Below are positions 1-64,000 of a DNA stretch of 64,000 nucleotides, piece after piece. The DNA is from Pseudomonadota bacterium (GTDB taxonomy: Bacteria; Pseudomonadota; Alphaproteobacteria; Rhizobiales; Beijerinckiaceae): positions 1-64,000 of the forward strand of contig JAIUNR010000010.1 in the NCBI GenBank assembly GCA_020161575.1. Reading direction: 5' to 3'. How positions within the stretch are numbered: position 1 is the first letter of the stretch; each line of letters opens with the position of its first letter. Position numbers and translations under genes: made by a program. The notes under the pieces are model-generated. The model was not told where the DNA came from. It made no database searches and saw nothing but the letters and a program-made list of their open reading frames with translations.

Positions 1-62
1 TATCGATTCTTCCACGCAGCTTGAGCCACAAGCAGAGACCGAATTTCCGCGTATTCCCTGTT

Positions 63-86
63 GTTTTCCCTGTTTGCAGGGAAAAC
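63..86. repeat. perfect hairpin in the left flank
   Basis: A 10-bp perfect inverted repeat (GTTTTCCCTG / CAGGGAAAAC) closes a TTTG loop. No gene was recognised in bases 1-217. The hairpin lies upstream of a decayed IS3-family element and could be a terminator stem or part of a dispersed palindrome; it lacks a clean T-tract on either side. Confidence 0.5.
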
Positions 87-217
87 AGGCACCAGACCGG
101 TTCCATGTGGACTGCGCCCTGCACCAGCCATTCTAGAGCTGGCTCGGGGAATCTGGACATCGGGGATAAGTGGAAATTCTGCCTGAGATCGGCATGATGC
201 CGGGAACAGGAGAGACC

Positions 218-526
218 ATGACGAGACGACCGCGCCGGAACCACAGCCCGGCATTCAAGGCGAAGGTGGCGCTTGCCGCCGTGAAAGGCGAGAAGACGCT
301 GCCGAACTGGCGGCACAATTCGATGTCCATGCGAATGTCATCAAGACCTGACGGGATCAGCTTCTCGAAGGAGCTGCCGGGTTTTTTGGCGAGAGCAAGC
401 CGGACGCGCCTCCGCCAATCGACGTGAAGGAACTCCACGCCAAAATCGGGCAATTGGCGTTGGAGAACGATTTTTTGTCCGGAGCGCTCGGCAAAGCCGG
501 TCTTTTGGCGAGCGCAATTCCGGTGA
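218..526 (+). pseudogene. IS3-family transposase OrfA, frameshifted remnant
   Basis: The start at 218 gives MTRRPRRNHSPAFKAKVALA, the typical N-terminal HTH of IS3-family OrfA. After GEKTL the frame breaks: one base appears lost near 302, where CTGCCGAACTG replaces the expected CTGGCCGAACTG. The continuation (LAAQFDVHANVIKT) is in another frame and meets a TGA where a Trp of the WRD-type motif is expected, near 348. Further on, a readable frame gives GESKPDAPPPIDVKELHAKI and IGQLALENDFLSGALGKAGL, the leucine-zipper part of OrfA. OrfA would bind the IS ends and help the OrfB catalytic subunit. The gene is inactive as written. OrfB remains follow directly on the same strand. Confidence 0.85.
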
Positions 527-1181
527 ATGCATGGCATTCACCTTGAGATGATCAACAAGGGGCATCGTCTTCCGATCGGACGGCAGGCCCGCTTGCTCAG
601 CCTCAGCCGGGGGAGCGTCTATTATCTGCCGCGCCCGGTTCCGACTGCCGATCTGGCGGTCATGAACCGGATCGACAAGCTGCATCTGGAGTACCCGCTT
701 GCGGGTAGCCGGATGATGCGAGACTTCCTGGTTCGCGAGAACTTCGATATCGGCCGGCTCCATGTCGCGACGCTGATGAAGCGGATGGGCATCTAGGCGA
801 TCTATAGGCGTCCGAACACCTCGAAGCCAGCGCCGGGGCACAAGATCTACCCGTATCTGCTACGAAAGCTGCCGACAACACGGCCCAACCATGCCTGGGC
901 CATGGACATCACCTACATCCCGATGGCGCGGTGGTTCGTCTATCTCGCTGTCGTCGTCGACTGGTTCAGCCGCAAGGTTCTGGCCTGGAAGCTCTCGATC
1001 ACTCTCGACACCGCCTTTTGCATCGAGGCCGTCGAGGAGGCACTGGCCAAATACGGCAAGCCCGAGATCTTCAACACGGATCAGGGCAGCCAATTTACGA
1101 GCGTGGCCTTTACTTACCTGCTGAAAAGCCACGAGATCGCGATCAGCATGGATGGCAAGGGTGCCTGGCGGGACAACGTGT
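527..1181 (+). pseudogene. IS3-family transposase OrfB (rve integrase core), interrupted and truncated
   Basis: The frame encodes the N-terminal OrfB region (GRQARLLSLSRGSVYYLPRP, RMMRDFLVRE, VATLMKRMGI), then a TAG at 794-796 where family members read Glu (RMGIEAIYRRP). The same frame continues with AIYRRPNTSKPAPGHKIYPY and the rve/DDE core: WAMDITYIPM supplies the first Asp and FNTDQGSQFTS the second. Homology stops abruptly after GAWRDNV near 1181, before the final catalytic Glu, where sequence of another IS3 remnant on the opposite strand begins. The product would be the strand-transfer subunit of a cut-and-copy transposase, but with a premature stop and no third acidic residue it must be dead. 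Confidence 0.88.
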
Positions 1182-1216
1182 GTCACCGGCCACCGAATAC
1201 TCCCTGAATGTGGCCT

Positions 1217-1548
1217 TTGACAATCATCCTCCGGCAAGGGCGGGCGCCCCATGCGCTTTGCGGGATGTACAGCTGCGCGCGCCATGATATTGGATCGAGT
1301 CACGCCAATTGTCTCGCAGATGGCCGTCATGGGGTATCGTCTCGAGACCCAGGCATCGGCAGCGACAGCGAACGCAGCATCTGTTTTTTTGAGCCTGTGG
1401 CGTGGTCGAGCACCTCTTTCAGGAACTCAGCTTCCATTGTTTTCTTGCCGAGAAGGCGCTGCAACGCGCGGACCTGATCCGCCAGGGCCTTGTACGCAGA
1501 GGCGAGTGCGAGCAGCACGTCTCCCGCATTCAGGGCCTTGATGCACAA
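1217..1548 (-). pseudogene. second IS3-family remnant (OrfA C-terminus / OrfB N-terminus)
   Basis: On the minus strand, 1548-1327 gives an OrfA coiled-coil/zipper end (VRALQRLLGKKTMEAEFLKE, VLDHATGSKKQMLRS). The overlapping frame from 1330 gives the start of OrfB (MTAICETIGVTRSNIMARAA, KRMGRPPLPEDD). The two overlapping frames are the classic IS3 arrangement for programmed -1 frameshifting. Homology ends near 1217, where the first IS remnant's sequence begins in antisense. Only the middle of the element survives. The subgroup differs from the plus-strand element, so two independent insertions collided here. Confidence 0.8.
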
Positions 1549-1706
1549 GGGATGGGCAGACGTGCCTCATGATTTTTGAATTGTGATTTTTATCCAAGAT
1601 TATACATTTTGACTCGATATTTTGCTTGACATAAAATAGCGCTTGAGAGCAGCCAGTAACGTTATTTCAAAGATCTTGCTTAGTCCTATGCGATTCCTGA
1701 GATGCA

Positions 1707-2480
1707 ATGAGCCAAAATGTCACGCTTAATCAATATAGTAAATATTTTTTATTTTCAATAATTTATTCCTTCTCCCCTGCTAAATTGGATGAAATTATCA
1801 GCAATATTTGCAGTCCTTATAGAAGTAAGGCGCTCAAGAATCAAAAAATTCCAATATATTATGGAATTCCATCGGATAATCTCGAATCATTTTATATGAT
1901 TGATGTATGGTTTGACTCAGAATATGAATATATCGGCGGAATGGCTGGCCTTCCTCGCCCGGATGGATTGCCAAAAAGAGATTTATTGTTTGACATCAAC
2001 ATCGATGATGGCAAGCCATTGTCATTGGAATTCCGCAATAGCGCAAATCCGAAGACAAAAGGATTTTTTACCCTGCTTTTGTTAGGTGGAGTTAACCACC
2101 TACCGCTCTCGCGGGTGCTGAACTCATTCGCAAATGCCCCTTATGGAGCGAGTCTTGGTAAAGTCCCGACTATTGTAAGGACAGGAGAGCTTATTTCAGG
2201 CATGGGGCGGATTGATATCCCATCCTACATCCCGGACAAGGGCGAGACAGCCCCTGGGCATGATTGGTACGCCGAAATCAGCGAGAGCGGTGAATTTACA
2301 GCGCTCATGCGCTGCAATATCTCGGGCACCGTACCAATTCCACATTGCAGATTGCACGAAAAATTTATGTATTTCGAAGGAGAACTTAGCAGTTTTCGCC
2401 GAGATCAACTTGATAAATTACATTTAATTCGGCATCACGCAAAAAATTTCACAACGTGCTTGACATGGTCAGGAAAATAA
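1707..2480 (+). CDS. AT-rich protein of unknown function, possible immunity protein
   Basis: This 257-residue soluble protein has markedly lower GC than the rest of the window, which suggests horizontal transfer. There is no signal peptide or membrane segment. I do not recognise a named domain. The C-terminal third (residues about 190-250: FTALMRCNISGTVPIPHCRL, then FEGELSSFRRDQLDKLHLIR) resembles the layout of small proteins found beside Rhs/PAAR or Hint-type effectors, where a short x-C-x-PGxVPxPxC strand is followed by a basic helix. With a Hint toxin-like frame starting immediately downstream and overlapping by 17 bp, an immunity or accessory role is a reasonable inference only. The start at 1707 has no strong ribosome binding site. 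Confidence 0.5.
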   Translation: MSQNVTLNQYSKYFLFSIIYSFSPAKLDEIISNICSPYRSKALKNQKIPIYYGIPSDNLESFYMIDVWFDSEYEYIGGMAGLPRPDGLPKRDLLFDINIDDGKPLSLEFRNSANPKTKGFFTLLLLGGVNHLPLSRVLNSFANAPYGASLGKVPTIVRTGELISGMGRIDIPSYIPDKGETAPGHDWYAEISESGEFTALMRCNISGTVPIPHCRLHEKFMYFEGELSSFRRDQLDKLHLIRHHAKNFTTCLTWSGK

Positions 2481-3540
2481 AATTGGACATCTAACTCAAC
2501 AAAAACTTGATTATCTGAATGTATTTTCTCAAGCCGGAGATCGTATAGCATACTATAGTGCCTTACAAAGCTTCGGGGTGAAATACGGCAATCTTGCCCT
2601 AGGGGTTGTCTGGGAAGATACATTCTCCGGCAGGGTCGCGAACACCTTTATGGTTTATCAAGGGATATTTAGAGGAGTAATCATCGACAGAGATACTGCC
2701 GAGCAAATTGGTGTGGCGCCGATGAGGGCGGATTATCAAGCACGACGAAATACTGAAGGTACCGATATAGGCCATGACCAAATCTAAGCATATCATGCTG
2801 AGGTCTTTCGGCAATACGGGCTAGACGGAAACGCATGGACAGCGACTGCTCCCTTGGATATAATCGGTAGTAATTATAGGATGTATGGCTTCTCGTCTGC
2901 TACTGAGGCCCGTGCCGCCGTTTGGGCTGCCCTCACAGAAGACGGTATTTTCAGCGGACCTCTTGGAAGATTCGCCATCGCACGCGAGATGAGTAGAGCG
3001 AGTGATCCGGAAAGCTCAAACTTCGACTCACGCGCTGCAAATTGGGTACGGAGCATGGGGTTTATGCAAGGGGCTTTCCAACCATACCTTACTTTTGGGA
3101 CAGCACTAGGAAACCCATATGCCCCCCGCTGCTTCCTCGCTGGCACGCCAATTTTGATGTCGGACGGTTCATCAAAGCCGATCGAAGAAATCCGCCCCGG
3201 CGACGAAGTGGCGTCGTTCGATCCACATGCAGCGCAGGGGCTTGGGCCGCAGAAGCCGGGCAAGGTGACGCGCACCTTCACCAACGTCACCAAAACCATC
3301 ATCAACCTGCGCGGCACACATATGACGCCGGGTCACGTTGTGCTGATGGAGGAGGGTTGGATGTTTTCTTCTGAAAGCAAAGCAGAGATAAAGGGCCAAC
3401 AAATGAATAAATTCCTTATTAATATTACGATGACCATTGCAACGATGGTTATAACGCCAATATTTATCTTTTTTCCAATCCTCTCTCCCCTTCTTTTGTT
3501 CTGGCTAATATTCTGTTGGTGGCTTTCAAGAGGCTTATAA
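2464..3540 (+). pseudogene. Hint-domain (pretoxin-type) protein, interrupted by a stop codon
   Basis: One frame is open from just after 2463 to 3540 except for a TAA at 2785-2787. The first part reads KLDYLNVFSQAGDRIAYYSA and VVWEDTFSGRVANTFMV; after the stop it continues YHAEVFRQYGLDGNAWTATA. From 3130 there is a Hint (Hedgehog/intein) domain: CFLAGTPILMSDGSSKPIEE, then IRPGDEVASFDP and a later TPGH block. The Cys is the expected self-cleavage nucleophile. After HVVLMEEGW (about 3360) composition drops to AT-rich and the reading frame ends in a hydrophobic tail (about residues MNKFLINITMTIATMVITPI onward), as if the original toxin tip had been replaced. No in-frame ATG/GTG start is convincing, so the 5' end is also damaged. 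Polymorphic toxins use such domains to release a C-terminal effector; this copy is probably inactive. Confidence 0.7.
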
Positions 3541-3935
3541 GGGGGTGAGTATTTTTTCTTCCCTACTGCAATAATGGACCGGGAAGCTGGCTATCTTGGC
3601 CTCATGGCTCAGACTCCGCGCCGGTGATGTGCTGGTGCTGTCTTCATTCTCAGCGCGAAAACTGGCCGCCCCCGCCATCGGTCGCTTCATCTCCCCCGCT
3701 GGTGGGACCCGCAAAAATCTGGCTTACCAGCAATTGGATTTGCACTCGGCAAACTGGATGCCAATGTCGGTGAAACCATGTGGCCCTGGTGGGGCACGGC
3801 TTCCGGGATTTGCCGCAGGACCCCCTAGGTGATTTTTTATCAGCAGCTACAACGAGTTGAGCAACAACGAATTCGGAAGCTGGAGCCTCCGGCAAACCCT
3901 GCGCGATTCACCCCGACATATCGGCGCTCCCTTTC
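3541..3935. other. gene-free, probably degraded stretch
   Basis: GC-rich from about 3590 to 3930 between two AT-rich segments. Short open frames exist on both strands, but none has a recognisable domain, ribosome binding site or protein-like composition. It is probably relic coding sequence or IS debris. No repeat, tRNA or terminator was recognised. Confidence 0.4.
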
Positions 3936-4460
3936 TCAGATGCTACTTGTCATTCTTGACGCGAACCGCACAGCCATCACCAGCAATCGGAAGAAGGCTA
4001 CGAAAAATACAACAGATATATAAGCAAAGTTCAAAAGATACGCGCTTAACGGAAGTATTTTTTGACTAGAGTCTATATCAAAAAATAAACAAAAATGATT
4101 ATTATATTTAATTGCAACTACTCCGTAAATAGAAAATACGGAATGAAGGCAAAGCAAGAAAAGCGACGCAGATAGAAGTAAGAATATACGCTCATTTATT
4201 TTTCTCCACTTCGAGTGGCTAACTAAAAAAAAGAACGGCGTAAATATCGCTGAAATAATGAAGCTTGTTGAAATAACAAGAACTGGAATATAGTAGTAAT
4301 TCTCTTTGTAATAAGACAATTTCATGAGATCATAAAAAGCGTGACAAAAATCCCCCCAAGAAATTACTGCTATAGCATAACCGATAATACACCAAATGAC
4401 GTACCCCATCACCAGGCGGAATCTCAAAGATACACTAAAATTTTTCAGATACAACAACAT
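3936..4460 (-). CDS. four-helix integral membrane protein, function unknown
   Basis: The 174-residue product is strongly hydrophobic, with four likely membrane spans: about residues 17-35 (LVMGYVIWCIIGYAIAVISW), 57-80 (YIPVLVISTSFIISAIFTPF), 92-113 (IFLLLSASLFLLCLHSVFSI) and 140-165 (LSAYLLNFAYISVVFFVAFF). Loops are short. The coding DNA is AT-rich and rich in ATA/TTT codons, unlike the core genes, which points to foreign origin. It sits by a broken Hint toxin gene, and multi-span membrane immunity proteins are known in such loci, but no specific family is recognisable. The C-terminal residues run into the adjacent GC-rich debris, so the true end may be altered. Confidence 0.5.
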   Translation of the reverse strand: MLLYLKNFSVSLRFRLVMGYVIWCIIGYAIAVISWGDFCHAFYDLMKLSYYKENYYYIPVLVISTSFIISAIFTPFFFLVSHSKWRKINERIFLLLSASLFLLCLHSVFSIYGVVAIKYNNHFCLFFDIDSSQKILPLSAYLLNFAYISVVFFVAFFRLLVMAVRFASRMTSSI

Positions 4461-4560
4461 TAACTTGACCTTGTCGCCAGTGAGAAGTCCACCAAAGATC
4501 CGCTTTGATGAGTCTATGTAACAAATAAATGTTGGTTTCTCTTGGTATCGCTTATAGAAT

Positions 4561-4860
4561 TCAATGCCTTGGGGCGTGAAAATTTTTTAAAAAGAAAAAC
4601 TGAACAAAAAGAGCTGATGGTTTATTTCGAATTGCTGTGATCTCGCTTAGAGCATAATTTATTCTAAAAATATAATTAAACAGATCGAGCATATCACTTA
4701 ATCTAGTTCTGCCAACGAGGCCAAAAATTGTGTCCCTCCCGATCAGCAGCCAGCCAAAGGACCAATTATCCGGGCTACGAGGGGCACGACTGACCTGTAA
4801 AATAGGCGCCCTCAATGCTACTGCTGAGGCCGTAATGCCGGCACCATCTATTATAGGCAT
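4561..4860 (-). CDS. short hypothetical protein, doubtful
   Basis: A 99-residue frame begins MPIIDGAGITASAVALRAPI and later contains two hydrophobic patches (FGWLLIGRDTIFGLVGR and FVQFFFLKNF). Composition is intermediate and AT-rich at the 3' end. There is no recognisable domain, and it is flanked by decayed elements. It may be the N-terminus of a broken gene, because the protein-like opening gives way to a low-complexity tail. Confidence 0.3.
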   Translation of the reverse strand: MPIIDGAGITASAVALRAPILQVSRAPRSPDNWSFGWLLIGRDTIFGLVGRTRLSDMLDLFNYIFRINYALSEITAIRNKPSALFVQFFFLKNFHAPRH

Positions 4861-4965
4861 GTCATCAGACTCCTACGTATTTGTCATTCATTCACCATTG
4901 AAATACGTGCGTGCTGGCGTCAATACCCACTCGGAACGAGCGGTTTTTTTTGACAAGGGTTTTGT

Positions 4966-5295
4966 TTGGACGCGCCGGGACGCGGTGTTACGGCCAACGA
5001 TCAGCAGGGCTTCCGAGGACAATCTCAAGGTCTACGGCGCCCGCAATCCTTTCAGGATCAGATGAACCGCGAGGGCGTCTCTGTCGCGCGATATGCGATC
5101 ACGCGGCTCATGCCCATCATGGGGGTGCACGGTGCATTCGCGGGAAGGCTATCAAAACCACGACGCCAGGTAAGGCTGCTCCTTGCACGCAGGGTCACGT
5201 GAACCGACAGTTCCATGCGCCGGCGCCGAACCGGCTTCGGGTCTTCGCCTACACTTATCAGCACCTGGAGCGGCTTCGCCTATGGGGCCCTCAGA
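4966..5295 (+). pseudogene. third IS3-family OrfB remnant, multiply frameshifted
   Basis: OrfB fragments occur in order but in different frames: DNLKVYGAR (about 5020), MNREGVSVARYAITRLMPIM (5062 onward), GKAIKTTTPGKAAPCTQGHV then NRQFHAPAPNRLRVFAYTYQ (5150-5260), and LISTWSGFAYGAL (to about 5290). These match the consecutive OrfB blocks YGxRKVWRQL, REGxxVARCTVARLM, GKxxKTTxPD, VNRxFxAPxPNxLWVxDxTY and TWxGFVYVAF. At least three frameshifts separate them, and the C-terminal half of the rve core is gone. The remainder of 4861-5365 shows no other gene. Confidence 0.72.
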
Positions 5296-5365
5296 GCCGG
5301 CTCGGTTTGTTTGAACAGTTTTGTCAACGCTCTCCGAGTGGATTTTCGTCTCCACCTTCCGCCTC

Positions 5366-6874
5366 TCATCCCCCGTCGTTGGGCCAGGCTGCGTATGGAT
5401 CGAGCGGGAAGATCGGTCGCCGGGTGCGCTTGTAGGGCAGTTTCGTGAGATCGGGGGTGCAAAGCGCGCCGCTGTCGCAGACGATCACCTTGCCGGCGAT
5501 CGGCTCGAAAGCCGCCCGGAAATGCTGCATCGATTTGAGAGCGACCACGCGCCGCGCCGTCGGCTCGATGCCAAAGGCGCGGAACTGCTGCAGATCGAGT
5601 ATCTGCGCGACGTTTGAAATCACGAGGATATCGATCCCCCCGACACGCAGGACAGCCGTGGGGCCGAAGCTCCCCTTCAGCCCTCCCATCATCGGGCCAT
5701 CACCAATGTAATCCCCGTCCGAAAGATGCAGAAGCGTGCCGCTGACCTCGATCGGACCACCACCGAAGCGCGGGTCCGTCTTGCCGCCGAGGCTAAGCGC
5801 GACATCGCTGCCGATCGCATATCTCTGAAGATTGCGCACAGCTTCAGCGTCGAGGATAGGGCCGAAACAGGCGTTTTCGAGCCTTGCGTCGATCATCGCG
5901 GCGAGCAGGGCCGTGGAATCGCCATAGGCGCCGCCGCCCGGATTATCCGCGTAATCGGCGATCACCAGCGGCCCTTTGCGGGCAGCGAAGGTTTTCGCCT
6001 CGGCAACCGCCGCTTCCACGCTGAGAAAATCGGTCACGTGGGAGTGGCGCTTGTCCCAGATATCCTGGGCAATTTTCCGGATAAAGGCGCGATGGCGCGC
6101 AAGATCGCCCTGGCAGGTGACAAGCACTGTGGGCCCGACTTCCCGGATATCGGCATTGCCGAAGCCACCATCGACACTGACAGCGAAGACATCCTCCTCC
6201 CGCTCGTAGGCACGGGCCATCGCGATGCGTTCGACCATCGGGCCTATATCGGTGCGTCCGCCCGTCACCTCCTCCAGCATGGGCGGCGCTTCGCGCAACG
6301 TGACGGGATGTATCTCGCCCTTCATCGCACGGTGGAGGATTTGCCCGGCCAGCATGCCGCAATCGCGCATATCGACATGCGGATAGGTTTTATAGGCGAC
6401 GATGATATTCGCGAGCCGCGCCATCCGCTCGGTGACATTGGCATGCGGGTCGAGCGTGATGCCGATCGGGATTTCGGGACCGACGATGGCGCGGATGCGT
6501 TCAAGCAGCTCGCCCTCGCCGTCCTCGGTATGCTCGGCGACCATCGCCCCGTGAAGACCAAGGAGAATGCCGTTGATCGAATGCGCGGTTTCGCCGAGGC
6601 GCGCGAGGAGCACCGCCACGATCTCCTCGTAAGCGGCCTCCGTCACCGGGCCGGACGGATTCGCGCCGGTGCTGATGGCATGGACAACATTCCAGCCCTC
6701 TTTCCTGCCGACATCCAGAAAACCCGCAAGCGGCGTATTCGCCTCGCCGCGTTCCGCGATCCCCTGTTCGCCGGGGTAGAAATAGCGCGCGCGGAAAGCC
6801 GAAATATCCGCGAGGCAACGGCTGAACGTATTGCTCTCGTGCTGGAACTCGGCGGTGAAGACGGTGAAAGTCAT
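5366..6874 (-). CDS. M81-family metallopeptidase (MlrC-like)
   Basis: The 502-residue protein belongs to the M81/MlrC family (named for microcystinase C, a zinc metallopeptidase acting on linearised peptides). Family hallmarks are visible: N-terminal TAEFQHESNTFS, GILLGLHGAMVAEHTEDGEG, the GITLDPHANVTERM block with metal-binding-type Asp and His, AYKTYPHVDMRDCG, and the C-terminal domain with DYADNPGGGAYGDSTALLAA and GGKTDPRFGGGPIEV. Length fits the family (about 490-510). It is the last gene of a peptide-transporter operon, 6 bp after the dppF-like gene, so it probably hydrolyses or processes the imported compound in the cytoplasm. No signal peptide is seen. The actual substrate is unknown. 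Confidence 0.9.
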   Translation of the reverse strand: MTFTVFTAEFQHESNTFSRCLADISAFRARYFYPGEQGIAERGEANTPLAGFLDVGRKEGWNVVHAISTGANPSGPVTEAAYEEIVAVLLARLGETAHSINGILLGLHGAMVAEHTEDGEGELLERIRAIVGPEIPIGITLDPHANVTERMARLANIIVAYKTYPHVDMRDCGMLAGQILHRAMKGEIHPVTLREAPPMLEEVTGGRTDIGPMVERIAMARAYEREEDVFAVSVDGGFGNADIREVGPTVLVTCQGDLARHRAFIRKIAQDIWDKRHSHVTDFLSVEAAVAEAKTFAARKGPLVIADYADNPGGGAYGDSTALLAAMIDARLENACFGPILDAEAVRNLQRYAIGSDVALSLGGKTDPRFGGGPIEVSGTLLHLSDGDYIGDGPMMGGLKGSFGPTAVLRVGGIDILVISNVAQILDLQQFRAFGIEPTARRVVALKSMQHFRAAFEPIAGKVIVCDSGALCTPDLTKLPYKRTRRPIFPLDPYAAWPNDGG

Positions 6875-6880
6875 CAGACC

Positions 6881-7852
6881 CTACTCGATTGGATGGTGGC
6901 AGGCGATGGCATGGCCATTTTGGGTGAGGAGCACGGGCCGCTCATTGCGGCAGCGCGCGCTCGCTTGCGGGCAACGCGCGGCAAAGGCGCAGCCCGGCGG
7001 GCGGTCATAGGGGCTCGCGATCTCGCCCGAGATCGGCTGCACGTCACGCCGGCGCGACGGATCGGGCACGAAGGTCGAGGCCATCAGCGCGGATGTATAG
7101 GGATGGCGCGGGCGGGCACGCGGTGCCGGCAGGATTTCAACCACGGAGCCGAGATACATCACCACGATCCGCGTGCAGAAATAACGCACAAGGCCGAGAT
7201 CGTGGCTGATGAAAGCGTAGGTCAGCCCAAGGCGCGCATGGAGCGTTTCCAGGAGCGCGATGATCTGCGCCTGGATGGACACATCAAGCGAAGCGGTCGG
7301 TTCGTCCAGCACGATCAGCGCCGGTTCGAGCGCAAGCGCCCGTGCGATGCCAACGCGCTGCTTCTGCCCGCCGGAGAGATGATGCGGATAATTGCCGCCA
7401 AGCGACGGATCGAGCCCCACAAGGGCAAGAAGCGCGGCGACCTTTTCGCTCTTCTCGTTCTCGCGTAGCGGAATGCCTTGAACGTCGAACGGTTCGAGGA
7501 TGGTCTCGCGGATCGAGAAACGCGGGTCGATCGAGGAATAGGGGTCCTGAAAGACCATCTGCATCCTGCGCCGCAGACGCCGCATCAGCGCGGGCGAAAG
7601 ACCGGCGAGGTCTTCGTTCTCGAACAGGACCCTCCCCTCGCTCGGAACGATCAATCCCGTGATCAGGCGGGCGAGCGTCGATTTTCCGCATCCCGATTCA
7701 CCCACAATGCCGGTGATCTCGCCGCGCGGGATGGCAAGCGAAACCTGATCAACCGCGCGCATCGTGCGGCGCGGACGCCAGAGACCGCCTCCGGCATGAT
7801 AGGCACGGCTGACGTTTTCAAGCGCGACAAGCGGCGGATTCTGCTCAGACAT
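6881..7852 (-). CDS. peptide-type ABC transporter ATPase (DppF/OppF-like)
   Basis: An ATPase with all ABC motifs: Walker A GIVGESGCGKSTLARLI, Q-loop QMVFQDPYSSIDPR, signature LSGGQKQRVGIARAL, Walker B ALIVLDEPTASLD and the switch His in FISHDLGLV. The C-terminal oligopeptide-transporter extension is present with clustered Cys (GCAFAARCPQASARCRNERP), which in this family can bind an iron-sulfur cluster. The ATG at 7852 ([14 protein letters not shown]) is preferred over the GTG at 7876; it overlaps the end of the dppD-like gene by 8 bp, so translation is probably coupled. It pairs with the dppD-like ATPase to energise the two permeases. Confidence 0.92.
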   Translation of the reverse strand: MSEQNPPLVALENVSRAYHAGGGLWRPRRTMRAVDQVSLAIPRGEITGIVGESGCGKSTLARLITGLIVPSEGRVLFENEDLAGLSPALMRRLRRRMQMVFQDPYSSIDPRFSIRETILEPFDVQGIPLRENEKSEKVAALLALVGLDPSLGGNYPHHLSGGQKQRVGIARALALEPALIVLDEPTASLDVSIQAQIIALLETLHARLGLTYAFISHDLGLVRYFCTRIVVMYLGSVVEILPAPRARPRHPYTSALMASTFVPDPSRRRDVQPISGEIASPYDRPPGCAFAARCPQASARCRNERPVLLTQNGHAIACHHPIE

Positions 7853-8807
7853 GCGCCGTCTCCTCAAGCCGGTCACACGCCACGCGGGTCAGCCCTAAAT
7901 CCTGCTCCGGCGGAACCTTCCGTGCACAATCGGGCACGGCCAAAGCGCAGCGCGGATGATAGCGGCAGCCGGAGGGATAGGCGAAGACACCCGGGATCGT
8001 GCCGGGGATACCGACAAGCGTACCGGGCGCTTGCCCTTCCTTCGCGATGCAGGCGATCAAGGCACGGGTATAGGGGTGGCGCGGGGAAGCGAAAATCTCG
8101 CCGACAGGCGCGCTTTCCGCCATCCGCCCGGCATAGAGCACGGCGACCCTGTCGCAGGCCTGCGCAACGACACCCATGTCATGCGTGATCAGGATCAGCG
8201 CAAGCCCGCGCACGCGCACCAGATCAACAAGGATCTGGATGATCTGCGCCTGGATCGTCACGTCGAGCGCGGTTGTCGGCTCATCCGCAACGATCAGATC
8301 CGGCTCACCCATCAGGGCTATGGCGATGACGATACGCTGCTTCATCCCCCCTGAAAGCTGGTGCGGGTATTGCCCATGGACGGTCGCGGCGTCGGGAATG
8401 CGCAACTGCTCCATGATCTCGATGCTGCGGCGGCGCGCGACATCGGCGCTCTGGCCGAGATGGAGCATGCCGACCTGATCGATCTGCGAGCCGACGGTTC
8501 TGATCGGATCAAGCGAGGTCATCGGGTTCTGCGTCACGAGCGCCATGCGCTTGCCACGCAGATGGCGGTATTCCGCTTCGCTCAAAGCGGTCAGATCCAC
8601 CCCGTCGAAGCGGATCGCGCCCGCGCTCACCTTGCCACCTATCAGCGGCAGGAGGCCCATGATCGCAAGCGCGGTCATGGATTTTCCCGAACCGGATTCG
8701 CCGACGATGCCGAGAATTTCTCCGCGCTCCACCGCAAGGTTGAGGCCTTCGAGCGGTTTGGCCTGACCAATCGCCACGCCGACATTCTCCAACGACAGGA
8801 GCGCCAT
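7845..8807 (-). CDS. peptide-type ABC transporter ATPase (DppD/OppD-like)
   Basis: 320 residues. Walker A is [20 protein letters not shown], the Q-loop is [13 protein letters not shown], the signature [15 protein letters not shown], Walker [13 protein letters not shown] and the H-loop [11 protein letters not shown]. The C-terminus carries the Opp/Dpp extension ([20 protein letters not shown]). The start at 8807 lies directly against the stop of the dppC-like permease gene, and its end overlaps the dppF-like gene. It is one of two ATPases of a heteromeric importer. Confidence 0.92.
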
Positions 8808-9653
8808 TCAGCCCTCCCTCACTTTGCCGCGGATATCGAGCGCGTCGATGAGCGCGTCGCCGAAGAGATTGATCGAGACCACCGTGATCGCGATCACGAT
8901 GCCGGGGTAAAGAATGATCCAGGGCGCGAGGAAGATCTGCGCCGTGCCCGAACTCATGATCGCACCCCAGCTCGGCAGCGGCGGCTGCGCGCCAAGACCG
9001 AAAAAGCCGAGCGTGGCTTCGAGGATAATCGCATCTCCGGTCGCCAGCATGCCGGCCACCAGCACCGGCGTCATCGCGTTCGGAATGAGATGCCGGAAGA
9101 GGATCACCGCATCGGATGCGCCGAGATTGCGCGCTGCCTCGATGTAGGTTTCCCCCTTGAGCGCGATGATCTGAGCGCGCGTCAACCTCGCGAACTGCGC
9201 GAAATACCCGACCGTGATCGCCACCGCCGTCGAACCAAGGCCAGGCCCGATGATCGCGATCAGCACCAGCGCGATGAGAATCTCCGGGAACGACCATGTC
9301 ATATCCGAAATGGCCATTAGCGCGCGGTCGATCCAGCCGCCGAAATAACCCGCGAGCCCGCCGATGATCACCCCGATCAGTACGGAAGCCGCCATTGAAC
9401 TCACCGCGATCCCGAGCGAGATCCGCGCGCCATAGAGGACGCGCGAGAAAAGGTCGCGGCCGAATTCGTCCGTCCCCATCCAATGCTTTGCACTGGGCTC
9501 AAGATTGGCGGCCGGCAAATTCATCGCATCATATGGAAATGGCGCGAGAAGCGGCGCGAACAACGCGCAAATGACAAGGGCGATCAGCACGATGGCGGCA
9601 GGTCCGCCGCGCAAGGTGCGGGCGGCCTTAGCAAAGGGAGCCAGAATACGCAT
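8808..9653 (-). CDS. peptide-type ABC transporter permease (DppC-like)
   Basis: BPD_transp_1 permease of about 281 residues. The start MRILAPFAKAARTLRGG at 9653 is chosen because it shares one base with the stop of the dppB-like gene (TGATG arrangement); a longer upstream frame is antisense-like. It has an N-terminal membrane span (AAIVLIALVICALFAPLLAP), the characteristic HWMGTDEFGRDLFSRVLYGA sequence of DppC/OppC proteins, further spans, and the EAARNLGASD cytoplasmic loop that contacts the ATPase. It forms the membrane channel together with the DppB-like subunit. Confidence 0.92.
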   Translation of the reverse strand: MRILAPFAKAARTLRGGPAAIVLIALVICALFAPLLAPFPYDAMNLPAANLEPSAKHWMGTDEFGRDLFSRVLYGARISLGIAVSSMAASVLIGVIIGGLAGYFGGWIDRALMAISDMTWSFPEILIALVLIAIIGPGLGSTAVAITVGYFAQFARLTRAQIIALKGETYIEAARNLGASDAVILFRHLIPNAMTPVLVAGMLATGDAIILEATLGFFGLGAQPPLPSWGAIMSSGTAQIFLAPWIILYPGIVIAITVVSINLFGDALIDALDIRGKVREG

Positions 9654-10579
9654 CACGTCACCCGATCCCGAATACGCGGATCTATGGCCGCCTGAACCAC
9701 ATCCGCCAGCAAGGTGCCCAGCATCACGGCGATGCCGAGCATCAGCAGGCACCCCTGCACAACAGGGTAATCGCGCTGATTGAGCGAGGTGATCAGCAGG
9801 GAGCCCAGGCCAGGCCGGGCAAAGACGAACTCGATCGTCACCGCGCCTCCCAAAATCCAGCCGATCTTGAGCCCGAGAAGCGTCACCACCGGCAGCATCG
9901 CGTGACGAAGGATATGCCTCAGATAGATGTCGCGGCGCGAAACGCCCTTGGCGTGCAGCATCATCACGAAATCCTGCCGCGCGGCATCGAGCATGGCGAC
10001 GCGGGTGACACGCGCGACAAGCGCGATCCCGCCAAGGCCGATGGTCAGCACGGGCAGCACCATCGCCTGCCAGTTTTTCGCGCCCGAAACCGGGAACCAG
10101 CCCAGCTCAACCGCAAAGATCAGGATCATCATCAGCCCGAGCCAGAAGCTCGGCACGGTCGAACCGGCAAGGATGATGCCCATCAGCGCGCGGTCAAACA
10201 GGCTGTCCTTTGCCATGGCGGCAAGCGCGCCGATCGCGATGCCGACAAGCGTCGAGAACACGAGCGCCGCGCTGCCCAGGGCGAGCGAATAAGGAAGGTT
10301 CTGCGCGATAAGCGCGGCGACCGGCTGCTTGAGGATGATCGCATCACCGAGATCACCCTGCATCAATTTGCCGAGCCAGATGCCGTATTGCACCAGAAGC
10401 GGCCGATCGAAGCCGTATTTGGCCATCAATTCGGCCTTGCGCTCGGGGGATGAACCGATCTGGAGGATGTGATCGATCGGGTCCCCCGGCACGAGGTGAA
10501 TGATCATGAAGATCACCACCGAAAGCCCGAAGAAAACCGGGATCAGCAGCAAAAGACGCCGCGCGAAATAACTGATCAT
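9653..10579 (-). CDS. peptide-type ABC transporter permease (DppB-like)
   Basis: 308 residues, the normal length for DppB/OppB. N-terminal span (LLLLIPVFFGLSVVIFMIIH), then the conserved LVPGDPIDHI block, GFDRPLLVQYGIWLGKLMQG, QPVAALIAQNLPYSLALGSA, and the EAA-type loop seen as LHAKGVSRRDIYLRHILRHA. The C-terminal GLGSLLITSLNQRDYPVVQG is typical. It forms a heterodimeric channel with the DppC-like permease. It starts 31 bp after the substrate-binding protein gene. Confidence 0.92.
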   Translation of the reverse strand: MISYFARRLLLLIPVFFGLSVVIFMIIHLVPGDPIDHILQIGSSPERKAELMAKYGFDRPLLVQYGIWLGKLMQGDLGDAIILKQPVAALIAQNLPYSLALGSAALVFSTLVGIAIGALAAMAKDSLFDRALMGIILAGSTVPSFWLGLMMILIFAVELGWFPVSGAKNWQAMVLPVLTIGLGGIALVARVTRVAMLDAARQDFVMMLHAKGVSRRDIYLRHILRHAMLPVVTLLGLKIGWILGGAVTIEFVFARPGLGSLLITSLNQRDYPVVQGCLLMLGIAVMLGTLLADVVQAAIDPRIRDRVT

Positions 10580-10610
10580 CCCGGTTTCCTTTCGTCCCCC
10601 GCCTTAGCTG

Positions 10611-12218
10611 TCAGTTGGTGATCTCGGAATCGAGGATCGTCTGGCTGGTGAGGCGGGTGCCGCGAACGGTCTCCGGCAGTTTCAGCTTCTTGGTCGAGTA
10701 GGCAAAGATGTTCACCGGCTCGTAAATCGGCGCAAAGGCATATTGCGAGAGGATATACTCGTGATACTTGCGGAAATTGATGACCCTCTCATCCCATGAG
10801 CGGGATTTGGTCATCGCGACCACATTGAGTTCCTCGGCCTTCGGATCATTGAGCATGGAAACGTTCGGATAGCCCGCGCGCTTGGCCGCGAAGAACCAGT
10901 CGATGATGTCCGCATTCGTCCAGGAATAGGAACGCACCGCGAGCTGGTGATCGGTCTTCTTCTTGTACTGTGCGTTGATGGTGGAGGCGTCAAAGACCGT
11001 GATGTCCGCGGCCATGCCAATAGCCTTGAGCTGGGCCTGCACCACTTCGGTAATGCGCTTGAACTCGGTGCCGTTGGTGGTCCAGAGCTTGACCTGAAGC
11101 TTCTTGCCATCTTTGACGCGGATGCCGTCCGGCCCGGCCTTCCAGCCAGCCTCGTCGAGCAAGGTCTTGGCGCGCGCCGCGTCATGGGAAATGGCGAATT
11201 TCGGATCGACTTTGGCCTCGGCGAGCCCCGAGATCAGAAAGCCGTTGGCGGGCTGGCCCACACCGCCATAGAGCGTCTGCCAAATGTCTTTCTGGTTGAT
11301 CGCATAGGCGGCGGCCGCGCGCACCTTGATGTCCGTGAAGGGCTCCACCTGCGTGTTGATCGGCATGTAGACGATTTCCGTCCCGGGGATCTGCATCACC
11401 TTGACGCTCTTCTCCGCCTTCAGACGCGGCAGGAAATCCGCCGGCACCGTGTAGAGGAGATCGACGCCGCCGGTCTTGAGCTCGAGGAAGGCGGTGGAAT
11501 CGTCGGCGATTTCGCGCACCGTGATCTTCTTGATCTTCGCCGCGCCCTTGTTCGTCGACAGAGCGGACGCCCATTTGTAATCATCGTTGCGCACCAGCAC
11601 GGTCTGCTGGCCGACCACGAAGCTCTCGACCTTGAACGGCCCTGTGCCGACCGAAGCCGTCACCCCGAATTTGTCGCCGAGCGCGTCATAGGCTTTCGGG
11701 GAAGGAATGCCCATGAACGAGGTCGAGAGGTTGAAGAGGAGATTCGGATCCGGGTTCTTCATGTGGAACTTCACGGTGAGATCATCCACAACCTCAACCC
11801 GCTCGATCGCGGCCACGGTGTCGGCGTTTTCCGTGCCCTTGAACTTGGGCACCCACCATTCGATCACCTTGGCGTTGAAGGGCTCGCCATCATGGAACTT
11901 CACGCCGGCCTTGAGCTTGAAGGTCCATTGCATGCCGTCCGGCGTAGTCTCCCACGAGGTTGCCAGATGCGGATGGAAGGTCTGGTCCGCATCCTGCTGG
12001 ATCAGGCGGTCATAAATCAGCGAATTGGCGCTGTTGAGCTTGGTCGCGGTGATCGGGTTATAGCTCGGGGCTCCAACCTCGCGCGCCGTGACGGCGAAGG
12101 TCGCCTCCTGCGCCATGGCGAAAGACATCGCGCCAAGCGCGACGCCCGCGCCGAGCAGCGACGAAATCAGCAGGCGAGCGGGTTTAGCAGGCCGGGAAGC
12201 GCTCGAAGGCATGGTCAT
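10611..12218 (-). CDS. periplasmic solute-binding protein of the peptide-type ABC transporter (SBP family 5)
   Basis: About 535 residues. The ATG at 12218 is chosen because GGAG lies 6 bases upstream. The Sec signal peptide is RLLISSLLGAGVALGAMSFA, with cleavage likely after AMA. The mature protein has the SBP_bac_5 pattern: NSLIYDRLIQQDADQTFHPH, LATSWETTPDGMQWTFKLKA, GVKFHDGEPFNAK and the C-terminal domain ending in a short tail. It should capture the peptide-like substrate in the periplasm and deliver it to the DppBC-like channel. The ligand cannot be read from sequence; opines, di- or oligopeptides or modified amino acids are all possible given the M81 peptidase and the FAD oxidoreductase nearby. 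Confidence 0.92.
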   Translation of the reverse strand: MTMPSSASRPAKPARLLISSLLGAGVALGAMSFAMAQEATFAVTAREVGAPSYNPITATKLNSANSLIYDRLIQQDADQTFHPHLATSWETTPDGMQWTFKLKAGVKFHDGEPFNAKVIEWWVPKFKGTENADTVAAIERVEVVDDLTVKFHMKNPDPNLLFNLSTSFMGIPSPKAYDALGDKFGVTASVGTGPFKVESFVVGQQTVLVRNDDYKWASALSTNKGAAKIKKITVREIADDSTAFLELKTGGVDLLYTVPADFLPRLKAEKSVKVMQIPGTEIVYMPINTQVEPFTDIKVRAAAAYAINQKDIWQTLYGGVGQPANGFLISGLAEAKVDPKFAISHDAARAKTLLDEAGWKAGPDGIRVKDGKKLQVKLWTTNGTEFKRITEVVQAQLKAIGMAADITVFDASTINAQYKKKTDHQLAVRSYSWTNADIIDWFFAAKRAGYPNVSMLNDPKAEELNVVAMTKSRSWDERVINFRKYHEYILSQYAFAPIYEPVNIFAYSTKKLKLPETVRGTRLTSQTILDSEITN

Positions 12219-12249
12219 GGGCAACTCCATACGGTGAGAGGTAAACGTT

Positions 12250-13140
12250 CTAGGAGGCACGGTGAGGGCCGGAATCGTCGCCGACATATCCGGTAAACAG
12301 GCTGTAGAGCTGCGAGACGCGGTTCATCCGTGCCTCGACATCAGGGCCGATCTCGATCGAGATCGCGTTCATCATCAGGTTGATGAGGGCGGCCATCTGG
12401 GCGGTTGAATCCCAGAACAGGTTGAACTCGGTCGGCACCACGAACATTTCCGCGACATGTTCGCGCCCCCAGGTGCAGAAGGCATCTGTCACCAGGGTCA
12501 CGGGGATGCCGGCTTTGTGGGCATCACTGGCGAGGAGCGCCGCGAGGCGGGAGTAACGCCGGGCCTCGAAGATCACGAGGCAGATGTCTTTCGGGTCCGT
12601 CGCGAGCAATTCGACGAAATTGCCCCCGGCAAGATCGACGATGCTCACGCCGTCGCGCAGATATTGCAGCTGGTGGCCGAACATATAGGCCATGCTGCGC
12701 TCGGTCTGGAAACCCGCGACGAAAACCCGTTTTGCACGCGCGAGGCGCTTGATCGCGGGAAGCCACTCTTCGCTTTGAGCGATTTCATAAACCGCCACGA
12801 GACCCGCCATTTCCAGCTTGAGCGCCTCGGAAAGCTGATCTTTCCCCGCGAGCGATTTCTGCTGGAATTCGCGCAGGCGATCGCTGATCAGCCATGGCCG
12901 ATCCCCGATATCCTGTCCGAGTTGCTCCTTGAGATCCTTGAAGCTGCGGTAGCCGAGCGAGCGGCAGAAGCGCCCGACTGTCGGCTCGCTGACGCCAACT
13001 TTCGCCGCCAAGGTTGCCGCTGTTTCAAAAGGAATTCCGCTGGTTTTCGCCAGGATATAGCTCGCAAGCGCACGGTCCGCCTTCGAGCCGGAGGCGAGAC
13101 ATTCCCTCAATCGCTGGCGAACGCTGGTCTGCATGTCCAC
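12250..13140 (-). CDS. RpiR/MurR-family transcriptional regulator
   Basis: 296 residues: an N-terminal HTH_6 domain (residues about 1-80; LAAKVGVSEPTVGRFCRSLG is the recognition helix region) and a C-terminal SIS (sugar isomerase-like) domain at about 125-260 (AKRVFVAGFQTERSMAYMFG, ICLVIFEARRYSRLAALLAS). RpiR-type SIS domains normally sense phosphosugars, but many alphaproteobacterial members sit by amino-acid or peptide operons. It is the first gene of the operon, 31 bp ahead of the binding-protein gene, so it probably autoregulates and controls the transporter. Starts at 13140 or 13134 (MQTSV) are both possible. Confidence 0.9.
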   Translation of the reverse strand: MDMQTSVRQRLRECLASGSKADRALASYILAKTSGIPFETAATLAAKVGVSEPTVGRFCRSLGYRSFKDLKEQLGQDIGDRPWLISDRLREFQQKSLAGKDQLSEALKLEMAGLVAVYEIAQSEEWLPAIKRLARAKRVFVAGFQTERSMAYMFGHQLQYLRDGVSIVDLAGGNFVELLATDPKDICLVIFEARRYSRLAALLASDAHKAGIPVTLVTDAFCTWGREHVAEMFVVPTEFNLFWDSTAQMAALINLMMNAISIEIGPDVEARMNRVSQLYSLFTGYVGDDSGPHRAS

Positions 13141-13205
13141 TCCCCGCTGGGCTGCATTCCTGAAAGCTGAAATTTTTCTATCATTGAGTCAATTGTTTTT
13201 ATTTT

Positions 13206-13225
13206 TCTTGCGCATTGACGCAAGA
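13206..13225. promoter_or_regulatory. candidate RpiR operator in the divergent promoter region
   Basis: A perfect 7-bp inverted repeat TCTTGCG-CATTGA-CGCAAGA is centred between the rpiR start (13140) and the oxidoreductase start (13297). Its location in the only divergent intergenic space and its symmetry make it the best operator candidate for the RpiR-type dimer. The surrounding T-rich run (13190-13205) may hold promoter elements. Confidence 0.5.
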
Positions 13226-13296
13226 TGCGCTCATCAATCAATGGTGCGAGGCGGCAACATGTGGTCGCCTCCGGTTCACGAGATGCGAAGCCCGGC

Positions 13297-14430
13297 ATGA
13301 AGAACTATGATTTTGTGGTTGTCGGCGCAGGCATTTCCGGTGCGTCAGCGGCCTTTTACCTCGCGGATCTCGGCACCGTCCTGCTGCTCGAAACCGAGGC
13401 CGTGCCCGGCTATCACAGCACCGGGCGCTCGGCTGCGCTGTTTACCCCGAATTTCGGTCCGCCCGTTGTGCGCAAACTGAACGTGGCCGGACATGATTTT
13501 TTTGTCTCGCCCCCTGACGGATTTTCAGACCGCCCTTTGCTCACGCCCCGCCAATCACTGACGATCGCGCGGCCAGGCGAGGAAGAGAACCTCGCGGCTG
13601 TGCTCGCCTCTTCAACCGCGCAGCATCCAATATTCGAAATCACGCCCGAAGAAGCGTGCAGGCTGACGCCGATCGTACGCCGTGACGTCATCGCCGCCGC
13701 TGCCTTGGAGCCGGGCGTGACGGATATGGATGTCGCGGCGATCCATCAGGGGTTTCTGGGCGGTTTTCGCAAGAAAGGCGGCGTGATCCACATTTCAGCG
13801 CATGTCAGCGGCCTCTATCGCGAGAGCCAGGGCTGGCGGGTTGAGGCAGGCGGGGAAACCTTCCATGCCGGCTTCATCATCAACGCGGCGGGCGCCTGGG
13901 GCGATCATGTCGCCGGCCTTGCCGGAATCGCGCCGATCGGGCTCGTCGCCAAGCGCCGGACGATGATCGGAATCGAGACATCGCTTCCGCTCGCCGAGAC
14001 GCCGCTCGTGGAATTTGCCGGCGAGGAAGCCTATTTCAAGCCTGACACCGGACGGATTCTCGCCTCACCCGGTGATGAAACCCCGGTTCCCCCGCAGGAT
14101 GTCCAGCCGGAAGAGTGGGATATCGCCGTCGCGGCTGATTGGCTGCAACGCCATACGACGCTCGACGTTCGGCGCGTCGCCAATAGCTGGGCAGGATTAC
14201 GAACCTTCGTTTCCGACCACGCCCCCGTGGTGGGAGAGGAACCCGGTCATCCGGGATTTTTCTGGCTCGTGGGTCAGGGCGGTTACGGCATCATGCATTC
14301 GCCGACGCTGGGACGCGCCACCGCCGCCTTGATCGAAACCGGCGATCTGCCACCGGATTTGCTGGTGATCGGACTCGGGGTGGACGATCTCGGGCCGGCG
14401 CGGTTGCGGCGCGCGCCAGCACAACCCTGA
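13297..14430 (+). CDS. FAD-dependent amino-acid/amine oxidoreductase (DAO family)
   Basis: 377 residues from the start MKNYDFVVVGAGISGASAAF, which places the GxGxxG dinucleotide-binding motif at the very N-terminus as usual for the DAO (DadA/glycine-oxidase/glycerol-3-phosphate dehydrogenase-like) fold. GYHSTGRSAALF is the flavin-contact region. A C-terminal block WAGLRTFVSDHAPVVGEEPG, followed by WLVGQGGYGIMHSPTLG, contacts FAD again. It would oxidise a secondary or D-amino acid to an imino/keto acid. It is divergent from the peptide-transport operon and probably shares its regulator, so it may act on the product of the M81 peptidase. A longer frame from 13225 lacks homology. Confidence 0.85.
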   Translation: MKNYDFVVVGAGISGASAAFYLADLGTVLLLETEAVPGYHSTGRSAALFTPNFGPPVVRKLNVAGHDFFVSPPDGFSDRPLLTPRQSLTIARPGEEENLAAVLASSTAQHPIFEITPEEACRLTPIVRRDVIAAAALEPGVTDMDVAAIHQGFLGGFRKKGGVIHISAHVSGLYRESQGWRVEAGGETFHAGFIINAAGAWGDHVAGLAGIAPIGLVAKRRTMIGIETSLPLAETPLVEFAGEEAYFKPDTGRILASPGDETPVPPQDVQPEEWDIAVAADWLQRHTTLDVRRVANSWAGLRTFVSDHAPVVGEEPGHPGFFWLVGQGGYGIMHSPTLGRATAALIETGDLPPDLLVIGLGVDDLGPARLRRAPAQP

Positions 14431-14462
14431 AAATGCAAGGCGCTTGGCTCCCCTCAGGCCGC

Positions 14463-15875
14463 TCAAGCGCCAAGCCGCTCTGTTTTCATGAACTGAAGGA
14501 ACGAAGGATCATCGGCATAGGCAATGTTGATCCGCATTCCGGGCCGGATGCATTCGCGCTCCGGGTAGAAGACCGAACCGGGCGCAATGAAGATGCTATG
14601 ACGCGAAGCGCGTGCCGCGAGCGCGAGATCATCTGTTCCCTCCGGCAGTTCGGTCCAGAGGTAATACCCGCCAGAGGGCGGTGCAAACAAACCAAGGCCG
14701 ACACGGTCAAGCGCCGCCTGTGCGCGGTGCGAAGCGCGGCCGATGCGTTCACGCAGGCGCCGCAGATGATGCCGATACTGTCCGCTCTCGATAAGGTCGC
14801 TCACCATGTGTTCGAGATAGCCGGAGCTGTTGACGACCGTGAGCATCTTCATGTTGCACAGGGCGTTCGTCAGCGCCGGGCTCGCGGCGATGTACCCGAT
14901 CCTGAGGCTCGCCGAGAGTGTTTTCGAGAAAGTCCCGACGCAGATCACCCGGCCGAGCTGGTCGAGCGCGGCGAGACGCGGCTGGATTGCCGGCAACACA
15001 TCGCCGAATGGGTCATCCTCCACGACATGAATTCCGCCGCGCGCCGCAATCTGCAACAGGTTATGCGCGACAGGGAAGGAAATCGAACTTCCTGTCGGGT
15101 TGTGCGCCAGGGACTGGGTGAAAAAGATCTTTGGCGCAGCCTTGGCAATCTGGCTTTCGAGATGGTCGAGATCAGGCCCGTCCGGGTTACGCCGCACGCC
15201 TACAACCTCGATTCCCGCGAGGCGGAGCTTGCCGAAAAGCGGGTAATAGCCAGGGCTGTCCACCAGCACGCGATCGCCGCGCCGCAGCAGGTGCCGGATG
15301 ATGAGGTCGAGCGCGTGATTGGCGCCGAAGGTGATCAAAATCTGATCCGCGTTGACCTTGATCGAACGTTCGGAAAGCATGAGCGCGATGGCATTGCGCA
15401 AAGGAGCAAAGCCGATCGGGTCTCCATATCCATGGCTGACCGGGCGGGAATGGCGCCCGCCGGAAGGACGCAGATGCCGCCCCAGTTCAGATTCCTCCAT
15501 CCATCCGGCCGGGGGACGTCCATCCCCTACCCTCACATGCTGCACCTGCTGCAATTGCTCGCGCAACAGCGAGACGAGATCGACCGCTTCGACGATGTGG
15601 GGCGCCGCCACCGCCTCCATGAGCCCCTGCGTCGTCTCGTTCGCCCGGACATAAAACCCCGAGCCGCGCCTGGCTTGGAGCCATCCGCGCGCGACAAGAC
15701 GATCATAAGCTTCGACCACGGTGTTTTTCGAAACGCCGTATTCCAGCGCAGCGGCTCGGATCGCCGGCAGACGGCGACCGGGCAGCAACAGCCCTTGATC
15801 GATGGCATGAGCAATACGGGCAACCAGATCTTCGATCAGACTCACGGGCGTGTCCCTACGTAATCCGGTACACAT
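14463..15875 (-). CDS. MocR/PdxR-type regulator (GntR HTH + aminotransferase domain)
   Basis: About 470 residues with a GntR winged helix at the N-terminus ([40 protein letters not shown]) joined by a linker to a fold-type I aminotransferase domain. The PLP-binding stretch is [20 protein letters not shown], in which Lys of SKT is the Schiff-base residue; NPTG and the PGYYP block are also present. MocR proteins use the aminotransferase domain as a PLP/ligand sensor. It lies divergent from the HMG-CoA reductase operon, so it is the likely regulator of mevalonate/HMG catabolism. The start is uncertain: ATG 15893, ATG 15875 or GTG 15845 (the last has AGGGA 7 bases upstream). Confidence 0.88.
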
Positions 15876-15901
15876 TAGCGCATTCTGGCGCAAATTGTAC
15901 C
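15867..15901. promoter_or_regulatory. candidate operator between the MocR gene and mvaA
   Basis: Nested dyad symmetry: outer GGTACA (15867-15872) and TGTACC (15896-15901), inner GCGC (15878-15881) and GCGC (15888-15891), nearly the same centre. It lies at the 5' end of the regulator gene and about 80-110 bp upstream of the mvaA start, a fitting position for autoregulation plus control of the divergent operon. Confidence 0.45.
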
Positions 15902-15979
15902 TTGTTTAAGGATGGCAATGCCTCACACTGGTGGTCAACAAGAAGGCCGTCGTCTGGACGACGGCATGGAGGAATGACC

Positions 15980-17299
15980 ATGACGGGCAGCAACGCCGGG
16001 CCAACCGGCGGCAGCGTCAACGCGCGTATTGCCGATTTTCGCAACCTTGAACCGGCCAAGCGGCTCGATGCACTCGTCGCGGCGGGCGGGTTGTCACCAG
16101 CCGATGCCGCGCTGCTGGGGAAACCAGGCGCCCTGCCTTTGTCACTTGCGAACGGCATGATCGAGAACGTTGTCGGCACGTTCGAGTTGCCGCTGGGTGT
16201 CGCCACAAATTTCCAGGTCAATGGACGCGACTACCTTATTCCAATGGCGGTGGAGGAACCCTCCGTCGTGGCGGCCGCCTCCTACATGGCGCGGATCGCC
16301 CGCACAGGCGGCGGCTTCTTCACATCCTCCGACAATCCTGTGATGCGGGCGCAGGTACAGGTTCTCGGAACATCCGATCCCGAAGGCGCACGCCATCGCC
16401 TGCTCGGCGCCAAGGCCGAAATCGTGGCGGCGGCCAACGAGAAGGACAAAGTTCTGGTCTCGCTCGGCGGGGGCTGCCGCGATATCGAGGTGCATGTCTT
16501 CCCGCACACGCCGCGCGGCGCGATTGTCGTGATGCATCTCATCGTCGATGTACGCGACGCGATGGGCGCGAACACGGTCAATACCATGGCGGAAACCGTG
16601 GCGCCGATCGTGGAGCGCGTCACCGGCGGGGCGGTCCGGCTGCGCATCCTGTCCAACCTCGCCGATCTGAGATTGGCGCGGGCGCGGGTGGAAGTGAGCC
16701 CGGCGGCGCTGGCCACGAGCGAGTTCTCGGGTGATCGCATGATCGAGGGCATTCTCGATGCCTATACCTTCGCCGCCATCGATCCCTACCGTGCCGCGAC
16801 CCACAACAAGGGCATCATGAACGGCATCGACCCCGTCGTGGTCGCGACCGGGAACGACTGGCGCGCGATCGAGGCCGGCGCCCATGCCTATGCCGCTCGC
16901 TCGGGGCGCTATACCTCCTTGACCACCTGGGAGCAGGCGAAGAACGGCAATCTCATCGGCACGATCGAGATGCCGATGGCGCTCGGCCTTGTCGGGGGTG
17001 CCACGAAAACGCACCCGCTGGCGCAGGCATCGCTGCGCCTTCTCGGCGTCAAGACCGCGCAGGAGCTGGCGGAGGTGACGGTTGCCGTCGGGCTGGCGCA
17101 AAACATGGCGGCGCTAAGGGCGCTGGCGACAGAAGGCATCCAGCGCGGCCACATGGCGCTTCATGCACGCAACATCGCGATCGTTGCAGGCGCAGCCGGA
17201 AGAGAGATCGAGATCGTCGCCACCGAGCTGGCCAAGGCGCATGACGTGCGGACCGACCGCGCACGCGAGATTCTTGCCCGATTGCGCAAGGAGAGCTGA
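15980..17299 (+). CDS. mvaA: hydroxymethylglutaryl-CoA reductase, class II (degradative)
   Basis: 439 residues. The ATG at 15980 has GGAGG (15968-15972) at 7-base spacing; longer upstream frames are less likely. Class II HMG-CoA reductase features: the catalytic Glu region [20 protein letters not shown], the Lys-bearing [20 protein letters not shown] block, [13 protein letters not shown], and the C-terminal flap with catalytic His ([18 protein letters not shown]). Such enzymes, as in Pseudomonas mevalonii, oxidise mevalonate to HMG-CoA with NAD and CoA. It is the first gene of an operon that also encodes an ABC importer and HMG-CoA lyase, which favours a catabolic over an isoprenoid-biosynthetic role; no mevalonate kinase is nearby. 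Confidence 0.95.
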
Positions 17300-17377
17300 A
17301 AACCCACCCAGAATGCAAGAACGCTACACGGAACACATCATCATATGCCCGGAAAACGGGTAACAAGGAGGAACACC

Positions 17378-18577
17378 ATGAACACGATTTCCCGTCGCAC
17401 CTTCGCGGCGCTGATGGCATCGGCGGCCGTTTTCGCGGGGCCGGCCCTTGCCCAGCAGGGCGACATCAAGATCGGCTATAATGCCGACCAATCCGCCTCC
17501 GGCGCGGCCGAGCTCGGCCTTTCCGGTCGTTACGGCTTCGAGGCCGCGATCGAGGATATCAACGCGAAAGGCGGTGTGCTCGGGCGCAAGCTCGTCGCGG
17601 TGATCCGCGACGATGCCGCCGCCCCGCCCAAATCGATCCAGAACATGAATGAGCTGATCGACAACGAGAAGGTCGCAGCCGTTGTCGGCCCGACCAATTC
17701 CGGCAATGCGCTCGCATGGCTGCATATCCCGCAGCAGAAGAAAGTGCCGGTGATTTCGCATGTCGCCACGGCAACCGACATGACCGCCCGCTACGCCAAG
17801 GAATCGCAGAACTACATCTTCCGCGTCTCGATGGTCGACCGCGAACAGCTTGCGCTTCTTTCGGCTTATGCCGTGAAGGCCTCTAAGGACAAGAAGATCG
17901 CCATCATCGCCGATACGACCGGCTACGGCCAATCGGCGACCAAGGACTTGCTGGAAATCCTCGCCCTGCATGGGGTCACGCCCGTCGGGGTTGAGAAATT
18001 CGGCCCCAAGGATACCGACATGACCTCGCAGCTGGCCAAGCTCAAGGCTGCCGGCGCCGATATGGTGATTTCCGGCTCCCTCGCCGATGCCACTGCGCAA
18101 GTGCTCAAGAGCATGGAGAAGATGGATTATTACCCGGGCCTTCTTTCCACCTGGGGCTCCATCAACTCGCCGCTGATCAACATTGCCGGGCCGAAACTGG
18201 CGGAAAAGACGATCTTCGCGGCCTCGACCACGGCGGATGCCAACCCGAAGGCGACAGCACTCTCGAAGCGGCTTCTGGCGAAATACCCGAACATGCCGGC
18301 CTTCGTCTCCGCCGCGCAGGGCTATGATGCCGTGATGCTGATCGCCGCCGCGATCACCAAGGCCGGTTCGACCGATGGCGAGAAGGTGGCTGCCGCGCTT
18401 GAGGATCTCGGGGCTGTCGACGGCATCATCAAGACCTACAACAAGCCCTATTCCAAGGCGAACCACGAAGCGCTCGGCGTGGCGGATTTCCATCTCGCGC
18501 AGTGGAAGGACGGCGTTGTGGTGAAGCTTGACAATGCTGTCGTGAAGTCGATCACGGCGGCTGATCTCAAGCGCTGA
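17378..18577 (+). CDS. branched-chain-type ABC transporter solute-binding protein (Peripla_BP_6)
   Basis: 399 residues. The ATG at 17378 follows AAGGAGG closely. The N-terminus NTISRRTFAALMASAAVFAG has a twin-arginine SRRTF motif before the hydrophobic stretch, so Tat export is likely, with cleavage near ALA-QQ. The mature protein is LivK-like: IKIGYNADQSASGAAELGLS, GGVLGRKLVAVIRDDAAAPP, AVVGPTNSGNALAWLHIPQQ. Placed between HMG-CoA reductase and the Liv permeases, it probably binds mevalonate or a related branched short-chain acid rather than Leu/Ile/Val. That is inferred from context. Confidence 0.9.
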   Translation: MNTISRRTFAALMASAAVFAGPALAQQGDIKIGYNADQSASGAAELGLSGRYGFEAAIEDINAKGGVLGRKLVAVIRDDAAAPPKSIQNMNELIDNEKVAAVVGPTNSGNALAWLHIPQQKKVPVISHVATATDMTARYAKESQNYIFRVSMVDREQLALLSAYAVKASKDKKIAIIADTTGYGQSATKDLLEILALHGVTPVGVEKFGPKDTDMTSQLAKLKAAGADMVISGSLADATAQVLKSMEKMDYYPGLLSTWGSINSPLINIAGPKLAEKTIFAASTTADANPKATALSKRLLAKYPNMPAFVSAAQGYDAVMLIAAAITKAGSTDGEKVAAALEDLGAVDGIIKTYNKPYSKANHEALGVADFHLAQWKDGVVVKLDNAVVKSITAADLKR

Positions 18578-18592
18578 TCAACCGGCTCCCTC

Positions 18593-18624
18593 GGCCATTG
18601 GCGTTCGCGCCAATGGCCTCCTTT
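18593..18624 (+). terminator. strong UUCG-capped hairpin after the binding-protein gene
   Basis: An 11-bp perfect stem (GGCCATTGGCG / CGCCAATGGCC) closes a TTCG tetraloop and is followed by TCCTTTTCTT. It lies 15 bp after the binding-protein stop and ends just before the livH start. In ABC operons such a hairpin usually stabilises the upstream mRNA or causes partial termination so that the binding protein is made in excess. Confidence 0.75.
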
Positions 18625-18629
18625 TCTTC

Positions 18630-19559
18630 ATGGCAGGGCACATGACGGCAATTCTCCAGGCACTCGCCAGCGGTTTGGCACTCGGGGCGATCTACGGCCT
18701 GATCGCCCTTGGCTTCAACATTACCTACGCCACCACCAAGACCTTCAATTTCGGGCAAGGCGCCTTCCTGGTGCCGGGCAGCCTTGTCGGCGTCTCGCTG
18801 GTGCTGCTTTCAGTGGGAAAACCGCATTTCGGCAACCTGTCCCCGGCGGAAATGACCTTCATGGCCTATACGCTCGCGACCGTCGCCAGCGTGGTGGTCG
18901 TCGGGTTGATCGGCATCGCGCTCTACTATTGCGCGATCAAACCGTTCGTCGGCGCGGCCGGGCTGAACTGGGTGCTTTCGACCATCGGTTTTGGAATCAT
19001 CTTGCAGAACACCGCGCTTGCCATCTGGGGCCCTGCCTCGATCGCGGTTCCCTCTCCGCTTGGTTCGGGTGTCTATCGTATCGCCGGCGCGGGCATCCGC
19101 CCGCATGAGGTGCTGATCGCGGCGGTGGCAATCGCCGTGATGGTCGGCCTTGATATCGTCCTGCGCAAGACCCGGCTCGGCAAGGCGCTGCGGGCCGTGG
19201 CATTCAACCCGCAGGCCGCCTCGATCGTGGGCATCAATGTCGAGCGGATCGTCATCATCGCCTTCGTCATCTCCTCCGCCCTGGCGGGGCTTGCGGGCAT
19301 CCTGATCGCGCCCGTGACAACTGCTTCTGTGTTCATCGGCCTTGGCGTCGCGCTGAAGGCCTTCTCCGCGGCCATTGTCGGGGGGCTGACAAACCCGCGC
19401 GGCTGCATGGCGGGCGGGTTCCTGCTTGGCATCATCGAGGCGCTTGTCGGCCTCTGGCGCGCGGAGTTCCGCGAAATCGCGATCTTCCTGCTCATCATCA
19501 TCGTACTGGTCATCCGCCCGGCGGGTCTTTTCGGCACGAAGACGGTGGAGAAAATCTGA
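18630..19559 (+). CDS. branched-chain-type ABC permease (LivH-like)
   Basis: 309 residues, entirely hydrophobic with eight or so spans, BPD_transp_2 family. Typical LivH sequences are seen: ALASGLALGAIYGLIALGFN, ITYATTKTFNFGQGAFLVPG, and the EAA-like loop KALRAVAFNPQAASIVGINV. The C-terminus ends FLLIIIVLVIRPAGLFGTKT. It makes the membrane channel with the LivM half of the next gene; its stop overlaps the next start by one base. Confidence 0.9.
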   Translation: MAGHMTAILQALASGLALGAIYGLIALGFNITYATTKTFNFGQGAFLVPGSLVGVSLVLLSVGKPHFGNLSPAEMTFMAYTLATVASVVVVGLIGIALYYCAIKPFVGAAGLNWVLSTIGFGIILQNTALAIWGPASIAVPSPLGSGVYRIAGAGIRPHEVLIAAVAIAVMVGLDIVLRKTRLGKALRAVAFNPQAASIVGINVERIVIIAFVISSALAGLAGILIAPVTTASVFIGLGVALKAFSAAIVGGLTNPRGCMAGGFLLGIIEALVGLWRAEFREIAIFLLIIIVLVIRPAGLFGTKTVEKI

Positions 19560-21325
19560 TGGGCCAGCATCTTCACACGCTGGGGCTGGGCGCGATCCTT
19601 GGCGCGCTTGCTGCCCTTCCCTTCCTCGGGATCAATGATTTCTACCTCCAGATCCTTTTCACGATCGGGGTGAACTACATCGCGGCGGCGGGGCTGAATG
19701 TGCTGGTCGGCTATGCGGGCCAGAAGTCACTCGGCCATGCCGGCCTTTTCGCGGTGGGGGCCTATACGGCTGCGATCGCGAGCGCCGATTTCGGGATCGG
19801 GGCGTGGACCTCGATCGGCCTTGCCGCGATTACCGGCGCGGTGTTCGGACTCGTGATCGCGGCCCCTTCGGTGCGTGTTTCCGGGCCGAGCCTGGCGATG
19901 GTGACAATCGGCTTCGGCATCGTCGTCGAGAAGATCGTGACGGAATGGACCGATATCTTCAAGGGACAGGCCGGAATCTATGGCATCGCGGCGCCCACTT
20001 TTCTCGGCAAGAGCTTCACCAATCTTCATTGGGTCATTTTTGTCGGGCTTCTGTCGGTGGGCCTACATCTGCTGTTCCGCTCGTTGTTGTCGGGACGCTT
20101 CGGGCGTGCGTTCATGGCCGTGCAGCTCGCGGAACCGGCCGCGGAATCGGTCGGAATTTCGGTGGTCCGTGCCAAAACCCTGGCCTTTGTGATCTCGGCG
20201 ATCACCTGTGCTCTGGCTGGCGCGCTGGTCGCGCAGCAGAACCAGTATTTCAACTCGGATTTCATCACCTTCAACCTCTCGATCTTCCTGCTCGTGGTGG
20301 TGATTTTCGGAGGCTCTGGCTCGCTTTATGGCCCGCTGCTCGGCGCGGTCGTGCTTACCTTGCTCGATGCCTGGCTTGCGCGCTGGCCGGCGCTGCAGCA
20401 CTTCACCTACGGCGCCCTGCTGCTCTTCGCGTTGTATCTGATGCCGAATGGCCTCGCCGGCGCGCTTTCCCGCTTCTTTCCCGCGAGAAGCAACATGGCG
20501 GCGAAGCCCGCGGCTTCCGGAGCGCTTGTCGCTGCATTCACGCCCGGCAATTCGGGCGCGCCATTACTCGCCGTCTCCGGGCTCTACAAGGCCTATGGCG
20601 GTATCATTCCGGTCAAGGAGGTCTCCTTCGAGATCAGCCCCGGCAAAGTTCATGCGCTGATCGGGCCCAACGGCGCCGGCAAGACGACCTTGCTGAACCT
20701 CATTTCCGGCCATGTGCCGGAAGACAGGGGTTCGGTTATCTTCGAGGGCAAGGATATCACCGGCTTGCCGGCGAACCGCGTCGCAAGCGCGGGCATCAGC
20801 CGCACCTTCCAGAACCTGAAGCTCTTCGGCCATCTTTCCGCGCTCGATAACGTGCTGATCGGCGCCCATCTCCATGTCGGAACGGGGATCGCCTCGGCCC
20901 TGCTCGGGACGCCGGGCAATCGCCGGGCCGAAACGAAAGCGCGCGAGGACGCACTCGCGCTGCTGGACGAGCTGGGCCTTGGCGCGCGCGCCTTCGACCC
21001 CGCCAACAGCTTGCCTTATGGTCTTCAGCGCCGCCTGGAGATCGCCCGTGCGCTTGCGAGCCGCCCGCGCCTCCTCCTGCTCGACGAGCCTGCTGCTGGT
21101 CTCAACCCGCAGGAAACGCGCGAACTGGGCGAGGTGATCCGGCGCATCCAGGCGGCGGGAATCACCATCCTGCTCATCGAACATCACATGGATCTCGTGA
21201 TGGGGATTTCAGACCACGTGTTGGTCCTCGATTACGGCGAGAAAATCGCCGAGGGCGCGCCGGAGGCAATCCGACGCGATCCGAAGGTCATTGCCGCCTA
21301 TCTCGGCGTCGAGGAGGCCGCATGA
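19559..21325 (+). CDS. fused LivM-LivG: ABC permease plus ATPase in one chain
   Basis: 588 residues. Residues 1-310 are a LivM permease (NVLVGYAGQKSLGHAGLFAV, LYLMPNGLAGALSRFFPARS); a linker at about 315-335 leads to a LivG ATPase (residues 340-588) with Walker A LIGPNGAGKTTLLNLISGHV, signature LPYGLQRRLEIARALA, Walker B LLLLDEPAAGLNPQE and H-loop LIEHHMDLVMGISDHVLVLD. Usually these are two proteins; the fusion fixes the permease-ATPase ratio and occurs in many alphaproteobacterial and betaproteobacterial Liv systems. Coupled by a 4-bp overlap to livF. Confidence 0.92.
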   Translation: MGQHLHTLGLGAILGALAALPFLGINDFYLQILFTIGVNYIAAAGLNVLVGYAGQKSLGHAGLFAVGAYTAAIASADFGIGAWTSIGLAAITGAVFGLVIAAPSVRVSGPSLAMVTIGFGIVVEKIVTEWTDIFKGQAGIYGIAAPTFLGKSFTNLHWVIFVGLLSVGLHLLFRSLLSGRFGRAFMAVQLAEPAAESVGISVVRAKTLAFVISAITCALAGALVAQQNQYFNSDFITFNLSIFLLVVVIFGGSGSLYGPLLGAVVLTLLDAWLARWPALQHFTYGALLLFALYLMPNGLAGALSRFFPARSNMAAKPAASGALVAAFTPGNSGAPLLAVSGLYKAYGGIIPVKEVSFEISPGKVHALIGPNGAGKTTLLNLISGHVPEDRGSVIFEGKDITGLPANRVASAGISRTFQNLKLFGHLSALDNVLIGAHLHVGTGIASALLGTPGNRRAETKAREDALALLDELGLGARAFDPANSLPYGLQRRLEIARALASRPRLLLLDEPAAGLNPQETRELGEVIRRIQAAGITILLIEHHMDLVMGISDHVLVLDYGEKIAEGAPEAIRRDPKVIAAYLGVEEAA

Positions 21326-22029
21326 TGCTGAAGATCGAGAATCTCAATGTCGCCTATGGTGCGATTCAGGCCCTCAGGGGCATCTCGCTCGAGGTCGGGC
21401 GTGGAGAAGTCGTCACGCTCATCGGCGGCAACGGCGCCGGGAAATCGACCCTGATCCGAACCATCGCCGGGCTCGTCCATCCCCAATCCGGCGAAGTCAT
21501 CTTCGAGGGGCAATCCATTGCCGGGATGCGACCGCATCGCGCGGTGGCGCTGGGCATCGGGCATTCGCCGGAGGGGCGGCTTGTCTTCGGCGATCAGAGC
21601 GTGCGCGACAATCTCGCCCTTGGCGCTTTCTCACGTGACAACCCGGCGGAAATCGATGCGGATATCGAAAACGGCTTCCGCTTGTTCCCACGTCTCAGGG
21701 AGCGGCAGGAACAAATGGCGGGCACGCTTTCGGGCGGCGAACAGCAGATGCTTGCCATCGCACGCGCCTTGATGTGCCGCCCGAAGCTGTTGTTGCTCGA
21801 TGAACCCTCGCTAGGCCTTGCTCCGCTCATCGTGCGCGAGGTTTTCGAAGTCATCCGCAGCCTCAAGAACCAGGGCATGACCATCCTGCTCGTCGAACAG
21901 ATGGCCAATCTGGCACTCGGTGTCGCCGACCGTGCCTATGTGCTGGAAACAGGGCATATTACCCTCCAAGGGACCGGCGTCGATCTTCTGAAAGACCCGC
22001 GCGTGCGCGCGGCCTATCTCGGTGCGTGA
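21322..22029 (+). CDS. branched-chain-type ABC ATPase (LivF-like)
   Basis: 235 residues, the standard LivF length. Walker A is LIGGNGAGKSTLIRTIAGLV, the LivF-specific GIGHSPEGRLVFGDQSVRDN, signature LSGGEQQMLAIARALMCRPK, Walker B LLLLDEPSLGLAPLI and H-loop LVEQMANLAL. It is the second nucleotide-binding subunit of the importer, starting inside the livMG stop (ATGA) and followed 4 bp later by the HMG-CoA lyase gene. Confidence 0.92.
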   Translation: MMLKIENLNVAYGAIQALRGISLEVGRGEVVTLIGGNGAGKSTLIRTIAGLVHPQSGEVIFEGQSIAGMRPHRAVALGIGHSPEGRLVFGDQSVRDNLALGAFSRDNPAEIDADIENGFRLFPRLRERQEQMAGTLSGGEQQMLAIARALMCRPKLLLLDEPSLGLAPLIVREVFEVIRSLKNQGMTILLVEQMANLALGVADRAYVLETGHITLQGTGVDLLKDPRVRAAYLGA

Positions 22030-22033
22030 ATCC

Positions 22034-22891
22034 ATGGTGGAACGGCGCGTCACCATCGTCGAGGTTGGCCCGCGTGACGGGTTGCAGAACGAACCGGGCT
22101 TCGTACCGACGGCCTTGAAGCTCGACCTCATCAACCGCCTGGCACATGCCGGCTTGAGACGGATCGAAGCGACGGCGTTCGTCTCGCCGAAATGGGTCCC
22201 GCAGATGGCTGATCACGCCGAGGTCATGGCGGGCGTAACGCGGCAATCGGCGATCGCCTATTCCGCGCTGGTTCCAAATGAAAAAGGCGCGGCGGCGGCA
22301 ATCACGGCGGGAGCGGATGCGCTCGCGGTGTTCACCGCCGCCTCAGAAACCTTTTCGCGCAGGAACACCAATTGCTCGATCTCGGAGGGGATCACCCGCT
22401 TCCGCCCGGTGATGGCACTGGCGGAAAAGGCAGGTCTTCCCGTGCGGGGCTACATCTCCTGCGCACTCGATTGCCCCTATGAAGGCACCATAGCGCCGGA
22501 AGCGGTCGCGGATGTCGCCGCGCGGTTGTTCGATCTCGGATGCGCTGAAATTGCCGTTTCCGATACGATCGGCACCGGCACGCCGGAACGCACCACACGT
22601 GCCTTCGAAGCCACCGCGCGGCACGTGCCGATGGCAGCTCTCGCCGGGCATTTTCACGATACGAAAAACGGCGCGTTGGCGAATGTTGAAGCCGCGCTGG
22701 CCCTTGGAGTGCGCGTTTTCGACGGCGCCGTTGGTGGACTTGGCGGTTGTCCCTATGCAGAAGGCGCGCCGGGGAACCTCGCAACGGAAAAGCTTGTCGC
22801 CTGGCTTGAGAAGGCGGGCTGGGAAACAAACCTCAACGGCGCCGAAATCGCCAAGACCGCCATGTGGATACGCCATCGATTGAAGGTGTAG
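22034..22891 (+). CDS. mvaB: hydroxymethylglutaryl-CoA lyase
   Basis: 285 residues from the ATG at 22034. TIM-barrel HMGL-like family: the N-terminal VTIVEVGPRDGLQNEPGFVP contains the catalytic Arg-Asp pair, FVSPKWVPQMADHAEVMAG is the substrate segment, and GHFHDTKNGALANVEAAL holds the metal-binding HxH. The signature near the active-site Cys is GAVGGLGGCPYAEGAPGNLA, the classic HMG-CoA lyase G-loop. It cleaves HMG-CoA into acetyl-CoA and acetoacetate and completes mevalonate breakdown begun by MvaA. Its 3' end overlaps the convergent MFS gene by 59 bp. Confidence 0.93.
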   Translation: MVERRVTIVEVGPRDGLQNEPGFVPTALKLDLINRLAHAGLRRIEATAFVSPKWVPQMADHAEVMAGVTRQSAIAYSALVPNEKGAAAAITAGADALAVFTAASETFSRRNTNCSISEGITRFRPVMALAEKAGLPVRGYISCALDCPYEGTIAPEAVADVAARLFDLGCAEIAVSDTIGTGTPERTTRAFEATARHVPMAALAGHFHDTKNGALANVEAALALGVRVFDGAVGGLGGCPYAEGAPGNLATEKLVAWLEKAGWETNLNGAEIAKTAMWIRHRLKV

Positions 22892-24140
22892 GCGGCATAG
22901 ATCCGGGCAGGACGAGGCTCGCGACCAGCGCGGTGCTCCCCATGATCATAAGCAGCATCGTGGAAACGGAGATTCCTGCTTTTCCCAGCAGGATGATGAC
23001 AAGCCCCGAGGCGATCATGGCGAGACCATTCAGGACATGCGTGGCCCCGATGATCCGGGCGCGGTGCCGCGGCTCGGCCTGCGCCTGCATCTGCCAGACC
23101 AGCGGTACGATGAACAGGCCGGTCCCCAGCGAACTCGCCGCGAGGCTGATCAGAACGAGAGCCATGCCCTCAAGATGAGAAGGGGGCCCTCCCCACCAGA
23201 AGGCCAAAGCAGGCACAGCAATCAAGCCAGAGACCCAGATGGAAAAGACGCGCAGGCTTCGGGCGCGGATCAGCACCCGGCGGCACGCGAGCGCACCGGC
23301 AACCGCGCCAAGGGTTGAGACCAGAAAGAGAAGGCTTGTCAGTTCTTCGCCGCGAAAGCGCCCCTGAGCCGCATAAACGGGGAAAAGTGATGTGCTGAAG
23401 GCCGCCTGAAACCAGAACCAGCTTGCGCCGGTCGCAGCTAGGATCAACCCCGGCTTCGCCGTCAACAGGCGGAAAGCGCTGACATGGCTGGCCATGACCC
23501 GGCCAGGATCTAGTGGCGATGTTGGATCGGCGGCATCCTGGCGCGGAAGGAAAAGGCTGGTCAGCCAGCCTACAAGAGCCAGCACCACGCAGCCCAAGGC
23601 GACAATTAGCGGGCCATTCTGCGCAAGAACACACGCGGAGCCGAAAATCATCCCCGCGAGAATGGCGAGAAGCGCGCTGGCATTGATCAGCGCATTCGCG
23701 CCGAGAAGCTGCGCATCGTCCACCAGCTCGGGCAGCATCCCGAATTTGGCCGGCCCCAGCAGGGCGGCGCCAATACCCGCCAGCACAAGCGATAAAAGCA
23801 GAAGATGCGCATCTCCAAGCCACAGACCGATAGCCGCCAATGCGAAGAAGGCGATTTCCGCGCCTTTAACGCTCTGGACGACGATCGCCTTGGGCCAGCG
23901 ATCCGCGAAAAGGCCGGCGAGGATGGAGAGAAGCACATAGGGCGCGACAATAGCGATCGTGCTGATCCCTACCATTTCCTCAGCGCCAAGCCCCGGCAGG
24001 GCCAGCCCCCGGAAAGCCACGAGCGAGAGAATCGCCCCGCGCAGGGCATTGTGATTGAACGCGCCAAGCGCCTGCGCGATCATCAAGGCCAACACGCCCG
24101 GCTGGCGGAGAACATCGCTGTTTCGTGCGGGGGAAAGCAT
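22833..24140 (-). CDS. MFS transporter, LplT-like subgroup
   Basis: About 435 residues with twelve likely spans. The start MLSPARNSDVLRQPGVLALM at 24140 is preferred over the longer frame. The opening (ALGAFNHNALRGAILSLVAF) and the segment LLGPAKFGMLPELVDDAQLL resemble the lysophospholipid transporter LplT / Aas-associated MFS domain. LplT flips lysophospholipids; however, no acyltransferase/acyl-ACP synthetase domain is fused here, so the substrate is open. The last residues overlap the 3' end of mvaB in antisense, so the two transcripts converge. Confidence 0.8.
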   Translation of the reverse strand: MLSPARNSDVLRQPGVLALMIAQALGAFNHNALRGAILSLVAFRGLALPGLGAEEMVGISTIAIVAPYVLLSILAGLFADRWPKAIVVQSVKGAEIAFFALAAIGLWLGDAHLLLLSLVLAGIGAALLGPAKFGMLPELVDDAQLLGANALINASALLAILAGMIFGSACVLAQNGPLIVALGCVVLALVGWLTSLFLPRQDAADPTSPLDPGRVMASHVSAFRLLTAKPGLILAATGASWFWFQAAFSTSLFPVYAAQGRFRGEELTSLLFLVSTLGAVAGALACRRVLIRARSLRVFSIWVSGLIAVPALAFWWGGPPSHLEGMALVLISLAASSLGTGLFIVPLVWQMQAQAEPRHRARIIGATHVLNGLAMIASGLVIILLGKAGISVSTMLLMIMGSTALVASLVLPGSMPPTPSIDGVSTWRSWRFRRR

Positions 24141-24254
24141 GAGCGGGTGCAGGCGACCAAAGATGGGAGGCGGGAATTCGAGCGAAATCGGGCATCTTGC
24201 GCGCAAGACACACCCACATTAGCATTTTATACCTCTTGCGACTACGAGATCAGA

Positions 24255-25310
24255 ATGATGCGGGATCGCCAATGGAATTGGATGCCAGGCTCTGAACGCT
24301 GGCGCGAGGAGAAGCACGGCCTGCCGGAGAATCCCCATTTCCTTTCTTTCACAACGAAGCCGTTCATATCCACGCAAGCTTATGATTTCTGGTGCGAATC
24401 CGTCGCGACGGATTTCGAATTCGAGCCCCCCACGCGCGATCAGCGCCTGTCCTTCCGCGCCCGCGCTGCCGGCCTCGCCTGGCGGCAGGCGGATTTCTTC
24501 GATACCCGCTCCGATGCGATTTCCGGCTTCCGCTCGCAGCGCCATATCGAAGCGGATGGGCTCGATTCACTCTCCATCGGCTTCATCGTCGAAGGCGCGC
24601 GCGTGACTGAAGACAATAGCGGTCAGGAAACCCGCACGACGGCTGGACAATTCTTCGTCTATGATGGCGCAAGCCCGAGCCGCTTCCGCTGGACACACCA
24701 TCGCGCCCTCTATCTGGTCATCCGGCGCGATCAGGTCGCCGCGGCTATCGGCAAGGCGGAAGTAAAGGCCGATACCCTCGCCGCCCGGCTTGCCACCTCG
24801 CCGGTGGCGCCGCTGCTGCGTGAGCATTTCCTGTCCATGTCCCGCCACATGACGCAGCTCTCGCCACTCCAGCAGGCGTTCGTGCTCAACCAGGCCGTGG
24901 AACTCGCGCTGCTCGCGCTGGTCTCTCCCACGCATATACGCCAGCACCCCCTCGCCCCCTCCACGCTCGCCGAGACCGCGATGGGCTATATCGGGCTCAA
25001 TCTGCGCGATCCGGCATTGAGCGCGGAAAAAGTGGCCAAGGCGCTCGGCGTCTCGCGCGCGACGCTCTATCGCGCCTTCCTCGATCAGGGTTGCGGCATC
25101 GCGGAGGCAATCCGCGATGCTCGCCTTGAAAAGGCGCGTGCCCTGCTTGAAGCCGCCGCGCGCGAAACCAGCGTCACCGATATCGCCCTGCAATGCGGCA
25201 TTCTCGACACCGTGAATTTCTCGCGCCAGTTCCGGCGCCGCTTCGGCCTCGCACCAACCGATTTCAAACTGGAAAGACTGTCCGCGACCGCGCCGGGGGA
25301 GGGGGAATAA
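24255..25310 (+). CDS. AraC-family transcriptional regulator
   Basis: 351 residues from the tandem ATG at 24255/24258. The N-terminal 200 residues form a cupin-like sensing domain of the AraC_binding_2 type (DFWCESVATDFEFEPPTRDQ, TTAGQFFVYDGASPSRFRWT). The C-terminal 100 residues have two HTH motifs (KVAKALGVSRATLYRAFLDQ and SVTDIALQCGILDTVNFSRQ, then FRRRFGLAPTDFK). It is divergent from the MFS gene, whose start is 114 bp away, so it may regulate it; the 20-bp gap to the convergent 25331-25921 gene is too short to say more. The longer frame from 23805 is antisense to the MFS gene. Confidence 0.9.
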   Translation: MMRDRQWNWMPGSERWREEKHGLPENPHFLSFTTKPFISTQAYDFWCESVATDFEFEPPTRDQRLSFRARAAGLAWRQADFFDTRSDAISGFRSQRHIEADGLDSLSIGFIVEGARVTEDNSGQETRTTAGQFFVYDGASPSRFRWTHHRALYLVIRRDQVAAAIGKAEVKADTLAARLATSPVAPLLREHFLSMSRHMTQLSPLQQAFVLNQAVELALLALVSPTHIRQHPLAPSTLAETAMGYIGLNLRDPALSAEKVAKALGVSRATLYRAFLDQGCGIAEAIRDARLEKARALLEAAARETSVTDIALQCGILDTVNFSRQFRRRFGLAPTDFKLERLSATAPGEGE

Positions 25311-25330
25311 GGCAGGCAATACGCCCCAAT

Positions 25331-25921
25331 TCAGGGCATGGCGTCGCCGAATACCATCTCGACCACATCAACCATGGCGACAAACGCCTCGCAGGCGGGC
25401 TGGCCATGCCACATGGCGCAAATTTCCTTGGCGCGTGCCTGGTTGCTGGCGACAAGGAAATCCGCGTAAGTGCCATCCGCGAGCCGTAGCATGTGCTGAG
25501 CCACCCAGCCCGGCTGGTGCGAGATGAACCCGTGGACTGCCTCGCGATGGGCCGCGCGCGCCGTCGCCTCGTCAATGCCCGGCTTGAGCCTGAATCGTCC
25601 GATCTCAATGCCCATGCCCGGCAACGTGGCATGCGCGATCGGCCATTGCGGAACGAAATGCCCCATGCTGGAAACGGCGGCAATGCTGCCAAGGAAAGGC
25701 GCGAATTCCGCTTTTTCTCCCACAATCTGCGCGGCACGCTTTGCGGCGGCGAGCGAATCCCAGATCGCGATATCAGCCCGGCTCACGCCCTCTTCGGCGC
25801 CTTTCATCGGCATGAAGCCCCGGAAGCCGGGTATCTTCTCGATCATTGGCCTGACCGATTCGCGGGCGGCATCCGCCGTTTTTTCATCCTGCGCTGTGTA
25901 GACAACAATTTCGTAGATCAT
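25331..25921 (-). CDS. conserved protein of ferredoxin-like (dimeric alpha/beta barrel) type
   Basis: 196 residues from MIYEIVVYTAQDEKTADAAR. Two related halves, each with a beta-strand opening and a Trp/Met-rich core (RGFMPMKGAEEGVSRADIAI, WDSLAAAKRAAQIVGEK; then IGRFRLKPGIDEATARAAHR, FISHQPGWVAQHMLRLADGT), which looks like a duplicated antibiotic-biosynthesis-monooxygenase/EthD-like fold. Function unknown. The gene is convergent with the AraC regulator and separated from the rpoC terminator by about 150 bp without genes. Confidence 0.6.
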   Translation of the reverse strand: MIYEIVVYTAQDEKTADAARESVRPMIEKIPGFRGFMPMKGAEEGVSRADIAIWDSLAAAKRAAQIVGEKAEFAPFLGSIAAVSSMGHFVPQWPIAHATLPGMGIEIGRFRLKPGIDEATARAAHREAVHGFISHQPGWVAQHMLRLADGTYADFLVASNQARAKEICAMWHGQPACEAFVAMVDVVEMVFGDAMP

Positions 25922-26075
25922 CGTGCTCGAACGCTCCTCTTTTGCTTGAGGCGCGCGTTCTAGTGCAATCAACTGCCAAAAAACGGCAGTATTATCCCAA
26001 AATACAAAACATTCCTGCCAAACTTACTGCCACAACGAAAGACTTCTAACAGAAGATCGAATTGTCCTTCGATAC

Positions 26076-26103
26076 AAAAAAGGCGGGGCAAACGCCCCGC
26101 CTT
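26076..26103 (-). terminator. rho-independent terminator of rpoC
   Basis: On the minus strand AAGGCGGGGC and GCCCCGCCTT form a 10-bp stem with a GTTT loop, followed by a T-run (plus-strand A-run 26076-26080). It lies about 22 bp after the rpoC stop and ends the rplJL-rpoBC transcription unit. Confidence 0.9.
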
Positions 26104-26125
26104 GGATATTCGCGTAAATACCGGC

Positions 26126-30313
<4,188 letters not shown>

Positions 30314-30418
30314 CACCGTCTCCTGAAGGATGTCGCCGCACAAGGCGTCGCGCGCATCCCGATCCGATTTCAATTCAAACTACGCTTGTCAGTGCCGGCG
30401 GCAACAGGGTCGCCGGTC

Positions 30419-30437
30419 GGGAGGGCCGGGCCCTCCC
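30419..30437. repeat. GC-rich hairpin between rpoB and rpoC
   Basis: GGGAGGGC and GCCCTCCC form a perfect 8-bp stem with a 3-base loop, 14 bp after the rpoB stop. There is no T-run, so it is more likely an mRNA-stabilising or pausing hairpin than a terminator. Confidence 0.55.
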
Positions 30438-30450
30438 CTTATCATCGGCT

Positions 30451-34620
<4,170 letters not shown>

Positions 34621-34740
34621 ATCGATCCTCGTCAAAGCACGTTCCGAAAGGAACCGGTGCACATCAAAACAACGGCCGACCGGAGAGGCTACAAGCCTCT
34701 CGGGTCGGACGTCCCGCAGGGCAAGCACCCCTTGGAGACC

Positions 34741-34770
34741 AAAAGGCCCGCGCGGGAAAACCCGCGCGGG
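34741..34770 (-). terminator. attenuator-like hairpin between rplL and rpoB
   Basis: CCCGCGCGGG (34747-34756) repeats at 34761-34770 across an AAAA loop. Each half is itself palindromic, so the pair makes a 10-bp all-GC stem. On the minus strand it is followed by CCTTTTGG, a short T-run. It lies 32 bp after the rplL stop. In E. coli an rplL-rpoB attenuator lets only a fraction of polymerases continue into rpoBC, which keeps L7/L12 in excess; the same role is inferred here. Confidence 0.7.
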
Positions 34771-34802
34771 TCAATCGCAAATTCAGCCCAAAAGGGCCAA
34801 AA

Positions 34803-35186
<384 letters not shown>

Positions 35187-35270
35187 GATAAAATCCTTAG
35201 GCTACAGGGTTTCGTTTGTCGGTTTGGCGGAAATCCCCTGAAGGCGGGAATTCCCTGATCGGGTTTCGTC

Positions 35271-35786
35271 TCAGGCTGCGTCTCGGTTGGCATAGGCCCC
35301 GAACACGCGCGCGAGCTTGGCGGCTGGCGCGGTCGAGAGCTGCGCAAGCTTGGTCGCCGGGGCCTGGACAAGGCCCACGAGCTTGGCGCGCAGTTCGTCG
35401 AGCGACGGCATGGTGGCGAGAGCCTTCACACCATCGGCGTTCAAAGCGGTCGTGCCCATCGCGCCGCCGAGAATCACGAGCTTGTCGTGCGTCTTGGCGA
35501 ATTCGGCGGCAACCTTCGGAGCCGCGACCGGATCTGCCGAATAGGCAAGAATGGTCGGACCCTTCATGAGGCCGGCGATGGAAGCGACATCAGTGCCATC
35601 GAGCGCGATCTTCACGAGGCGATTCTTCGCGACCTTCACCGTGGCGCCAGCTTTCTTCATCTCCTGACGGAGCTTCTGCATCTGGGCGACGGTCAGGCCG
35701 GAATAATGCGCGACGACGACGACGCCGGCGTCCTTGAACACCGTGTTCAGCGTCGAGACGAGCTCTTCTTTTCCAGCTCTATCCAC
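35271..35786 (-). CDS. rplJ: 50S ribosomal protein L10
   Basis: 171 residues from a GTG at 35786 ([20 protein letters not shown]). This start has GGAG 7 bases upstream and gives the normal alphaproteobacterial N-terminus; the longer ATG frame from 35894 does not. Conserved blocks are [20 protein letters not shown] and [17 protein letters not shown]10 anchors the L7/L12 stalk and in many bacteria represses its own mRNA through the leader. Confidence 0.97.
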
Positions 35787-36294
35787 GTGTTTTCTCCGGA
35801 TCGGGAAAGCGGTTGAAATCCATCGGACGACCCCTTCCCTCTCTGCGCTCTGCCATCCTCCGGCGGCGCCACACGGACGAAACCGGAAGGACAACGGTTA
35901 AGGCGGGTCACCCCGCCAGACCATCACGATGAGGGCGTAAAGCCCCCGGCACGATGGCCGCCTGTCCTCCCGGAGAATTGCGGGGAACCCGCGAAACCCT
36001 CAGGCCGAGAAAACGAAAACACCCCCAGGCTCATCGAGCCCGGCAGCGCCTTCCCTTCCCCATCTGTGCAGGCCGTCTGCGGAGATCGGCTATCCCCGCA
36101 AGCCGCCCGGAAGGGCGGAAATTAAGCTCGGCCGACAGAAAACCCCTCCCATGGACGCTCACGCGAACCGGATGGACAATGATTTCTGGCAGCCCTTGCA
36201 CCTGCAGTCTCGGACAGGATTGACGGAATTCGACAAAACGATCACCTTGCGGCTCATCTTACCGGATCCGTTCGCCCCCCTCTCGAAGGGCGAC
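35787..36294 (-). promoter_or_regulatory. rplJ upstream region / probable L10 leader and promoter
   Basis: About 500 bp without a credible gene separate the acyltransferase terminator from rplJ. The region must hold the promoter of rplJL-rpoBC and, by family knowledge, the L10-binding leader. I could not identify a convincing -35/-10 pair or kink-turn by eye. Short open frames on the plus strand here have no protein-like features. Confidence 0.4.
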
Positions 36295-36320
36295 AAAAAA
36301 GCATCGCGGAAAACCGCGAT
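36295..36320 (-). terminator. rho-independent terminator of the acyltransferase gene
   Basis: On the minus strand ATCGCGG-TTTT-CCGCGAT is followed by GC and six Ts. It lies about 90 bp after the acyltransferase stop and insulates the gene from rplJ. Confidence 0.85.
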
Positions 36321-36407
36321 CCTTCCTCGCAAGCTGTGGTCAATAAAGCCTCCCCTCTCAGGATGCAAGAGGGGGGCTTGACAGAATCGTGAAGTTTGTC
36401 CTGCAAA

Positions 36408-37553
36408 TCACGCGATCGCGGCGCCGCGTTCGGTGGCCGTCAGGCGCGCAGCACGGGCGCCGGCCATGAAGGGCCGCTCGATCAGCCGGTAGGTCAGCGC
36501 GGAAACCAGCACAGAAAAACCGAGCATCACAACGATTACGCCCACATCGGCAAACAGGCTTCCCGTCGAGAAAAGGCGCTCGCCACCAGCCCCGGTCACA
36601 ATGAGCGGCAGCTTCAGAAACTTGATGCCGAGCTGGAGAGCAATGCCCGCGAGATAGAACAGCACGGCATGGACGAGATAAATCGAGTAGGACCAGCGCC
36701 CCAGAGCCTGAATCGGGCGGCTTTCAAGCGCACGGCTGATCAGCCCCGCGCTCTGGCTGAAGACCAGGATCAACCCCGCGAAGATAATTGGCGCGAGATA
36801 GCTCGTGGCATTCATGCCGGTGAGAACCAGAAATCCGAGCATCACCGCGACCGCGCCGATTTCGAGCCCCATACCGCCATGAATGGTCACGCGATCCGCG
36901 CTCGCGAGGCGATACACCGCCGCGCCAAGGAAGAAGCCATACAGCGCGCGCAGGAAGCCGAAATCATGCGTGGCGAACAGGTAATTCCCGGACCGGAGCG
37001 CAAGCAGCCCAAGAGCGAAAGCGGAAACGGCGAGGAAGGCCATGCTGCGATAGCAGCGTGCCCCCAGCAGCACGATGGCGAAGACGAGATAGGTCCAGAA
37101 TTCGACCGAGATCGACCAGGCAGCGCCATTCCAGGATGTCGTGCCATGCAGGTTCATGGCCTGCGTCATGGCGATGTTGGAGATCAGCGTCGCCCAGGAG
37201 CGATTATCCGTGAAAGGCGCGCCATCAAGCGGCAACGCGATGAAGCCGGCGATTCCCGCTTTCGTCAGTTCGAACACGAAAAGCACCAGCAGCATCGCGA
37301 AATGCAGCGGCCATATGCGCCAGAAGCGGCGCGTCATGAATTCACGCGCGGCACCCAGCCCATCAAGACGCGCGCCCCAGGCATGCATCATCACGAAACC
37401 GGAGAGCACGAAGAACAGGTCGACAAACAGCTCCCAGTTCTTCCAGCCGGCGAAATCGCGCAGGGGATGGGCGATCGGCACATGATAGAACGCCACCGCG
37501 AGCGCGGCGATGCCACGCCATCCGTCCAGTGCCTCAAAACGTTTCGTCTGCAT
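36408..37553 (-). CDS. acyltransferase-3 family membrane protein (OafA/YrhL-like)
   Basis: 381 residues with about ten membrane spans. The family's N-terminal signature is present: FEALDGWRGIAALAVAFYHV (catalytic-type His near residue 24), then ELFVDLFFVLSGFVMMHAWG and FMTRRFWRIWPLHFAMLLVL with the R-x10-W arginine motif. Later SWNGAAWSISVEFWTYLVFA, and WSYSIYLVHAVLFYLAGIAL. Such proteins transfer acetyl or other acyl groups to sugars of LPS, exopolysaccharide or peptidoglycan at the inner membrane. It interrupts the usual rplA-rplJ adjacency and has its own terminator; the rplA terminator lies upstream, so it is an independently transcribed insertion in the ribosomal cluster. Confidence 0.9.
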   Translation of the reverse strand: MQTKRFEALDGWRGIAALAVAFYHVPIAHPLRDFAGWKNWELFVDLFFVLSGFVMMHAWGARLDGLGAAREFMTRRFWRIWPLHFAMLLVLFVFELTKAGIAGFIALPLDGAPFTDNRSWATLISNIAMTQAMNLHGTTSWNGAAWSISVEFWTYLVFAIVLLGARCYRSMAFLAVSAFALGLLALRSGNYLFATHDFGFLRALYGFFLGAAVYRLASADRVTIHGGMGLEIGAVAVMLGFLVLTGMNATSYLAPIIFAGLILVFSQSAGLISRALESRPIQALGRWSYSIYLVHAVLFYLAGIALQLGIKFLKLPLIVTGAGGERLFSTGSLFADVGVIVVMLGFSVLVSALTYRLIERPFMAGARAARLTATERGAAIA

Positions 37554-37673
37554 GTCTCACTCCGGGACAGCGTGAAAGCTACGCTGACATTCCGCAAGGA
37601 ATGGACCATACGAAGGGAAAAACCGCACTTACCTCGTGGAATGGTTAAGCGGGACTATCGGCAATACAGGCAA

Positions 37674-37700
37674 TAAAAAAACCCCGCGATCCCGCGGGGT
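37674..37700 (-). terminator. rho-independent terminator after rplA
   Basis: ACCCCGCG (37681-37688) and CGCGGGGT (37693-37700) form an 8-bp stem with a 4-base loop; the minus strand continues into a seven-T run. It lies 28 bp after the rplA stop, so the secE-nusG-rplKA unit ends here instead of reading into rplJ. Confidence 0.9.
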
Positions 37701-37728
37701 TCTCGATTCTTGCGTCGCCTTCAGGCGA

Positions 37729-38445
37729 TCAGGCAGCGTTCACGCTCGAAACATCGACCTTCACGCCGGGGCCCATCGACGAGGAGATCGCGATGCGCTG
37801 GAGGTAGGTGCCCTTCGCGCCGGTCGGCTTGGCCTTGTTCACGGCATCGACGAAGGCACGGATGTTCTCGACAAGCTTGCCCTCATCGAAGGACGCCTTG
37901 CCGACGCCGCCATGGATGATGCCGGCCTTCTCGACGCGGAACTCGACAGCGCCGCCCTTGGAGGCCTTCACCGCGCCGGCGATGTCCATCGTCACGGTGC
38001 CGACACGCGGGTTCGGCATCAGGCCACGCGGGCCGAGAACCTTGCCGAGACGGCCGACGAGGCCCATCATGTCCGGGGTGGCGATGCAGCGATCAAACTC
38101 GATCTTGCCCGAGTTGATCGTCTCGACGAGGTCTTCCGCGCCAACGATATCGGCGCCGGCGGCCTTGGCTTCATCAGCCTTCGGCCCCTTGGCGAAAACC
38201 GCGACGCGGACCGTGCGGCCCGAACCGTTCGGCAGGTTGCACACGCCGCGCACCATCTGGTCGGCATGGCGCGGATCAACGCCGAGATTCATCGCGATCT
38301 CGATGGTCTCGTCGAATTTCGCGGTCGCGCGCTCTTTGACGAGCTTCACGGCTTCGGCGAGCGTGTAGAGCTTGGTGCGCTCGATGCCTTCACGGGTCTT
38401 GGCGACGCGCTTGGCGAGCTTGGGTTCGTTCTTTGCTTTGGTCAT
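37729..38445 (-). CDS. rplA: 50S ribosomal protein L1
   Basis: 238 residues from [20 protein letters not shown] at 38445. Conserved L1 blocks: [40 protein letters not shown], and the signature [29 protein letters not shown]1 forms the mobile stalk at the E site and represses the L11 operon by binding its leader. It follows rplK with a gap of four bases. Confidence 0.98.
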
Positions 38446-38449
38446 GATG

Positions 38450-38899
38450 TCAGCCCACCACCTCAAGGCCCATCGCGCGGGCGGAACCACGGATCTGCTC
38501 GACGGCGGCATCAATCGTGCCGCAATTCATGTCGACGATCTTCTTCTCGGCGATCTCGCGCAGCTGCGCCTCGGTCACCTTGCCGACGAAAGCGCCCTTG
38601 CCCGGCGTCTTCGAGCCGGAGGCCGGCTTCTTGCCGATCTTCAGGCCCGCCGCCTTCTTGAGGAAGAAGGTCACCGGCGGCTGCTTCATCTCGAAGGTGA
38701 AGGAGCGGTCGGCATAGGCCGTGATGACGACAGGGATCGGCATCCCCTTTTCCATCTGCTGGGTCTTCGCGTTGAAGGCCTTGCAGAATTCCATGATGTT
38801 CAGACCGCGCTGACCCAGAGCCGGACCAACAGGCGGGGCCGGCTTCGCGTCGCCGGCGGGAATCTGCAGCTTGATAAAGCCGATGATTTTCTTTGCCAT
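38450..38899 (-). CDS. rplK: 50S ribosomal protein L11
   Basis: 149 residues starting [20 protein letters not shown] at 38899. The N-terminal domain [20 protein letters not shown] binds the GTPase-associated centre; the C-terminal RNA-binding domain ([33 protein letters not shown] end) is complete. Position before rplA is normal. The 210 bp upstream hold the L1-binding leader candidate. Confidence 0.98.
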
Positions 38900-38972
38900 T
38901 GCACTCTCCAAAAGCCTTGAGGCGCGATACGGAGGCTACCCCGCGATCCCGCCCTTCCGGCTCGTTGATGGA

Positions 38973-39030
38973 CCGTGGTCTGGCTTTTCGTGACAGGTTC
39001 CGAGCAGAACCGGCCAACCGCCTTCCACGG
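38973..39030 (-). promoter_or_regulatory. candidate L1-binding mRNA leader upstream of rplK
   Basis: On the minus strand CCGTGG (39030-39025) pairs with CCACGG (38978-38973), enclosing a smaller GGTTC/GAACC hairpin. The 3' arm context AAAAGCCAGACCACGG and the 5' context CCGTGGAAGG resemble L1-site mimics known in L11-operon leaders. It lies about 75 nt before the rplK start. The inference is autoregulation of rplKA by L1. Confidence 0.45.
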
Positions 39031-39109
39031 GTTTCATGCGGCGCGAAGAAATTCCAGCACCGCAAGGTTCGTGCGCATAAGGGAGAAGCGAAAGAAAGGC
39101 AAGCGCTAT

Positions 39110-39478
39110 TCAGCCTTGCGGTCTCAGCCGGACCTCGCCCTGCTTGAACCAAGCAGCCGCGATGCGCCCTTCGACAACCTCGTAGATGGCGATGACATCG
39201 ACCTCGCCGAGCCCTTCGGGAAAGTTGCGCGTGACAAGCTCGTGATCGACAACAAGATTGCCGACCGAGATACGCGAGAGCAGTTTGCCGAAGAGATCCG
39301 GCTCCTGAAAGCGGAGCACATGCCGGGCGCGGATCGCCTCGATCCCTTCAACGAGCAGAGTGTCGGGATGCGCGAAAATGCGCGCATCCGCGTGCCAACA
39401 GGCCGCGAAGGCGTCGATATCCTTGGCGTTATAGGCATCGAGCTGGCGCCCGACGATCCGTTCTGCATCGCCCGGCAT
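39110..39478 (-). CDS. SnoaL/NTF2-like small protein
   Basis: 122 residues with the NTF2-like cone-fold pattern: IVGRQLDAYNAKDIDAFAAC, WHADARIFAHPDTLLVEGIE and the final strands VDVIAIYEVVEGRIAAAWFK. The fold occurs in ketosteroid isomerases, polyketide cyclases and many ligand-binding proteins; no catalytic assignment is possible. It sits 10 bp after nusG in the same direction, an insertion between nusG and rplK, and is probably cotranscribed with nusG. Confidence 0.85.
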   Translation of the reverse strand: MPGDAERIVGRQLDAYNAKDIDAFAACWHADARIFAHPDTLLVEGIEAIRARHVLRFQEPDLFGKLLSRISVGNLVVDHELVTRNFPEGLGEVDVIAIYEVVEGRIAAAWFKQGEVRLRPQG

Positions 39479-39488
39479 TGACCGCCCC

Positions 39489-40058
39489 TTACTTCAGCTT
39501 CTCGACCTGGCTGAACTCCAGCTCGACCGGCGTGGCGCGACCGAAGATCGACACCGCCGCCTTGAGGCGCTGGCGGGCCATATCGACCTCCTCGACGATG
39601 CCGTTGAAGGAGGCGAACGGGCCATCGGCCACCTTCACCTGCTCGCCCACCTCGAAGATGATGGTGGTCTTGGGCTTCTCGGAGGTCTCGACCACCTGCC
39701 CCTTGATGCGCTCGGCCTCGGCATCGGGGATCGGGATCGGCTTCTTGTCCGCGCCGAGAAAGCCCGTCACCTTCGGCGTGTTCTTGATCAGATGGTAGGC
39801 GTCATCCGTCAGGTCGCATTTCACCAGCACATAGCCGGGGAAGAATTTCCGGTCGGTCTCGATGCGGCGGCCGCGGCGAACCTCGGTCACCTTCTCGGTC
39901 GGCACGAGGATTTCCTCGAACAGGCTATCGAGCCCGAGGCGTTCGGCACCGTGCCGGATATCGTCCGCCACCTTCTTCTCGAAATTCGAGAAGGCATGGA
40001 CGATATACCAGCGCTTGGGGCGCCCGGCACGCGCTGCGGTTTCGTTGGAAGCGCTCAT
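39489..40058 (-). CDS. nusG: transcription termination/antitermination protein NusG
   Basis: 189 residues from MSASNETAARAGRPKRWYIV at 40058. NGN domain (WYIVHAFSNFEKKVADDIRH, KFFPGYVLVKCDLTDDAYHL) followed by a KOW domain (VGEQVKVADGPFASFNGIVE). NusG binds RNA polymerase and couples it to Rho or to the ribosome. It starts 20 bp after secE. Upstream extension of the frame to 40526 runs across secE and is not real. Confidence 0.98.
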   Translation of the reverse strand: MSASNETAARAGRPKRWYIVHAFSNFEKKVADDIRHGAERLGLDSLFEEILVPTEKVTEVRRGRRIETDRKFFPGYVLVKCDLTDDAYHLIKNTPKVTGFLGADKKPIPIPDAEAERIKGQVVETSEKPKTTIIFEVGEQVKVADGPFASFNGIVEEVDMARQRLKAAVSIFGRATPVELEFSQVEKLK

Positions 40059-40078
40059 CACAAGATCCCTTCGCGAAT

Positions 40079-40276
40079 TTAGCGGCCGAGGCCGAGGACC
40101 AGCCCGACCATCCAGGCGATCAGCCGGTCGGAAAGGAGGAAAAAGATCGAGGCGAAGAAAACCAGCATGAAGACCATGGCGGTCGTCACCATCGTCTCCT
40201 TGCGGGTAGGCCAGGTGACCTTCTTGCCCTCGCTGCGCACTTCCTGCAGGAACTCGAACGGGTTCGGCTTCGCCAT
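40079..40276 (-). CDS. secE: preprotein translocase subunit SecE
   Basis: 65 residues, the short single-span form usual in alphaproteobacteria. FLQEVRSEGKKVTWPTRKET is the conserved amphipathic segment and TAMVFMLVFFASIFFLLSDR the membrane span. SecE clamps SecY. It is first in the secE-nusG operon. The tRNA-Trp gene often found upstream of secE in this class is not present within the window. Confidence 0.97.
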   Translation of the reverse strand: MAKPNPFEFLQEVRSEGKKVTWPTRKETMVTTAMVFMLVFFASIFFLLSDRLIAWMVGLVLGLGR

Positions 40277-40437
40277 CTTCTGGTCCTTCGTCGGTTATCC
40301 GCCCTGAACACGCGCCATGGGCAGCCGCAAGATCGTCATCGGGCGGCACCGTTGCAAGCGCCCTGCCCTTCCCGCCTGCAAGACCCCGTTCCCGCCGCGC
40401 GGGTTGAGGGTCGTCCATTTCTGTCGGGAATGTAGCG

Positions 40438-40466
40438 TGCTTAACTGTTTGGCGCGAGATCGTCAA
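40438..40466 (-). promoter_or_regulatory. weak candidate promoter for secE-nusG
   Basis: On the minus strand TTGACG (40466-40461) is separated by 17 bases from TAAGCA (40443-40438). The -35 is good, the -10 is poor. It would leave a leader of about 155 nt before secE and sits in the space shared with the divergent XpaC-like gene. Confidence 0.3.
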
Positions 40467-40559
40467 ATTCTGTTTTTTGCCGCCCTTTCCGTGGCGGCGC
40501 TTGCGCGGGCGGGCGCAAACAACCATGTTGCGCCTGTCCGATCAGAAGGAGGAAGATCC

Positions 40560-41288
40560 TTGTTTCGCAGGTTGAGCGCCCTGGCGCTGGCGGCAGCTTT
40601 CGCGCCCTTCATCTTCTTCGGGCTGATCATGCTCTCGGCCTTCGGGCTCGTCGCATTTTCCTTTGGCCCCATCATGCTGGTCTTCGTCGCCTGGATGATG
40701 CTCGGAAAATGGGCCCGTCGCGAGGCGAAAGAACGTGCCGAGCTTCAGGTGCTTGAGGCGCGTGTCGTCCGCGAGGCCCAACCGGCCTATCCGGCGGAGG
40801 CTTATTCTCCGCCCGCGCATTTCGATCTCCTGCTCGCGGCCAAGCACGATATCGGGCGCATCCGTGGCGCTGTCGCGGCAATGGATGATTCAACCATCGC
40901 CCCCCAGTTCCGCGCGCTGGCGGATCGCGCCGACGCGATTCTCGGCCGACTGACCGCCGAGCCGATAAAGCTGGGCCTCGCGCGCCGCTTCCTCGCGAGC
41001 CACCTGCCGCGCGCCGCCGATCTCGCGACGAGCTATCCGCATTACATGAAGGATGACGCCCGCGCAGTCGGTCGTCGCACCAAGCTGCTCGACGTGCTCT
41101 ACCGCCTCGACATGGCGATGAAGGAGGAGGAAACCGGCCTCTCCGCCCCGGAAGCCACCCGCCTTGATGCGGATCTCAGAATGCTGACCGAGGATCTCAA
41201 GGGCTATTCACCCGATTTCACCCGCGCGCCCGCGCCGATCCTCAGCCGGGTCGATGAAATCGTGAAAGCGGCGAAGAAGAAAAAGTGA
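40560..41288 (+). CDS. XpaC-like membrane-anchored helical protein
   Basis: About 242 residues from a TTG start at 40560, chosen because AAGGAGGA sits 6 bases upstream; the longer ATG frame from 40317 gives an implausible N-terminus. It opens with two adjacent membrane spans (ALAAAFAPFIFFGLIMLSAF, GLVAFSFGPIMLVFVAWMML) followed by a charged helical domain (KHDIGRIRGAVAAMDDSTIA, DVLYRLDMAMKEEETGLSAP). This layout fits the 5-bromo-4-chloroindolyl phosphate hydrolysis (XpaC) family, whose biochemical role is unclear and which often sits by TelA-type genes; none is seen here. Its stop codon touches the left 80-bp direct repeat. Confidence 0.6.
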   Translation: MFRRLSALALAAAFAPFIFFGLIMLSAFGLVAFSFGPIMLVFVAWMMLGKWARREAKERAELQVLEARVVREAQPAYPAEAYSPPAHFDLLLAAKHDIGRIRGAVAAMDDSTIAPQFRALADRADAILGRLTAEPIKLGLARRFLASHLPRAADLATSYPHYMKDDARAVGRRTKLLDVLYRLDMAMKEEETGLSAPEATRLDADLRMLTEDLKGYSPDFTRAPAPILSRVDEIVKAAKKKK

Positions 41289-41367
41289 TCGCCTCCGGGC
41301 GAGGCCCGACCGGCGATCAGAACATAAACTCGTGGGTTCTTCTTTCAGGCGCCGGATGGCAGGGGAG
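41288..41367. repeat. left 80-bp direct repeat (candidate att site)
   Basis: This 80-bp block recurs at 48599-48678 with 79 of 80 bases identical. It contains a GC-rich imperfect palindrome (ATCGCC ... GGCGAT around GGGCGAGGCCC), a second inverted repeat AGAAC ... GTTCT, and ends TGGCAGGGGAG, whose complement CTCCCCTGCCA resembles a tRNA acceptor 3' end with CCA. It starts on the last base of the XpaC-like stop codon. Best reading: one boundary of an integrated island. Alternative: a dispersed palindromic element that also ends transcripts. Confidence 0.85.
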
Positions 41368-41519
41368 AGTCTACCATTTCTGCGCATTATCGCGCGTCAA
41401 CCCGTCTCAGATTTCAGGTTTTTTGATTTATCTCATTAATTTCTGTCTCGTTGTCTCATCGAGATTTATTCCGTCGTAGGGCAGGACGTGGGGCGGAAGA
41501 CTAAAATTCGGGGGCCGCG

Positions 41520-41867
41520 ATGCTCTCGGATCCCAAAGCCAGACAGATTACCCCCGGCTCCAAGCCCCTCGCAGCCAGAGGGGGCACCGACCAGTTTCTC
41601 CTTCCTTCGACCCGACGCGGCGAGGGAAAATGGATCATGTGTTTCATCTCTCCGATGACGGGCAAACGGCGGGAACTCGGGCTTGGCACCTATCACTCGA
41701 CCGGAATTGCCACAACGCGCCTGCAAGGGCTTGAAGCCAATATGCTGATTGCCGAGTGAAGGCATCCGATCGAACCCCGCCGGACTGCGGAGGTCGGAAG
41801 GCGTGTCGCGATTACCGACATGACGTTCCGTGTAGCAGCGGGGAAGGCCCGGATACAACATCGCTAG
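41520..41867 (+). pseudogene. tyrosine-recombinase (integrase) N-terminal remnant
   Basis: The frame reads MLSDPKARQITPGSKPLAAR, then LLPSTRRGEGKWIMCFISPM and TGKRRELGLGTYHSTGIATT, the Arm-type DNA-binding domain (DUF4102) found at the N-terminus of tyrosine integrases of tRNA-integrating islands. A TGA at 41757-41759 interrupts it (expected Gly, as in IAEGRHPI), after which RHPIEPRRTAEVGRR continues to 41867. Core-binding and catalytic domains (R-H-R-Y) are missing. Located 150 bp inside the left repeat, it marks the integration end of the island. Dead gene. Confidence 0.8.
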
Positions 41868-43459
41868 GCGCTCCTCACGGCCTGCCAGTCAAGGCTGAAC
41901 CGGGCGAGGTATTTACGAAGGCGATCCGCATCATTCGCACTGGCCTTCTGCGCACGGGAGGCCGCGAAGAGCGCGCGCCCGGCAGCACTCAAGCTCGAAT
42001 GCTCGCGACAGATACGGATCACCGAAGCGAGTTGGACCTGATCGAAAAGGTCGATGGCTCCAAAGCACTCCTCACCCAGAAGACTGATCAGCAAGGCTTG
42101 CCCGTTGTCTTCCCCCGCGCGCGACCAACTGCGCCTGAGGCGTGCGATTTCCTCGATCACCACATCTTCCGTGATGCGGCCTGAAGGGGCGAAGGTCGCC
42201 ATGCGGGTCACGGAAGCCGCGAGATCACGAAAATTGGCGGTCCAGCTGGCCTCAGGTGAGGTCGCGAAGGCGAGATAGCGTGTCCGCGCCTCGCTGTTGA
42301 AGGTGACTAACTCGTTTTCCTGAGCAGCGTAGCCGCGCAGCTCAAAATCAAGATTGGGCTCGATATCCTCACGACGGTCTGCAAGTCTGGGCAGTTCGAA
42401 GGTCCAGAGGTTCAACCGGGCCAACAGATCTTCACGAAACTTGCCCTTGTCGACGTCAGAAGAAAGGTCGCGGTTCGTGCCGGCAATCAACTGGAAGTCG
42501 CTCGCCACTTCCTTGTCTGCGCCCATCGGCAGAAAGCGTTTTTCCTCGATGGCCCGCAGGATCATCGCCTGCTCGTCGATGCCGAGTTCGCCAATCTCGT
42601 CGAGAAAGAGAATGCCGCCATCGGCCTTGCGAAGGAGCCCTGCGCGATCCTGCAAGGCACCGGTAAAGGCTCCTTTCGCGTGGCCGAACAAAGTGGACAT
42701 CGCGCCATCGCCGCGCAGGGTGGCACAGTTAACTTCCACGAATTCGCCGCGCACCTGATTCCGGGCCTTCTTCAGCGCATAGATCCGGCTCGCGAGCTGC
42801 GATTTGCCCGCGCCGGTCGGCCCTGTAAGCAGCAATGGCGCACGAGAGCGAATGGCCACCTGCTCGATCCGGTCAATCATCTGGTTGAAGGCGACGTTGC
42901 GCGTGGCAATACCGGATTTCAGGAAGGACGAACCCTCTGCCTGTTCGGCCTTGAAGCGGGTCGCAATGTGATCGTAGCGGGCGAGGTTGATGTCGATGAT
43001 GTCGTATTTGCCTGGCCCACCATCCTGCCAACGCCGGGGAGGGGTGAGCTGCATGATCTGCGCGGGAATGTAATGCGCCTCGATCAGCAGAAACCAGCAG
43101 ATCTGAGCCACATGGGTGCCGGTGGTGATGTTCACGAGATACTCCTCGCGATCCGGGTTGAACGGATAGGCGCGCGCGAAATCATGCATCGCGGCATAGA
43201 CCTCGCCAAAATCCCAGGGATTCTTGAGGTTCATCACATGGCGGCGCGCCTCAGTTTCCGGCGAGACCTGCGCGATGTCGCTCGTGATGCGCTGGGCGAG
43301 CGTCTCGGCATGATTGTCGTGGATGATCTCGATCCGGTCGACGATCATATCCTCATGCTGGCAGACGGCGACGGTGGGGCGCCACCGTTCCCAGCGGTTG
43401 TGCTTGCCGGCATCGAGCGAGGTGCCGAGAAAGCCGATGATGACGCGACGCTTGCCCAT
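41864..43459 (-). CDS. rtcR: RtcR, CARF-domain sigma54-dependent activator of RNA repair
   Basis: 531 residues. Residues 1-185 are the RtcR-type CARF sensor (RVIIGFLGTSLDAGKHNRWE, EEYLVNITTGTHVAQICWFL). The central AAA+ domain has Walker A LLLTGPTGAGKSQLASRIYA, the sigma54-contact loop GAFTGA (in FGHAKGAFTGALQDRAG), and Walker B GGILFLDEIGELG. A C-terminal HTH region ends the protein. RtcR senses a nucleotide or RNA-end ligand and opens sigma54 polymerase at the rtc promoter. It is divergent from the Rsr gene, with a good sigma54 promoter in the 200-bp gap. Its stop overlaps the integrase remnant. Confidence 0.96.
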   Translation of the reverse strand: MGKRRVIIGFLGTSLDAGKHNRWERWRPTVAVCQHEDMIVDRIEIIHDNHAETLAQRITSDIAQVSPETEARRHVMNLKNPWDFGEVYAAMHDFARAYPFNPDREEYLVNITTGTHVAQICWFLLIEAHYIPAQIMQLTPPRRWQDGGPGKYDIIDINLARYDHIATRFKAEQAEGSSFLKSGIATRNVAFNQMIDRIEQVAIRSRAPLLLTGPTGAGKSQLASRIYALKKARNQVRGEFVEVNCATLRGDGAMSTLFGHAKGAFTGALQDRAGLLRKADGGILFLDEIGELGIDEQAMILRAIEEKRFLPMGADKEVASDFQLIAGTNRDLSSDVDKGKFREDLLARLNLWTFELPRLADRREDIEPNLDFELRGYAAQENELVTFNSEARTRYLAFATSPEASWTANFRDLAASVTRMATFAPSGRITEDVVIEEIARLRRSWSRAGEDNGQALLISLLGEECFGAIDLFDQVQLASVIRICREHSSLSAAGRALFAASRAQKASANDADRLRKYLARFSLDWQAVRSA

Positions 43460-43503
43460 CTAATTTATCCAAAAAAATAAAGGGAGATACTATTAGATCG
43501 TTT

Positions 43504-43518
43504 TTGAGGGAGACTCAA
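43504..43518. promoter_or_regulatory. candidate upstream activating site for RtcR
   Basis: Inverted repeat TTGAG-GGAGA-CTCAA, about 95-105 bp upstream of the sigma54 promoter, which is the usual distance for an enhancer-binding protein. Only one such dyad was seen, so the assignment is tentative. Confidence 0.35.
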
Positions 43519-43610
43519 TAGAGCGGCAGCGAGGAAGCCCGGCAAGGTAAATAGTACAAGATATTGATAATAAACATTTTTACAAGAATTTTGTCGCCGC
43601 GCCATCACTT

Positions 43611-43626
43611 TGGCACGAACCTCGCT
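43611..43626 (+). promoter_or_regulatory. sigma54 (-24/-12) promoter of the rsr-Y RNA-rtcBA unit
   Basis: TGGCACGAACCTCGCT matches the sigma54 consensus TGGCACGnnnnTTGCW at all but one consensus position. GG (43612-43613) and GC (43624-43625) are separated by exactly 10 bases. Transcription should begin near 43637, leaving about 23 nt before the Rsr start. It fits the adjacent RtcR gene. Confidence 0.88.
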
Positions 43627-43659
43627 ATCATGCCACTTGTCAAATGAAGGATGAGAGCA

Positions 43660-45219
43660 ATGGCAAACAAATCCGTGTTTGCATCGATCGTTGGAAAGCT
43701 GCTCCCGCGCCCCGATGTGAAGAACCATGAGGGCGCACCTGCCTACGGCCTTACGCCCCGCCACAAGCTGGCGCAGCTTGCGGCAACGGGCACGCTCAAC
43801 CAGACCTTCTATGCGGAGGCGCGGGAGCAGCTGGACGAAATTACCCGCCTGCTTCCGGAAATCGAGCCGGAATTCATGGCGAAGACGGCCATCTATGCCC
43901 GCGAGAAGGGCTTCATGAAGGATATGCCGGCCCTCCTGCTGGCCTATCTCTCCATGATGCAGACCGAGCATTTCAGCCTCGCGTTCAATCGCGTGGTCGA
44001 TAACGGCAAGATGCTGCGCAATGTCGTGCAGATCCTGCGTTCGGGTGCGACGGGCCGAAAGTCCCTCGGCACCCGGCCCAAGCGGCATGTCCAGCTCTGG
44101 CTGGAAAACGCCTCGGACCGCGAGATCATGCGAGCGGCTGTGGGGAATGCCCCCTCGCTGGCCGACGTGATCAAGATGGTCCATCCCAAGCCGCGTTCAG
44201 CGGAAAGGGCAGCGCTCTACGGCTACCTCATCGGGAAGCCGCATGATGTTTCGGCCCTGCCGGAGATCGTGCGGGATTTCGAGGCGTTCAAGGCAGATCC
44301 GACCCGCGAGGTGCCGGATGTGCCTTTCCAGATGCTGACGGCGCTCCCCCTCACGAAGGAGCACTGGATCGCCATTGGCCGCAAGGCCGGCTGGCACATG
44401 CTGCGGATGAACCTCAACACCTTCATGCGCCACAAGGCGTTCGAGGATGAGGCATTCACCCGCTTCGTGGCCAATCGGCTGGGCGACGAAAAGGCGATCC
44501 GGAAGGCGCATGTCTTCCCGTATCAACTGATGGTCGCGCATGCGATGGCATCGAACGCGCCGCCGCTCATCCGCGAGGCATTGCAGGACGCAATGGAAAT
44601 TGCGGTCAGTAATGCCCCTGCCGTGGATGGCCGGGTCGTCATCTGCCCCGATGTCTCGGGCTCCATGTCGTCACCGGTGACGGGTTTCCGTCGCGGAGCC
44701 ACGACTGCGGTGCGCTGCATTGATGTCGCGGCCCTTGTGGCAGCGGCATTCCTCAGGGCTAACCGCCATGCGCGGATCATCCCGTTCGAGCAGGCTGTGG
44801 TCGAGATCGACCTCAACCCGCGCGACACGGTGCTGACCAATGCGGCGAAGCTGGCCTCCATCGGCGGCGGCGGAACCAACTGCTCGGCGCCGCTTGAAAA
44901 GCTGGTGGCGGAAAAGGCGAAGGTCGATCTTGTCGTGTTCGTCTCGGACAACGAGTCCTGGGTGGATGCGGACCCGAACCGGCATCGCGGAACGGCGATG
45001 ATGCAGAACTGGCAGAAGCTGAAGGCTTGGAACCCGAAGGCAAAGCTGGTCTGCATCGACATCCAGCCGAACACCACGACGCAAGCCGTGGAGCAGGCGG
45101 ATATCCTCAATATCGGGGGCTTCTCCGATACGGTGTTCGATACGATCAGCGCCTTCCATCGGGGGGAGCTGACGCCTGATCGCTGGGTTGGCGAGATCGA
45201 GAAGATCGTGCTTGAATAA
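43660..45219 (+). CDS. rsr: Ro60/Rsr ortholog (TROVE domain + vWA domain)
   Basis: 519 residues from the ATG at 43660 (MANKSVFASIVGKLLPRPDV); an ATG 9 bases upstream is also possible. The HEAT-repeat TROVE ring occupies about residues 30-330 (FYAEAREQLDEITRLLPEIE, KAGWHMLRMNLNTFMRHKAF). The C-terminal von Willebrand A domain has the MIDAS motif in VVICPDVSGSMSSPVTGFRR. Ro proteins bind Y RNAs on their outer surface and misfolded RNA in the central hole, and in bacteria link RNA to PNPase. It is the first gene after the sigma54 promoter, and the five Y-RNA-like modules begin 3 bp after its stop, so it is most likely their binding partner. Confidence 0.95.
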   Translation: MANKSVFASIVGKLLPRPDVKNHEGAPAYGLTPRHKLAQLAATGTLNQTFYAEAREQLDEITRLLPEIEPEFMAKTAIYAREKGFMKDMPALLLAYLSMMQTEHFSLAFNRVVDNGKMLRNVVQILRSGATGRKSLGTRPKRHVQLWLENASDREIMRAAVGNAPSLADVIKMVHPKPRSAERAALYGYLIGKPHDVSALPEIVRDFEAFKADPTREVPDVPFQMLTALPLTKEHWIAIGRKAGWHMLRMNLNTFMRHKAFEDEAFTRFVANRLGDEKAIRKAHVFPYQLMVAHAMASNAPPLIREALQDAMEIAVSNAPAVDGRVVICPDVSGSMSSPVTGFRRGATTAVRCIDVAALVAAAFLRANRHARIIPFEQAVVEIDLNPRDTVLTNAAKLASIGGGGTNCSAPLEKLVAEKAKVDLVVFVSDNESWVDADPNRHRGTAMMQNWQKLKAWNPKAKLVCIDIQPNTTTQAVEQADILNIGGFSDTVFDTISAFHRGELTPDRWVGEIEKIVLE

Positions 45220-45222
45220 GAC

Positions 45223-45334
45223 TGGCCGGGGGGAATGCCTTCGGGACTACATTGGGAACTGGTCCGCGGTCGAAAGGCTAGCGCCAGTCGGGCGCGAGCC
45301 CGGGTGTCTCGATCCTCCCTTGTCCCCCCGGTCA
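45223..45334 (+). ncRNA. Y-RNA-like module 1
   Basis: Helix 1 pairs 45223-45234 with 45323-45334 (12 bp, one G-U). The conserved GAATGC follows its 5' strand and CTTGTC overlaps its 3' strand. Helix 2 pairs TCGGGAC (45241-45247) with GTCTCGA (45306-45312). Between them is a variable domain that includes a GGGC-GCGA-GCCC GNRA hairpin; no TTCGA T-loop is visible, so this module is the least tRNA-like. It begins 3 bp after the rsr stop. Ro-type helix plus the 3' CUUG matches the Y RNA layout. Confidence 0.82.
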
Positions 45335-45343
45335 CTTTCTAAA

Positions 45344-45450
45344 CATGGCGAATGCCGACGGGATTACATCCACCATCTGGCGCTGGCGGCAGGAAACCGC
45401 CACCGGACTCATCGTTATCCGGAGCCGATCTCGTCATTCTTGTCGCCGTG
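45344..45450 (+). ncRNA. Y-RNA-like module 2
   Basis: Helix 1 pairs CATGGCGA (45344-45351) with TCGCCGTG (45443-45450). Helix 2 pairs GACGGGAT (45357-45364) with ATCTCGTC (45428-45435), 8 bp with one G-U. Variable domain: hairpins TGGCGG/CCGCCA and CCGGA/TCCGG. Helix sequences differ from module 1 but pairing is kept. The 3' internal-loop strand is CATTCTTG, with the conserved CTTG. Confidence 0.85.
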
Positions 45451-45481
45451 CTGCTGAACGGGAAAGGGTGAAGACGAAAAA

Positions 45482-45607
45482 CGTGACGAATGCAGGCGGA
45501 ACTACATCGCTGTTAACGATCCGTGTCGCGGGTTCGAGCCCCGCCAGGTGCAAGCCTGTAGCTCAGTTGGTAGAGCAGGAATGTTTCGCCGAACCCTTGT
45601 CGTCACG
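45482..45607 (+). ncRNA. Y-RNA-like module 3 with a circularly permuted tRNA-Asn-like domain
   Basis: Helix 1: CGTGACGA (45482-45489) with TCGTCACG (45600-45607). Helix 2: GGCGGAAC (45495-45502) with GTTTCGCC (45583-45590). The insert holds, in this order: an anticodon-like arm ATCG-CTGTTAA-CGAT (45506-45520; the loop equals a tRNA-Asn GUU anticodon loop), a variable GTGTC, a T-arm GCGGG-TTCGAGC-CCCGC (45528-45544), an acceptor-like stem CAGG/CCTG closed by TGCAAG (45545-45558), TA, and a D-arm GCTC-AGTTGGTA-GAGC (45561-45576). This is tRNA order opened between D-arm and anticodon arm and closed at the acceptor. It is not a normal tRNA gene. Confidence 0.85.
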
Positions 45608-45620
45608 GCTTTCCATTCAC

Positions 45621-45747
45621 GCAGCGAATGCTTGCGGGACTCCATGGTAGCGCGCCTGCCTTTGGCAGGAGGCCGGTGGTTCGAATCCACCCTCCGCCGC
45701 AAGGCGTGAGTAGCGCAGCAAAACGTCTCGCCCATGCTCGTCGCTGC
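45621..45747 (+). ncRNA. Y-RNA-like module 4 with a tRNA-like domain
   Basis: Helix 1: GCAGCGA (45621-45627) with TCGCTGC (45741-45747). Helix 2: GCGGGAC (45634-45640) with GTCTCGC (45725-45731). The insert has a D-loop-like CCATGGTAG, a hairpin CCTGCC-TTT-GGCAGG (45655-45669) in the anticodon-arm position, a perfect T-arm GGTGG-TTCGAAT-CCACC (45675-45691), and an acceptor-like stem CGCC-GCAA-GGCG (45695-45706) capped by a GNRA loop, then GTAGCGCAGC resembling a short D-arm. The internal-loop strand is CTCG instead of CTTG. Confidence 0.85.
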
Positions 45748-45773
45748 AATCCTTTCCGTTTTCGTCGTGAAGG

Positions 45774-45898
45774 CGTGGCGAATGCTGCTGGGACTCCATT
45801 GGTAGGGCCGCAAGGCTTGAGGTTCGACTCCTCCGCGATGCGGAGAAATCCGTGCTGCGAGACGGTCTCACCACCCCTTGTCGCCACGGCCTACACGA
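45774..45898 (+). ncRNA. Y-RNA-like module 5 with a reduced tRNA-like domain
   Basis: Helix 1: CGTGGCGA (45774-45781) with TCGCCACG (45891-45898). Helix 2: TGGGAC (45789-45794) with GTCTCA (45865-45870). The insert has CCATTGGTAG, a mini-hairpin GCC-GCAA-GGC, a T-arm GAGG-TTCGACT-CCTC (45819-45833) and a closed stem CGC-GAT-GCG. The conserved CTTG precedes the 3' helix strand. It ends 56 bp before rtcB, and a T-rich stretch TTTTGTTTTTCT (45906-45917) follows, a possible processing or pausing site. Confidence 0.85.
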
Positions 45899-45954
45899 CG
45901 CCGAATTTTGTTTTTCTGCCCCGAAGTGGCAGGTGTTTATGGAAGGAACGGACC

Positions 45955-47199
45955 ATGGAACGGTCGTTCGAGTTTTTGACCGAGGCTTTCGATGCCGCGC
46001 GCGAGGCCAAGGCCGCGCCGGTGAAGATGTGGACGCGTGGCGTGCCGGTGGATGAACCGTCGAAACGCCAACTCCTCAACACCGCCTCCATGCCGTTCAT
46101 CTACAAGTGGATGGCGGTGATGCCGGATGTCCATTACGGCAAGGGCTCGACGATTGGTTCGGTGATCCCGACCATCGGCGCGATCATCCCGGCTGCCGTG
46201 GGCGTCGATATCGGTTGCGGCATGATGGCGGCGCGCACCTCGCTCGTTGCCTCTGATCTGCCGGATACCCTGCTGCCTTTGCGTTCCGCCCTGGAGCGCG
46301 CGGTGCCGCATGGACGTTCGGTGGGGCGTGGCAAGCGCGATTCCGGGGCCTGGCACAACCTGCCGAAGGCCACCGAAGAAGGGTGGATGGGGCTCGAAGC
46401 CGGCTTCAAGGCCATCATCGAGAAGCATCCCAAACTCGCTTCGGCTAACACCGCGAACCATCTGGGAACGCTCGGAACCGGCAATCACTTCCTCGAGGTC
46501 TGCCTTGATGAGGAGGATCGTGTCTGGTTCATGCTGCATTCCGGGTCGCGCGGTGTTGGCAATGTCATCGGCACCTACTTCATCGAACAGGCGCAGAATG
46601 ACATGCGCCGGTTCTTCATCAACCTGCCGGACGAGGATCTCGCCTACTTTCCCGAAGGGACACCGAACTTCGACGATTACGTCGAGGCGGTGGAATGGGC
46701 GCAGAGCTTCGCGATGATGAACCGCCAGGTGATGATGAGCCACGCCATCGAGGCTGCGCGCGGGGTGATCGAGAAGCCGTTCGAGGCTCATCTCGAGGCC
46801 GTGAACGGCCATCACAACTACGTCGCGCGCGAGCATCATTTCGGGAAGAACGTGTTCATCACCCGAAAGGGGGCGGTGCGCGCAGCGGAAGGTGTGATGG
46901 GCATCATCCCGGGCTCGATGGGCGCGAAGAGCTTCATCGTGCGCGGGAAGGGCAATCTCGAGAGCTTCTGCTCGTGCTCGCATGGCGCGGGGCGTGTCAT
47001 GTCCCGTGCCGAAGCCAAGCGTCGCTTCACCATCGCCGATCACATCGCGGATACGGCGGGCGTGGAGTGCCGCAAGGATGCTGATGTGATCGACGAAACG
47101 CCGAAGGCTTACAAGGATATCGACGCCGTGATGGCCGCACAGGGCGATCTCGTCGAGATCGTTCACACCCTGAGGCAGATCGTCTGCGTGAAAGGTTAG
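45955..47199 (+). CDS. rtcB: RtcB RNA-splicing ligase (3'-phosphate/5'-OH)
   Basis: 414 residues from the ATG at 45955, preceded by GGAAGGAACGG; upstream in-frame sequence is Y-RNA DNA, not coding. Mn- and GTP-dependent ligase motifs are all present: VGVDIGCGMMAARTSLVASD, HLGTLGTGNHFLEVCLDEED, MLHSGSRGVGNVIGTYFIEQ, VNGHHNYVAREHHFGKNVFI and the guanylylation His in SFCSCSHGAGRVMSRAEAK. It joins RNA 2',3'-cyclic phosphate or 3'-phosphate ends to 5'-OH ends, for example cleaved tRNAs. It follows the Y RNA array and precedes rtcA. Confidence 0.97.
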   Translation: MERSFEFLTEAFDAAREAKAAPVKMWTRGVPVDEPSKRQLLNTASMPFIYKWMAVMPDVHYGKGSTIGSVIPTIGAIIPAAVGVDIGCGMMAARTSLVASDLPDTLLPLRSALERAVPHGRSVGRGKRDSGAWHNLPKATEEGWMGLEAGFKAIIEKHPKLASANTANHLGTLGTGNHFLEVCLDEEDRVWFMLHSGSRGVGNVIGTYFIEQAQNDMRRFFINLPDEDLAYFPEGTPNFDDYVEAVEWAQSFAMMNRQVMMSHAIEAARGVIEKPFEAHLEAVNGHHNYVAREHHFGKNVFITRKGAVRAAEGVMGIIPGSMGAKSFIVRGKGNLESFCSCSHGAGRVMSRAEAKRRFTIADHIADTAGVECRKDADVIDETPKAYKDIDAVMAAQGDLVEIVHTLRQIVCVKG

Positions 47200-47258
47200 T
47201 CGTTTGGGTGCCGAGGAGCCATCAAAGACCCCTCGGAAGCTTCGTGCGCTTCTGTTGT

Positions 47259-47579
47259 TTATGGATGGACGGTCACGAAGTCTTCACGCCAGCCATCCTG
47301 ATCGAGAGCGTGTTCATCGATCAGGAAATCATCCGGGTGATCCTCGAGCCCGGGGAGCAGCTGGGTGCGTACCATCGCAGCCTCAGCATTGGCGCGTGAC
47401 CCATAAACATCGATCAGCTTGCCATCACAGTCGCCGTCGCCAAGGTCGCGACTATGCCAGAGCAGAAAACAGAATTCATAACCATGACAGTGCCTTCGAG
47501 CCGAGGTTGCGTGATATGATAATGATTGATGGTTCCCTTGGCGAGGGTGGCGGGCAGATCCTGCGCTCCTCGCTAACAT
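47259..47579 (-). CDS. small protein antisense in the rtcB-rtcA gap
   Basis: The frame ends with a clearly protein-like segment: FLLWHSRDLGDGDCDGKLID, VYGSRANAEAAMVRTQLLPG, LEDHPDDFLIDEHALDQDGW. I recognise this as a small conserved family that typically opens Y-E-V-F-L-L-W-H and has the K-L-I-G-V-Y and D-E-Y blocks (possibly DUF7336; function unknown). The matching region starts near 47490, but no ATG/GTG/TTG lies there; the only in-frame ATG is at 47579, overlapping the rtcA start on the other strand. So it is either a real gene with an unusual start or a truncated relic. It fills most of the 316-bp gap between rtcB and rtcA. Confidence 0.45.
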   Translation of the reverse strand: MLARSAGSARHPRQGNHQSLSYHATSARRHCHGYEFCFLLWHSRDLGDGDCDGKLIDVYGSRANAEAAMVRTQLLPGLEDHPDDFLIDEHALDQDGWREDFVTVHP

Positions 47580-48556
47580 TGTCGATGGTCACGGGAAAGC
47601 CGTTCGCCATCGAGAACATTCGCGCGAGCCGCGAAAATCCTGGCCTGATGCGCCAGCACTTGACAGCCGTGAAGGCTGCCGCCGCCATTTGCGGGGCCCA
47701 AGTTCGCTATGCCGAGATCGGCTCAACGCGCCTTGTGTTCGAGCCTGGCCGCGTGGTCGGGGGGACGCATGAATTCAACATTGGCTCGGCTGGCTCGACG
47801 TCGCTCGTGCTTCAGACGCTGCTCCTGCCGCTGGCCCTCGCGACTGCGCCGTCACGCCTTGTCATTCAAGGCGGAACGCACAACCTCGCCGCACCACCCT
47901 TCGAGTTCATGGCGCGCGCCTTCCTGCCCTTGCTGGCAAGGGTCGGCTACCGCGTGCGCATCCGACTGACCCGTCCCGGCTTCTTCCCGGCCGGCGGCGG
48001 CGAAATCGTGGTGGAGATCGAGCCGTCCACGACGCTTGAGCCGCTCGTGCTCGAGACGCGTGGGGCGCTTGTTCGCCGTCGCATTGAGGCGCGGATCGCC
48101 AACCTGCCGTTCAACATCGCAAAGCGCGAGGTGGCGCATGCCGGAGAGATACTCGGCTGGAATGACGAGGAAGGTGCGGCCCTCCAGATCGATGATGCGC
48201 CGGGCTCCGGGAATGTCGTGCTGATCGAGGTCGAGCACGAAACGGTCACCGAGGTCTTCACGGGCTTCGGTCGGCAGGGTGTCTCGGCGGAAGCGGTCGC
48301 GGCCAGTGCCGCCAGAGAGGCTCGTGACTACCTCGCCGCCTCCCATGCGATTGGCCCGCATCTCGCGGACCAGCTCCTCCTGCCTATGGCGCTCGGCAGG
48401 GGCGGTCGTTTTACCACTGGCCCGCTGACGAGCCATACGCGCACCAACATCGCGACCATCCAGAGATTTCTAGATGTGCCGGTGCTGGTGCATTTCGAAG
48501 CGCAGGATTTCGTTGTGGAGTTGGGATGCCCCAGTCCATCGGGAGAAGCAGCCTAG
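47516..48556 (+). CDS. rtcA: RtcA RNA 3'-terminal phosphate cyclase
   Basis: 346 residues from MIMIDGSLGEGGGQILRSSL at 47516 (GAGG about 8 bases upstream). Conserved RTC motifs: RASRENPGLMRQHLTAVKAA, GSAGSTSLVLQTLLLPLALA, FFPAGGGEIVVEIEPS and the adenylated-His region near PMALGRGGRFTTGPLTSHTR, in which SHTRTNI is typical. It converts RNA 3'-phosphates to 2',3'-cyclic phosphates with ATP, supplying or protecting ends for RtcB. It is the last gene of the repair unit; the right 80-bp repeat begins 42 bp downstream. Confidence 0.96.
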   Translation: MIMIDGSLGEGGGQILRSSLTLSMVTGKPFAIENIRASRENPGLMRQHLTAVKAAAAICGAQVRYAEIGSTRLVFEPGRVVGGTHEFNIGSAGSTSLVLQTLLLPLALATAPSRLVIQGGTHNLAAPPFEFMARAFLPLLARVGYRVRIRLTRPGFFPAGGGEIVVEIEPSTTLEPLVLETRGALVRRRIEARIANLPFNIAKREVAHAGEILGWNDEEGAALQIDDAPGSGNVVLIEVEHETVTEVFTGFGRQGVSAEAVAASAAREARDYLAASHAIGPHLADQLLLPMALGRGGRFTTGPLTSHTRTNIATIQRFLDVPVLVHFEAQDFVVELGCPSPSGEAA

Positions 48557-48598
48557 CGGCAAGCGCAGACCATCATTCGACCGCCCGGTCTTCCACTA

Positions 48599-48678
48599 AT
48601 CGCCTCCGGGCGAGGCCCGACCGGCGATCAGAACATAAACTCGTGGGTTCTTCTTTCGGGCGCCGGATGGCAGGGGAG
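48599..48678. repeat. right 80-bp direct repeat (candidate att site)
   Basis: Same orientation as 41288-41367, with one mismatch (G for A at position 60). Immediately beyond it the sequence continues GAGGGATTCGGTCCCC, which on the minus strand reads like a degenerate T-arm before the CTCCCCTGCCA end, as in a decayed tRNA 3' half. This supports a tRNA-derived integration site, although no complete tRNA could be folded here. Confidence 0.85.
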
Positions 48679-48903
48679 GAGGGATTCGGTCCCCTACACT
48701 GCACGACCTCTAAGCCTTTGAAATTACACGCTCACTGATGATTCAGTGCACAGGAATGTGTACAGATCTGTGCGCAGTTTGAAAAGCGATTTCTCGCGCG
48801 AGTCCAACCCGCTCGGATAGTGACGTCTAGCCTGCTTTCTCGCGTCGTATGATCGCAACAGGGCATCAGGCTCCTGCACCGCAGGCGGGCACTCCAGTGG
48901 GTT
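48679..48903. other. intergenic, right flank of the island
   Basis: No gene is credible here. A dyad GCACAG (48748-48753) / CTGTGC (48768-48773) lies about 130 bp after the mrr stop on its downstream side. The segment separates the RNA-repair island from the restriction operon. Confidence 0.5.
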
Positions 48904-49836
48904 TCACGGATCGAAGAATTCTTCGTCGATGCGCTTGATGGTGAGCGTTTCCTCGATCCGACAGCCAATACTGTGTGCCAGCATCAGGCGAGCAAACTGA
49001 ACGCCGTCGATCAGGACGATCCGCTTCGAGAGCATTCCTGCCGTCTCACGCGCGCTGGCCGAGAAGGTTGATGTTGTGACAAAAAGGCCCTTGGTCGCGC
49101 GCACGCGGTCCAAAGAGCCAAAGAAGTCGCGGATTGCCCCTGAGCCAACCGGGGAACCATCCTGATAACGCTTGGCCTGGACGTAGATGCGGTCAAGCCC
49201 AAGGGGATCCTGATCGATCACGCCATCAATCCCCCCGTCTCCGCTCCCACCCGTCAGCGCGCGATCGAGCGCGCCAGCCGATCCGCCATAGCCCATAGCG
49301 AGCAGCAGCTGGACAATGACGCGCTCGAAGAAGGCAGGCGTCCCTTGCCGGACGCGCGTGAGCAGGTCCTCGGCCAAAGCCGTTTCAAGCCTGCGATAGG
49401 CGAGCCGGATCGTCTCGTCAGGGGTGAGCGTCGGCTCGTCGGCGGGTTTTACGGTGGTTAGTGCAACCGATTCGGTGCTGTCGGAATCGCCGCTACCATC
49501 GTTCCGGAAGGCAGCGAATTCCGGAAAGCGCTGGAGCAACTTGATGTCGATGCGCTTGGGCGGTGACGCCAAGACCTCGTGTCCGCGCGCTGTGATCGTG
49601 AACCGCCCTCTTCCGCTCAAGCTGATCAGCCCTGCCTTGCCGAGGTAGCTCTTGGACCAGTGAACCCGGTTGGCAAACGTTGTCTGCCGGCCGGATGGGA
49701 GAAGATGCGCGCGCTCATCCGGTGTCAGAGCGAATTCGTCCGCCAGGCGCTCGACGACATCGCCAATGCGAACCTCGCCTTGTGCCGAGGCGCGCAAAAC
49801 CGGGAGCATGAGCGTCTGAAAATCAGGAATGGGCAT
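48904..49836 (-). CDS. mrr: Mrr-type restriction endonuclease
   Basis: 310 residues. N-terminal winged-helix Mrr_N domain (residues 1-95; VHWSKSYLGKAGLISLSGRG) and C-terminal PD-(D/E)xK catalytic domain: MGYGGSAGALDRALTGGSGD then GGIDGVIDQDPLG with catalytic Asp and YVQAKRYQDGSPVG with the QxK motif. Mrr enzymes cut DNA with foreign methylation. The gene start overlaps the hsdM stop by one base, so it belongs to the restriction operon as its last gene. Confidence 0.92.
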   Translation of the reverse strand: MPIPDFQTLMLPVLRASAQGEVRIGDVVERLADEFALTPDERAHLLPSGRQTTFANRVHWSKSYLGKAGLISLSGRGRFTITARGHEVLASPPKRIDIKLLQRFPEFAAFRNDGSGDSDSTESVALTTVKPADEPTLTPDETIRLAYRRLETALAEDLLTRVRQGTPAFFERVIVQLLLAMGYGGSAGALDRALTGGSGDGGIDGVIDQDPLGLDRIYVQAKRYQDGSPVGSGAIRDFFGSLDRVRATKGLFVTTSTFSASARETAGMLSKRIVLIDGVQFARLMLAHSIGCRIEETLTIKRIDEEFFDP

Positions 49837-51284
49837 CAGCGCTCTCCCAATGCCGCAGCAACGCCGCGGAACCGCTCCAGCGCCGTCTCCAGGCTCTCGA
49901 CGATGTCTGCGGCGACCTCGTCCGGCGGCGGCAGCAAGTCCGGGTCGTCCAGCGCGTCATCCTTCAGCCAGAAAATGTCGAGATTGACCTTGTCGCGCGC
50001 GAGCAAGGCATCGAGCGGAAAGCGCCTGAATTTCTCGCTTTCCTCGCGCTCAAAACGCCGCCCAGGGCGATAGCAGGCAATGAAGTCATGGAGATCGGCG
50101 CGAACCATGGGGCGCTCTTTCAGCGTAAAGCGCTGGTTGGTGCGCAGATCGTAAATCCAGAGGTCCTTCGTCGCGGCTTCCTCTGACGGAGGCTTCTTGT
50201 CGAAGAACAGCACATTCGCCTTCACGCCCTGCTTGTAGAAGATCCCGGTCGGCAGCCGCAGCAGCGTATGGAAGTCGAAATTGCGCAACAGCCTCCGCCG
50301 GATTGTCTCGCCCGCGCCACCCTCAAACAGCACGTTGTCGGGGAGCACCACCGCCGCTTCGCCGTTCGGCGCAAGTACGGTCATGATGTGCTGAAGGAAA
50401 TTGAGCTGCTTGTTCGAGGTGGTGACGAAAAAGTCCTGCCGGTCGTAATCCTCGCGCTCGCTATCGATCTCGCCGTCGTCGCGGACGATTCTGTAGCTCT
50501 GTTTCTTGCCGAAGGGCGGGTTGGTGAGAATGACATCGTAGCTTTTCCCCCCTGCCCCGAGCAGCGCGTCTTTCGCCTCGACGATCGAGTCGACGCCTGT
50601 GATGCCGTGCAGATAGAGGTTCATGGCCGCAAGCCGGACGACCTCAGGCACAATATCGACCCCGGAGAACTTGCCCTTGAGCGCCGAATAGACGGCCCGG
50701 TCCCGCGCGCGCGGGTGCTTCTTCATGTGCTCCCAGGCCGCGAGCAGAAACCCCGCTGTGCCGCAGGCGGGGTCGTGGATCGTCTGATGGGGTTCGGGAT
50801 CGACAACCTCCACCATGGCCTCGATCACCGGGCGCGGCGTAAAATATTGCCCCGCGCCGGATTTTACATCCTCGGCGTTGCGCGCGAGCAGGCCCTCGTA
50901 GATATCGCCCTTAACATCGACCGGCAGGCCGAGCCAGGTCTCGCCGTCGATGAGCCCGACGAGGCGTTTGAGCTTCGCTGGGTCCTGGATCTCGTTCTGC
51001 GCCTTGAGGAAGATCGCGCCGATAATGCCGCCCTGCTTCGAGAGCGTATCCAGCAGCTTGACGTATTTGATATTCAACGCCTCGCCGGAGAGATCCTTGA
51101 TATCGCCCCAGCGCGCGCCCTCGGGCAGCATTGAGGCTTCGCCGATCTGGGTGACGCGCTCCTCGTCCATCTTGAGGAACAGGAGATAGGAAATCTGGCT
51201 GATATAGGCCTGATAGCTGACGCCCTGATCGCGCAGCACATGCGCGAAGTTCCAGACCTTGGCGACGAGGGTTTGCGCGTTCAT
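49836..51284 (-). CDS. hsdM: type I restriction-modification DNA methyltransferase subunit
   Basis: 482 residues from MNAQTLVAKVWNFAHVLRDQ at 51284. N-terminal HsdM_N helices, then the N6-adenine methylase domain: the SAM motif region IHDPACGTAGFLLAAWEHMK and the catalytic NPPFGKKQSYRIVRDDGEID. Partner of HsdS and HsdR. Its start overlaps the stop of the DUF262 gene by 4 bp and its stop overlaps mrr, so translation is coupled. Confidence 0.96.
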   Translation of the reverse strand: MNAQTLVAKVWNFAHVLRDQGVSYQAYISQISYLLFLKMDEERVTQIGEASMLPEGARWGDIKDLSGEALNIKYVKLLDTLSKQGGIIGAIFLKAQNEIQDPAKLKRLVGLIDGETWLGLPVDVKGDIYEGLLARNAEDVKSGAGQYFTPRPVIEAMVEVVDPEPHQTIHDPACGTAGFLLAAWEHMKKHPRARDRAVYSALKGKFSGVDIVPEVVRLAAMNLYLHGITGVDSIVEAKDALLGAGGKSYDVILTNPPFGKKQSYRIVRDDGEIDSEREDYDRQDFFVTTSNKQLNFLQHIMTVLAPNGEAAVVLPDNVLFEGGAGETIRRRLLRNFDFHTLLRLPTGIFYKQGVKANVLFFDKKPPSEEAATKDLWIYDLRTNQRFTLKERPMVRADLHDFIACYRPGRRFEREESEKFRRFPLDALLARDKVNLDIFWLKDDALDDPDLLPPPDEVAADIVESLETALERFRGVAAALGER

Positions 51285-52981
51285 GGCAGCGCCTCGGGTG
51301 CGATGTCCCAAGTCGCATGGAGCTTTGTGAGCAGCGCCTTCTGACGAGCCTCAAGGACTGCTGGCGTCCATGCTTTCTCACCCAACACTTGCGTCGTGAT
51401 GACGAACGGCGAGACCCCACCACTTCCGGAGAAGTAGCGATCCTTTTTGACGGAGAAATCCCAATTGCTGGCCTGAGTATTTTTGCGCAGCGTCAGCAGA
51501 ACAAGATTGGCCAGCTTATGCGTCCAGCTATTTCGGATCGCCTCGTCCGGGAAATCTTGCAGCCACTGGCTCGCAGCATTCGGCGTTTGCGGTAGCACGT
51601 GTTCGACCGAAACCATATCGTGGCTATAAGTAGCCCCACCGGATGAAAGCTCCGCATCAAGGCGCAGCAGCAGCGGCAGGCGCACGCGCGTCACCTCATA
51701 GAGCGGACCGTCGAGATCGGCGCGGAAAGCAGCCTTGTCTTCCTTGCTGAGTTCGATCGACTTTCCCTTCCAATCTCCACCGACAAGATCGGTCAGCACA
51801 TTGGCATAGCGCCTGATACGCTCATTGATATTGGCGCGGGTGACGAACAGGAAATAGGCTAGAGTCTCGAGCCGCTGCATGAACAAGGCTGCATCGTCGG
51901 GCGAGGGTTTTGCGTGCGCGAAGAATTTCAGTGCGACAGGTAACCAGTCGTTGTTGTCGAGCTTGGTGAGGTAGCGCAGGCGTTTGGTGGCCTCGTCTCC
52001 ATGAAGCGTGGCAAAGGCGGGTGGCGAAAGCAGCATGGCGAGCGTGGCACCCAGCGGCTGCAACAAGTCTTTCATAAACTTCACATGGTCGGCGAAGTCG
52101 GTGACGAACCGCTTGAAGCCAACCTCCAATCGTTCGCGCGGTTTGTCGCGCTGGTAAATCATCCGGATGTGCTGGAAGAGCTCCGCAAATCGTTCGCGGC
52201 CGAGCTGTTCTTCGATCGCCTCCCACGAATCCGAATAGTCCTTCTCGTCGGCGGCAGCGACGCGATCCAGCAGATCGGCTTTCAGGATATCGGCCGGCGT
52301 GAGGTCAAGGCCGCGCGCGTTCAGCACCGTGAACACGCGATGCGCCATATCCACATTCGCCACCGCGATGACGACGAGATAGCAGCGCTGCAACAGGAAC
52401 GCGACCAGCCGGTCGCGGTATTCGGGCGTCATAGCCTTGGCGCGATTGTGAAACAGTGTGGCGTTTTCAACGATCCGCAGGCGGCTATCGGTTAACCCTT
52501 TAGTGCCCGGCAGTGTGTTCGTGGCGCCCTTGTTCTGAACCGTAACGCGGAAGAATTCTTCATCGCGCTTGCGTAAAGTCAGGCGATATCGGCTCTTGGT
52601 GCCTTTGTCGGGGTCGCCTTCCTCGCAGATATAGCCGTGACGTTTGATCCCGACTTCAAGCGAGGAAAGATCGCGCAGCACCGAAAGCAGCATCGTTAAT
52701 GTCGTCAACCGCTGTTGGCCATCAACAACCTTGGCTTCCGGCGAGCCCGGCTGCTTGATCAGCACGATGCTGCCGAGGAAGTAAGTCACCGGCTCTTTGG
52801 TCTCGACCGCATCCTTGAGCGCAGCAAGTATATCGTCGAGCAAGGCTTCGGCTTGCTCTATCTCCCAGGCATAGGGGCGCTGATAGGTCGGGATCGCGAA
52901 GGCAAACTCGTCGCTGAAAACGCGGCTGAGCCGTTCCTGCCCGGCTTTGATCGGCTCCAATTCCATCGGTTCAAACTGCAT
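51281..52981 (-). CDS. DUF262/DUF1524 protein (GmrSD-like type IV restriction)
   Basis: 566 residues. N-terminal DUF262 ParB-like fold with FAIPTYQRPYAWEIEQAEAL and the diagnostic VVDGQQRLTTLTMLLSVLRD. C-terminal DUF1524 His-Me/HNH-like nuclease domain: DMVSVEHVLPQTPNAASQWL and THKLANLVLLTLRKNTQASN. GmrSD-type enzymes use NTP and cleave glucosylated or otherwise modified phage DNA. It sits inside the hsd operon between hsdS and hsdM, coupled to hsdM. Starts at 52981 or 52966 are both possible. Confidence 0.93.
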   Translation of the reverse strand: MQFEPMELEPIKAGQERLSRVFSDEFAFAIPTYQRPYAWEIEQAEALLDDILAALKDAVETKEPVTYFLGSIVLIKQPGSPEAKVVDGQQRLTTLTMLLSVLRDLSSLEVGIKRHGYICEEGDPDKGTKSRYRLTLRKRDEEFFRVTVQNKGATNTLPGTKGLTDSRLRIVENATLFHNRAKAMTPEYRDRLVAFLLQRCYLVVIAVANVDMAHRVFTVLNARGLDLTPADILKADLLDRVAAADEKDYSDSWEAIEEQLGRERFAELFQHIRMIYQRDKPRERLEVGFKRFVTDFADHVKFMKDLLQPLGATLAMLLSPPAFATLHGDEATKRLRYLTKLDNNDWLPVALKFFAHAKPSPDDAALFMQRLETLAYFLFVTRANINERIRRYANVLTDLVGGDWKGKSIELSKEDKAAFRADLDGPLYEVTRVRLPLLLRLDAELSSGGATYSHDMVSVEHVLPQTPNAASQWLQDFPDEAIRNSWTHKLANLVLLTLRKNTQASNWDFSVKKDRYFSGSGGVSPFVITTQVLGEKAWTPAVLEARQKALLTKLHATWDIAPEALP

Positions 52982-53010
52982 TCGGTCGCTCCTATACGGC
53001 TCTTATCTGA

Positions 53011-54501
53011 TTAAGCTTTGGTCCGCCGCCCACGTTTTGAGCGCGGATCGGTGGAAGGGGTGGCCTTGAGCCGCGCGAGCAGGACGCTGGCGGGTTCGTC
53101 GGCGGGGTCTTGCGGCACGAGGCGGCCTTCGAAGGCGGCCTTGAGGATGGATTGCTTCAGCCGCGCGGCGTCAGCGGCTGAAGCATCGAGCATGGCTAGC
53201 GTGTCGGCGCTGGCAGCGAGCGCCTCGGAGACGCGGCGGAGGATTTCAGCGGCTTCGGCAGGTGGTGGGATGGGGATGGGCAGAGCTTCGATCTGATCAA
53301 AGCTCAGGTGCGGGCGCCCGGCTCAGTAGATCACCTTTTCCATTTCTCGACGCCCCCCATCCGGAGCGATCAGAAACATCTCCAGATACTCGGAGATCTC
53401 AGCTATCACCGGACGCATCAGCGCAACGCTTTGGCAGACAAAGTAGTCTCTCGCTTCGAAGTTCACTCGGCAGACATCACCGGTGTTGGCGCCGACAATC
53501 GTTATGAGCAGATCATCTCGTCGAATTCTGCTGCGTTCAACATCCTTTAGGTGTCCCGGCGGATCAACGTGCTTTTTATAATCGTGATTGTAACGTCCAG
53601 GCCGAACGTTCTGGGCCATGACGAATACCTTTGATCCGCGATCATAGTATTCTGCCCAATCCCTTGAGCCACTGGTCAAGTGTGACAGAAGCTCGCCCAA
53701 CGTCCCCCACGCCCAGCCCTCTGGCAGTTGCGGCAGGGCGGCGGTGTCGAGCGGTGGAGCGTCGGGGCTGCGTTTGCCGCGGCCCTTGGTCTGCCCCTTG
53801 GCGGCGCGTTCGGCGCGGATGCGGGCGAGGAGGTCGTGGCCCGTCTCCGTGACCGGGTTGGTCTCGCGCCATTCTTTCGTCAGGTCGCCGGTGACGGCGG
53901 CTTTGAGCAGCGCGCGGCGAAAGGTGTCGAGCCCCTTGCGCGCCGCCTCGAGCGCCGCCTCGCCCTCGGCAATCTCGGCAAACAATTGATCCACCCGCGC
54001 CACGATGCGCCGCTGTTCGGCGAGCGGCGCGAGGGGGAAGTCGAAAGCGGCGATTGTTGCAAAATCGATCCGGGGGCGGTCGCCACTAACGGTGCTCATC
54101 GCCTTGTTCACAAAGCGGCGCGCGTGCATGAAAAGCTGAAGATACTTCGGCGATACCGCGCATGAAGGAGTGATAGCGAGCAATTCACCCGAACATGCTC
54201 CTCCCTCTGGCGCCAAAGCGGTCTTGTTGAGGTAGGGTCGAAGGCGACCGTAAAGAACATCGTTCTTTTGAAAGCGATTGCCAGCGCTCTTCATAGTGCC
54301 GAACGGCCGTGTTTGAACAATCTTTGTGCCGTGCGCCTCGATATCATCCATTCCTACGAAAGGTAGGTTCGGTTCCGATTGAGGTTCGACCTTCTCGCCG
54401 CGCAGATCGGCTATCCCTCCAAGCTGCGTCCAAGCCCACCCCTCCGGCAATTCCCAAGGCCCTTCGCTCTCGTTCTCTACGCTCTCCGCAACCATATCCA
54501 T
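53011..54501 (-). pseudogene. hsdS: type I restriction specificity subunit hsdS, split by one nonsense codon
   Basis: From ATG 54501 the frame encodes the first target-recognition domain (ELPEGWAWTQLGGIADLRGE, LAPLAEQRRIVARVDQLFAE), the central conserved helix, and most of the second domain (LPQLPEGWAWGTLGELLSHL). It stops at TGA 53323-53325 after REMEKVIY. The same frame resumes at once with AGRPHLSFDQIEALPIPIPP and the final conserved helix to 53011 (LKQSILKAAFEGRLVPQDPA). Family members read Gly (VIYGAGRPHLSF), so one GGA-to-TGA change inactivates the C-terminal part. HsdS selects the DNA target; loss of the last helix should disable the complex, unless the stop is read through or the fragments assemble. 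Confidence 0.9.
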
Positions 54502-54614
54502 CACGCCACCAGCACATCGGAGAGTTCATCGAGCAAAGCCGACAGACGCGCGCCAAACAGGCCGTGCGCCTTGAGGATACCGCCACGCTCGGCAAGTTCC
54601 GGCAGAACCATCAT
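54501..54614 (-). pseudogene. diverged extra copy of the hsdR 3' end
   Basis: This 37-codon frame reads [20 protein letters not shown] then GARLSALLDELSDVLVA. It aligns without gaps to the last 37 residues of the HsdR gene at 55296 (23 of 37 identical). It overlaps the vapC stop (ATGA) and the hsdS start (TGATG), so the old hsdR-hsdS junction is preserved. It is best explained as the original hsdR tail left behind when vapBC plus a new hsdR end arrived. Confidence 0.85.
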
Positions 54615-55021
54615 GCTGACCAATCCACCACAGTGAGGCCCGGCACGCGTTCGAACTCGCGGGTATTGGCCGTCACAAGCGTTGTCCCCGCGCGGCGAGC
54701 TTGAGCGGCAATCAGGACATCATAGGGACCGATGGGCGCGCCTGCCCGCTTAAGATCAGCGCGGATTTCGGCCGCCTCGCGCGCATCTTCGGCCTCGAAA
54801 GGAAGGAGAATGAGCCGGGCGCTGGTAATAAAGATCGCAATCTTGTCTTCATTCGCCTTGCGCCGCTCGCTGGCCGCCGCGCCATACATCAATTCATGAA
54901 ACACGATGATCGACAGGGCCAGCGGCGTTCCGGCAGCCCGTGCCATATCGAAGCGCGCGCGCACCTGCGGTTGCCGGTCATTCAGGAGTGCGATCGCGAC
55001 ATTCGCGTCGAGATGGATCAC
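54611..55021 (-). CDS. vapC: VapC-type PIN-domain toxin
   Basis: 136 residues with the PIN RNase fold: the N-terminal [15 protein letters not shown] carries the first acidic residue, then FHELMYGAA with the conserved Glu and [20 protein letters not shown] with the third acidic residue; the ending [20 protein letters not shown] is typical. VapC toxins cleave tRNA or rRNA. Translation is coupled to vapB by a 4-bp overlap. Placed next to an RNA-repair island, its RNA damage could in principle be a repair substrate; that is speculation. Confidence 0.94.
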
Positions 55022-55260
55022 CGCTCGAACACCACGCGATCCTCGGGCCAGGCGGGCTGTTCGCGACCCTCGGGCATGAAGGTCCGGTCACCCGTCTCGT
55101 CGATCAGTCGCCATGGCATGGGGCCGGCTTCCATCGGTTCGAGGATCACCTTCTCACCCACACGGGTCACCCGCACTTCCGTGCCCTCGAAACGAAATTC
55201 CTTGGGCAGACGGACCGCTTGCGAGCGACCATGCTTGAAGATCTTGGCGGTTGCGGTCAT
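55018..55260 (-). CDS. vapB: VapB-type antitoxin (AbrB/SpoVT fold)
   Basis: 80 residues from [20 protein letters not shown] at 55260. The N-terminal AbrB-like DNA-binding domain ([19 protein letters not shown] motif, here [20 protein letters not shown]) is followed by an acidic, proline-rich toxin-binding tail. It should neutralise VapC and repress the pair. It lies 35 bp downstream of hsdR in the same direction. Confidence 0.93.
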
Positions 55261-55295
55261 CGCGGAATCTCCATAATTATATCGTTTGATAGATA

Positions 55296-58046
55296 TCACG
55301 CCACCAGCGCTTCCGTCAAATCATCGAGCAGATCCGGTAGCCTCGTACCGAAAAGCCCGCGCGCCTTGACGATGCCGCCGCGCGCGGCAAATTCCGGAGC
55401 CTCCATCAGATCCTCAGTCCTGATCTCGATATTGACGGCGAGGTGATCCCGGATCGCCGTCAGCCACGCCCGCTGTTCATCGGTGTAGCTGCGCCCGGCC
55501 TTCTCCTCGCGCCCAAGCCAGAGGTTGAAGCGCCCGGCGACGAGCGAGGGCAAGGATTCGAGCGTGGCTGAAGGATCCTGGGTCTCGCCAATCGCAAAGC
55601 GCACCAGCATGACGATATCCGCCAGCGTGCCGGCCGGGTTGCCGCGCACCTTGTCGGACGCGATGCGCTTGTAGGCGCGCCAGATATCGATGGGTTCCAG
55701 CAGCCAGGGCGGACGGCGCAGGGCTTCGCGCAGTTCGTCCACCGCCTCGTAGGTCAGGCGCCGGCTCGCGTAAGGCAGCCGGTAGAGGATTTGCAATGCG
55801 GTGAGTTCATCGCGCCGCTCTTCCAGAAAGCGCTTGAAGCGCGCGACCGTGTCCGCTGCCTTCGCTTCGTCCCAGCCGGAAGAGACCACAGCATCGGTGG
55901 AGATGGTGTCGATACGGATATCGGCGGTGGATTTCACTTCCTTAAGCAGTCGACGAAGCGCGGGGTCATCAAATATCTCCACCGCCTTGTCCTTGACGGC
56001 CTCGCGCGCCTTCTTCTGCTCGGGTTCGGGCGCGTCCTTGGGCACGCGCATGGCGAGCGCATCGGGGTCGATCGCGTCGAGCAGGCGCGCGGCGAGGCCC
56101 GCGAGATCAACACCGCCTGTCACTTTGGTGATGGCAGCGCGGTCCTTCTCGCCGATGCGCCGATCCAGCGCGGCCAGGCGCGCGGCAAGCGTCGCGAAGG
56201 CGTCATCATCACGTCGCCCCGCCGCGATTTCATCAATCAGCTTGTCGAACGAGATGACCCGATCGCGCTCCAACGGCTGCGAGACGGTCTTGAGGCTTTC
56301 CGACACGCCCACGGCGTCGATCAGCACAAAGCGGGTTTTGGCTTCCGCATCAGGCGTCACCTCGCGAAGCTTTTCAGGACTAATGGTGCGCGCGCCGCGG
56401 CCTTTCATCTGCTCGAAATAGAGCTCCGACTTCACATCGCGCAGGAAGATCAGCACCTCGATGGGCTTCACGTCCGTGCCGGTGGCGATCATGTCAACAG
56501 TGACGGCTATGCGCGGATTGTAGTCGTTGCGGAAGGAGCGGATGAGCTGTTCTGGGTCGGCGCCATCGGTGCGGTAAGTGATCTTCTTGGCGAAGTCATT
56601 GCCCTTGCCGAAGACCTCGCGCACGGCGCCGACGATTTCCTCGGCGTGGTGATCGTCCTTGGCGAAGATGAGCGTCTTCGGGACTTCCCGACGGCCAGGG
56701 AAAAGCTCGGTGAAGAGCGTGTCACGATAGGTTTCGAGCACGGTGCGGATCTGGTTCGGCACCAGCACCGAGCGATCGATCTGATCGGGCGTGTAGGAAA
56801 AATCCTCCGCCAGCGTCTCGTAGCGCTCGGACCGCGTGCGCTTGTCGCGCACCGGGAGGTCGTAACCCGCCTTCACCATCGCGCCGCGCTCGCCGATCTC
56901 GGTGCGGATGCGGAAGATGTCGAAGCCGACATTGACGCCATCAACGACTGAGCGCTCGTAAGGATATTGCGCCACGAGGTTCTTGCCGAAGAAGCCGAGC
57001 GTATGCAGCGAGGGCGTGGCGGTGAGGCCGACCGTGAACGCGTCGAAATATTCCAGAACCTGCCGCCATGTGCCGTAGATCGAGCGGTGGCACTCATCGG
57101 TAATGACGAGGTCGAAGCTCTCGATCGGGATCGACGGGTTGTAGGAAACAAGCCGCTCGCTATCGGCGCTCGCGGCCTCGAAGCTGGATGCCTCCTCATC
57201 CTCCTCCGCCAGATCCTTGCCCGACAGCACGGAAAAGACCCGCTGGATGGTGGCGACAACGATTTGCGCATCCTTGTCGATCCCCGCCGCGCCAAGCTTC
57301 TGGACGTTGTAGATTTCCGAGAAGGACCGGCCCGTCCCGGGCGGGCGATAGGCGAGGAATTCGTCGCGCGTCTGGCGCACGAGATTGGCGCGGTCGGCGA
57401 GGAACAGGATGCGCTTGAACCCAGCATGGGCAAGCAGCCGGTAACTCAGCGTGCAAGCCGTAAAGGTCTTGCCCGCGCCGGTCGCCATCTGCACCAGCGC
57501 GCGCGGGTGGTTCGCCGCCATCGAGCGCTCGAGCGCGGATACGGCATCGATTTGGCAGGCGCGCAAGCCGTCCGCGACGACGGGAGGCATGGCGCGCAAC
57601 CGCGCCCGCAAAGTGGCCGGCTCCTTCAGCCAGAGCTCCAGCGTCTCTGGGCGGTGAAAGGCGAAGACGCGGCGCGATGCGGGATCAGGATCGGCATGAT
57701 CGCGGAACAGCAGTTCGGTGCCCGAGGCAACATATTCGAACCGGACCTGGCCCTCGTCGCGGACAAGGTGCTTCGGCATATCGGCGATGTAGCGCGCCGC
57801 CTGCTCGGCGAAGCCGGACAGCGTGGTGCCCTCGGGCTTCGCCTCGATCACGCCGCAGAGCCTGCGACCGACGAACAGCCCATAATCGACCGGGCCTGAA
57901 GCGGTCTGGAATTCGCGCACCGCGACACCAAGCCCGGCGCCAAGGTTCATCTCGCCCTTGGACTGGACCAGCCACCCGCATGCGCCAAGCTGCCGGTCGA
58001 TCAACGACCGGGCTTTATCCTCAGGGTGGAAGGCGGGTCCGCTCAT
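55296..58046 (-). CDS. hsdR: type I restriction enzyme R subunit
   Basis: 916 residues from [20 protein letters not shown] at 58046; the longer frame to 58208 has no homology. The N-terminal endonuclease domain includes [20 protein letters not shown] (the D ... ExK motif). SF2 helicase motifs: [20 protein letters not shown] (Walker A), [20 protein letters not shown] (DECH), [20 protein letters not shown], and [26 protein letters not shown] near motif VI. The C-terminal helical region ends [19 protein letters not shown]. It translocates DNA and cuts unmodified sites. First gene of the operon. Confidence 0.96.
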
Positions 58047-58204
58047 GACGCTGATCCTAGGCGAGGTCCTGGCAGAGCTAAAGTGCCTCGCGCGGGCGTG
58101 AGACGGAAATGCCGGTGGACGAAGGACTGCGCGGGGATCCAGCTGCCCTCCGTGCTTAAAGTCGAGACTTAAAAGGTGCATAAGTAAACTATTTTTACAG
58201 GATG

Positions 58205-58236
58205 GCATATGCTATACATAATATGTCAGCATATGC
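58205..58236. promoter_or_regulatory. paired GCATATGC palindromes upstream of mobC (operator or oriT candidate)
   Basis: Two identical palindromes GCATATGC (58205-58212 and 58229-58236) are 24 bp apart, with an AT-rich TATACATAATATG between them that could hold a -10 box. The region lies between divergent hsdR and mobC. MobC-type ribbon-helix-helix proteins bind such repeats near oriT and repress their own promoter. A further CCCC/GGGG hairpin (about 58273-58289) lies just before the mobC start. Confidence 0.5.
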
Positions 58237-58297
58237 GGACCTCGCTCGGCACTGACGTGTCTCGCGGGAGGTCCCCTGCCCTCCGGGGGTTTAAACC

Positions 58298-58627
58298 ATG
58301 GCACCGAAACGCGGCCGCCCGAGGCGCGGCGAGGAAGAAAATCGAACGGCACAGGTCAATGTCCGCCTGACGATAGCGGAGCAGGAGGACCTGCGCCAGG
58401 AAGCGGATAGCGCTGGTCTCTCGATCGGCGATTTTGTCCGCCGTCGGGTTATCGGTCGCCCAGTGGCAGCCCATGTCGACCGGGCGATGATCAATGAACT
58501 CCGCCGGTTGGGCGGATTGCTCAAGCTGGTTCACGGCGAGAGCAAAGGTTCATACCGCGCCGAAACGCGGGACACGATTCTGGCGATCCAGGCAGCAATC
58601 ACTCGGGTCGGGATAAGCGACCAATGA
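58298..58627 (+). CDS. mobC: MobC-like relaxosome accessory protein
   Basis: 109 residues: a basic N-terminus (MAPKRGRPRRGEEENRTAQV), a ribbon-helix-helix core (VNVRLTIAEQEDLRQEADSA, GLSIGDFVRRRVIGRPVAAH) and the MobC-type C-terminal helix (INELRRLGGLLKLVHGESKG). Such proteins help the relaxase melt and nick oriT. It overlaps the relaxase start by 4 bp, so the two are translated together. Confidence 0.88.
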   Translation: MAPKRGRPRRGEEENRTAQVNVRLTIAEQEDLRQEADSAGLSIGDFVRRRVIGRPVAAHVDRAMINELRRLGGLLKLVHGESKGSYRAETRDTILAIQAAITRVGISDQ

Positions 58628-61600
58628 TCGTTAAGCGGGTCCCTGATCCCAAGCACTCCGCTTCGGTTGCGGACCGGATCCGTGCTTTGACCAATTACAT
58701 CGTGCGCCCGGAGTTAACCGACCCGGCGGAGAAGTGCCTCCATGCCGGCGCCCGCGGCTTTATCTGCGCGGATCTCCGTGACCAACAGAACGAAATGATC
58801 GGATTGGCGACCGCGCCCCGCCGCGCTTCCAATCCGATCATCCATTATGTCCTGAGCTGGCACGAGGACGAGGTGCCCTCCTCGCAAGACATTGAGGAAG
58901 CGGTCGATCTGTTCCTCGGCCATCTCGGCTTGGCCGAATGTCAGGCCATCTACGGGTTGCACGTGGATACCTCCAACGCCCACCTCCACATCTGCGTATC
59001 TCGCGTAGATCCGGTGGAGGAAAAGCTCATCCGCATCAATGGTGGATTCGATCTTGAGGCGGCGCACCAGGCGATTGCAATCATCGAAGAGCATCAGGGC
59101 TGGCGGCGCGAAACCAATGCGCGCTATGTCGCTTCTGGCCCAAATGTTTACCGTTCCGGCTGGGACGCCGAGCGGCCCGAGATCAGTGCTGCGGCACGCG
59201 ACAAGGAACTCCGGACGGGTGAGGTCTCGGCCGAGATGAAGGCACACCATGTGGCGAAGTTCGCATTGGAGCGCGCCAATAGCTGGGGTGAGTTTCATAA
59301 GGTTCTGGCGCGTGCCGGCATGGTCTATCGGCGCGAAGGCAACGGCGCGGTCATCATCGTCGATGGCGTGCAGGTCAAGGCCTCAAAAGCTTTGCGGGCG
59401 GCATCCTGGAGCAAGCTGGTCAAGCATTTCGGCGCCTATGAGGAGACGACAGTAGCGCCAAGAGCAGACCCATATTTCACCCCCTGGCTGGATGAGCGGC
59501 GGGATACGACCTGCGCCATCATCGGCAAAGGCGAGTCCAGAGGGTCGAGCGGCTGGCAGAAGGTTGACGGGTTCGAGGCGTATCGTTTCGACGGCCGAAC
59601 CTATTACAGCCGCCGGCGCGGTGGTGCCGTTTCCTATGTCGATGAGGGCGCGCGCATCCGTGTGCTGGATTCGCGCGATGAGGAGGCTGCGCGCGCAGCC
59701 CTGAAGCTCGCAGCCGCGAAATGGCCGCAGGGCGTACACGTTGAGGGCAGCGCGGATTTCAAGCGCTTGATGATCCGCCTAGCGGTGGAGGAAGGGATCA
59801 CGATTGGAAATCCTGAGTTGCAAGGCGAAATAAAAAAGGAACAGGCGATCCACCGCGCAAAGACTGTCTTGTTTGCGCGGCAGCACGATCTCAAACGTGC
59901 CGTCGCCAAGATGGTTGAACCCCTGGGGGCCGAACGATACGAAGTCTTGGTACCAGGTCGGACAAAGCCAGGCGAAAAGGCGCGGGACGCTCGCCAAGTT
60001 CTAGCCAGCCCTGATGGGCGCGGGTTTACGGCAAGCGCTATTGCCGATGCCATCCACGATGCACTGGCACGCGGAGCAAAGCCACCGGATGTTCATCTCA
60101 TCCCTTGCGCTGTAGGGCGCGATTACCTTTGGGCCTCATTGAATGAGCCAGCAGATCCGAAGGAGCGCCCGAAACTACCCGGTCCTGCTCGGATTGCGTG
60201 GCACCTCCCGGAATGCAGCCCGCTCGCCATCGGGTCGGTCCCGCGTAGCAACCGCCTCGCGCTTGGTTGCCTGGCAGCGGAACTCGCCGAACCGGGTCTT
60301 CGTGATAAAGGCAGTCCGAGCTTGGCACTCTCTCGCCATGCGCTACCGCTCGGATTCACGAATCTGGAACGCGCGCGCGTTATCGCAGCTTCCGATGACG
60401 ATAATCCAGCACTCGCTAACCGCCTCGCTGCGATTGCGAAGGACTGGGACAATGCCGAGGCGTCGCTGAGTGCGATCGCTCTCTCCTCGCGACATTGCTT
60501 GCGCCCTCCGCCAACCCCGGCGACTTCAAACTCGGGCATCCAGCAATCCGACCACGACAGCGACACGCGGCTCAGGGCTCTCGTGATCCAGGATTTTCCC
60601 AACGACCTCCGCGTTCACCCTTCGCGCATCGATGCGGCCATTGCTCTCCGACTCAGAGCGATGGGGCGATCGCCCGATGAAATCCAGAATATCATGACGG
60701 CCAGCGCAGCGGGCGATGGGCGTGACACCTATGTCACGCCAGACATTTATGCAGGGCGCATCAAGGATTTTTGCTGGTCAGCCGCAGCCGAACAATGGCT
60801 CAAGGACCACCAGCATCTTGTCGCGGTCTGGCACGCGGTTGCCCGAGGGCAGCCGATCCCGTGGCCGGAGCCGCAAGCCGAGCCGCCACAGGAAGATGGA
60901 ACCAGTCCACTCGCCACCGATGCAAAGGTCCTCGCCGCCGTCGAACACGTTCGTCGCCGCAGGCTGAGGGCGGCCCGAGTCCGTGGGCAACACAAGGGCT
61001 CTAGCCAAAATGAACCTCCCGCCGGCGCGCAGGGCGCCGCAACGGACCAGCAAAACTCGCCTAACCCTGCTCAACCGAGCTTGGGCTCGTTGCCGAAAAA
61101 AGATGGGGGATCCGAAATCCGGCCCGATGACGATCAACGTCCAGCCACCAGAGAACCGGACGCGCCCAAGACGGATCAAAGCAGTAGCATGACCCACGCG
61201 AGTGATTTCGGCGCGATGGTGCAAGCCGCAGCCGATGCGCTCCGCGGTGAGATCGAGTTTGGCGGCCCGCTGGATCAGCCACCCCAAAAAGCCGCAGCCA
61301 ACACACGGCCAAATTCCGGCGGCGAACCTCCCCCGCCCGGAAATATGCCTGCCAACAAAAACATTTCGACAGCTCGGGGCAAGGAGGAGGCCAGCCCTGG
61401 CGAACGATCGGGTGCCAAAACCATCGAGACGCACTCGTCACTGCCAGGAGTGGCGCCCGCTGCCACAATCAGCACAACGCTAAGCAACCACTCGACATCA
61501 GGACCGGCGCGCTCTGCTTCGCCGGCGCCCACGCCTCCTGCTAATACCGTCAGCAACAAAGGTGGCGATGTCGGAAACAAGGCAACAACCGAGAGCGCAT

Positions 61601-63303
61601 CGGCGCTCGCGACCGGGGGCGAGCCCGTGGCCGCGGAAGCGAAGCCAACAGAAAAGCCAGCCCCGGCTGGGCTGAACGCACCAGCCAAGACCCAGATACC
61701 GAAGCCCACGGAGCGCCCCGCTGGCCCGTCCATGCCGCAGGCGACGGAACAACATAAAGATCCGGCATCGCATGCGCTTCGTCCGCACCTGGCGAAGCGG
61801 CAAGGACCGGGAACGGACGGGCCGGTCCAGCCAAAGCCTGACCAAGGCTTTCAGGCCGACCCTGCCAAGCATGCGGAGGTCAATACAGGTGTTCCATCTC
61901 CGCCTCCCGTATTGTCACGAGCGAGCGGTCCAGCCAGCGCGTCTAACGCCCGGTCAGCCGGACCAACCCCGCAGCCCGGTCCCGTTTCCCGGCAGAACCA
62001 AGAGACGACAAAGGCACCTGGCGTCGCAGAATCATCTTCGCCATCTTCGGTCGCGCCGAAGCCGGGAACACCAGCGCCAGCGCCGACACCGCCTCCTTCA
62101 GGTCTGCCAACGGCGACCCCGGCGACCAAGGCCTTGCCATCCGCTGGACCTATGGCCGCAGCCACTAAAAAAGAGCGACCGCCTCTCGGCAATTCCACCC
62201 CAACGGATCCGCCATCCCAGGGCGCCACGCCGTCTATCGTTGGAGGGCAACCGCAGGAGCCAAGCCTCCGGAAACTCATGAAGGGTTTGCCGAGGGAAGT
62301 CCCGATTCTGCTCGAGGCATCCCACCGTCGTGGATTTGACCCTGGTGATGACCAGCCTGCCCAAGATCCGCTCGCACCCGTTAAGCGCCTCGTGATGTCG
62401 TTTCCCGATTGCCTCGTGCCGACGCCTCCGGGACACGACGAAACCTTTGAGATCTCGCACAACCTCAACGTTGAATTGGCGTTGAAAGAAGCCTTGGCGA
62501 AAGGCGCCGCGGAAGCTGAGAAGGCAAAGGCGCTGATTGATAAATCCATCCTGGCCATCAGCATGGTCATCAAGTCGCGCTGGCAAGAGCTTGCAAGGGG
62601 TAGTCAATGTGCACTCTATCGATCCGAACCCAACTCACCCTTGCGGGCGCTTGTAAGGGTCTGGCTGGATCATCGCCGCGCGCTGGATCAATCGGGTATC
62701 ACCGAGAGTCCAGACAACGCCTATCGGGCCCATTGGGTTTGTCATCGCGTCCGCAAGGGCCTCGCTGATCTGCTACCCGACGGCCCTCAGAATCCGCTGA
62801 CCAACTGGCCTGTCATTCAAAAGGCAGTCGGCATGACGATTGTTGCCGAGCTGACCCTTACTGCGCGCAAGCCAGGCGCCAAGACCTACGTGGACGTATT
62901 GGCAGCAGCATATCGGGAAGCTGGCATGGGAGCCATTTCCGGCCCATCGGCAAGGGCAGGTCTGCTCGTCTGGCCTCCGGCTCGCCCTTCAGATCTGAAT
63001 GACGATCAGCGCAAATGGCTCCTACTCGCCGCGCGTTTGGATGGCTTTGACCAACCCGCCTTGACGGACAAGTTGCTGGCAACGGAACCAATACTGCGCG
63101 CCCTCCATGAATTTGCGCGCCAGGCGATAGAGGCCACCCCGTCGGGTCCTGATCGTGAAAGCTTGGCCGTTGCGATCAAGGCGACACGGCAGGCAACGCT
63201 GGACCGCCCATTTGTCGAGGGCATCCTCCAGCCACTGGGCGCACTCCCCAACCTGATCAACCGCATTCTGGCGCAACCCCCTGATCCCGGGCGGCCACGC
63301 TAA
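58624..63303 (+). CDS. large conjugative relaxase (MobP/TraI type) with LPD7-like domain and proline-rich linker
   Basis: 1559 residues. Residues 1-170 are the relaxase domain: motif I Tyr in RALTNYIVRPELTDP and the metal-binding motif III in YGLHVDTSNAHLHICVSRVD (H-x-DTxNxHxH). Residues about 290-410 look like an LPD7 domain (YYSRRRGGAVSYVDEGARIR, LKLAAAKWPQGVHVEGSADF). Residues about 780-1230 are a Pro/Ala/Ser/Thr-rich low-complexity segment. The last 330 residues are an alpha-helical domain with no family I recognise. The relaxase nicks oriT and stays covalently bound to the 5' end. It indicates an integrative mobilizable or conjugative element; no type IV secretion genes lie within the window. 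Confidence 0.9.
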   Translation: MIVKRVPDPKHSASVADRIRALTNYIVRPELTDPAEKCLHAGARGFICADLRDQQNEMIGLATAPRRASNPIIHYVLSWHEDEVPSSQDIEEAVDLFLGHLGLAECQAIYGLHVDTSNAHLHICVSRVDPVEEKLIRINGGFDLEAAHQAIAIIEEHQGWRRETNARYVASGPNVYRSGWDAERPEISAAARDKELRTGEVSAEMKAHHVAKFALERANSWGEFHKVLARAGMVYRREGNGAVIIVDGVQVKASKALRAASWSKLVKHFGAYEETTVAPRADPYFTPWLDERRDTTCAIIGKGESRGSSGWQKVDGFEAYRFDGRTYYSRRRGGAVSYVDEGARIRVLDSRDEEAARAALKLAAAKWPQGVHVEGSADFKRLMIRLAVEEGITIGNPELQGEIKKEQAIHRAKTVLFARQHDLKRAVAKMVEPLGAERYEVLVPGRTKPGEKARDARQVLASPDGRGFTASAIADAIHDALARGAKPPDVHLIPCAVGRDYLWASLNEPADPKERPKLPGPARIAWHLPECSPLAIGSVPRSNRLALGCLAAELAEPGLRDKGSPSLALSRHALPLGFTNLERARVIAASDDDNPALANRLAAIAKDWDNAEASLSAIALSSRHCLRPPPTPATSNSGIQQSDHDSDTRLRALVIQDFPNDLRVHPSRIDAAIALRLRAMGRSPDEIQNIMTASAAGDGRDTYVTPDIYAGRIKDFCWSAAAEQWLKDHQHLVAVWHAVARGQPIPWPEPQAEPPQEDGTSPLATDAKVLAAVEHVRRRRLRAARVRGQHKGSSQNEPPAGAQGAATDQQNSPNPAQPSLGSLPKKDGGSEIRPDDDQRPATREPDAPKTDQSSSMTHASDFGAMVQAAADALRGEIEFGGPLDQPPQKAAANTRPNSGGEPPPPGNMPANKNISTARGKEEASPGERSGAKTIETHSSLPGVAPAATISTTLSNHSTSGPARSASPAPTPPANTVSNKGGDVGNKATTESASALATGGEPVAAEAKPTEKPAPAGLNAPAKTQIPKPTERPAGPSMPQATEQHKDPASHALRPHLAKRQGPGTDGPVQPKPDQGFQADPAKHAEVNTGVPSPPPVLSRASGPASASNARSAGPTPQPGPVSRQNQETTKAPGVAESSSPSSVAPKPGTPAPAPTPPPSGLPTATPATKALPSAGPMAAATKKERPPLGNSTPTDPPSQGATPSIVGGQPQEPSLRKLMKGLPREVPILLEASHRRGFDPGDDQPAQDPLAPVKRLVMSFPDCLVPTPPGHDETFEISHNLNVELALKEALAKGAAEAEKAKALIDKSILAISMVIKSRWQELARGSQCALYRSEPNSPLRALVRVWLDHRRALDQSGITESPDNAYRAHWVCHRVRKGLADLLPDGPQNPLTNWPVIQKAVGMTIVAELTLTARKPGAKTYVDVLAAAYREAGMGAISGPSARAGLLVWPPARPSDLNDDQRKWLLLAARLDGFDQPALTDKLLATEPILRALHEFARQAIEATPSGPDRESLAVAIKATRQATLDRPFVEGILQPLGALPNLINRILAQPPDPGRPR

Positions 63304-63527
63304 CCGCGCGGTTTACCGGTCTCCCGCCCGGCGCCGGTCAGAATTTTACGTCGAGAAATTTATCAATCCCCGTGAAAGCCGCGCCCCTTGGGGGCCCGGC
63401 TTTGCTGACCAGACCCATTTTTCCTTCTTCTGATTTTTTGCCTCTGGGACAACTCAAATCCCCCGAAAGGCTCCCCCTCCCCCTATCAGAAAGGAATAGC
63501 CCGTGCCGAGCGCCCGGGCGCAGACCC

Positions 63528-63959
63528 ATGCCGAAAGCTCCAGAAAACTCTCAGAAAACCCCAGAAGCCACCCTACAGGCAGTCATCGACGCGGCCAGCC
63601 AACGTTCGGCGTTCACTCTGCCTCTTCGTGACCGGATCGATCGGCTCCAGCTCATCGAAACGACGCTCGCAACGCGGCGTGACGATGCCGATGCAAAACT
63701 CGTCCAGGAGCTCCACAGCCGTCGAACCGAGACGCTCCTCGCTCTTGCCAGTTACGCCGCGAGCGACGAGGGCGAGTTTCAGGCCAAAGCGGCAGCCATC
63801 GGAGGGGACTTCGACCTTCCCGACGGCAAGATCACAGATCAGCATCTTGTGATCATCATGATTGTAACCGCGTTGACAGCGGATGGCAGACGCCACGGCA
63901 TCTCAGTCGAGTTCAGCACGAACAAGTCTGCGCAAGAAAGCCCCAAGAGGCCTCACTGA
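63528..63959 (+). CDS. small protein of unknown function next to the relaxase
   Basis: 143 residues from MPKAPENSQKTPEATLQAVI at 63528. Mostly helical, charged: LRDRIDRLQLIETTLATRRD and DADAKLVQELHSRRTETLLA look like a coiled-coil pair; a C-terminal part follows (GKITDQHLVIIMIVTALTAD). No domain recognised and no strong ribosome binding site. The 224 bp before it contain no gene. Location after the relaxase suggests an accessory mobilization role, unproven. The final 41 bases of the window hold nothing recognisable. Confidence 0.55.
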   Translation: MPKAPENSQKTPEATLQAVIDAASQRSAFTLPLRDRIDRLQLIETTLATRRDDADAKLVQELHSRRTETLLALASYAASDEGEFQAKAAAIGGDFDLPDGKITDQHLVIIMIVTALTADGRRHGISVEFSTNKSAQESPKRPH

Positions 63960-64000
63960 CCCACGCACCAGCGCCATCACATCGCTGGTCCACCACCGAC

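Follow-up and report, generated by a model that had tools for sequence, protein, structure and literature searches.

The analysed stretch of DNA, referred to as the window, is 64,000 nucleotides long and derives from a Beijerinckiaceae bacterium (assembly GCA_020161575.1, contig JAIUNR010000010.1, positions 1 to 64,000). Between the rsr and rtcB genes of an RNA-repair operon it contains five predicted Y RNA genes which, as judged from sequence and predicted fold, share one stem, differ in the head mounted on it, and are not five copies of one element. The stem is likely the grip of Rsr, the bacterial Ro60 protein, which is ring-shaped and acts in RNA quality control. The head of module 3 is of the canonical YrlA type, a tRNA domain opened at the anticodon arm, that of module 4 appears as a tRNA cloverleaf opened in the D loop, and modules 1, 2 and 5 carry heads of other kinds. 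The five RNAs would probably act as interchangeable adaptors for one Rsr ring; they would be expressed, processed and bound by Rsr, with different heads serving different partners.

The operon extends over positions 41864-48556, in the order rtcR (minus strand), sigma54 site, rsr, array, rtcB and rtcA (Table 1). The divergent rtcR, the predicted sigma54-type promoter and the presence of both rtcB and rtcA are those of an RtcR-regulated RNA-repair operon, and rsr is located directly upstream of the array, Y RNAs being encoded beside the Ro60/Rsr gene. The rsr product is 90% identical to Rsr of Rhabdaerophilum sp. SD176, which puts the bacterium near this genus; its Pfam TROVE match (PF05731, 1.2e-6) is confined to residues 250-299. 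For rtcA, the PF01137 match begins at residue 113 of the ORF 47204-48556. The TGGCACgaaccTCGC-type sigma54 pattern has two exact matches in the window, one of which is the site upstream of rsr, and 21 matches, against 19 expected, when one mismatch is allowed; as the latter is no commoner than chance, the site is weak if taken alone. In 8 of the 10 loci checked, window counted, rsr is preceded at 38-51 bp by the start of a sigma54-like site, 0.007 such sites being expected per 280 bp; none was found before rsr in L009 or in the Rhizobium plasmid L123.

Two further observations concern the surroundings of the array. No stop codon interrupts the rtcB reading frame upstream as far as 45628, a stretch that runs through modules 4 and 5, so that gene callers may place the rtcB start too early and hide these modules. 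Beside the RNA-repair operon, genes for an Mrr-like endonuclease, an HsdM methylase and a GmrSD-like endonuclease (48904-54504) form a defence-rich neighbourhood, beyond which lies an ORF that, judged by eye, is specificity-subunit-like.

Table 1. Features of the rsr operon and of its array of predicted Y RNA genes, in window coordinates.
Feature	Position	Strand	Evidence
rtcR: RtcR (CARF-like) domain and sigma54 AAA+ activator, divergent from operon	41864..43459	-	PF06956 7.6e-79, PF00158 6.2e-49
sigma54 -24/-12-like site TGGCACgaaccTCGC, 40 bp before rsr ORF	43611..43625	+	sequence match
rsr, bacterial Ro60 (TROVE-type, vWA domain)	43651..45219	+	PF25045 vWA_Ro60 3.9e-19
Module 1: Y stem, non-tRNA head	45223..45334	+	scan 27; RF02553 20.6 bits at 45228-45332
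Module 2: Y stem, conserved non-tRNA head	45344..45450	+	scan 24; RF02553 21.9 bits
Module 3: canonical YrlA, tRNA domain opened at anticodon arm	45482..45607	+	RF02553 69.4 bits
Module 3, T arm	45528..45544	+	Rfam YrlA consensus, permuted tRNA calls
Module 3, capped acceptor-like hairpin	45545..45558	+	Rfam YrlA consensus, permuted tRNA calls
Module 3, intact D arm	45561..45576	+	Rfam YrlA consensus, permuted tRNA calls
Module 4: cloverleaf opened in D loop, Y stem replaces D loop	45621..45747	+	rotation, covariation, covariance model
Module 4, D stem 3' strand GCGC, pairs with 45713-45716	45650..45653	+	two covarying pairs
Module 4, anticodon-type arm: 6 bp, TTT loop, no anticodon	45655..45669	+	loop survey, covariation
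Module 4, variable loop AGGCC	45670..45674	+	16-sequence class alignment
Module 4, T arm GGTGG-TTCGAAT-CCACC	45675..45691	+	class alignment
Module 4, acceptor-type stem closed by GCAA, lower part imperfect	45692..45710	+	permuted tRNA calls
Module 4, D stem 5' strand GCGC, TA before as tRNA positions 8-9	45713..45716	+	class alignment, permuted tRNA calls
Module 5: Y stem, head with T arm	45774..45888	+	scan 23; RF02553 26.6 bits; class T-only
rtcB RNA ligase	45955..47199	+	PF01139 4.3e-129; start codon picked by eye
rtcA RNA 3'-phosphate cyclase	47516..48556	+	PF01137 6.9e-78; start codon picked by eye

The scan that identified the modules looked for AATGC beside a helix closing on a CTTG-like strand, together with a second helix; both strands of the window outside 45001-46000 served as background. 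The five modules score 23-27, against 20.5 for the best of 12 other matches in the window, and a stricter scan of the 64 kb yields exactly these five on the plus strand and one match on the minus strand. They are 112, 107, 126, 127 and 115 nt long (modules 1-5), are all encoded on the plus strand between rsr and rtcB and, by scan borders, are 9-31 nt apart. The two-helix frame which the preliminary description had reported for five modules was confirmed at 45223-45888; helix 1 measures 12, 8, 8, 7 and 8 bp in modules 1-5, exactly as claimed, and helix 2, also described as paired, measures 7, 9, 8, 7 and 7 bp. The internal loop was found as stated there too, with 5' AATGC in all five modules and 3' CTTG in four, replaced by CTCG in module 4. 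A stem of the type bound by Rsr, i.e. terminal helix, internal loop and second helix, is therefore present in all five, binding itself being a prediction.

Rfam cmscan aligns all five modules to YrlA (RF02553). The gathering score of 69 bits is passed by module 3 (69.4), the scores of modules 1, 2, 4 and 5 being 20.6-28.7, and in a whole-genome search E 0.001 is reached by modules 3 and 4 only. Since matches to YrlA below the cut-off are also present in 7 of 14 control genomes, low RF02553 scores alone prove little, and the assignment of modules 1, 2, 4 and 5 as Y RNAs rests on the scan, the tandem setting and the comparison with other loci. The proposal of Y-RNA-like modules beside rsr in a Ro/RNA-repair operon is supported. 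As the current Rfam model passes one module out of five, such RNAs are probably under-annotated.

Conservation of the pairing was evaluated in modules 2-5, by aligning the orthologous arrays of three relatives and applying the helices defined in the window. In this comparison 167 cells are unchanged, 9 are kept with both sides changed, 5 are kept by a one-sided change, 3 are broken and 2 are gaps. Module 1, left out of the count, is absent from two of the relatives (L003 and L009) and has 2 of its 19 pairs broken in the third, PAR1. Compensatory change had been claimed earlier from the differences among the five modules. The two-sided changes seen in relatives bear the claim out, but the comparison of siblings inside one array is weaker evidence than covariation across species, because the modules are old paralogues.

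Among the five heads, that of module 3 alone has the T arm - capped acceptor - D arm order of YrlA, which modules 1, 2, 4 and 5 do not show. In circularised ARAGORN runs, 84% of its 173 permuted tRNA calls place the junction in the anticodon region.

In module 4, the order of the elements is D stem 3' strand, anticodon-type arm, variable loop, T arm, acceptor-type stem, U8-A9 and D stem 5' strand. Rotation brings the score of the module against its best match among 33 host tRNAs, a tRNA-Pro, to 27.5; the unrotated sequence scores 5.5 and 100 shuffles 5.0 +/- 2.5, with a maximum of 13.5, the median of host tRNAs among themselves being 18.25. Of the 44 tRNA matches in the genome, 30 were used to compile this host set, in which each of the 33 tRNAs is distinct. 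The Rfam tRNA model gives a sub-threshold match of 24.2 bits at 45647-45692. A degenerate ordinary tRNA was considered for module 4 and rejected, as ARAGORN finds no linear tRNA in the window and the unrotated score is at shuffle level. The acceptor end, open in a tRNA, is closed by GCAA, and TTT is found in place of a seven-base anticodon loop. With no anticodon loop and with a closed hairpin as acceptor end, a head of this type would retain the tRNA elbow and neither functional end.

Module 4 belongs to a class, initially aligned as 16 sequences from a pattern classifier, three by eye. In this alignment, 98.1% of the cells are paired and 15 of 29 pairs contain double changes; cells changed on both sides number 60, versus 16.8 in shuffles, none of 500 shuffles reaching as high, and slides likewise fall short. 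Twelve of the 16 variable structure pairs, one of them in the split D stem, lie above the 99th percentile set by 3305 other column pairs. The split D stem contains a covarying pair, A-U/C-G, and a second one, G-C/A-U. After adding 12 model-found sequences, in an alignment of 28 fitted to the covariance model, double changes are found in 6 of 6 pairs of the anticodon-arm stem and in 2 of 4 pairs of the split D stem. Helices 1 and 2 had been used to choose modules, and the D and T stems, partly by eye, to choose the class, so that covariation in the anticodon-arm stem is the only part independent of this choice. The loop of the anticodon-type arm in the 28 sequences is 4 nt long in 14, 6 in five, 3 in two (window's included), 8 in two, 14 in two (as scored), and 5, 7 and 10 once each.

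For class calls, the regular-expression classifier was replaced by a covariance model and circularised ARAGORN, several of its calls being wrong: L005.5, L080.5 and L083.4 as D-opened class-I tRNA type, and L004.4, L005.4 and L008.5 as T-only. With the class model, module 4, itself a training sequence, scores 125.7 bits. At 74.9 bits or more, a level placed at a gap in the scores (the next being 61.9) after these had been seen, the model detects 26 modules, 16 of them training sequences and 10 not, in 24 of the 46 rsr loci described below. A search of 297 whole genomes of the order gave 15 matches of at least 74.9 bits, in 13 genomes, each lying downstream of rsr and no more than about 1 kb from it. 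Relaxing the threshold to E 1e-4 brings the number of genomes with a match to 82 of 297; the majority of these have no rsr, and the matches in them do not exceed 44.6 bits. We suppose that the matches in rsr-less genomes are mostly ordinary tRNA genes.

The remaining heads are of other kinds. No T arm was found by head classification in modules 1 and 2, a D arm was looked for in the head of module 5 and none was found, and circularised ARAGORN, run on the scan-only modules, gave no permuted tRNA call for any of the three. The head of module 2 is predicted to fold as two hairpins on a short closing stem. RNAalifold, applied to eight orthologues, predicts 30 pairs, 14 of them in the head; 12 of the 30 (6 of the 14) survive a change of both sides in one or more of the sequences, and several are broken or gapped in 2-4 of the eight. 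A conserved fold was found neither beyond the stem in module 1 nor beyond stem and T arm in module 5. A recurring head, in which a T arm is followed by a GGCGCTCTCTGGCACGAGCGGG-like hairpin and which is not a full tRNA, was noticed in L050, L051, L060, L062, L063, L067, L069 and L070.

The search was extended to 46 rsr loci, namely the window, seven named contigs, 35 further genomes and three from elsewhere in the phylum. A 36th further genome, L057, was treated as a duplicate of the named locus L008, its contig being the same, and was left out, although earlier scan-only counts include it. Of 40 rsr-bearing genomes other than that of the window, 39 were taken, G833 (26% identity) being left out. 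Scan and covariance model together yield 211 modules, with 2-7 modules per locus and a median of 5. These counts rest on structure-fitted searches, and weak matches at array edges may make them wrong by one. L006, L053, L054, L068, L090 and L091 each had one scan match situated beyond about 2 kb from rsr; these were dropped, their scores (18.5-19.5) being inside the control range. The counts include one distant match each in L055 and L056 and one partial in L071; five or more modules are present in 25 of the 46 loci, with or without them. In L055 (1576-1685) and L056 (3505-3614) an isolated Y-like match lies about 430 nt past the array. Five modules in tandem, held to be unusual in the preliminary description, are thus not so in this set; its overall reading stands for the stem, the helices and the operon, and had missed that the heads differ.

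The different heads were compared with tRNAs by a test in which no order of the arms is assumed: module cores were doubled, trimmed by 0-21 bases per end and submitted to ARAGORN. At least one permuted tRNA was called in 105 of 211 modules versus 1 of 844 dinucleotide shuffles, and at least ten in 94 of 211 versus 0 of 844; in a first run on scan-only modules, where one locus was counted twice, the figures were 89 of 185 and 0 of 370 shuffles. The anticodon arm contains the junction in 53 modules (38 loci), the D loop in 25 (18 loci) and the variable region in 16 (15 loci), and D-opened modules occur together with another opened kind in 16 loci. As 106 of the 211 modules have no call and 11 more have fewer than ten, full tRNA mimicry is, by the circularised test, absent from the majority of the heads. 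Nine modules fit the pattern of a D-loop-opened tRNA of type 2, in which the variable arm is long (strands GACGC and GGCGGA), and we tentatively call them Leu-like. Eight of the nine are last in their array (in L050, L060, L063, L071, L072, L079, L080 and L089), and seven have at least ten D-opened ARAGORN calls.

The set of modules is old, as judged from sequence comparison; near relatives preserve its order, which does not hold for all loci. The window modules have similarities of 0.47-0.78 with their positional counterparts in L003 and L009 and of 0.22-0.50 with those in Inquilinus, against 0.03-0.23 among siblings. By reciprocal best matches, evaluated in 15 of the 45 other loci, the module order of the window is kept in 11 and broken in L049, L051, L060 and L089. 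All five window modules are matched only in L004 and L005, and two to three of the five in more distant loci. A recent tandem duplication was rejected, siblings being less alike than positional counterparts in related genera.

The proposed sequence of events would start with the appearance of broken tRNAs, which would switch the transcript on through RtcR and sigma54. The transcript would be processed into separate RNAs of about 107-127 nt, and Rsr would bind each of them via helix 1, internal loop and helix 2. Heads shaped as tRNAs would offer the tRNA elbow, formed by T and D arms, to proteins recognising it; PNPase, of which a family gene is encoded in the genome, would be the first candidate partner, by analogy with the Rsr - Y RNA - PNPase complex (RYPER) of Deinococcus radiodurans. 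The other heads may control access to the ring or bring in further partners. With a single grip and several heads in one conserved array, both the role of the bacterial Ro particle and the multiplicity of Y RNAs would become testable. A wider generalisation, which we hold tentatively and with slightly more doubt than conviction, is that Ro operons of Alphaproteobacteria are ordered kits of Y RNAs, in which tRNAs, including a type-2, Leu-like one usually placed last, are grafted on the common Rsr-binding stem at the anticodon arm, D loop or variable region. With both business ends sealed or missing, such uncharged, undecodable shapes would dock Rsr to different tRNA-handling enzymes during tRNA damage.

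The tRNA-shaped heads could, instead, be decoys, competing with tRNAs for stress-activated anticodon nucleases or tRNA-modifying enzymes when tRNAs are damaged, the tether to Rsr serving only for stabilisation. The operon is of RtcR type and, in PMC7790460, Salmonella RtcR is described as binding 5' tRNA halves with a cyclic phosphate, and YrlA as a competitive inhibitor of an anticodon nuclease is named as a possibility. Module 4, with an anticodon-type arm lacking the anticodon loop and with a capped acceptor, could be bound and not consumed. A nuclease reading the anticodon loop would, however, miss a tri- or tetraloop, and the non-tRNA heads of modules 1 and 2, matched in relatives, would be unexplained; the decoy reading is unlikely.

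The modules might also work in cis, as stem-loops processing or stabilising the rsr-rtcBA mRNA and separating rsr from rtcB expression, with the tRNA-like folds as cleavage sites. tRNA-like elements do serve as processing sites elsewhere, and every module is located between rsr and rtcB, in the same strand and at 9-31 nt from the next. Yet the modules have the helices and internal loop typical of YrlA RNAs, the head types are matched across genera beyond what spacing needs, and modules are also found on Rhizobium etli pA, where the next gene listed in an incomplete plasmid table, about 780 bp past rsr, encodes a hypothetical protein. A cis role is quite improbable. That module 3 works and the rest are drifting or dosage copies would agree with its being the only one above the Rfam cut-off, and with the loss of module 1 in L003 and L009 and its broken pairs in PAR1. 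Redundancy of this kind is disfavoured and seems highly improbable, given that siblings are less alike than positional counterparts and that compensatory change keeps pairs in modules 2-5, in the eight module 2 orthologues and in the 28 module 4-type RNAs.

The adaptor reading builds on known systems. YrlA (RF02553; Salmonella YrlA, PDB 6CU1) is likewise encoded beside rsr in an RtcR-type operon, has a stem with the same internal loop and, like module 3, which is above the cut-off, the T - acceptor - D order. It differs from module 4 by the D-loop opening and the anticodon-type arm of the latter, and from modules 1, 2 and 5, which have other heads; five modules per array are a further difference. 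YrlA, its mimicry of tRNA and its circular permutation are already known: its domain has been likened to D, T and acceptor arms (PMC8394870), and a circularly permuted superposition of the 6CU1 Y RNA on tRNA has been published (PMC11472068). The rsr-yrlBA-rtcBA operon of Salmonella Typhimurium, as described in PMC7790460, has the same gene order, a divergent rtcR for a sigma54-dependent activator, and Y RNAs between rsr and rtcB; these are two, whereas the window has five and the 46 loci 2-7. Compared with tRNA (RF00005), rotated module 4 has all arms, U8-A9, the AGGCC variable loop, a T loop and a score like that of host tRNAs, but it is not linear, has no anticodon loop, ends in a tetraloop and is set in a Y stem. 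The action expected of a tRNA-like head on the Ro ring is, by analogy, that of RYPER, a model which has one adaptor, whereas several heads are predicted for the window array. In the literature covered, which did not include the main Y RNA papers, we found neither a Y RNA opened at the D loop and lacking an anticodon nor arrays of this kind; this is weak evidence of absence, and the D-loop-opened class appears, provisionally, to be new. With a D-loop-opened tRNA lacking its anticodon, Y RNAs would possess a second type of tRNA mimicry.

The distribution of the system is patchy. Two of four sampled genomes of the same genus (G339 and G404) lack rsr, which indicates that the system is dispensable; rsr relatives are also found on 68 plasmid records, 44 of them of Rhizobium, and the two observations together suggest that the operon moves or is lost. 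Large plasmids of Rhizobium and Methylosinus (L123, L124) carry rsr with Y-type modules. Matches to Rsr were also noticed in 170 phage records, 113 of them of Streptomyces phages, all below 60% identity. The module scan found no modules in an 8.6 kb piece of Myxococcus phage Mx1, where an Rsr relative (47.7%) is accompanied by a nearby tRNA-Gly and a peptidyl-tRNA hydrolase gene.
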